IMG/VR virus record: IMGVR_UViG_3300035670_001080
Span: 1-26,819 of that record
Source of the DNA: a virus
Strand: one strand, 5' to 3'
DNA: 26,819 bases
A program made the translations under genes and the position numbers. Shown here one piece after another: positions 1 through 26,819 of this stretch (positions are counted from its first letter, which is position 1; each line of letters starts with the position of its first letter). Below the pieces are notes generated by a model. It made no database searches and had not been told where the DNA came from. It worked only from the letters and a program-made list of their open reading frames with translations.

Positions 1-2
1 TG

Positions 3-1553
3 TGTAAGTGGGGGCTGCTCTGGCTGCTCATGCACAAACCCGGGCCGGCGCTGATTGTCTATCCCAACGACGACGTTGCCACCGAAACCAACCGCGACAG
101 CCTTGAGCCGTTGATGGCTGGCGTCCCAAGGCTAGCGATGGAACTTGAGCGACCCCGCAGCCACCGGCAGGATTCTTATTCTTTCAGCTTTGCGCCGATT
201 CACTTCACCGGCGCCGGGAGCCCGATCATCAGCAAGCCGATCCGCTACATCGTTGGGGACGAGGTGGATTACTGGGTGAGTTACGAGGGCCGCATCTGCA
301 ACGTCATCAACCTGGACAAGCGCGGCCGGACGTTCACCGACGCAAAGCGGGTGCTGGTCTGCTCTCCGACCGTGGCCGACGGAGTCATCTGGGAGCAGTT
401 CCAGGAATCGAGCAGGGGCTGGTGGCATCTGCGCTGCCAAGGTTGCGGACAGCTCACCATGCGCAGCGCCGACGTTCACAATCTCCAATGGAATCTGACC
501 GACGGCGACGAGCCAGAAGTGATACGCGACAGCATCCGGCTTGTCTGCCCGGCCTGCAAGCATGAGCACGCCGAGGTTGACCGGGCGGCGCTCACCAACC
601 AGGGCGCGTTCATACACGAGAGAACAGACCGGAAAGCGGAACACGTCGGATTCCAGTGGGGCGCCCTCGCGACCATGATGCCGCAGCTCAACTGGTTCAA
701 CATCGCCCGCACCCAGATGCAGGCCGGCAAGACCGCCATTGTGGACAAGCAAAAGGAACTGGACAACTCCATACGCGGCATCCCCTGGCTTCCTCGCCGA
801 ACCGAGGCGCCGGCGGTGGTGGCGATCCGGCAGCACTGCGGCCCGGCGCCCGCACCCGAGGACGTGGAGGGGGTGTTTGTGTCTTGCGACACCCAAGATA
901 AATATTTTGTCTACATCGTCCGCGCCGTCCTCAAGAACGAATCCACCGCGCTGCTGGCCTACGGCAAGGCGGCAACGCAGGCCGACCTGTCTGCGGCAAT
1001 TATCGCCGAATATGCCGGTTTATCGCCACTCCTTGCAATAATCGACGAAGGCGGCCACCGCGCCCGCGAGGTTCAACAGTTCGCCGCAGACCGCAAGAAC
1101 GTCCTCACCTACAAGGGCAACCCGCGCATCGGCCGCCGCCAGGTCATCAGCCGGGAAAACAACCGGCTGCTGCTGGTAGAGCCGAGAACTTATCAGGGCG
1201 AGTTGATTTATTATGTCTATGTTCAACTCGATAAGGGGAAATCATATTGGTGGCTGCCCCCCGAGGTGTCGGACGAGTATGTCTCACAGATCGCCGCCGT
1301 CAAGGAAAATCACCGCGTCAAGTCCGGCAACCAGCCCGAGAACTGGCAATCGACGGGCGACGACCATTATTTTGACTGTGAGAAGATGATGCTCGCGTTG
1401 ATCGAGTACGCCAAGCTCAACGTGCCCGCGCAACACTGGCGCAGCAAGGCGCCGGCATGGGCGGGCAAGGGCGGCGAGGTTCGGCTGAAGCCCCGCAAGC
1501 CCGGCACGGGCGGGAGCTGGCTTGGCGGCCGTCATGGCGGGTTCCTGAAGTAG
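3..1553 (+). CDS. terL: Phage terminase large subunit, GpA family (5' partial)
   Basis: This is the DNA-packaging motor ATPase and nuclease that cuts concatemeric DNA and pumps it through the portal. The frame is open to the left edge of the window, so the gene starts outside and the Walker A region is missing; the Met at position 30 is internal. Visible landmarks, counted from that Met: a Walker B-like IVGDEVD at about 74-80, a Cys-pair zinc-ribbon-like segment (CQGCG ... CPACK) at about 135-178, and a GpA-type nuclease domain with SCDTQDKYFVYIV and AIIDEGGHRAREV. A conserved acidic DDHYFDCE lies near the end. The order terminase, connector, portal, protease/capsid matches lambdoid head operons. 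I see the motifs; the function follows from the family. Confidence 0.95.
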   Translation, partial: CKWGLLWLLMHKPGPALIVYPNDDVATETNRDSLEPLMAGVPRLAMELERPRSHRQDSYSFSFAPIHFTGAGSPIISKPIRYIVGDEVDYWVSYEGRICNVINLDKRGRTFTDAKRVLVCSPTVADGVIWEQFQESSRGWWHLRCQGCGQLTMRSADVHNLQWNLTDGDEPEVIRDSIRLVCPACKHEHAEVDRAALTNQGAFIHERTDRKAEHVGFQWGALATMMPQLNWFNIARTQMQAGKTAIVDKQKELDNSIRGIPWLPRRTEAPAVVAIRQHCGPAPAPEDVEGVFVSCDTQDKYFVYIVRAVLKNESTALLAYGKAATQADLSAAIIAEYAGLSPLLAIIDEGGHRAREVQQFAADRKNVLTYKGNPRIGRRQVISRENNRLLLVEPRTYQGELIYYVYVQLDKGKSYWWLPPEVSDEYVSQIAAVKENHRVKSGNQPENWQSTGDDHYFDCEKMMLALIEYAKLNVPAQHWRSKAPAWAGKGGEVRLKPRKPGTGGSWLGGRHGGFLK

Positions 1554-1556
1554 CCG

Positions 1557-1587
1557 GTTGACACCGCGCCAAAGGCAAACGGCGCGG
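1557..1587 (+). promoter_or_regulatory. GTTGAC-N9-AAG intergenic element with hairpin
   Basis: Three bases after the terminase stop codon lies GTTGAC, nine bases, then AAG. The same arrangement recurs after four other stop codons in the window. Here it is followed by a perfect 7-bp stem (CCGCGCC at 1564-1570 with GGCGCGG at 1581-1587). The right arm overlaps the GGAG ribosome site of the next gene, so the hairpin could limit its translation. TTGAC resembles a -35 hexamer but no -10 follows at the right distance. Function unknown. Confidence 0.4.
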
Positions 1588-1595
1588 AGTTGACA

Positions 1596-2171
1596 ATGGC
1601 CATTGCCACCGTCCCCGAGGTCGAACCGACCTCGTTTTTTGTCGGCGACAGCCTCACCTGGAAGATATCCGACGCTGACTATGCGCCGGGAACGTGGACG
1701 CTGAAATACGCGCTGGTCAACGCCAGCGCGCAAATCCTCATCACCTCGACCAGCTCCGACGGATACCACCTTGTCGAGGTCGCCGCCACCACCACCGACG
1801 ACTACATCCCCGGCACCTACACCTGGTATAGCTACGTTGAGAACGCGCTGGCAACCGAGCGGTACAACCGCCGCACCGGCATCGTCGAGATCAAGCCCAA
1901 CTACGCCGTCAAGACCGGCGGCTACGACGCCCGCACCTGGACGAAGATCACCCTCGACGCCATCCAAGCCCGCCTCTCCGGCAACGCCAGCACCGCCCAG
2001 TTATCGCGCCGCGTCGGGGATCTGTCCGTGCAGGAGATGAGCCTGGACCAGCTCCTTGACGTGGAGGCGAAGCTGAAGGCCCGCTATGAGGCCGAGGTGG
2101 AAAGCGAGAACCTCAACAATGGCCGCCGGCAATACGCCAATAAGGTCAAGACAAGGTTCGTCGACGCATGA
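1596..2171 (+). CDS. gpW-like head-tail connector with N-terminal Ig-like domain
   Basis: A 191-residue protein lies between terminase and portal, the position of lambda gpW. Residues 1 to about 105 are beta-rich and Ig-like (FVGDSLTWKI, GTYTWYSYVEN). The C-terminal part is helical and gpW-like: YDARTWTKITLDAIQARLSG, then DLSVQEMSLDQLLDVEAKL. I chose ATG 1596 because GGAG at 1586-1589 sits six bases upstream; TTG at 1590 in the same frame has no room for a ribosome site. gpW closes the packaged head and prepares tail attachment. The Ig-like domain may decorate the neck. Its stop codon overlaps the portal start (ATGA). The assignment rests on position and the C-terminal pattern. Confidence 0.72.
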   Translation: MAIATVPEVEPTSFFVGDSLTWKISDADYAPGTWTLKYALVNASAQILITSTSSDGYHLVEVAATTTDDYIPGTYTWYSYVENALATERYNRRTGIVEIKPNYAVKTGGYDARTWTKITLDAIQARLSGNASTAQLSRRVGDLSVQEMSLDQLLDVEAKLKARYEAEVESENLNNGRRQYANKVKTRFVDA

Positions 2172-3649
2172 ACATCCTAGGGTGGGAAATCAGCCGCAAG
2201 AAGGTTGCGCCCGCGACCCGGCGCCGCGACTTCGCCGCCGCGAAGATCGCCAACAGCGTCAACGACTTCACGCAATCCCTCTGCGACCTCAACGACGACA
2301 TCAACGCCGGGCTGTACAAGATACGCGCCCGCACCCGTGACCGGGCAAAAAATTCCTGCTGGTATCGGCGCTACATCGAAACCAGCCAGCGTAACATCAT
2401 CGGCCCCAACGGGATACGTCTTAACGTCCGCGCCCGCAACCCCGACGGCAAGCTCGACGCACTTGCCAACGCGCTGATAGAAAACGCGTGGGCGGATTGG
2501 GGCAAGGCCGCCAACTGCACCCCGGCCGGCATCCTCTCCTGGTACGACCTGCAGCTATGGGCCGTTCAGAGCATGAAGGTGGACGGCGAGTTCTTCCTCC
2601 AGAAGGTTCGCGGCAAGCAGGGCGGGAAGTACGGATATGCGCTGCAGCCGATGGACGCCGCGCTGTGCGACGTGAACTACAACCGCGCCAAGGAACAGAG
2701 CAAGCCGGCCATCGTGAACGGCGTCGAGGTGGACGAATGGCGCCGCCCCCTGGCCTATTACTTCGCCGAAAACATGAGCACCCTGCGGGGCGTCCTCGGC
2801 GGGGCCAGCGCCAACCATCGGCGCATCCCGGCGAGCGATGTAATCCATGGCTTCTGGACAGAGGGCGCAGGGCAGACGCGGGGATTTCCCGACGCCGTTG
2901 GGGCGCTGGTCGCCCTGCATCACCTCGACAAGGTTAGTGAGGCAGAGGTAATCGCCGCCCGCGCCGCCGCCTGCAAGATGGGATTCTACAAGCCCGAATC
3001 GGGAGCCGGTGGGCCGGGTGCGCTCGGCGACGACAAGGACGGCACCGACCTGGTGAGCGATGCGGAGCCGGGGCTGTTTCAGATTCTGCCGAAGGGGTAC
3101 GACTTCAAGGATTACGACCCGAAGCATCCGACCGCCAACTACCGGGATTTCGTCAAGACCCAGCTCCGCGAGGTTGCCGCCGGCTTGCGCCTGTCCTACA
3201 ACGACTTCGCCAACGATTTGGAAGGCGTCAACTTCTCCTCGATTCGTGGCGGCGTCCTTGCCGAGCGCGACTCCTGGATGGTTCAGCAGCAATGGTGGAT
3301 TGACCACCTCTGCCGTCCGGTCTTCGCCGAATGGCTGACGTTTGCGCTGGTCTCCGGCCAGCTCGGCAATCTCCCTGTGAGCAAGTACGACAAGTTCCAC
3401 GCCGACTCATGGCTCCCGCGCCGGTGGCAGTGGGTTGACCCGCTGAAGGACGCGGAGGCTTGCAAGCTCCAGCGCGACCAGGGTTGGAAGAGCGATCAGC
3501 AGATCGTCGCGGAGCAGGGCAACGACCTGGACGAGGTGATGGAGCAGATCGAGGCCGACAAGGAAACCCAGGACTCCGCCGGGTTTGAGCGGCCAAGCGC
3601 AAGCAAACCCACGGTTGACAATCCCGCAACAGACGAGGACAAACCATGA
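2168..3649 (+). CDS. Phage portal protein, lambda family
   Basis: A 493-residue portal subunit, predicted to form the dodecameric ring at the capsid vertex through which DNA enters and leaves. Recognisable family features include an early DDINAGLYKIRARTRDRAKN segment, NPDGKLDALANALIENAW, DVIHGFWTEGAGQTRGFPDA, and the lambda-type block with LRLSYNDFANDLEGVNFSS followed by SIRGGVLAERDSW. The C-terminal tail is acidic and low in complexity. Length agrees with lambda gpB (about 530). It starts within the stop of the upstream connector (ATGA) and ends overlapping the capsid fusion start (ATGA), so the three genes are probably translationally coupled. Confidence 0.95.
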   Translation: MNILGWEISRKKVAPATRRRDFAAAKIANSVNDFTQSLCDLNDDINAGLYKIRARTRDRAKNSCWYRRYIETSQRNIIGPNGIRLNVRARNPDGKLDALANALIENAWADWGKAANCTPAGILSWYDLQLWAVQSMKVDGEFFLQKVRGKQGGKYGYALQPMDAALCDVNYNRAKEQSKPAIVNGVEVDEWRRPLAYYFAENMSTLRGVLGGASANHRRIPASDVIHGFWTEGAGQTRGFPDAVGALVALHHLDKVSEAEVIAARAAACKMGFYKPESGAGGPGALGDDKDGTDLVSDAEPGLFQILPKGYDFKDYDPKHPTANYRDFVKTQLREVAAGLRLSYNDFANDLEGVNFSSIRGGVLAERDSWMVQQQWWIDHLCRPVFAEWLTFALVSGQLGNLPVSKYDKFHADSWLPRRWQWVDPLKDAEACKLQRDQGWKSDQQIVAEQGNDLDEVMEQIEADKETQDSAGFERPSASKPTVDNPATDEDKP

Positions 3650-5601
3650 AGCTGCCAGTCCAGTTCCGCACCATGTCAATCGAGAAGCAGGACGCCCCGG
3701 CGGACAGCCGGAACGTCAAGCTGTCGTTTTCCAGCGAGGCGCCCTACCAGCGCTCGTTTGGCGTGGAGATTCTTGACCATCAACCGCAATCCGTTGACCT
3801 CTCCCGGCTCAATGACGGGGCACCCCTGCTGCTGAACCACGATACCGAGAAGCAGGTCGGCGTGGTTGAGCAGGCTGGCGTCGGCGACGGCAAGGGCAGC
3901 GCCGAGGTGCGGTTCGGCAAGTCGGCGTTTGCCGAGGAAATCTTCCGCGACGTCAAGGATGGCATCCGGCGCAAGGTCAGCGTGGCCTACCGGGTGCTGG
4001 ACATGATCGAAGAGAAGGCCGAGAGCGAGGCGGAAAAGGTGTTCCGCGTCGTCAACTGGCAACCGCTTGAGATTTCCATCGTCGGCATCCCCGCCGACAA
4101 TACCGTCGGCGTCGGCCGCGAGGCCGAGCTGAAGGCCGAGAACGAAGTGAAGGTCACCAAGCTGGACGAGCCAGCCAAGGCAGAGGGAACGGCGCAAAGT
4201 AACGCCAAGTCCGCGTCGCCGGACGAGGCCGCCGCGAAGACCGCCGAGGCCGGCAAGTCCGTTCCCGAAAGCAAGCAACCGCAACAGGCAACAATCCAAG
4301 TGAAGGAAACGAAAATGCCCGAAAACGCCATCGATCTGGTCGCCGCCGAGCGCGCGCGCGTCCAGGAAATCCTCGCCGTCGGCGAGAAGTGCGGATGCCT
4401 CGACGAGGCCCGCATCGCCGTCCGCGACGGGAAGAGCGAGCACGAGTTCAAGGACTGGGTGCTCAAGGAGAAGTTCAAGGCCGTGCCCGCTCCGTCCCCG
4501 GAGATCGGCATGTCCGAGAAGGAAATCGGCCAGTGGTCGCTCCTGGACGGCGTGCGCCAGCTCGCCGACCGGAAGCAGGTCTCCGGCATCATCAAGGAGG
4601 CGTCAGACGCCGCCGCGAAGGTGTACGGCAAGCCCGCCCGCGGCTTCTACATCCCCTACGATGTGCAGAAGCGCGACGCCACCATCGGCACGACCACCAC
4701 CGGCGGCTACACCGGCACGTCCAAGCTGGGCTCGTTCGTCGACGCCCTGGACAATGCGATGGTTGTAGTCAAGGCCGGCGCGACCGTGCTGCGCGGCCTG
4801 TCCGGCAACACCGCCCTGTACCTGCCCCGTGCGACCGCCCACGCGACCAGCTACTACGTCTCCGAGGCTGGCGGCCTGACCGAAGGCCAGTGGACCCTGG
4901 CGCAAGTCGCGCTCACCCCGAAGATCGTCGGCGCCTACACCGAGATCACCCGGCAGCTCCTGCTCCAGAGCTCGTTCGACGCGGAGAACCTGGTCCGTAA
5001 CGACCTGATGAAGAGCACGGCCCTGGCCATCGACCTCGCGGCGCTGTACGGCAATCCGAGCGGCACCACGACCCTCGCGACCCAGCCCATCGGCATCCTG
5101 AACAACACGACCATCACGCGCACGTCCCTCGGCACGACCTGCCTCGGCGACATCCCGACCTACAGCGACATGATCGGGATGCAGACCACCGTCGGCACCG
5201 CCAACGGGTTCGGCGAGAAGATGTGCTACATCACAAACCACACCATCCGCGGCAAGCTGAAGACCACCGCCAGCTCTACGGCCATCGCCGGGCTCGGGTT
5301 CGTCTGCCAGCGCGTGGACGGCGAGGACCAGATCGACGGGTTCCCGCTCTACGTCACCAACCAGATTCCGACCACCATCCCGCTCCCGAGCACCACGCTC
5401 GGCGCGACCGGCTCCGGCATCGTGTTCGGCGACATGAGCCAGCTGCTGATCGGGTTCTGGGGCCAGGACGTCCTGGTCGACCCCTACACCGTCGCCACCA
5501 GCGGCCTGACCCGCGTCATCGTCTTTACCGACTTCGACGTGGCTCCCCGCCAGCCCGGCGCGTTCGTCCGCGTGACCGACGCGCTCGCCAGCACGACCTG
5601 A
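3646..5601 (+). CDS. Prohead protease / major capsid protein fusion (HK97 fold)
   Basis: A 651-residue fusion. Residues about 30-160 form an HK97 gp4-like serine protease: NHDTEKQVG places a catalytic His at 65, RRKVSVAYRV a Ser at 112, and LEISIVGIPADN an acidic partner near 142 or 151. Residues about 160-290 are charged, Ala/Lys/Glu-rich and scaffold (delta)-like. Residues about 290-651 are an HK97-fold capsid protein with the N-arm, LSGNTALYLPR and FTDFDVAPRQPGAFVRVTDA near the end. The protease should cleave the scaffold part during maturation. An in-frame internal ATG at 4315 with a good ribosome site could make capsid protein without protease. A terminator-like hairpin follows the gene. 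Confidence 0.93.
   Translation: MKLPVQFRTMSIEKQDAPADSRNVKLSFSSEAPYQRSFGVEILDHQPQSVDLSRLNDGAPLLLNHDTEKQVGVVEQAGVGDGKGSAEVRFGKSAFAEEIFRDVKDGIRRKVSVAYRVLDMIEEKAESEAEKVFRVVNWQPLEISIVGIPADNTVGVGREAELKAENEVKVTKLDEPAKAEGTAQSNAKSASPDEAAAKTAEAGKSVPESKQPQQATIQVKETKMPENAIDLVAAERARVQEILAVGEKCGCLDEARIAVRDGKSEHEFKDWVLKEKFKAVPAPSPEIGMSEKEIGQWSLLDGVRQLADRKQVSGIIKEASDAAAKVYGKPARGFYIPYDVQKRDATIGTTTTGGYTGTSKLGSFVDALDNAMVVVKAGATVLRGLSGNTALYLPRATAHATSYYVSEAGGLTEGQWTLAQVALTPKIVGAYTEITRQLLLQSSFDAENLVRNDLMKSTALAIDLAALYGNPSGTTTLATQPIGILNNTTITRTSLGTTCLGDIPTYSDMIGMQTTVGTANGFGEKMCYITNHTIRGKLKTTASSTAIAGLGFVCQRVDGEDQIDGFPLYVTNQIPTTIPLPSTTLGATGSGIVFGDMSQLLIGFWGQDVLVDPYTVATSGLTRVIVFTDFDVAPRQPGAFVRVTDALASTT
4303..4317 (+). 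promoter_or_regulatory. Internal ribosome site and in-frame start in the protease/capsid fusion
   Basis: AAGGA at 4303-4307 lies seven bases before an in-frame ATG at 4315 (Met 224 of the fusion). Initiation here would give a 428-residue scaffold-plus-capsid product without the protease. This resembles lambda C/Nu3, where a nested start supplies scaffold in excess. Its use is inferred. Confidence 0.5.
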
Positions 5602-5617
5602 CCGTAACGTTCGCAAC

Positions 5618-5650
5618 CCCCGGGGGCGGCTTGCCCCCGGGGCTCTTTCC
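5618..5650 (+). terminator. Rho-independent terminator-like hairpin after the capsid gene
   Basis: A perfect 10-bp GC stem (5618-5627 pairs with 5633-5642) with loop GGCTT is followed by CTCTTTCC. The T tract is weak, so read-through is likely. That would give high capsid transcript and less of the downstream genes. It lies in the 83-base gap before the next gene. Confidence 0.65.
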
Positions 5651-5684
5651 TCAAGCGGGCAAGTTTGCAAAGGCAGGAGGCAGC

Positions 5685-6413
5685 ATGGAGGAGGATACCC
5701 GCGTCGTCGTCTCCGGGCTCTACGGCCTGACCGTATGTCCGGCGATTCCCGATTTGGCACCCGGATTGCGCTACCACGGCGCACCCCTATGGACGGTGAA
5801 CTCCTGGCCGTGGTCGATGGCGGCGAAGTTCTACAGGCCGGCCCGCATCTTCAACCTGCACAACGATCTCAAGGTCTGCATCGAAAACCTCGGCGTGGAC
5901 TTTGAGAAGCACGTCGGCGAGCCGTACGACAAGGCCATCGCCGACGGCGTCGAGATATGGCTGTCAGAGCCGACGCCGCGCTTTCCCGGGGCCAGGATAT
6001 ACCCGTTCGCCGAGGTCAAGGCGTGGCTGGGCGTCAACGATTGGTTCTTCACCTCGTCCATTTCCTATATGCTCGCCCTGGCCTACTACGAGGGTCGCAA
6101 GGACGTCGCCCTACGCTGCGTGAGCATGGCCAACGATGACGAATACTACTGGCAGGCGCTCGGCATCCTCTACGCCATCCGCAGGGGCGAGGAACATGGG
6201 TGCTACACGGACTGCCCCAACCGCGTGATAATGGAAGCCAGGTTCACCCCGGACGATTTCCGCTGGTATGAGCAGGGCTTCGACGCCGACACGCCCGAGG
6301 ACGTCAAGAAGAGCCTGTATCGCTGCGAAAAGCCCTATCACGTCATGGACAGGTTCGAGCAGGAACCGTATGCGGCGCGGGCGCTAGCGCACAAGCGGCG
6401 GAGGTTCATGTGA
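5685..6413 (+). CDS. Rossmann-like phage protein of unknown function, paralogue A
   Basis: A 242-residue protein starting at ATG 5685 behind GCAGGAGGCAG. It belongs to a family I recognise from phage head modules, typically with an N-terminal glycine/hydrophobic strand, W-x-x-N-x-W (here LWTVNSWPW), a FNLHNDL segment, IWLSEPTPRFPGARIYPF and a late WFFTSSISYMLALAYYEG helix. The pattern recalls Rossmann-like DUF115/MptE-type folds, but no catalytic function is established. It is the first of two adjacent paralogues. Its stop is overlapped by the next gene's GTG start. The longer open frame upstream of 5685 is a shadow of the capsid gene. Function unknown; DNA packaging, head decoration and sugar-nucleotide chemistry are all open. 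Confidence 0.8.
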   Translation: MEEDTRVVVSGLYGLTVCPAIPDLAPGLRYHGAPLWTVNSWPWSMAAKFYRPARIFNLHNDLKVCIENLGVDFEKHVGEPYDKAIADGVEIWLSEPTPRFPGARIYPFAEVKAWLGVNDWFFTSSISYMLALAYYEGRKDVALRCVSMANDDEYYWQALGILYAIRRGEEHGCYTDCPNRVIMEARFTPDDFRWYEQGFDADTPEDVKKSLYRCEKPYHVMDRFEQEPYAARALAHKRRRFM

Positions 6414-7144
6414 GCCGTCCGCTGGTCATCGCCGGACTCTATGCGCCCATGGTGCAAGGGCCAATCGACGGCATGGCGCCGGGGGAGAGACTGGCCGACG
6501 CGGAGCTGTGGACGCTCAATGACTGGCACGTCACCGGCGCGGCAAGGCATCACCGGCCCGACCGTGTGTTCAACCTTCATGACGACCTGCCAGGCACCGT
6601 CGCCCGCCTGCCGTTTCAGGCCACGCTTGAGGAGTTCTACGGCAAGCCCTATGACGCGCTGGCCACGCAAGGAACGCAGATCTGGCTGTCTGAGCCGTGC
6701 GCCAGGTTCCCCGCCGCAAGGATATACCCGTTCGAGGGAGTTCGGCGCGAACTGGCGCTGGGGGACTGGTTCTTTTCAAGCTCGCTCTGCTACATGCTGG
6801 CGCTGGCCTACCATGAAGGGCGCAAGGAAATCGCCATCCGTCGCGTAATGCTCGACGGGGAGGACGAGTACCGCTACCAGGCGCTCGGGCTCGTCTATGC
6901 CCTGCATCTGTGCGATTCCTGGGGCGTCAGCGTGGATGCCCCCATGCGGCTCATGTGGGAGCAGCGGTTCACCGACGCCGACCTCAAGGCGCTGGAAAGC
7001 GGCGAAGCCCGCGATGGCATCTACAGGATCGACGTCCCGTATCACCGGCTGGACAGGTTTGCGCGGGAGCGGCTGGAAGCCGAGCAGATGGGTAAAAACA
7101 AAAGCAAGGGCATCGGAAACAACCTCGAAAGGAGACGGCCATGA
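6410..7144 (+). CDS. Rossmann-like phage protein of unknown function, paralogue B
   Basis: A 244-residue tandem paralogue of the preceding gene, starting at GTG 6410, which overlaps the upstream TGA by three bases. It shares LWTLNDWHV, FNLHDDL, IWLSEPCARFPAARIYPF, DWFFSSSLCYMLALAYHEGR and a Tyr-Gln-Ala-Leu-Gly segment. The two align along nearly their full length by eye but have diverged clearly, so the duplication is not recent. The C-terminus has an extra Lys/Arg tail (MGKNKSKGIGNNLERRRP). Possible roles are a heteromer with paralogue A or divergence to another substrate. The function is not known. Confidence 0.8.
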   Translation: MSRPLVIAGLYAPMVQGPIDGMAPGERLADAELWTLNDWHVTGAARHHRPDRVFNLHDDLPGTVARLPFQATLEEFYGKPYDALATQGTQIWLSEPCARFPAARIYPFEGVRRELALGDWFFSSSLCYMLALAYHEGRKEIAIRRVMLDGEDEYRYQALGLVYALHLCDSWGVSVDAPMRLMWEQRFTDADLKALESGEARDGIYRIDVPYHRLDRFARERLEAEQMGKNKSKGIGNNLERRRP

Positions 7145-7407
7145 GCCAGAGGTACAAGATCACATGGTACGGCGGCAAGGTGTGCGAGGGCGACCATGAG
7201 AATTTCGAGGCCGCCTGCAAGTTCGCCAACGCCTACGGCGGGCTGGTCAAGAAAGTCGAGCGCGTTGATCCGGCTGAATACCAGAAGCCGGTCGAGATGG
7301 ATTGCACCCACAGCCCCGGCCAGGTCGAGCAGGAGCTGGAAGACGACCGGCGCAAGGACCGCATGATCCGCACAGGCAAGACGCCGAACGTCCGCAAGCG
7401 CGGTTGA
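7141..7407 (+). CDS. Small hypothetical protein, 88 aa
   Basis: An unrecognised charged protein starting with an ATGA overlap to paralogue B and preceded by AAAGGAGACGGCC, a strong ribosome site. The N-terminal half looks like a compact beta-alpha unit (RYKITWYGGKVCEGDH, then a helix FEAACKFANAYGGL). The C-terminal third is strongly charged and probably disordered. Its TGA stop lies inside the GTTGAC element at 7403. Confidence 0.7.
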   Translation: MSQRYKITWYGGKVCEGDHENFEAACKFANAYGGLVKKVERVDPAEYQKPVEMDCTHSPGQVEQELEDDRRKDRMIRTGKTPNVRKRG

Positions 7408-7420
7408 CTTTCGCCCCAAG
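7403..7420 (+). promoter_or_regulatory. GTTGAC-N9-AAG intergenic element
   Basis: GTTGAC at 7403-7408, nine bases, then AAG at 7418-7420. Here the stop codon TGA of the 7141 gene is inside the element. The next start (ATG 7436) follows 28 bases after GTTGAC ends. A second GTTGAC lies between the ribosome site and that ATG. Confidence 0.35.
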
Positions 7421-7435
7421 GTGAGGAGTTGACCG

Positions 7436-7738
7436 ATGGCCACCAGCTTTACCGGCGTGCTTGATCATTTCTTCGCCGACACGGGGTTCACCGTGACGGC
7501 GAGCATATCGTCGGTCAATTACACCGTCGTGCGGATGCACCGCGACGACAGCCGGACCATCCTTGACGCCGGCGAATCCGACGACGTGGCGTTTGATATC
7601 CTCGTCAAGTCGTCGGACGTGACCGTCGCCGTCGGCAACGCCGTGACCATCGACAGCGTTGTCTACCGCGTTAAGACCATCCACAAGGACGGGGCCGGGC
7701 TGACCCAACGCTGCGCCCTGGTGGAGCAGTACGGATGA
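7436..7738 (+). CDS. Head-tail joining protein candidate (gpFII/stopper-like)
   Basis: A 100-residue beta-rich protein. The C-terminal pattern VTIDSVVYRVKTIHKDGAG followed by LTQRCALVEQYG resembles the small phage head-tail connectors of the gpFII/stopper type, where a strand carrying V-x-Y-R-V precedes a DG turn. It starts at ATG 7436 behind GAGGAG at 7423-7428 and ends with an ATGA overlap to the next gene. Position after the head genes and before the tail completion genes agrees with a neck role. Sequence alone cannot prove it. Confidence 0.6.
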   Translation: MATSFTGVLDHFFADTGFTVTASISSVNYTVVRMHRDDSRTILDAGESDDVAFDILVKSSDVTVAVGNAVTIDSVVYRVKTIHKDGAGLTQRCALVEQYG

Positions 7739-8295
7739 TCAGCGTGCAAATGACCCCCGCAAGCAAGGCGAAGCTGGAGCGCCTTGCTGACGAGATGCAG
7801 CGCACCACCGGCGCGGAGATGAAAAAGGTCATCCGCAACGTCGGCCGCGACCTGTGCTACGCGGCGCTGGCGCTGACGCCTGCCGTCAAGGCGAAACGCG
7901 GCCCGGTGTGGCTGTCCTACAAGAAGCTCCATGCATGGGTTCCCTGGCATCGCACGAACGCACCTGGCGGCATTCGGCGCGTTGATTCGGGCGGAGGATT
8001 GACCAAGGCCGGTTGGATGGCGGCGCTGGCCAAGCTGGGAGCGAAGGTGCGGAAAGTACCCGGCGGCATGGTGCTTGCGTGGGGCATCGAGCGCCAATCC
8101 CAATCCAACGGCAAGGCGGGTCTGGTCTGTGGCAACGCCGCCCCGTGGATAGAGGATTTCGACAAGGGGCGCAATCCGATGCGCCACCCCCTGCATATCA
8201 CCGAACGCGCCGCCCAGCAGGTTGCCGCCAAGATGGACGAGAGGCTTAACAAGATGGCGGCGGCGGTCGCCAGGAGATGGGAAGGGACACGCTAA
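7735..8295 (+). CDS. Tail completion / HK97 gp10-like protein candidate
   Basis: A 186-residue basic protein. The N-terminus is a long amphipathic helix (MISVQMTPASKAKLERLADE), then VIRNVGRDLCYAALALTPAVKAKRGP, a form often seen in gp10-like and lambda Z-like neck proteins (helix, then a strand with a PVKTG-like segment). The C-terminus is again helical and basic. It overlaps the preceding stop (ATGA), and its own stop overlaps the next ATG by one base (TAATG). Placement second after the joining protein supports tail completion. Assignment by position and general architecture only. Confidence 0.5.
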   Translation: MISVQMTPASKAKLERLADEMQRTTGAEMKKVIRNVGRDLCYAALALTPAVKAKRGPVWLSYKKLHAWVPWHRTNAPGGIRRVDSGGGLTKAGWMAALAKLGAKVRKVPGGMVLAWGIERQSQSNGKAGLVCGNAAPWIEDFDKGRNPMRHPLHITERAAQQVAAKMDERLNKMAAAVARRWEGTR

Positions 8296-8747
8296 TGGCC
8301 GTAGTGCGCGACATCGAGCAGCAGGTCGAGGATGCGTTCGTCGGCGTCCTCGGGGCTTACGCCGACATCACCGGGTCCGCCACCGTGCGGCACTGGAAGG
8401 ACGCCAGCGTGGCGAAGACCTACCCCGTGGTCGCCGTCCACTGCTCGCCGGTGGACAACGACCCGGCCAACCCGCAGCCCAGCACGTCGGTCAACCTCTA
8501 CGTCGCCCAGGTCGAGATCGGTGCCCTTACTTACCAGCACGACGACCCCGAGCAGGAGATGGCCCGCTACCTGATCGGCTGCGTCCGCGACTGCCTCTGC
8601 GCGGCCGGCATCCTGGCCAGCCTCGACGCGGTTACCGGCGTGGACACCACCTTCCACGGCCTCACGCTGGCCGGCGGCAGCCACGCCGTGGACATGGAAA
8701 ACGTGAACCAGATCAGCCTCACCGCCACCTGCCACCTCAGCCTGTAG
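8295..8747 (+). CDS. Tail terminator-like protein candidate
   Basis: A 150-residue protein starting at ATG 8295 within the upstream TAA. An in-frame ATG at 8277 is rejected because the purines before it abut the codon. It begins with a helix (VVRDIEQQVEDAFVGVLGAY), followed by strands and a long helix around DDPEQEMARYLIGCVRDCLC. This is the size and layout of lambda gpU/HK97 gp12-type tail terminators, which stop tube growth and attach to the neck. Order joining, completion, terminator, tube fits. No diagnostic motif. Confidence 0.5.
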   Translation: MAVVRDIEQQVEDAFVGVLGAYADITGSATVRHWKDASVAKTYPVVAVHCSPVDNDPANPQPSTSVNLYVAQVEIGALTYQHDDPEQEMARYLIGCVRDCLCAAGILASLDAVTGVDTTFHGLTLAGGSHAVDMENVNQISLTATCHLSL

Positions 8748-8748
8748 G

Positions 8749-8766
8749 GTTGACAACCGGCCAAAG
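8749..8766 (+). promoter_or_regulatory. GTTGAC-N9-AAG intergenic element
   Basis: GTTGAC at 8749-8754 begins one base after the stop codon of the 8295 gene; AAG follows nine bases later at 8764-8766. The start of the next gene lies at 8788 behind AAGGAGAGAG. Confidence 0.35.
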
Positions 8767-8787
8767 ACAAAACACAAGGAGAGAGCC

Positions 8788-9111
8788 ATGGCTTACGTGT
8801 TCGGCGTTGCGACCGCCCCCGGGAGCTACGGGAAGATTCAAAACTACTCGGCCAAGTCGGCGGTGGAGATCGGCGAGTACCGCGACGAGAACGGCCATGT
8901 CGCCGGTTACACCGCCTACAACAAGACGCAGGAGTGCTCGTTTGAGTACGTCTTCGACGGCACCGAGCCCACCGTCGGGACCGTGCTGACCGTCGGCAGC
9001 GACAAGTTCGTCGTCACCAGCTGCGACCTCACCGAGAGCAACACCGACTACAAGCGGATGAGCTGCACCGGTCGCCGGTGGATAAACAACACCATCCCGG
9101 CCACGACCTGA
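8788..9111 (+). CDS. Major tail tube protein candidate (short)
   Basis: A 107-residue beta-rich protein with its own strong ribosome site (AAGGAGAGAGCC before ATG). Visible strands include NGHVAGYTAYNKTQECSFEY and GSDKFVVTSCDLTESNTDY, with an alternating hydrophobic pattern. It sits exactly where the tail tube gene is expected, between the terminator and the assembly chaperones. It is shorter than lambda gpV (about 250) or HK97 tube proteins. Assignment is by position and beta character; it could instead be a small tail decoration protein. Confidence 0.45.
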   Translation: MAYVFGVATAPGSYGKIQNYSAKSAVEIGEYRDENGHVAGYTAYNKTQECSFEYVFDGTEPTVGTVLTVGSDKFVVTSCDLTESNTDYKRMSCTGRRWINNTIPATT

Positions 9112-9133
9112 TGCCCCTTACGGGAGGATGGTC

Positions 9134-9694
9134 ATGGCTCGGCAGCCCATCGAGAACAAGGTTCGCGTGTTCAACTCCGGCGCGGAGCTTCCGAGCCTAG
9201 ACGAATTGCTCGGGCCGGAACATCCCGACGAGGACGTGGCGGAGGAGATTGCCGCCGTCGCCGGCGAGGAAGGCAGGCCGCAGGCTTCGGTTGCCGCCAT
9301 GATGGTGCTGGATGCCATCCGCAGCCCGTTCGTCACGGTTACCACCGACAAGCCGTCGCTGCGCGACGTGGTAATCGCGATGTATGTGCTGTCGCACCCC
9401 CGCGAGGCCGCCGGACTGATTCCCGGCCATGTCGCCAGCGTCCGAGCCGAGTCGGCCTTCGCCAAGACCGCCAAGACACCCGAGCACCTGGCTGTGTTCC
9501 TCGACAAGCTGGTCCAGGACGACGCGCTGGAACGGACGGCCACCCTATGGGTTGACGGCTTGCCGGATTTCTCCCCGGCGCAGGCCGTCGACGATATCGG
9601 CAAGATGCTCACCGTCGCCATGTCGGGCTGGCGGATGATCCCCAAGGACGACGACACTCAAAAAAAAATGAAAGGCTCGACCTCCCCTGGTTGA
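9134..9694 (+). CDS. Tail assembly chaperone, zero-frame product (gpG-like)
   Basis: A 186-residue, mostly helical acidic protein directly upstream of the tape measure gene, the position of lambda gpG. ATG 9134 is preferred over ATG 9128 because GGGAGG at 9122-9127 touches the earlier codon. It ends shortly after a run of nine A at 9660-9668, with the zero frame stopping at TGA 9692. The zero-frame tail (KKMKGSTSPG) looks arbitrary, while the -1 frame continues with a regular protein sequence. gpG-type chaperones bind the tape measure and recruit tube subunits. Sequence similarity to gpG is not evident; the case rests on position and frameshift. Confidence 0.72.
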   Translation: MARQPIENKVRVFNSGAELPSLDELLGPEHPDEDVAEEIAAVAGEEGRPQASVAAMMVLDAIRSPFVTVTTDKPSLRDVVIAMYVLSHPREAAGLIPGHVASVRAESAFAKTAKTPEHLAVFLDKLVQDDALERTATLWVDGLPDFSPAQAVDDIGKMLTVAMSGWRMIPKDDDTQKKMKGSTSPG

Positions 9695-9885
9695 TGTCGA
9701 TGGCCACGCTGCTCGGCATCGATTATCGGACGCTGCTGGACATGCCCATGATAGCCTGCGGGCATCTGGTGGCACAGAAGTTGGTGGCCCGAGGAGTCAA
9801 GGGCATCGACCGGCCGCGTGATTACAAGGCGGAACTCTCTGCCATAAGGAAGTACTTGGATGGCGACGCAAAGCCTACTTTTTAA
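9134..9885 (+). CDS. Tail assembly chaperone, -1 frameshift fusion (gpGT-like)
   Basis: This is the probable frameshift product of the preceding gene. Slipping back one base on A-AAA-AAA joins the zero frame to a continuous open frame running to TAA/TAG-free position 9882 with stop at 9885. It adds a T domain of about 73 residues that begins NERLDLPWLMSMATLLGIDY. That frame has no ATG with a ribosome site near its beginning, so it is best explained as an extension. In lambda and many siphophages a low level of such fusion is required for tail assembly. The end overlaps the tape measure start by 26 bases. The frame relation is seen; the use of the slip is inferred. Confidence 0.7.
9659..9668 (+). 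other. Slippery A9 run (programmed -1 frameshift site)
   Basis: Codons in the zero frame read CAA-AAA-AAA-ATG, so the X-XXY-YYZ heptamer is A-AAA-AAA. The frame downstream that stays open is exactly -1. A nine-A run in such GC-rich DNA is unlikely by chance. Polymerase slippage on the same run is an alternative mechanism. No clear downstream stimulatory hairpin was seen. Confidence 0.72.
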
Positions 9886-10894
9886 CATCAACGCCGACAA
9901 CCGGCAGGCGATACAGGCGTTCAGCGGCCTCAAGAGTTCCGTCGCCAACGTGGCCGCCGGCATCGCCGGGGCCTTCGGCGTCGGCCTGGGCATGGCCGGC
10001 ATCGTCAATTTCGGGCGCAAGGTCATCGAGACCGGCGACAACATAGACAAGATGAGCAAGCGGTTCGGCGTCGGGGCCGAGTGGATTCAGAAGTTCATGC
10101 TGATGAGCGACCTATCCGGCGTCAGCATCGGCGAGGTGGACCGTGCGCTCAAGGGGCAGGCGCAGTCGCTGGTGTCCGCCGAGCGCGGCCTGGAAACCGA
10201 CCGCCGCGCCTTCCGCGAGCTGGGCCTTGAGACCAAGACGCTGCTGGCGATGAAACCCGAGGACGCCTTCGACGCCATCGCCCGCAAACTGGCCGGCGTC
10301 AGCAACGAGACGAGACGCGCCGCGCTCGCCCAAGACATCTGGGGCAAGTCCGGCACGGCTCTCCTGCCGATGGTCAAGGACTACATCGAGCTTTCCCGCG
10401 AGGCCGCCGACGCCGTGGTCTTCACCGACGCGGACGTCGCCAACGCCGCCCGGTTCAAGGATGAGGTGAGCAAGATCAATACCTCGCTCATGGGTATTGC
10501 CGTTGAGTCTGGATTCCTAGGGTGGCTGTCGGACGTGGCGAACCGGCTGCGCGAGTCAATCAACCTGCTCAAGACGCAGTACCAGGCAAAAGGGGCGGGC
10601 ACACTGAAGGGGTTCGGCGTCTCCAGCGGCGCCGGCGACGCCGCCACGCAGATGATAGCCGACTGGGGATTTGGCTTGGGCAGCAAGATACTGGAACATC
10701 GCGCCATCAAGGAGCAGGGCGGCAAGATGCTCACACTGACGCCCGGCGCGTCCGAACTGTCGCATGATGCCATCCTGCAAGGCACCGCCCGCGCCCGCAG
10801 GATTCGCGAGTCCCGCCAGGCCCCGACGGAAGTTGTCGTCACCAACGAGACGCTGGGGGTCGAGGCCCGCAACCTTCGCGGATTCAACCAGTAG
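9860..10894 (+). CDS. Tail tape measure protein (short)
   Basis: A 344-residue protein with the typical start of tape measure proteins: FNINADNRQAIQAFSGLKSS, then an Ala/Gly-rich hydrophobic stretch (VAAGIAGAFGVGLGMAGI, about residues 32-50) that may insert in membrane, then a helical core. KMSKRFGVGAEWIQKFMLMS is a common tape measure motif. The start is ATG 9860 behind AAGGAAG, 26 bases inside the chaperone fusion. It sets tail length; at roughly 0.15 nm per residue it would specify a tail near 50 nm, much shorter than lambda. No lytic or peptidase domain is seen. Confidence 0.82.
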   Translation: MATQSLLFNINADNRQAIQAFSGLKSSVANVAAGIAGAFGVGLGMAGIVNFGRKVIETGDNIDKMSKRFGVGAEWIQKFMLMSDLSGVSIGEVDRALKGQAQSLVSAERGLETDRRAFRELGLETKTLLAMKPEDAFDAIARKLAGVSNETRRAALAQDIWGKSGTALLPMVKDYIELSREAADAVVFTDADVANAARFKDEVSKINTSLMGIAVESGFLGWLSDVANRLRESINLLKTQYQAKGAGTLKGFGVSSGAGDAATQMIADWGFGLGSKILEHRAIKEQGGKMLTLTPGASELSHDAILQGTARARRIRESRQAPTEVVVTNETLGVEARNLRGFNQ

Positions 10895-10905
10895 GAGAGA
10901 GACCC

Positions 10906-11412
10906 ATGTCATTCCCCGGTGCCGACACCAAATGGATTAGGGATTCCGTGTCTGTGTCATACGCCGACCGCACCCCGACGCTCGAGGAACTGGCGGAGGC
11001 TTCGGGTCTTTCGCCGGCCTTCCCCAGCAAGTCCGACTTCTACGCCGACAAGCGCAGCTGGATGGAAAACAATACCACCTGGGCGACGGCCTATAAGTAC
11101 GCCTACCTCTTCCGCCGTCACGTCGTCGAGGTGGTCGCGCACAAGACCATTGATGCCGCCAGCATCAGCATGGCCAAGCTCTCTGACTACATCAAGCAGG
11201 GCGGCAACATCGACCTGCCGATCATCTACGTCGGCACCACCGTCCCCGGCGCGACCGCGAACTGGGACGGCAAGAACGCGGCCCCCGCCGGCACCTACTG
11301 CCTGACCTCGCTCCAAATCCAGGATCAAGGCAACGGCGGGGCGGTGGTAACCGGCAACTGGCGGGCCTATGGCAAGTGGTATCTCTACAACCTCAACGCG
11401 GTATCCACCTGA
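10906..11412 (+). CDS. Virion-associated protein of unknown function, 168 aa
   Basis: Starts at ATG 10906 behind AGGAGAGAG, directly after the tape measure. The first half is helical and charged (TPTLEELAEASGLSPAFPSK) with an aromatic segment around AYKYAYLFRRHVVEVV. The second half is beta-rich, Gly/Asn/Thr-rich and ends with NWRAYGKWYLYNLN. The layout suggests a helical anchor plus beta domain, common in tail-tip or fibre base proteins. No family recognised. Its TGA is overlapped by the next ATG (TGATG). Confidence 0.65.
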   Translation: MSFPGADTKWIRDSVSVSYADRTPTLEELAEASGLSPAFPSKSDFYADKRSWMENNTTWATAYKYAYLFRRHVVEVVAHKTIDAASISMAKLSDYIKQGGNIDLPIIYVGTTVPGATANWDGKNAAPAGTYCLTSLQIQDQGNGGAVVTGNWRAYGKWYLYNLNAVST

Positions 11413-11852
11413 TGGCTGAGTCCGCAAAAAAGCCCCTGGCGCTGCCCTCACGCGACAACATGGAGGAGTTGTGGGCGGCCATCCACAACATGGAGATTGA
11501 TGGCTACGACGCCTCGTTCTACGGTTCCGGCCCGTCTTACGGCATCAGGTTCGAGCGCGAGGACTTTGCCGGCGACGGCGGCGTCTCCATCTACTACGCC
11601 AAGGTAACGGGCAAAACCAGCACTTGGATTTACACCGCCACGATTTACACCAATCTAGACGACACTGGGGCGCCCTCCGGCACCGGCACCACCGGCCAGA
11701 CGCTCAAGGTGCCCACCAACTACCTCGCCAGCGGCGAGACGATCCCCAACGGCACCATACTTGAGTGCCGCATGGTGAGCTGGAAGGCCAGTTCCACTTT
11801 GGCCACCACCGCCAGCTACTACACCGTCTGCCAGCACGTTGGCCTGATATGA
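11412..11852 (+). CDS. Virion-associated beta-rich protein, 146 aa
   Basis: Starts at ATG 11412 inside the preceding stop. A short helical N-terminus (SRDNMEELWAAIHNMEIDGY) is followed by a Thr/Ser/Gly-rich beta region including TSTWIYTATIYTNLDD and TLKVPTNYLASGETI. This matches small adhesion or tip proteins in which an N-terminal helix trimerises and the rest is beta. The in-frame start at 11376 overlaps the previous gene without a ribosome site and is rejected. Function unknown. Confidence 0.65.
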   Translation: MAESAKKPLALPSRDNMEELWAAIHNMEIDGYDASFYGSGPSYGIRFEREDFAGDGGVSIYYAKVTGKTSTWIYTATIYTNLDDTGAPSGTGTTGQTLKVPTNYLASGETIPNGTILECRMVSWKASSTLATTASYYTVCQHVGLI

Positions 11853-11870
11853 GTTGACAACCCGGCGAAG
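11853..11870 (+). promoter_or_regulatory. GTTGAC-N9-AAG intergenic element
   Basis: GTTGAC at 11853-11858 directly abuts the stop codon of the 11412 gene, with AAG nine bases later at 11868-11870. The next start is ATG 11885. Confidence 0.35.
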
Positions 11871-11884
11871 GCGAGGGAAAACCA

Positions 11885-12763
11885 ATGCCGAACCGCACAT
11901 ACTACTATGATGTCATAGGCGCACGACGGTGCGATTCCGCCGGCAGTTCCGCCTCTGATCCGGTTTTTCTCGCCTACCAGCAGTACGACACATGGCGGGT
12001 GATGATCAAGACGAACATCGAGGGGACGGTTGCGGCCCTCGACTGCACATCCGTCAGCTCGTGGCAGGGAGCTGTCGCCGCCGACTTCACCCACGAGATG
12101 ATCGCCGGCGCCCTTACGGCGGGGTATTCCGGCGCGGTGACGAGCATCCGCATCGACGGGCTCACCAGCGCCACGCCGCCGACGGTGGGCATCATGCTCC
12201 TGACCAACGCCGCCGCGGAATCCGAGTACGTCAGCTACACCGCATGGACGCTGAACGGAACCGGGGATTACACCTTCACCGTCAGCGCCACGTTGACCTA
12301 TGTCTACCTAAACAACGATGTTGCCGAAGTGGAGAACACGCCGCCGGTGGTGCGCATCACTGACGCCCAGGTCGACGACGCGCAAAAGGCCACCGGGCAG
12401 ATCGATGTCACGCTCGACGCCGACACCAGCACGTTCGCCAGCCAGGTCGGCACCAACCAGACCCTCGCGGGGTGGTTCGAGCTACGGGGCTACGACGCCT
12501 CCGCCAACCTGATCGTCTACGTCCTCTTTGCGGTCACACTGCTGAACACCCTCGACCCCTCGCCGACCACCAGCCCGCCGACCGGCGGGGCTTGCTACAC
12601 GAAGGCCGAGGCGCTGGCGCTGTTCGCCGAGAAGATCGAATCGGAGGACATCCGCATCACCGACAGTTCCAAGGGGCTGATTTTAAAAGATCGCACGACC
12701 AGCACCTACTACCGGCTGGCCGTCGACAACGGAATATTCGGCCTGGAAAGCTACTCAACGTAA
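11885..12763 (+). CDS. Tail/adhesion protein of unknown function, 292 aa
   Basis: A Thr/Ala/Asp-rich beta protein. The N-terminal part (YYYDVIGARRCDSAG, YQQYDTWRVMIKTNIEG) is followed by repeated beta strands, a linker rich in Pro/Thr/Ser (about residues 220-235) and a short C-terminal domain with CYTKAEALALFAEKIESEDI and RITDSSKGLILKDRTTSTYY. The last block resembles the repeating strand-turn sequences in fibre shafts. Located in the run of structural genes after the tape measure, it is a likely tail tip or fibre component. No family recognised. Confidence 0.65.
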   Translation: MPNRTYYYDVIGARRCDSAGSSASDPVFLAYQQYDTWRVMIKTNIEGTVAALDCTSVSSWQGAVAADFTHEMIAGALTAGYSGAVTSIRIDGLTSATPPTVGIMLLTNAAAESEYVSYTAWTLNGTGDYTFTVSATLTYVYLNNDVAEVENTPPVVRITDAQVDDAQKATGQIDVTLDADTSTFASQVGTNQTLAGWFELRGYDASANLIVYVLFAVTLLNTLDPSPTTSPPTGGACYTKAEALALFAEKIESEDIRITDSSKGLILKDRTTSTYYRLAVDNGIFGLESYST

Positions 12764-12772
12764 GGTGTTCGC

Positions 12773-13639
12773 ATGAAGCGCATTGCTCCGGCACTGCCGT
12801 ACCTGCTGCTGTTCGCGCTGCTGACGGGGGCCACCTTGACCTACCGTTCGCTTATGGTCGACGTCGGCAACCAGTGCAACCAGGCGGTCACATTCCTCCA
12901 GCAGGTTAAGGTGTCGAACGACTACCAGCTGCAGGTCAACGGGATTACCACCTACACCGCCGTCGCCGGCGTCAGCATCGATCCGTCCCTGCTGGTCGAC
13001 ACCATCAATGAGTACACCACCGACAACGGCGTCGACATCGAATCGGTGCACATGGAGGACAACGTTGTCACCGCCACGACCTTTGTCGGCGCGTTCGCCG
13101 GATACGGCACACTCTACATTGACGCCGCCTCGTGCATGCCTGCGGCCACGGCCGGGGCCACCGCCACGTTCACCGAGACAACCACCAACAAGGTCAACTA
13201 CGACCGGCTGGCGTTTGCCGGCGCAGCGGGCGGCGCGGACAACCATGCGTGGTTCAAGGCCCGGCTGCCCGAGGATTGGAACCTCGGCACGGTAAAGGCC
13301 AAGATCGCATGGGAGCCGGCCGCCGGAGCCTCCGCCGCCGACTATGTGGGCTGGGAGATCAGCGGCGTGGCCATCAGCAACGATGACACGCTCGACGCGG
13401 CCACCGGCACCACCGTTACCGTCGCCGACCAGGTTACGGCCGTCGGGGATCTGCACGTCACCGCCGCCAGCAATGATATCACCATTGGGGGCACACCCGC
13501 CGCAGGCGACTATGTGTTCTTCAAAATCAGCCGCAACTACGACTACACCGGCGGCGGCACCGCCCTCGCCGAAACCGCCTACCTGCTCGGCGTGGAAATC
13601 CAATACACCAAGTCGACAACCGCGCCTGCGGGGTGGTAG
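12773..13639 (+). CDS. Beta-rich adhesion-like protein with N-terminal hydrophobic segment
   Basis: A 288-residue protein whose N-terminus is MKR followed by a hydrophobic stretch (about residues 4-24, LPYLLLFALLTGATLTY) like a signal peptide or membrane anchor, unusual for a virion protein. Residues about 115-285 align with most of the 15910 gene product: both have YIDA, an aromatic N/E-Y/M-D block, a W-x-A-D/G strand, VEWGI/VGWEISG and a final DxxL/LGVxIxY strand. The shared domain looks like a jelly-roll or carbohydrate-binding fold. It could be exported or anchored, or the hydrophobic end could bury in the tail. Function unknown. Confidence 0.65.
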   Translation: MKRIAPALPYLLLFALLTGATLTYRSLMVDVGNQCNQAVTFLQQVKVSNDYQLQVNGITTYTAVAGVSIDPSLLVDTINEYTTDNGVDIESVHMEDNVVTATTFVGAFAGYGTLYIDAASCMPAATAGATATFTETTTNKVNYDRLAFAGAAGGADNHAWFKARLPEDWNLGTVKAKIAWEPAAGASAADYVGWEISGVAISNDDTLDAATGTTVTVADQVTAVGDLHVTAASNDITIGGTPAAGDYVFFKISRNYDYTGGGTALAETAYLLGVEIQYTKSTTAPAGW

Positions 13640-13640
13640 C

Positions 13641-14525
13641 ATGGCTGGTCGTCGCCGCAAATGGTTCAGATGGCAGCCGCAGGGGCGCTACTACGGGTAC
13701 ACCTGCGGTGGCTACACGGGCTCCGATTCCAACGTCATCGATTATTTCGGCTTTGCCGTGGATGGCAACAGCGTCGACGTTGGCGACCTGACCGTCGCCA
13801 GGCGCGGAGCCGCCGGCAGCTCGTCGAGGCAGCATGGGTATTGCGCCGGTGGCTATGCGGGCTTCTCCAACGTCATCGATAAGTTCGCTTTTCCCGGTGG
13901 CAATTCCGCCGACGTTGGCGACCTGACCGTCGCTCGGTACACACAAGGCGGCTTGTCGTCTGCCGAGCACGGCTATGCGTCCGGCGGCTCGACCGGCAGC
14001 GTATCAACCGTCGTCGACGGGTGGTCGCATGCCACCGATGGCAATGCCGTCGACGTGGGAGATTTGACCGTGGCGCGGTATTACGTTGCCGGCCAATCGA
14101 GCACTGAGCACGGTTATTCGTCCGGCGGCGGCGCCGGGTATTTCAACGTGATCGACCGATTCAGCTTTGTTTCCGGCGGCAACGCCGTCGACGTTGGCGA
14201 CTTGACCGTTGCCCGCCAAGCAGCCGCTGGCAGCTCCTCGCGCCAGCACGGATACTGCGCGGGCGGGTATACCGGCAGCTTTTCCAACGTCATAGACAAG
14301 TTTGAGTTCGCCGCCTCGGCCACCGCCGCCGACGTTGGCGACCTTAGCGCCATACGCTACACCGCCGCCGGCCAATCCTCGGAATCCAGCGGCTATACTT
14401 GCGGCGGGTGGGACGGTGGACACAAGGATATCATGGACAAGTATGCCTTCGCCGCCGACGGCAACGCATCCGACATCGGCAACCTCACCGTCGCCCGCCG
14501 CGAGGTGTGCGGCAACCAATACTAA
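13641..14525 (+). CDS. Kelch-like six-repeat beta-propeller protein
   Basis: A 294-residue protein starting at ATG 13641, one base after the previous stop. After a basic, aromatic leader (MAGRRRKWFRWQPQG) it consists of six repeats of 45-47 residues with consensus HGYxxGGxxGxxxNVIDKF followed by xxxGNAxDVGDLTVARxxxA. The GG pair, the VID/F strand and the terminal DVGDLTVAR strand fit kelch-type four-stranded blades. Six blades make a closed propeller, usually a protein or sugar binding platform. The protein is in the adhesion block and probably decorates the tail. Repeats also match at DNA level, but are diverged. The propeller prediction is inference. Confidence 0.72.
   Translation: MAGRRRKWFRWQPQGRYYGYTCGGYTGSDSNVIDYFGFAVDGNSVDVGDLTVARRGAAGSSSRQHGYCAGGYAGFSNVIDKFAFPGGNSADVGDLTVARYTQGGLSSAEHGYASGGSTGSVSTVVDGWSHATDGNAVDVGDLTVARYYVAGQSSTEHGYSSGGGAGYFNVIDRFSFVSGGNAVDVGDLTVARQAAAGSSSRQHGYCAGGYTGSFSNVIDKFEFAASATAADVGDLSAIRYTAAGQSSESSGYTCGGWDGGHKDIMDKYAFAADGNASDIGNLTVARREVCGNQY
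13686..14516 (+). repeat. Six coding repeats of 135-141 bases
   Basis: The conserved strand GACGTTGGCGACCTGACC and its variants start near 13773, 13908, 14049, 14187, 14328 and 14469, spacings of 135, 141, 138, 141 and 141 bases. All spacings are multiples of three and correspond to the blades of the predicted propeller. Confidence 0.8.
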
Positions 14526-14535
14526 GGAGTTCGCC

Positions 14536-14835
14536 ATGCGCAAGTTCTATCTCAAGCCCGGCCAGGCTCCGCCAGCCGGGACCACCAGCCACGCCATGCC
14601 GGACGGGGGGATCGTGTGGCAGGGCGACAAGTGGACGTGGCCGGACATCGAGAGCCACGAGATGGACGCCGCCGAGCAGGCGGAGTACGCCCGCTACCTG
14701 AAGTACCAGCGCCAGCCCACCGAGTTCCGCATCGACTTCACCGACTTTGCTTCGGACGCTGCCCTCGCCACCCGCAAGGCTGCGCTCATTGTCTCCATCA
14801 ATGCCGTCAGCGCCAACGCAACCGTGCCCCAATGA
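14536..14835 (+). CDS. Small structural-region protein, 99 aa
   Basis: Starts at ATG 14536 behind AAGGAG (14524-14529). The N-terminus is Pro/Gly-rich with WQGDKWTWPDIESHEMDAAE in the middle, then a helix/strand region (QPTEFRIDFTDFASDAALAT). Its TGA overlaps the next start (ATGA), so it is coupled to the 14832 gene. I do not recognise a family. Confidence 0.7.
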   Translation: MRKFYLKPGQAPPAGTTSHAMPDGGIVWQGDKWTWPDIESHEMDAAEQAEYARYLKYQRQPTEFRIDFTDFASDAALATRKAALIVSINAVSANATVPQ

Positions 14836-15572
14836 ACGAGTCCCTGATAGTCACCAAGCCCGAGGACCGACAACTGGCGGCGACCGCAGTTGCCACCCTG
14901 GACCGCTGCGCCCCGGCGATGGCGATTTGGCAGAAAAGCCATTCCGATTTCATGTGGCAGGCCATGACCATCGGTGGCGAACACGCTCCCCACCGTCGTC
15001 TCCGGCAGGTCGCCGCCGAGCTTCAGCGCAAGCAGGACGCGCTCACCGAGGCCACGTTCGAGGTGCGGCGCCGCCTCGTCGCCGCCAAGGTCAAGCGTGA
15101 GCTGGCGCAAGGCGCGAACGGAGCCGCCCGCGAAATGCTGCTGCTGGAGGCCGAGGAATGTGAGGCTAAGGCCGAGATGGTCCGCCGGCCCTACCTGGGC
15201 GCCCTGCGCGATGTGGTCGAGCTAGGCAGGCTCCATGACGCGCTCGTGGCGCAGGTCGGCGACCTTTCAATCGCGAACATCGAACGCCAGGAAGCCCGCT
15301 ACTGGGTCGCCCGCGCCCTGCGCCAGTCCCTCCGTGACGTGCGCGAGCACGGCGGCATCAGCAAGGGTGAGCAGGAGCTGCTTGAGCACCTCGGCATGAA
15401 CCCGCTGGCCGTTGAGGAGATGCTGGTCGCATGGGCAGAGAAGGAACGGGTCTCCGCCGACCTGTCATCATTTGCCCTTGACGAGTTCATCGAGCAGTCT
15501 GCCGACCAGTTCTGTCACCTTCCCGCCAGTCGTGCCGCCAGGCTCGGACTCGACCAACCATCGGAGCATTGA
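14832..15572 (+). CDS. Helical phage protein of unknown function, 246 aa
   Basis: Starts at ATG 14832 overlapping the upstream stop. It is largely alpha-helical and charged. A central RLRQVAAELQRKQDALTEAT segment and LLLEAEECEAKAEMVRRPY are likely coiled coils. Helical proteins with this arrangement are common in the late region of diverse phages and have no assigned role. Inside a block of beta-rich adhesins it is exceptional and might be a chaperone, assembly or baseplate factor. The C-terminus (about residue 195 on) holds a separate short helix bundle (MNPLAVEEMLVAWAEKERVS). Unknown function. Confidence 0.7.
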   Translation: MNESLIVTKPEDRQLAATAVATLDRCAPAMAIWQKSHSDFMWQAMTIGGEHAPHRRLRQVAAELQRKQDALTEATFEVRRRLVAAKVKRELAQGANGAAREMLLLEAEECEAKAEMVRRPYLGALRDVVELGRLHDALVAQVGDLSIANIERQEARYWVARALRQSLRDVREHGGISKGEQELLEHLGMNPLAVEEMLVAWAEKERVSADLSSFALDEFIEQSADQFCHLPASRAARLGLDQPSEH

Positions 15573-15574
15573 CC

Positions 15575-15907
15575 ATGGCAAACACCGTCACCATATCCGC
15601 CGGCCAGGACTGGACAATCAACTTGGATTGGGGCACCACCGACATCGACGGTTATAAGTTCTACGCCACGATCAAGCGCGATTCCGCGCAGGCCGACGCC
15701 GCCGCCGCCGCGACAAAAAACGTCACGGTCAGCGGCACCGCCTACGAGGTCGATTTGACATTCACCGGCGCGACGACCGCCAGCCTGTTCGGCAGCTACT
15801 ACTTCGACGTCAAGGTGGTCGACCCGTCCGGCAACAAGTGTATCATCCCGCCCACCGGGCCGGACATCCTGGTTGTGGTCAATCCCGCCACGATAAGGAG
15901 TTCATAG
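15575..15907 (+). CDS. Ig-like / BppU N-terminal-like fibre base protein, 110 aa
   Basis: ATG 15575 is chosen with GGAG at 15563-15566; the TTG six bases earlier has poor spacing. The protein is a compact beta domain beginning with TISAGQDWTINLDWGTTDID, a pattern of small phage Ig-like or BppU-type N-terminal domains in which a Trp strand opens the sandwich. It has FYATIKRDSAQADA and ends SYYFDVKVVDPSGNKC then a short strand. Such domains link fibres to the tail. A similar domain opens the 1596 gene product. Assignment by pattern only. Confidence 0.6.
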   Translation: MANTVTISAGQDWTINLDWGTTDIDGYKFYATIKRDSAQADAAAAATKNVTVSGTAYEVDLTFTGATTASLFGSYYFDVKVVDPSGNKCIIPPTGPDILVVVNPATIRSS

Positions 15908-15909
15908 CA

Positions 15910-16521
15910 ATGTCGAGCGTAACCTACGCCGTCACGCTGGGCAGTACGGAATACAACGTTGCCACCAACAGCACCATCTTCTCCGTCGTCCGGGGCGAGA
16001 CCGGCGCGGCGGGCGCCGGCGAAACCAAGCTATACATCGATGCCGGGGCCATGCTCGCCTGCACCACCAACGGCGCCGCGACCGGCACCCATGAGTATGG
16101 CGCGGCATACCCGGAGATGGACTATTTCGCGTTTGACGGCGGCGCCACCGAGGAGCGCGTCCAGTTCAAGGTCGAGATGCCTTCCACCTGGGACGCCGAC
16201 ACCCTGACCGCGCACTTCCATTGGTCGTCGGCCACCGGGTCGACCGCCGGGGACACCGTGGAATGGGGCATCAAGGCCGTCGCCCTGGCCGACGACGCGG
16301 CCATCGCCGGGGCGTTCGGCACCGCCCAAGTCGTCAGCGACACGCTCCTGGCCGACAACGGCGCCGACATGCAGATCACCGCCGAGACCCCGGCTATTAC
16401 CGTCGGTTCCGCCGCCACCGGCCGCATCGTATGCTTCGAGGCCTACCGTAACACCGACGGCACCGACGACATGGCCGAGGACGCCTGGCTTTTCGGCGTA
16501 ACCATAACATACGGTATCTGA
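15910..16521 (+). CDS. Beta-rich adhesion-like protein, 203 aa
   Basis: Starts at ATG 15910 behind AAGGAG at 15895-15900. Residues about 45-203 share the domain seen in the 12773 gene product: YIDAGAMLACTTNGAATGT, then DYFAFDGGATEE, VQFKVEMPSTWDAD, DTVEWGIKAVALADD and a closing AWLFGVTITYGI. It has no N-terminal hydrophobic segment, unlike the paralogue. The fold looks like a single jelly-roll or related sandwich, as in receptor-binding knobs or capsid decoration proteins. Likely a virion surface protein. Function inferred from context. Confidence 0.68.
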   Translation: MSSVTYAVTLGSTEYNVATNSTIFSVVRGETGAAGAGETKLYIDAGAMLACTTNGAATGTHEYGAAYPEMDYFAFDGGATEERVQFKVEMPSTWDADTLTAHFHWSSATGSTAGDTVEWGIKAVALADDAAIAGAFGTAQVVSDTLLADNGADMQITAETPAITVGSAATGRIVCFEAYRNTDGTDDMAEDAWLFGVTITYGI

Positions 16522-16558
16522 GATGAGGATGGCACCGCACCGGCGCAAGGATTTTCGC

Positions 16559-17248
16559 GTGTCCTACGACTGGACCGCCAACGGCGCCACGCTGTCGCCA
16601 TACGACGCCTACCTGGTTGCGGCCTGGAATCTGGGGTCGACTACCGATCAAGCCGGCGCCAATACCCTCACCAACGACGGTTGCGACTTCATCTCCGGCA
16701 AGTACGGCAACTGCGCCGACTTTGAGGCGGGCGACACGGACGAGATGTACGTCGCCGCCATGGGCGCAGACCTCCAGCCCACCAGCAAGATGGCGCTCTC
16801 GTTTTGGATGATGCTCGAATCCCAGCCGGCCAGCGACTATGCCATCTTCGCGGCGGAGAACGGTTCATACTACAACTTCCATCTGCAATACAGCTGGTCG
16901 GCCGGAGCGGGCCGGTTTTTCTGGCACGTTCGGCAGTCCAATGGCACGGACAAGAGCGTCACCGTTTCCAGCCACACGCTGACACTTGCGACATGGTATC
17001 ACATCATCTGCGTCGCCAACGGGTCAAATCTCAAAATCTACGAGAACGGTTCGCAGATCGGCGCGGCCACCGCCTACGACGGCACCATCGAGGCCGACGC
17101 GGGAGCCTTCCGATTCGGCAACCGCAAGGGCGGCGACTGGTACGACGGATGCCTCAATGCCGCGTACTTCTACAACGGCGTCGATTTCAGCGATGCCGCC
17201 ATCCAAGCGCTTTACAACGGCGGCACGGGTTCCTTCTACACGGGCTAG
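16559..17248 (+). CDS. LamG/concanavalin-like lectin domain protein
   Basis: About 229 residues when started at GTG 16559, which has AAGGA seven bases upstream. ATG 16523 and 16529 in frame lack a ribosome site but would add a basic leader. The protein is essentially one Laminin G-like (concanavalin-type) domain: LVAAWNLGSTTDQAGANTL opens it, followed by SFWMMLESQPASDYAIFA, then TWYHIICVANGSNLKIYENG and SQIGAATAYDG. It ends AAYFYNGVDFSDAAIQALYN plus a short Gly/Ser/Tyr tail. These are the hallmark strands of the LamG_3 group in phage and bacterial surface proteins. It probably binds a surface glycan or is a tail/head adhesin. Confident on the fold, less on the exact start. Confidence 0.78.
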   Translation: MSYDWTANGATLSPYDAYLVAAWNLGSTTDQAGANTLTNDGCDFISGKYGNCADFEAGDTDEMYVAAMGADLQPTSKMALSFWMMLESQPASDYAIFAAENGSYYNFHLQYSWSAGAGRFFWHVRQSNGTDKSVTVSSHTLTLATWYHIICVANGSNLKIYENGSQIGAATAYDGTIEADAGAFRFGNRKGGDWYDGCLNAAYFYNGVDFSDAAIQALYNGGTGSFYTG

Positions 17249-17252
17249 CAAT

Positions 17253-17549
17253 ATGCTGGGCATGGGCCATCACACACAGACCGACACGGCGACCATCCGC
17301 ATGGTGGCCAAGGCGCTGCTACGCGAGATCGAGCAGTCGGGCCACGTCTGTTTGCACTCCGAGGATTGGGGCGCGATCAAGACCGACCTGGCCACCGTCA
17401 AGCATGAAACCGCCCAGACCCGCCAGGATGTCAAGGAACTGCGCGAGGAGATGGCTGGCCTGCGAGCGGAGCGGCGCATCGCCGCAGCCGTCATTGGATT
17501 CATGGGCGCGGTGATTGGAGGCATCGTCACCGCCATCGCCAACAGGTGA
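17253..17549 (+). CDS. Coiled-coil plus C-terminal transmembrane protein (XhlA/holin-associated type)
   Basis: 98 residues from ATG 17253. Residues about 40-72 form a heptad-like coiled coil (TDLATVKHETAQTRQDVKEL). A single hydrophobic helix (about 75-95, AAAVIGFMGAVIGGIVTAIA) ends the protein. This architecture is that of XhlA/haemolysin-like phage membrane proteins that work with holins, and of some tail-tip anchor proteins. Its position after the adhesin block, near the probable lipoprotein, suggests a lysis or membrane role. Not proven; no partner holin is recognised in the window. Confidence 0.6.
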   Translation: MLGMGHHTQTDTATIRMVAKALLREIEQSGHVCLHSEDWGAIKTDLATVKHETAQTRQDVKELREEMAGLRAERRIAAAVIGFMGAVIGGIVTAIANR

Positions 17550-17555
17550 TATTAC

Positions 17556-18473
17556 ATGCCGTGGGACGCGAACTGGGCCTCGACCGGGGCCACCGGCAAG
17601 CTGCCGCTCAATGCGCTGACGCAGCTGCGGGCGGCGCTGGCGGAGCGGGCGTCCGGTATCACGTCGGCCCCTACGCTGCCGGCGGTTCCGGCGTCCGGCA
17701 CATTGCCGAATACATGGTTCAGCACCTTTCAGGCCGCCGTCACCTCGTTGATCGCCAAGTATGCCAATCATACCCTCTCGTGGGTCGACGGTATGGCGCT
17801 GACGTCCATCGCGTGGACGGAATCCACGATGCTTGCGGCTATCGGTGCGGGCTCGCGCATCGCCGCGCCGGGAACCGGCAACCTGGTCGCCGCATGGGCC
17901 TTGCAGCAATACAAGATCATCAACATGCTCCGATGGGGCGGTGCCACCATTTCCGCCACCGCCGGCCCCACTGAACGCCGCACCGGCACCGGCAGCGACA
18001 ATACCGGAGCCACCAACGCCGAAAAGATGTCCAACGCATACTCCGCCGCCGTGACCGCATACAACGCCGCAGCGTGGGCGTCCAGTGCGGCGACCGGCCC
18101 GGTCACGGCATTGAGCCTGTGGATGGATGGCGCGGACGGCAAGGCGGCAATTAACAACTACCGGGCGGCGTTTCAGTTCAGCCATGGCGGATGTACACCG
18201 CAGGCAACCGTCATGGCCGTCGCCGAACCCACCCCTTACGTCACCTACACGTTTGCATCTCCCGATGGCTACGCCGTCAATACGTTCAGGTTGTTCGCCT
18301 CCGGCGGCGAGCAGACCATCACCAACGGCACCAATTACACCGAGGTGATGACCCAATCAATACAAGCGCTGCCGGGAACCGTGATTGAGGACAATTGGGC
18401 CTGCTGGTTGGATGACGACTACGCCATCCTCCAGTTCGACGGGCCGAACGGCTTTGTCTACAAGGACTGGTGA
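17556..18473 (+). CDS. Hypothetical protein, 305 aa
   Basis: Starts at ATG 17556, six bases after the previous stop, preceded by AACAGGTGATATTAC, a weak ribosome site. The first two thirds are Ala/Thr/Ser-rich, mainly helical, with TNAEKMSNAYSAAVTAYNAA and repeated AAW segments. The last third is beta-rich (VTYTFASPDGYAVNTFRLFA, then GGEQTITNGTNYTEV). No cell-wall hydrolase motif is visible, so this is not an obvious endolysin. The Ala-rich style resembles virion shaft or scaffold-like proteins. Function unknown. Confidence 0.6.
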   Translation: MPWDANWASTGATGKLPLNALTQLRAALAERASGITSAPTLPAVPASGTLPNTWFSTFQAAVTSLIAKYANHTLSWVDGMALTSIAWTESTMLAAIGAGSRIAAPGTGNLVAAWALQQYKIINMLRWGGATISATAGPTERRTGTGSDNTGATNAEKMSNAYSAAVTAYNAAAWASSAATGPVTALSLWMDGADGKAAINNYRAAFQFSHGGCTPQATVMAVAEPTPYVTYTFASPDGYAVNTFRLFASGGEQTITNGTNYTEVMTQSIQALPGTVIEDNWACWLDDDYAILQFDGPNGFVYKDW

Positions 18474-18476
18474 GCG

Positions 18477-18493
18477 GTTGACGCCGCCCTAAG
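18477..18493 (+). promoter_or_regulatory. GTTGAC-N8-AAG intergenic element
   Basis: GTTGAC at 18477-18482 begins three bases after the preceding stop. AAG follows after eight bases (18491-18493), one base shorter than the other four copies. Confidence 0.33.
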
Positions 18494-18511
18494 TGCAAGG
18501 AGATCGGGCAG

Positions 18512-18880
18512 ATGCGAAATCGGTACCACCCCAACTTCCCCGCGCCGGGACCAGGCCTGCCTCCTGGTAATCCTCCCCTCCCGGCGCGGGGGACTTTTTG
18601 CCTGGCGCTGCTAATCGCCCTGCTGCTGGCATGGATGTGCTGCGGGTGCAACAGCACCGTCAGCCCGGTCTACGACGTCAACGGGCACTTCGTATCAGTC
18701 ACGTCTACCAAGGTGCCGTTCGGCCCGGACATCGAGTACGAACGCGAATGGGAGCAGATGGCGCCGGACGGGAAGACGGTGCTGCACTTCAAGGAAAGAT
18801 GCGCCACCCACACGACCGCCGACCGGGTCGCGTCCGTTCTCGGGGCCATCCTCGAGGGATGGGACAAGGTGAAGCTGTGA
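18512..18880 (+). CDS. Probable lipoprotein with Pro-rich N-terminal insert
   Basis: 122 residues from ATG 18512, with AAGGAG at 18497-18502. The N-terminus has a few positive residues, then a Pro/Gly-rich stretch (residues about 10-27), then a hydrophobic segment LALLIALLLAWMCCGC that ends in Cys residues like an imperfect lipobox. The following sequence is soluble, beta then helical (EREWEQMAPDGKTVLHFKER). The Pro/Gly stretch is encoded by a strong terminator-like hairpin (18538-18599). Without it the signal sequence would look ordinary, so it may be an insertion or the gene may be controlled by it. A role in lysis as an outer-membrane spanin-like lipoprotein is possible but unproven. No other in-frame ATG precedes the hydrophobic part. 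Confidence 0.55.
   Translation: MRNRYHPNFPAPGPGLPPGNPPLPARGTFCLALLIALLLAWMCCGCNSTVSPVYDVNGHFVSVTSTKVPFGPDIEYEREWEQMAPDGKTVLHFKERCATHTTADRVASVLGAILEGWDKVKL
18538..18599 (+). terminator. Terminator-like hairpin with T5 inside the lipoprotein 5' end
   Basis: A perfect 13-bp stem (18538-18550 pairs with 18579-18591) surrounds a second 5-bp stem (CCAGG 18551-18555 with CCTGG 18563-18567) and is followed by GGAC and TTTTT at 18595-18599. It is the strongest terminator signature in the window. It lies 26 bases into the coding sequence rather than after a stop, so a regulatory (attenuation) use or a misassigned start is possible. Confidence 0.65.
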
Positions 18881-18972
18881 CAGCACTATGGAAGAAGCTG
18901 GCCTCGGCCGGCTCCTGGCTCAACGAGCTGGGCAAGACCGCCGTTGACACATGGCAGAAGGTGAAACCATGA
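18877..18972 (+). CDS. 31-residue small protein
   Basis: Begins at GTG 18877 overlapping the upstream TGA, with GACAAGGTGAAG before it. The peptide MTALWKKLASAGSWLNELGK... is amphipathic and may be helical. The tight coupling supports translation; function unknown and it may be spurious. Confidence 0.38.
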   Translation: MTALWKKLASAGSWLNELGKTAVDTWQKVKP

Positions 18973-18987
18973 CAAGAGGTTTGGCCC

Positions 18988-19188
18988 ATGCCCAAGTGCG
19001 GCCTCCCGTCGGAGGTGTATTCGCGTGTGTGCGGCTATTGCCGGCCGGTGCAATTTTGGAACGCGGGCAAGCAAGCGGAGTTTGATGGACGCAAGACGTA
19101 CAGCTTGGATAAGGTGCTTGGCGTCCGCGTGGCGGAAGATGCTGGCGGCGTGGCGCTCGCTGACACCAGAGCAGAGGCGGCAGATTGA
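18988..19188 (+). CDS. Free-standing NrdD C-terminal-like domain
   Basis: A 66-residue protein that starts MPKCGLPSEVYSRVCGYCRP and continues VQFWNAGKQAEFDGRKTY. This matches the glycyl-radical end of anaerobic ribonucleotide reductase NrdD: RVCGY, then NxGKQ-E-x-x-x-R. Similar small stand-alone proteins occur in other phages. In full enzymes the Gly carries the radical; here the catalytic barrel is absent, so it cannot act alone. It might replace an oxygen-damaged end of the host enzyme (as YfiD does for PFL). Ribosome site AGAGG at 18975-18979. The last third changes style and overlaps the next small ORF. Confidence 0.65.
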   Translation: MPKCGLPSEVYSRVCGYCRPVQFWNAGKQAEFDGRKTYSLDKVLGVRVAEDAGGVALADTRAEAAD

Positions 19189-19231
19189 GGAGCGGGCGGG
19201 CAAGCTGTCCGCCAGGGTGCTGAAGCGATGA
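19139..19231 (+). CDS. 30-residue overlapping small protein
   Basis: From ATG 19139 the product is MLAAWRSLTPEQRRQIEERA..., a well-formed amphipathic helix. It overlaps the end of the NrdD-like gene in another frame and its TGA overlaps the ATG of the next gene. The natural-looking helix and coupling favour expression, but the ribosome site (GCGGAAG) is poor. Function unknown. Confidence 0.38.
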   Translation: MLAAWRSLTPEQRRQIEERAGKLSARVLKR

Positions 19232-19623
19232 CACCGCAACCGGAACCGCGCCGGACAAGGCCGAACTCCTGGTCGATCAACAGATGGTCGGAGTATCGCC
19301 GCATCGTGCAGAGCCTGGACTTCTTCGGCCTCCCGCCATGGGCTCGGCACGACATCATGGAGGCGGTGCACGATGAGAAGGCATGGGATTGGTACACGGA
19401 TTGCGACGGATGCACCGCCGTCAGCGAACCGGGCTGGCCGAGCAAGTACTTCCCGCCGTGCGTCCGGCACGACTACGACTGGCAGACCGGGCGCGGCGGC
19501 TGGGAGAGCAACGCCAGGTTCCGGCGGCTCAACAAGCTATACCACATGGACGGCTGGCGCGCCAACCTTCGCTGGTTCGGCGTCAGCGTGGCGTGGTATG
19601 GCTGGTACAAGTGGACACGCTAA
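19228..19623 (+). CDS. Phospholipase A2-like HD protein
   Basis: A 131-residue protein with the central motif DGCTAVSEPGWPSKYF, then PPCVRHDYDWQTGRGGW. The Cys-x-x-His-Asp at about 78-82 is the catalytic His-Asp signature of secreted phospholipase A2, with the DGC near 60-62 in the place of the upstream Cys pocket. The C-terminus is Trp/Tyr-rich (RWFGVSVAWYGWYKWTR), suggesting membrane contact. Phage proteins of this kind are known from genomes, role unclear: lysis aid, entry, or phospholipid attack. The Ca-binding loop is not obvious, so activity may be absent or different. It overlaps both neighbours (ATGA at its start, TAATG at its end). Confidence 0.62.
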   Translation: MTPQPEPRRTRPNSWSINRWSEYRRIVQSLDFFGLPPWARHDIMEAVHDEKAWDWYTDCDGCTAVSEPGWPSKYFPPCVRHDYDWQTGRGGWESNARFRRLNKLYHMDGWRANLRWFGVSVAWYGWYKWTR

Positions 19624-19940
19624 TGTCAAAGCGAACCAACCCGCGCCCGCCTATCGAGTTGGTGTGGTGGATTGACGCTTGCTCGCCCAACGCTGGCAAA
19701 TGGACGCAGCAGTCCAGCGTGCGGATGGATTCGCCCAAGGTTTACACGGTAGGTTTTTTGATCCGCGAGAACAAGGAGAACGTGGTAATTGCCGGAACGC
19801 TGGTGAATGATGGCGACATATCGGAGGTGGTCGTCATCCCGAACAAGTGCATCCTGGGCAGGAAGGTCATCTTGCCGGGCAGCGAAACGAAACCCAACAG
19901 CAAGCGAAAGGGAGGCCGATGCAACTCACGGAGCAGATGA
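19623..19940 (+). CDS. Small conserved phage protein, 105 aa
   Basis: Starts at ATG 19623 in the preceding TAA. The first part is IELVWWIDACSPNAGKW, then YTVGFLIRENKENVVIAGTL and VVVIPNKCILGRKVI, a beta pattern of a small protein often seen in phage genomes in this form (a WxDA start and a late IPK/IPN segment). The C-terminus is Lys/Arg/Ser-rich (KPNSKRKGGRCNSRSR), likely disordered and possibly nucleic acid binding. It overlaps the next gene by 22 bases. Function unknown. Confidence 0.68.
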   Translation: MSKRTNPRPPIELVWWIDACSPNAGKWTQQSSVRMDSPKVYTVGFLIRENKENVVIAGTLVNDGDISEVVVIPNKCILGRKVILPGSETKPNSKRKGGRCNSRSR

Positions 19941-20368
19941 AGCAGTGGCGGCAGGCGGGAATGTCCTACCGAAAAATCGGGGAGAAGGTCAAGCGGGACC
20001 CAAAGACCGTCCGAGTGGCGTTCGGCGTCTCGCCGGGCAGAAATGGACACCGGCGCAAGGTGGGCGATGAAGTCAAGGTGCTGGCGTCGCCGCAGATAGC
20101 AATCACCGGCCGCAACCTGGCGGACTTCCGCAAGGAGCACGACCAGTCATGGAAGATACGTGACGGGCTGCGGCGGTTGTTTGCGGGCGGCGTTTACATG
20201 ACCGACGCGGAGTTCCGGCAGGCGGTCGGCGGCAACTCGGCCCGCTGGCGTTTGGCCGCCGACGACAAGGAGTTCATTCCGAACCGCTATCGCGTCAACG
20301 GCGAGGTGCTGTGGGCGTCGGCGGCAACCATCAAGGAAATGCGACGAATCAAAGGAGAAGCGGTATGA
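19919..20368 (+). CDS. Helix-turn-helix DNA-binding protein
   Basis: 149 residues from ATG 19919 behind GGGAGGCCG. Residues about 1-35 form a homeodomain-like HTH: MKQWRQAGMSYRKIGEKVKR then DPKTVRVAFG, where SYRKIGEKVKRDPKTVR is the turn and recognition helix. A second part (about 70-149) has a DGLRRLFAGGVYMTDAEFRQ segment and a basic end. Its stop overlaps the start of the metallophosphoesterase gene (ATGA). In many phages such an HTH is fused to the phosphoesterase; here the two are separate but coupled. A role in replication, repair or gene control is possible. Confidence 0.72.
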   Translation: MQLTEQMKQWRQAGMSYRKIGEKVKRDPKTVRVAFGVSPGRNGHRRKVGDEVKVLASPQIAITGRNLADFRKEHDQSWKIRDGLRRLFAGGVYMTDAEFRQAVGGNSARWRLAADDKEFIPNRYRVNGEVLWASAATIKEMRRIKGEAV

Positions 20369-21219
20369 CGACGAAGCGCAAGAGCATCGGTGACTTCGAG
20401 GTCAAGTACGGCGGCAGCAGGATCGCGGAACTGGAAGCGGCGCTCAAGCAGCAGGCGCAGGCCCGGCACCCGATCAACCTGGAGATCGCCAGCGCCGACA
20501 ATACCCTCGTGTTCGGCGTCATCGGCGACACCCACCTCGGCTCGCGGTTCGAGGCGCTTGACCCGCTGCAAGCCCTGTACGGCGCGTTCAACGCGGCCGG
20601 CGTCAAGGACGTGCTGCACGTCGGCGACGTGATCGACGGCCACAAGGTCTATCACGGCCAGGAGTTCGAGCTGCACGCGCACGGCTGGGCGGCGCAACGG
20701 GACTGGTTCGTCAAGCACGCGCCGAAGATCGACGGCATAACTACCCACTTCGTCACCGGCAACCACGACGCGAGCATGAAGAAAGCCGCAGGCGTTGACG
20801 TGGGGCCGGAGCTGGCCGACCGCCGGCCGGACTGGAACTTTCTCGGCGAGGACTACGCGACGGTGCTGTTCACGACCGGCAACGGCCGCAAGTTCAGGGT
20901 GGGGCTGATGCATCCGAGCGGGGGCGCTGCGTATAGCCTCTCATATAGGCCACAAAAGATTGCGGAGCAGATCGAGGGCGGCGGCAAGCCGAACTTGCTC
21001 TGCATCGGCCACTACCACAAGGCCGAGTTCATGCCGAGCTACCGGAACATCGCCGTGGTTCAGGTCGGCTGCTGCCAGTGGCAGACGCCGTTCATGGTGA
21101 CCAAGGGGCTGGCCGCGCACGTCGGCGGATGGATCATCCGCGTCACCGTTCAGGACGACCGGCGGCTGTCCAACAGCATCAATGCCGAGTTCACGGCGTT
21201 CTACGGCGCGGAGCGGTAG
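20365..21219 (+). CDS. Calcineurin-like metallophosphoesterase
   Basis: 284 residues, with ATG 20365 behind AAAGGAG at 20351-20357. All five family motifs are present: GDTH (54-57), GDVID (87-91), GNHD (132-135), a lone His (183, LMHPSGG) and GHYH (215-218). These bind two metal ions and hydrolyse phosphodiesters, often DNA ends or nucleotides. N-terminal residues 1-40 are helical and charged and may contact the coupled HTH partner. The set of motifs is complete, so an active enzyme is expected. Substrate is not known. Confidence 0.9.
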   Translation: MTTKRKSIGDFEVKYGGSRIAELEAALKQQAQARHPINLEIASADNTLVFGVIGDTHLGSRFEALDPLQALYGAFNAAGVKDVLHVGDVIDGHKVYHGQEFELHAHGWAAQRDWFVKHAPKIDGITTHFVTGNHDASMKKAAGVDVGPELADRRPDWNFLGEDYATVLFTTGNGRKFRVGLMHPSGGAAYSLSYRPQKIAEQIEGGGKPNLLCIGHYHKAEFMPSYRNIAVVQVGCCQWQTPFMVTKGLAAHVGGWIIRVTVQDDRRLSNSINAEFTAFYGAER

Positions 21220-21223
21220 GCCG

Positions 21224-21838
21224 GTGCGCGTCTACATCTGCGGGCCGATGACCAGTAAGCCGGACTGGAACCGCGCCGGGTTCGCGTTTGTGGCCCGCGA
21301 GTTGGCGGCGCAGGGCGAGACGGTCATCAACCCGCACGACCTGCACCCCGAACCGCCGCCGTGGACGCCGGGCGCGGACAAGGCACCCGGGTTTGCCGAC
21401 CTCTGGAAATCATGCCTGCGTGAGGATGTTGGCCAGCTCGTCAGGTGCGACCGAGTGGTTGCCTTGCCGGGCTGGCGCGCATCTCCCGGCGCGAGGGTCG
21501 AGGTGATGGTTGCGCACTTGCTGGGCATCAAGGTTGAGACATGGCCCGACGGCAAGCGCCTCGCCTGCGATGCGGAAACGGCCCGTCTTTGCGTCCGGGC
21601 GGCGCTGGCCATATCCGACATCGTAGGGAGCAATTCGGCGAGCCATGGCGGTCACCTGGAGTGGAGGGCAAGGACGCCGCAGTACCATACCCATAAGGTG
21701 GCAGGCCACGCCGTCACCGCCGCCGCCCAACTGGCCGGCGAAAAGGGCAGGACCGACGGCGAGGGCGCGGCCGACCACATCGAGCGCTGTCTGGTGCGGA
21801 GCGCCATGGCGCTGGCGAGGATTGCAGACATTGGCTGA
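21224..21838 (+). CDS. DUF4406-like protein with extra C-terminal helical domain
   Basis: 204 residues from GTG 21224, which begins VYICGPMTSKPDWNRAGFAF, the DUF4406 (nucleoside 2-deoxyribosyltransferase-like) signature. NPHDLHPEPPPW follows and CDRVVALPGWRASPGARVEV is the second conserved block. The C-terminal part (about residues 140-204) is separate, helical and rich in His/Ala/Glu (GHAVTAAAQLAGEKGR, AADHIERCLVRSAMAL), resembling DUF5664/MazG-neighbour nucleotide hydrolase fragments. This suggests a nucleotide-pool function. In-frame start 21182 overlaps the phosphoesterase gene and is rejected. The domain combination is the uncertain part. Confidence 0.72.
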   Translation: MRVYICGPMTSKPDWNRAGFAFVARELAAQGETVINPHDLHPEPPPWTPGADKAPGFADLWKSCLREDVGQLVRCDRVVALPGWRASPGARVEVMVAHLLGIKVETWPDGKRLACDAETARLCVRAALAISDIVGSNSASHGGHLEWRARTPQYHTHKVAGHAVTAAAQLAGEKGRTDGEGAADHIERCLVRSAMALARIADIG

Positions 21839-21952
21839 TGTTGTAACTCTTTGATATTCAGGCAAATATAATTATCGCAAATTCCTTGCATCCGTTTTTT
21901 GCGGGGATACCTTAATCCCTAGGCAGAGGCAAATCTAAACGGGAGGCAAGGC
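21839..21952 (+). promoter_or_regulatory. AT-rich spacer; likely control region for the accessory genes
   Basis: 114 bases with no gene, clearly more AT-rich than the surrounding DNA. It contains TTGATA at 21851, TATAAT at 21867-21872 and an imperfect dyad GGGAT(ACCTTA)ATCCC near 21904-21919. TTGTAA at 21841 lies 20 bases before TATAAT and TTGATA only 10, so neither spacing is ideal for a sigma-70 promoter. The region separates two gene blocks and ends with GGGAGG before ATG 21953. A promoter with an operator is plausible. Confidence 0.45.
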
Positions 21953-22225
21953 ATGAGCAAGCGACTACTCTACGGGCTGGCAGACGGCGCGGGCGGGTAT
22001 TATGAGGTCTACTATGTCACCGTCGAGGAGGCGGCGGAGCTTGGCAGGGGCTGGGAGGCGATGAATGTTGAGAACCATGCGCGGGAGCTGTATGATGCGC
22101 TGAAGGACATCGAGGCTTGCGCCAACGGAACCGCGCCGGACTGCCGACCGGGCGATGATGCCTATAACCTCGGCATGGTTATTGGCGCGGCACGCAAGGC
22201 AATCCGCAAGGCGGAGGGGCGCTGA
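21953..22225 (+). CDS. Hypothetical protein, 90 aa
   Basis: Preceded by GGGAGGCAAGGC at a good distance. Beta start (KRLLYGLADGAGGYYEVYYV), then VTVEEAAELGRGWEAM and a helix LYDALKDIEACANGTAPDC, ending VIGAARKAIRKAEGR. It looks like a small single-domain protein typical of phage accessory regions. First gene of the block after the AT-rich spacer. Unknown function. Confidence 0.7.
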   Translation: MSKRLLYGLADGAGGYYEVYYVTVEEAAELGRGWEAMNVENHARELYDALKDIEACANGTAPDCRPGDDAYNLGMVIGAARKAIRKAEGR

Positions 22226-22226
22226 T

Positions 22227-22976
22227 ATGTGCAAGTGCGCATCATTCATCCTGCTGAAAGACGACGTGAAGTGGCTGCCGCTATCCGACAGCCATGAAGA
22301 CATCATCGACGAGTTCAAGCTGCACGAGGGCGCGGGGCGGGTAAATTTCGTCCGCGTGGAAATCAGCCCCCCCGGCGGCTTCCTCTCGTTGCCCCTTAGC
22401 ACGTGGGAATACCAACTTGACTGGTATGATGCCACGGACGCTGAGAAGCGTTGCCGCGTTGCGCTGAAAGAGTGGGCCGCTTCAAGGCTCACCGGCTGGA
22501 ATGTGCAAGAGGCGTTCAACCCCGTTCACCCGTTGATGCAACCCAAGCCTCTGTCGCGTGAGCGGGCGCTGAAGATGGTTGCTAATTGGGACAGTGTTCG
22601 GGCCAGTGTTCGGGCCAGTGTTTCGGCCAGTGTTTCGGACAGTGTTTCGGCCAGTGTTCGGGCTAGTGTTTGGGCCAGTGTTTGGGCCAGTGTTCGGGCC
22701 AGTGTTTCGGCCAGTGTTTCGGCCAGTGTTTCGGCCAGTGTTTGGGACAGTGTTTGGGCATACGCCGGCAGCCTGTTTGTCCCGCGCATCGCCATCTGGA
22801 AGTACGCCGAAACCCTCGGGCCTAACCCATGGAAGCCATGCGCCGATCTTTGGCGGATGGGGTATGTCGCCTCATTCGATGGCAAGACTCGGCGCTTGCA
22901 CTGCGGGCCGAAAGCCGAGGTCAAGTACGAGTTCACCCAAGAGGAAATTGCGGAGGCAAACCATGTCCGAGCATAA
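22227..22976 (+). CDS. Protein with SVxA tetrapeptide-repeat core
   Basis: 249 residues from ATG 22227 behind GGAGGGG. Residues about 1-120 form an N-terminal domain (CASFILLKDDVKWLPLSDSH, then EYQLDWYDATDAEKRC), residues 122-177 are 14 tandem copies of a 4-residue unit (D/A-S-V-R/S/W), and a Trp/Arg-rich C-terminal domain follows (SLFVPRIAIWKYAETLGPNP). The unit may form a beta-solenoid related to pentapeptide-type folds. Phage proteins with this kind of SVxx repeat are known, without a function. The repeat DNA (22591-22758) has a strict 12-base period. Overlaps the next gene by 14 bases. Confidence 0.78.
   Translation: MCKCASFILLKDDVKWLPLSDSHEDIIDEFKLHEGAGRVNFVRVEISPPGGFLSLPLSTWEYQLDWYDATDAEKRCRVALKEWAASRLTGWNVQEAFNPVHPLMQPKPLSRERALKMVANWDSVRASVRASVSASVSDSVSASVRASVWASVWASVRASVSASVSASVSASVWDSVWAYAGSLFVPRIAIWKYAETLGPNPWKPCADLWRMGYVASFDGKTRRLHCGPKAEVKYEFTQEEIAEANHVRA
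22591..22758 (+). repeat. 14 tandem 12-base coding repeats
   Basis: Units of type CCAGTGTTCGGG, CCAGTGTTTCGG and CCAGTGTTTGGG. The period of 12 keeps the frame. The third codon of each unit is CGG, TCG or TGG (Arg, Ser, Trp) and the first residue alternates Ala/Asp. Confidence 0.9.
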
Positions 22977-23157
22977 CCTGTACGAGGGCTTGCACGTCAT
23001 ACCGCCGGAGCAGGTTGAAAAGTGGCGGCGGCAGGATCGCATCGACGCGTTGTTTGCCGCAACCGGCAGGGTGATTGTCCGCCTTGCCTGGTGGTCTTGC
23101 TTGTTCTTTGCGGGCTACCTCGCCGCGCTCATCATCACCGCCAAGTCGGGAGTGTGA
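22963..23157 (+). CDS. Small single-span membrane protein, 64 aa
   Basis: Starts at ATG 22963 with GCGGAGG upstream, overlapping the previous gene by 14 bases. A soluble N-terminus (EHNLYEGLHVIPPEQVEK) with a basic WRRQDR segment is followed by a hydrophobic helix (about residues 41-59, LAWWSCLFFAGYLAALIIT) and a short positive tail. Positive charge sits both before and after the helix. Function unknown; a small inner-membrane or moron protein is possible. Confidence 0.6.
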   Translation: MSEHNLYEGLHVIPPEQVEKWRRQDRIDALFAATGRVIVRLAWWSCLFFAGYLAALIITAKSGV

Positions 23158-23159
23158 AC

Positions 23160-23669
23160 ATGACCAACAGCAAACTCAAGGTGCTGCTGAAAAGGCATAA
23201 CGCCTGCGCCGACGCAACGAAATGGGTGGGCAGGAAGTCCGCCGCAACCGCATGGAAGACGTGCAAAAACCCACGATGGATGCTGTGGCTGGCGGGTAGG
23301 GTAGGAGTCAAGCGCGAAAAGCTAGTTATGGCCGCGTGTGTCATTGCGCGGACGGCGCTAAAGCATGTCACGGCCGGTGAACTGAGGCCGTTGCAAGCCA
23401 TCGAGACTGCGGAAAAATGGTGCAAGGGTGAGGCCACGTTAGAGCAGGTGCGATCCGCCGCATACGCCGCAGACGCCGCAGACGCCGCATCCGCCGCATA
23501 CGCCGCATACGCCGCATACGCCGCATACGCCGCAGACGCCGCAGACGCCGCAGACGCCGCATACGCCGCATACGCCGCAGACGCCGCATCCGCCGCCGCA
23601 TACGCCGATATCATCCGCAAGCATATAACCCTGGCCGACATGCTGAAAGCAGTGAAAGGCGGGAAGTAA
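23160..23669 (+). CDS. Ala-rich repeat protein of the putative-immunity-protein type
   Basis: 169 residues from ATG 23160. The N-terminal domain (HNACADATKWVGRKSAATAW, then NPRWMLWLAGRVGVKREKL and GELRPLQAIETAEKWCKG) matches a family commonly called putative immunity protein in phages and gut bacteria. It is followed by a low-complexity Ala-Ala-x stretch (about residues 99-149) in which x is Tyr, Asp or Ser, encoded by 9-base tandem repeats. The C-terminus is a short helix (ADIIRKHITLADMLKAVKGG). Name is from family resemblance; no immunity activity is shown. A 2-base gap separates it from the preceding stop. Confidence 0.72.
   Translation: MTNSKLKVLLKRHNACADATKWVGRKSAATAWKTCKNPRWMLWLAGRVGVKREKLVMAACVIARTALKHVTAGELRPLQAIETAEKWCKGEATLEQVRSAAYAADAADAASAAYAAYAAYAAYAADAADAADAAYAAYAADAASAAAYADIIRKHITLADMLKAVKGGK
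23454..23606 (+). repeat. Tandem 9-base coding repeat (GCCGCA + TAC/GAC/TCC)
   Basis: Units GCCGCATAC, GCCGCAGAC and GCCGCATCC repeat in frame, giving Ala-Ala-Tyr/Asp/Ser. One unit has an extra GCC. The three variable codons differ from TAC by one base each. Confidence 0.9.
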
Positions 23670-23670
23670 C

Positions 23671-23859
23671 ATGGGCGGCGAGGGCAGCGGCGGAAAAGCA
23701 CGGCCATGGGCTACGGCCGCGCAACTGCGCCAGTGTGCCGAACACAACAGAAAGCATCCATTTCGAGAACCTTTCGTAGAGTGCGCCTGCCGTGCGATGC
23801 TTGAGCTGTTCTTTTCGCCGAGGCTGAAAAAGAGGAGGAAACAAATGGGGCTTGAGTGA
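23671..23859 (+). CDS. Hypothetical protein, 62 aa
   Basis: Starts at ATG 23671, just after the preceding stop, with GGCGGGAAG upstream. Contains AQLRQCAEHNRKHPFREPFV then ECACRAMLELFFSPRLKKRR. The C-terminus is strongly basic. Two Cys residues close together (ECAC) might bind metal. No family recognised. Confidence 0.5.
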   Translation: MGGEGSGGKARPWATAAQLRQCAEHNRKHPFREPFVECACRAMLELFFSPRLKKRRKQMGLE

Positions 23860-23898
23860 GGCATGGGCAGAGAGGCAAAAAAAACAAGGGAGAGGAAG

Positions 23899-24387
23899 AT
23901 GGGAACCAACGTCAACGCACCGAAGGCCGTTCAAGAGGAAGTGGAGCTTCTCACTGAGCAAAACAACGGAGAACTGACGCCAGAGATCGTGGTATCGTGG
24001 GCAAGGTCCCATCGGACATCGGCGCTTTACCGCCAGTTCACATGGGACGACCACAAGGCGGCTGAACTCTATCGGCTGGAACAGGCGGGGCGCATAATTC
24101 GGCTTTGTGTGACCGTGGTGGCCCAGCCCCGCAAGACCATCAAAACCGACGTTTGTGTGCGTAAATACATCAGCCTCTCGTCCGACAGAAAAAAGGACGG
24201 GAAGACCATTTACCGTCCACTGGTGAACGTGCTCTCCAACAAGACGCAGCGGCAAATCATGCTTGCCGACGCCTTCGCGGAACTGTCCGCGCTTCACCGC
24301 AAGTATATCTCCCTGGTGGAATTGTCGCCGGTGTGGTTGGCCGTGGAGGAGGCCCAAAAGCGCACTGGAAGGAAGATGGCGTCGTAA
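23899..24387 (+). CDS. Conserved phage protein, DNA metabolism neighbour, 162 aa
   Basis: Start ATG 23899 is chosen for AGGGAGAGG in front; in-frame ATG 23863 has no good ribosome site. The protein resembles a family seen next to phage recombination genes: ELLTEQNNGELTPEIVVSWA, SALYRQFTWDDHKAAELYRL then EQAGRIIRLCVTVV, and a late MLADAFAELSALHRKYISLV. It has a helical N-terminus with the WDDxKAAExYRL core, then strands, then a helix. Function unknown. Confidence 0.68.
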   Translation: MGTNVNAPKAVQEEVELLTEQNNGELTPEIVVSWARSHRTSALYRQFTWDDHKAAELYRLEQAGRIIRLCVTVVAQPRKTIKTDVCVRKYISLSSDRKKDGKTIYRPLVNVLSNKTQRQIMLADAFAELSALHRKYISLVELSPVWLAVEEAQKRTGRKMAS

Positions 24388-24389
24388 CG

Positions 24390-24560
24390 GCAGGAGAGGA
24401 GGGGAGCGGAATGGACTGGCAGGATTGGAATGGAGCGGAGGGGAGCGGATCGGAGTGGATCGGAGAGCAACGGCAGGAATGGAGTGGAACGGACCGGAGC
24501 GGAAGGGAGCGGACCGTAACGGAACGGCAGGATTGGAAGGGACCGGAGCGTAGACGATAG
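24390..24560 (+). repeat. Degenerate 5-base tandem repeat (GGANN type) in an intergenic stretch
   Basis: Between the 23899 gene and the 24618 gene the sequence is a run of units such as GGAGC, GGAAT, GGATC and GGACC, purine-rich on the + strand. A period of 5 is not a codon multiple, so any product would rotate through three frames. Two overlapping + frames stay open across it but none has a credible start. I leave it as noncoding repeat. Confidence 0.8.
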
Positions 24561-24617
24561 GAACGAACCGCAATGGCAGGAACGGGCAGCGGAAAAACAA
24601 ACGGGAGGATTGAGAAA

Positions 24618-25244
24618 ATGAAGGGCAAGGAAGAATCAGTCAGCATCACCGCGCCAGCGTTTAAGACCGTGGAGATTGAAGTGGTCGGAACGGCTCCGCT
24701 GGTGGTCAACAAGTTCAGCGCCAAGGCGCGTGAGCAGATGAAGGCTTCGCAGATGGCCGGGGCCAAGAAGGTTCGCAAGGCTCACGATCCCAAGGATTTC
24801 CAGGCTTGTTTCGAGGCCGCGAGGCACATTGCGGAAGATGGCGGATGGGATGGCGTCACCTGCGCCACGTTCCGCAAGGCGATGATCGACGCCTGCCGCC
24901 TTGTGGGATTCCCGATGACGAAGGCCAAGATCGGATTCTATGTCGAACCCGATGGCGTGGACAAGGACGAGGGAACCGGCCTGGTCAAGATTATCGGCGG
25001 CAAACCGGAATATTCCGAAATGCTCGTCAAGCCCGAAATGGGCGGGGCAGATATTCGCCCGCGCCCCATGTGGCGCAAGTGGGCTTGCAGGGTTCGCATC
25101 ACTTTCGATTCCGACATGTTCACGGAAACCGACATCGCCAACCTGCTCATGCGGGCCGGGATGCAGTGCGGAATCTGCGAAGGCCGGCCGTCCAGCAAGT
25201 CCGGCGGCATGGGGTGGGGACTGTTCAAGATTAAGGGGAAATAA
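24618..25244 (+). CDS. Conserved phage protein near the recombination gene, 208 aa
   Basis: ATG 24618 is preferred (GGGAGG at 24603-24608, nine bases upstream); the frame also has ATG 24573, which would add a short leader. Conserved features are TVEIEVVGTAPLVVNKFSAK, then KDFQACFEAARHIAEDGGWD and AGMQCGICEGRPSSKSGGMG near the end, a pattern of a phage family of unknown role usually found beside the next gene. It ends two bases before the start of that gene. A ssDNA-associated or annealing-partner role is plausible but not shown. Confidence 0.72.
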   Translation: MKGKEESVSITAPAFKTVEIEVVGTAPLVVNKFSAKAREQMKASQMAGAKKVRKAHDPKDFQACFEAARHIAEDGGWDGVTCATFRKAMIDACRLVGFPMTKAKIGFYVEPDGVDKDEGTGLVKIIGGKPEYSEMLVKPEMGGADIRPRPMWRKWACRVRITFDSDMFTETDIANLLMRAGMQCGICEGRPSSKSGGMGWGLFKIKGK

Positions 25245-25246
25245 CC

Positions 25247-25972
25247 ATGACCGAAACCAAGAAAAGCTCAACCGCCCTCATCAAAGTCGACGATCTCGAC
25301 TCCGCCATCGAACGTGGCATCGCCGCCCAGCAAATCGCCGGCAAAATGGGAAAGGCCATCGCCATCGCTGGTGCCATGCAGGATATCAGAAGCGCCTTCA
25401 CGCCCGAAATCATGAAGCGCCTGATGGCCCTGCAAGGTTCCGCCATCGGGTTCCGCACCGATAAGGATTCGACGGGCGGATACAAAGAGGACGTGCTCCG
25501 CGACTGCGCAATTGAGGCGCTGATGCAAGGCGTTCACCCGGTCGGCAACGAGTTCAATATCATCGCCGGCCGCGCTTACATCACCAAAGAAGGCATGGGG
25601 CGCAAGCTGTCAAGCATCCACGGGCTGTCATACTCCGTGACGCCTGGCATTCCGAAGACGCAAGACGGCGGCGCGGTGGTGCCAATGGAAGTCGAGTGGG
25701 TGTATCCGAGCGGCGCGGCGAAGCAAACCAAGATCCTGCAAATCTGCGTCCGCGTCAACGCTGGCATGGGCGCTGACGCCATCATCGGCAAGGCCACCCG
25801 CAAGGCCCGCGCCTGGCTGTATGCCACGATCACCGGCCAGGAAGTGCCAGAGGGCGAAGTGGACGACGCCAAGCCGGTCAAGGGCGTAGTGGTAGAGGAC
25901 AAGCCGTCGCGGTTCGACAAGCCCGCCGGGCCGGCCGCGTTCGGCAAGCCGCCCGAACTGCTGGGGAAGTGA
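25247..25972 (+). CDS. Phage recombination/annealing protein candidate
   Basis: 241 residues from ATG 25247 behind AAGGGG. Core motifs: EALMQGVHPVGNEFNIIAGR, AYITKEGMGRKLSSIHGLSY and MGADAIIGKATRKARAWLYA. This is a phage family that I associate with RecT/Erf-like ssDNA annealing by context (gene order, acidic C-terminal tail), not by a diagnostic motif. The last about 45 residues (GQEVPEGEVDDAKPVKG...) are low complexity. The 3' end of this gene is repeated at 26611, where only the tail remains. So the tail is a duplication source. Confidence 0.62.
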   Translation: MTETKKSSTALIKVDDLDSAIERGIAAQQIAGKMGKAIAIAGAMQDIRSAFTPEIMKRLMALQGSAIGFRTDKDSTGGYKEDVLRDCAIEALMQGVHPVGNEFNIIAGRAYITKEGMGRKLSSIHGLSYSVTPGIPKTQDGGAVVPMEVEWVYPSGAAKQTKILQICVRVNAGMGADAIIGKATRKARAWLYATITGQEVPEGEVDDAKPVKGVVVEDKPSRFDKPAGPAAFGKPPELLGK

Positions 25973-26043
25973 GAAAACCAATAATCGCGAACAGGAGAAG
26001 AAGGCAATGAAGGCAGACATGAACAGCATCACCGTGAACGGCA
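25835..26043 (+). repeat. Direct repeat copy 1 (209 bases seen)
   Basis: Covers the 3' end of the 25247 gene, the 34-base spacer and the first 37 bases of the 26007 gene. It matches 26611-26819 with three substitutions that I can see. The second copy reaches the window edge, so true length may be greater. Confidence 0.95.
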
Positions 26044-26320
26044 TCGAGTATGTGGCGAAAGGGCAGGGGAAACCCAACGGCAACCGCGCCGTGGTGGTGG
26101 TCGACCGGGGCTGGATTTTCGCCGGGGACGTGACCGAGGCTAATGGCAGAATACGGCTCAGCCGGGCGGTGTGGGTGTTCCGGTGGTCGTCAATCGGGTT
26201 TACGGGTGTCATCGCCAACCCCAAGGATTCCAATGTGGACATCCGCAAGAGTGACGACGTGGACATCCCTTCCGGCGCCGAGGTGTTCCGCGTTCCGGTC
26301 GCAGACGATTGGGGGCTGTG

Positions 26321-26321
<1 letters not shown>
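26007..26321 (+). CDS. Small conserved phage protein (DUF6948-like), 104 aa
   Basis: Starts at ATG 26007 behind GGAGAAGAAGG. Beta-rich: NSITVNGIEYVAKGQGK, then VVVVDRGWIFAGDVTEANGR, SRAVWVFRWSSIGFTGVIAN and VDIPSGAEVFRVPVADDWGL. The arrangement (strand, VFAG-like turn, RRxWxW-like aromatic strand, late EI-x-x-x strand) resembles a phage family often annotated DUF6948; my assignment is by pattern. Its TGA is overlapped by the following ATG. A second copy of its start lies at the window edge. Confidence 0.65.
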
Positions 26322-26598
<277 letters not shown>

Positions 26599-26602
<4 letters not shown>

Positions 26603-26748
26603 TGTACCTTGGCCAGGAAGTGCCAGAGGGCGAAGTGGACGACGCCAAGCCGGTCAAGGGCGTAGTGGTAGAGGTCAAGCCGTCGCGGTTCGACAAGCCA
26701 GCCGGGCCGGCCGCGTTTGGCAAGCCGCCCGAACTGCTGGGGAAGTGA
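26599..26748 (+). pseudogene. Truncated duplicate of the 3' end of the 25247 gene, 49 aa
   Basis: A small open frame starting at ATG 26599 (overlapping the TGA of the hexanucleotide-repeat gene) and reading MMYLGQEVPEGEVDDAKPVK... to a stop at 26746-26748. From Gly-Gln it is the C-terminal tail of the 25247 product with one Asp-to-Val change. The catalytic core is absent. It is either a decayed duplicate or a small protein expressed by coupling. Confidence 0.6.
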
Positions 26749-26819
26749 GAAAACCAATAATCGCGAACAGGAGAAGAAGGCAATGAAGGCAGACATGAAC
26801 AGCATCACCGTGAACGGCA
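26611..26819 (+). repeat. Direct repeat copy 2 (to window edge)
   Basis: Second copy of 25835-26043, 776 bases downstream. It contains the C-terminal tail, the same spacer with ribosome site and the start of a second copy of the 26007 gene, and continues past the window. Confidence 0.95.
26783..26819 (+). CDS. Second copy of the DUF6948-like gene, start only (3' partial)
   Basis: ATG 26783 with the same GGAGAAGAAGG ribosome site as the gene at 26007; the first 37 bases are identical. The rest lies outside the window, so completeness is unknown. Confidence 0.7.
   Translation, partial: MKADMNSITVNG

Follow-up and report, generated by a model that had tools for sequence, protein, structure and literature searches.

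Can the radical-bearing end of a class III ribonucleotide reductase (RNR) serve as a protein of its own, and why would a phage carry it without the rest of the enzyme? RNR makes the DNA precursors of all cells. The class III enzyme, NrdD, is treated as one chain with a C-terminal radical domain in passages of PMC9669993, PMC9531940, and PMC4493059; a passage of PMC4390871 treats the radical domain as part of NrdD, and passages of PMC5645315 leave a separate NrdD part unmentioned. In the open-licence PMC literature, we found no account of a class III RNR divided into barrel and radical subunit, nor of an NrdD radical domain that stands alone. The viral DNA analysed here (the window; 26,819 nt) raises the question with an open reading frame (ORF) of 66 codons at 18988..19188 on the plus strand.

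The window encodes a predicted stand-alone NrdD glycyl-radical domain

The ORF opens with an ATG at 18988, closes with a stop codon ending at 19188, and is preceded by a Shine-Dalgarno-like AAGAGG (18974..18979, plus strand) located 8 nt 5′ of the ATG; a promoter scan close to the gene returned nothing. The encoded protein matches the Pfam NRDD family (PF13597) at 2.6e-10 and 40.1 bits, above the gathering cut-off of 26.2 bits. The match pairs ORF residues 2–38 with model positions 525–562 of 562, the last 38 positions of the model, and no Pfam family other than NRDD matches the ORF at E values up to 1. A DNA-level search of the window with PF13597 returned a match at 18976–19101, covering model positions 520–562 only. 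NCBIfam NrdD models matched the same C-terminal stretch (best 1.1e-8), far under their whole-protein cut-offs, and PHROG phrog_487 matched weakly (0.0027). A preliminary description, made from the letters of the DNA, had proposed a stand-alone C-terminal radical domain of NrdD, with a profile search as its check, and the search bears this out. It had also counted only about 40 residues of the enzyme; the NrdD match is indeed that short, but its motif residues, 8–38, sit in a 66-aa protein. For the C-terminal tail (residues 39–66; 19102..19185, plus strand) no relative was found, the Pfam, PHROG, and NCBIfam matches all ending by residue 40.

The conserved core, SEVYSRVCGYCRPVQFWNAGKQAEFDGRKTY (residues 8–38; 19009..19101, plus strand), comprises the glycyl-radical loop and the following helix. 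When the window sequence is aligned with 43 viral relatives (44 sequences in all), columns G16, Y17, R19, P20, V21, W24, N25, G27, K28, E31, and R35 are invariant. A profile of the 44 sequences, searched against the PDB, gave Thermotoga maritima NrdD (4coi/4u3e) as a weak top match (E 0.016) and aligned Gly16 (codon 19033..19035, plus strand), within R-x-x-G-Y, with Gly621, which passages of PMC4493059 give as the radical site of that enzyme; a PDB search with the window sequence alone returned no NrdD at E values up to 1. Gly16 is the predicted glycyl-radical residue. In a tree of the 31-residue core, the window sequence is nearest (25/31) to the radical domain of a full Bacillota NrdD, a placement that is weak on 31 columns.

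Comparison of the window core with its 12 nearest relatives gave 81, 87, and 264 differences at codon positions 1, 2, and 3, respectively, a bias that marks the frame as protein-coding and constrained. Searched as a DNA pattern, G-Y-x-R-P-V-x-x-W-N-x-G-K is present at a single site in the window and in none of 100 shuffles; the PF13597 score, this shuffle control, and the codon-position bias rule out a chance match. Judged by its sequence, the ORF is a free glycyl-radical domain (GRD), a homologue of the radical loop at the C-terminus of NrdD.

The start of the ORF falls exactly within the NrdD zinc ribbon (MPKCG vs. CPKCG). Three Cys residues are present in the 66-aa protein (Cys4, Cys15, and Cys18); only Cys4 (18997..18999, plus strand) remains as a counterpart of the NrdD zinc ligands, and the four-ligand ribbon expected 5′ of the radical loop is absent. 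The window peptide modelled alone (44-row alignment; mean pLDDT 75.5, pTM 0.38) has helices at 26–33 and 40–44 only and shows no zinc-ribbon fold. The suggestion in the preliminary description that a zinc-ribbon-like fold serves another purpose finds no support, with one ligand of four left and no such fold predicted. The fold of an unrelated small zinc protein, which the description had named as an outcome that would speak against its main reading, is likewise not seen in the model.

The gene follows the structural genes and lies at a GC-skew sign change near 19 kb, in keeping with the late region to which it had been assigned. The next ORF (19228–19623) shows a below-cut-off resemblance to prokaryotic phospholipase A2 (PF09056, E 0.0012) and has a C-V-R-H-D-Y motif. 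The ORF at 21182–21838 resembles DUF4406 and nucleoside 2-deoxyribosyltransferases (phrog_355, 1.4e-30) and is possibly another nucleotide-metabolism gene of the phage. Further downstream, three in-frame arrays with units of 12, 9, and 12/18 nt (22550–22790, 23426–23620, and 26284–26610) yield low-complexity repeat proteins, and a 209-nt direct repeat with 99% identity occupies 25835–26043 and 26611–26819, its second copy standing at the record end.

The radical glycine is essentially invariant in viral GRDs

We scanned viral contigs with the same DNA pattern, which itself requires the Gly, and obtained at least 120 Gly-bearing stretches. The matches listed number 128, of which 107 are in shorter frames and 21 in frames of at least 450 aa; with duplicate loci L006, L007, L008, and L057 removed and L070 counted as full, the listed matches comprise 21 full NrdDs and 103 stand-alone rows, the latter representing 97 different proteins. 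The Gly is kept in 103/103 of the listed stand-alone rows, a count forced by the pattern, which likewise imposes Tyr, Trp, and the other positions at 103/103. Among the same listed rows, residues independent of the pattern are R(−3) in 102/103, E(+15) in 103/103, and R(+19) in 101/102. Cys at −12, the zinc ligand corresponding to Cys4 of the window, is present in 21/21 full viral NrdDs vs. 24/100 stand-alone proteins among the matches listed, and Cys at −1 is present in 18/103 of the listed stand-alone rows.

Viral scans with the Gly codon changed to GHN returned 0 stretches, and scans with HNN returned 2, which are one sequence in two contigs. That sequence is frameshifted: its frame is closed by a stop three codons ahead of the Gly position and lacks the upstream E-V-Y-S-R. 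The radical Gly is thus essentially invariant: at least 120 viral stretches have it, vs. no intact case without it. Loss of the Gly in most homologues, the other outcome that had been named as contrary to a radical domain, is not seen. Three viral contigs have two stand-alone GRD genes each (L060/L114, L043/L079, and L037).

Viral GRD genes are nearly always without partner genes

We searched 51 viral records for partner genes, namely the window and 50 of at least 58 GRD contigs of about 26 kb or more. In 48 of the 51, the GRD is present without an NrdD barrel (PF13597). The three records with a barrel (G075, G086, and G118) have it in split form, ending at 529–534, together with a separate GRD. 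Matches to the activase NrdG (TIGR02491) were obtained in five of the 51 records, all below cut-off, with the three barrel-bearing records among them; 46 of the 48 barrel-less records have no NrdG match. The phage GRD is therefore nearly always alone and, if it works, must use a barrel and NrdG of the host.

The window has no second PF13597 match and no TIGR02491 match within its 26,819 nt. Its terminase (TerL) gene is open at base 3, which marks the window as a fragment, so that the absence of a barrel and NrdG from it carries little weight. Of the two nearest relatives by TerL (41%), 12 kb and 9 kb were examined, and neither stretch contains a GRD; the phage matches of TerL, under 60% identity and with mixed hosts, give no host clue.

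Cellular genomes pair free GRDs with NrdD barrels that lack the radical domain

We scanned cellular contigs, one genome per species, with a pattern excluding Cys at −12 and obtained at least 118 stretches. Among the matches listed, there are 121 motif frames: 69 stand-alone, 44 of at least 360 aa, and 8 C-terminal NrdD pieces. The 69 genomes with stand-alone GRDs were searched with PF13597 in batches (50 plus 19 of 23), and the counts that follow are for the matches listed. All 69 genomes have an NrdD barrel, or part of one at a contig end. The barrel ends before the Gly in 58 of the 69, typically at position 521–541; some of the 58 are cut by contig ends, and G017 and G054, whose PF13597 matches are whole-length only because the search reads through stops, were counted as split. 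A full NrdD including the radical domain is present in 11 of the 69 (G002, G010, G036, G038, G039, G043, G046, G048, G051, G052, and G066). The 58:11 ratio of split to full is not a prevalence, because the scan omitted every copy with Cys at −12.

The arrangement of the genes, counted among the same listed matches, points to an operon. Specifically, at 46/69 loci the gene immediately 5′ of the GRD, on the same strand, encodes a Gly-less barrel, and at 45/69 NrdG lies 3′ of the GRD, on the same strand and within 500 bp. Split barrels end just past the zinc ribbon, which stays on the barrel in the cellular pairs. Barrel and GRD are in different frames in 33 of the 46 pairs, and six GRDs begin with a 4-bp overlap at the stop codon of the barrel gene, indicating that the two are separate genes. 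A frameshift or read-through that would give one NrdD chain is unlikely, since 33/46 pairs are out of frame and some GRDs are on other contigs.

When 37 split barrels are aligned with 42 full ones, the two invariant Cys residues prove to be retained in 37/37 of the split barrels, and 115 of the 143 columns that are 95%-invariant in full NrdD are identical in at least 90% of split barrels. By these measures, the split barrels look catalytically intact, with the radical alone missing.

Two further samples, drawn with less bias, bear on the pairing of barrel and GRD. In the order of G026 (Pseudomonadales-type; 56 genomes including the centre), NrdD is present in 11 genomes: all 8 barrels ending at 528–541 have an adjacent GRD, and none of the 3 full ones has a free GRD. 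In a sample of 41 long-NrdD genomes, comprising 40 of the 44 long-frame loci plus L131 (an NrdD piece), an extra stand-alone GRD is present in one (G206); L132, L145, and L200, already among the 69 stand-alone-GRD genomes, are outside this sample, and L247 was omitted. In G071, G072, and G073 (L155, L195, and L233), NrdD is divided at another point: the break falls within the barrel, at about model position 436, and a 154–170-aa frame on a different contig encodes the C-terminal part.

The three-gene form is present in Cupriavidus necator H16, where pHG1 encodes a barrel of 676 aa that stops past its zinc ribbon, the GRD H16_RS32675 (66 aa), and NrdG. Taken together, the 58/69 split barrels, the 46/69 adjacent GRDs, and the 45/69 NrdG neighbours indicate that class III RNR is widespread, C. 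necator H16 included, in a predicted form consisting of a barrel, a small radical subunit, and an activase. Since NrdD lacks the radical domain in 58/69 genomes, the free GRD would be its normal subunit there.

Some free GRDs outside the operon lie near oxygen-defence or prophage-type genes

In cells, the GRD gene most often stands second in a barrel-GRD-NrdG operon; in some genomes it is a putative spare next to oxygen-defence genes. Among the 11 full-NrdD genomes, the GRD adjoins the full NrdD in four (G002, G010, G043, and G051) and a rubrerythrin gene in three (G038, G039, and G048); no telling GRD neighbour was seen in G036, G052, and G066. In G039 (Pacebacteria; L266:6530-8164), a FUR-family regulator, the free GRD, rubrerythrin, and desulfoferrodoxin stand in a row. 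A GRD beside rubrerythrin in a genome with full NrdD is how a spare part for oxygen damage would be expected to look.

In genomes with split NrdD, cellular GRDs outside the nrdD operon are located near prophage-type genes: baseplate J in Oxalobacter (L251), an integrase and DUF5675 in Elusimicrobium (L258), and a phage tail-fibre domain (mtd) in a spirochaete (L255). The GRD of G046, a full-NrdD genome, is on a contig with small genes that look virus-like by eye. Allochromatium tepidum plasmid pAt1 has a 61-aa stand-alone 'nrdD' (L270:2460-2645) with no reductase or NrdG among its listed neighbours.

A read-through model is compatible with docking of the GRD in the barrel

We modelled, as one read-through chain, a natural pair in which barrel and GRD are in frame and separated by a single stop (L157). 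The radical segment (approximately residues 701–740) has pLDDT 83–89, the linker has pLDDT under 50, and the model superposes on T. maritima NrdD (4u3e, chain 33–647) with Z 35.1 and 2.9 Å over 532 residues. The model shows compatibility and is partly circular, because full NrdDs were included in its alignment.

Discussion

Our analysis makes it probable that the phage GRD is a class III RNR subunit that carries the glycyl radical, acts in trans as a free peptide, and serves NrdD and NrdG of the host. Many bacteria and archaea have this piece as a separate gene next to an enzyme without it, so the phage peptide probably provides the host enzyme with its radical part. In the mechanism we propose, host NrdG would place the radical on Gly16 of the phage peptide in the infected cell, and the peptide would thread into the host NrdD barrel. 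The barrel could be of two kinds: a split barrel, dependent at all times on a subunit of this type, or a full NrdD that has lost its radical segment to cleavage by oxygen. Whether the GRD would act as a subunit of a split enzyme or in repair of a cut one depends on the host. In either case, dNTP synthesis for phage DNA would be raised or restored, and the phage would have to encode only a few dozen residues where the whole enzyme takes 700. Radical formation on the free peptide, docking, and catalytic support are steps that we infer.

Four other explanations of the phage gene were weighed. The first is a decoy or brake: the peptide would compete for the barrel or NrdG and shut down host class III RNR, for example to starve the cell or a rival phage. 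Barrel and NrdG alike could be targets of a free GRD, and the absence of a barrel from 48/51 viral records, with no NrdG match in 46 of these 48, would suit a competitor. A pure competitor, however, has no need of the radical Gly, which is essentially never replaced; moreover, the same module is part of a cellular nrdD-nrdG operon, and the viruses that have a barrel have a split barrel plus GRD. We regard a decoy as unlikely.

The second explanation, which we regard as likewise unlikely, is that the GRD is strictly a repair part, acting only on full-length host NrdD cut at the Gly by oxygen. The preliminary description had made a similar proposal, repair of host NrdD in the manner of YfiD. Part of this proposal has support: 11/69 GRD genomes among the matches listed have full NrdD, and rubrerythrin stands beside the GRD in three of these, in one of them with FUR and desulfoferrodoxin as well. 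The window core is also nearest (25/31) to the GRD of a full Bacillota NrdD, weakly so on 31 columns, and passages of PMC8683613 consider it possible that glycyl radical enzymes other than pyruvate formate-lyase have spare parts too. As a general account, the proposal is too narrow, since in 58/69 GRD genomes among the matches listed NrdD is split and lacks a radical domain to repair, and an extra stand-alone GRD is present in only 1/41 long-NrdD genomes.

A non-radical role, such as that of a small metal-binding or structural protein, is very unlikely. Three Cys residues in 66 aa could be read this way, as could the absence of the partner gene from the window, a fragment. Conservation falls on the radical loop and not on Cys (Gly 103/103 vs. 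Cys at −1 18/103 among the matches listed), the zinc-ribbon ligand set is missing, and the model of the window peptide has no fold of its own. Least probable is a functionless, decaying remnant of a captured nrdD, which the start exactly within the zinc ribbon (MPKCG vs. CPKCG) might suggest, and which we reject because it is contradicted by the third-position-biased differences (81/87/264) and by the recurrence of this short form at about 100 viral loci, with 97 different proteins, among the matches listed.

The reading of the phage GRD as a trans-acting radical subunit has a wider form, to which we give about even chances: class III RNR would be a two-subunit enzyme in many bacterial and archaeal phyla, with the radical on an exchangeable peptide, and viruses of anaerobes would carry just the peptide, swappable as a subunit or as a spare part after oxygen damage. 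If true, the peptide would be a mobile, replaceable protein radical cofactor. A separate radical subunit would give a new reading of oxygen damage, of activation by NrdG, and of 'truncated' nrdD annotations, and would offer phages a very cheap route to a raised anaerobic dNTP supply. It bears on a question raised in passages of PMC8683613, that of spare parts beyond pyruvate formate-lyase. Short viral 'nrdD' matches do not imply a virus-encoded RNR. The three-gene form in C. necator H16 makes the idea directly testable.

Comparison with known systems

YfiD of Escherichia coli and Y06I of phage T4 repair pyruvate formate-lyase that has been cut by oxygen. Like these proteins (GrcA), the window GRD is small and free, has a radical Gly, and would do its work in trans; unlike them, it is derived from NrdD rather than from pyruvate formate-lyase, and its target would be RNR. 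Passages of PMC8683613 name YfiD and Y06I, one of them phage-borne, as the only validated spare parts and treat those of other enzymes as possible.

A C-terminal functional part of RNR with its own gene has a precedent in the split class II RNR NrdJa/NrdJb, described in passages of PMC5704485. The separate part there belongs to another RNR class and is a cysteine-rich zinc domain for re-reduction, not a radical carrier. The phage nrdD genes interrupted by introns or homing genes, described in passages of PMC3653736 and PMC12363816, are a different matter.

Compared with whole NrdD (PF13597; T. maritima type, 4coi/4u3e), the window protein shares the radical loop with its R-x-x-G-Y, W-N-x-G-K, and R motifs; it is a free 66-aa chain without the barrel, the active-site Cys, and a complete zinc ribbon. 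A published viral likeness is 'nrdD' of the ANMV-1 virus (AJP62049.1), a 144-aa protein with the same radical loop at its end, which differs in having a CxxC...CxxC N-terminal part. In the ANMV-1 genome (KP703175.1, L004:5677-6111), PF13597 finds only positions 519–562, and a viral search with the ANMV-1 protein as query confirmed no relative. The gene was published as an oxygen-sensitive ribonucleotide reductase and taken as a whole RNR in passages of PMC4372165; on its sequence, it is a gene for a 144-aa GRD protein.

In cells, the module of the window recurs at the same size in H16_RS32675 of C. necator H16 pHG1, a 66-aa protein encoded next to NrdG and a barrel without the Gly. A 1999 paper in J. 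Bacteriol. reportedly dealt with nrdD and nrdG of this strain. NCBI names the 66-aa gene nrdD, so that the pieces are already visible in databases. H16_RS32675 differs from the window protein in being a member of a cellular operon and in having F in the core where the window has W24.
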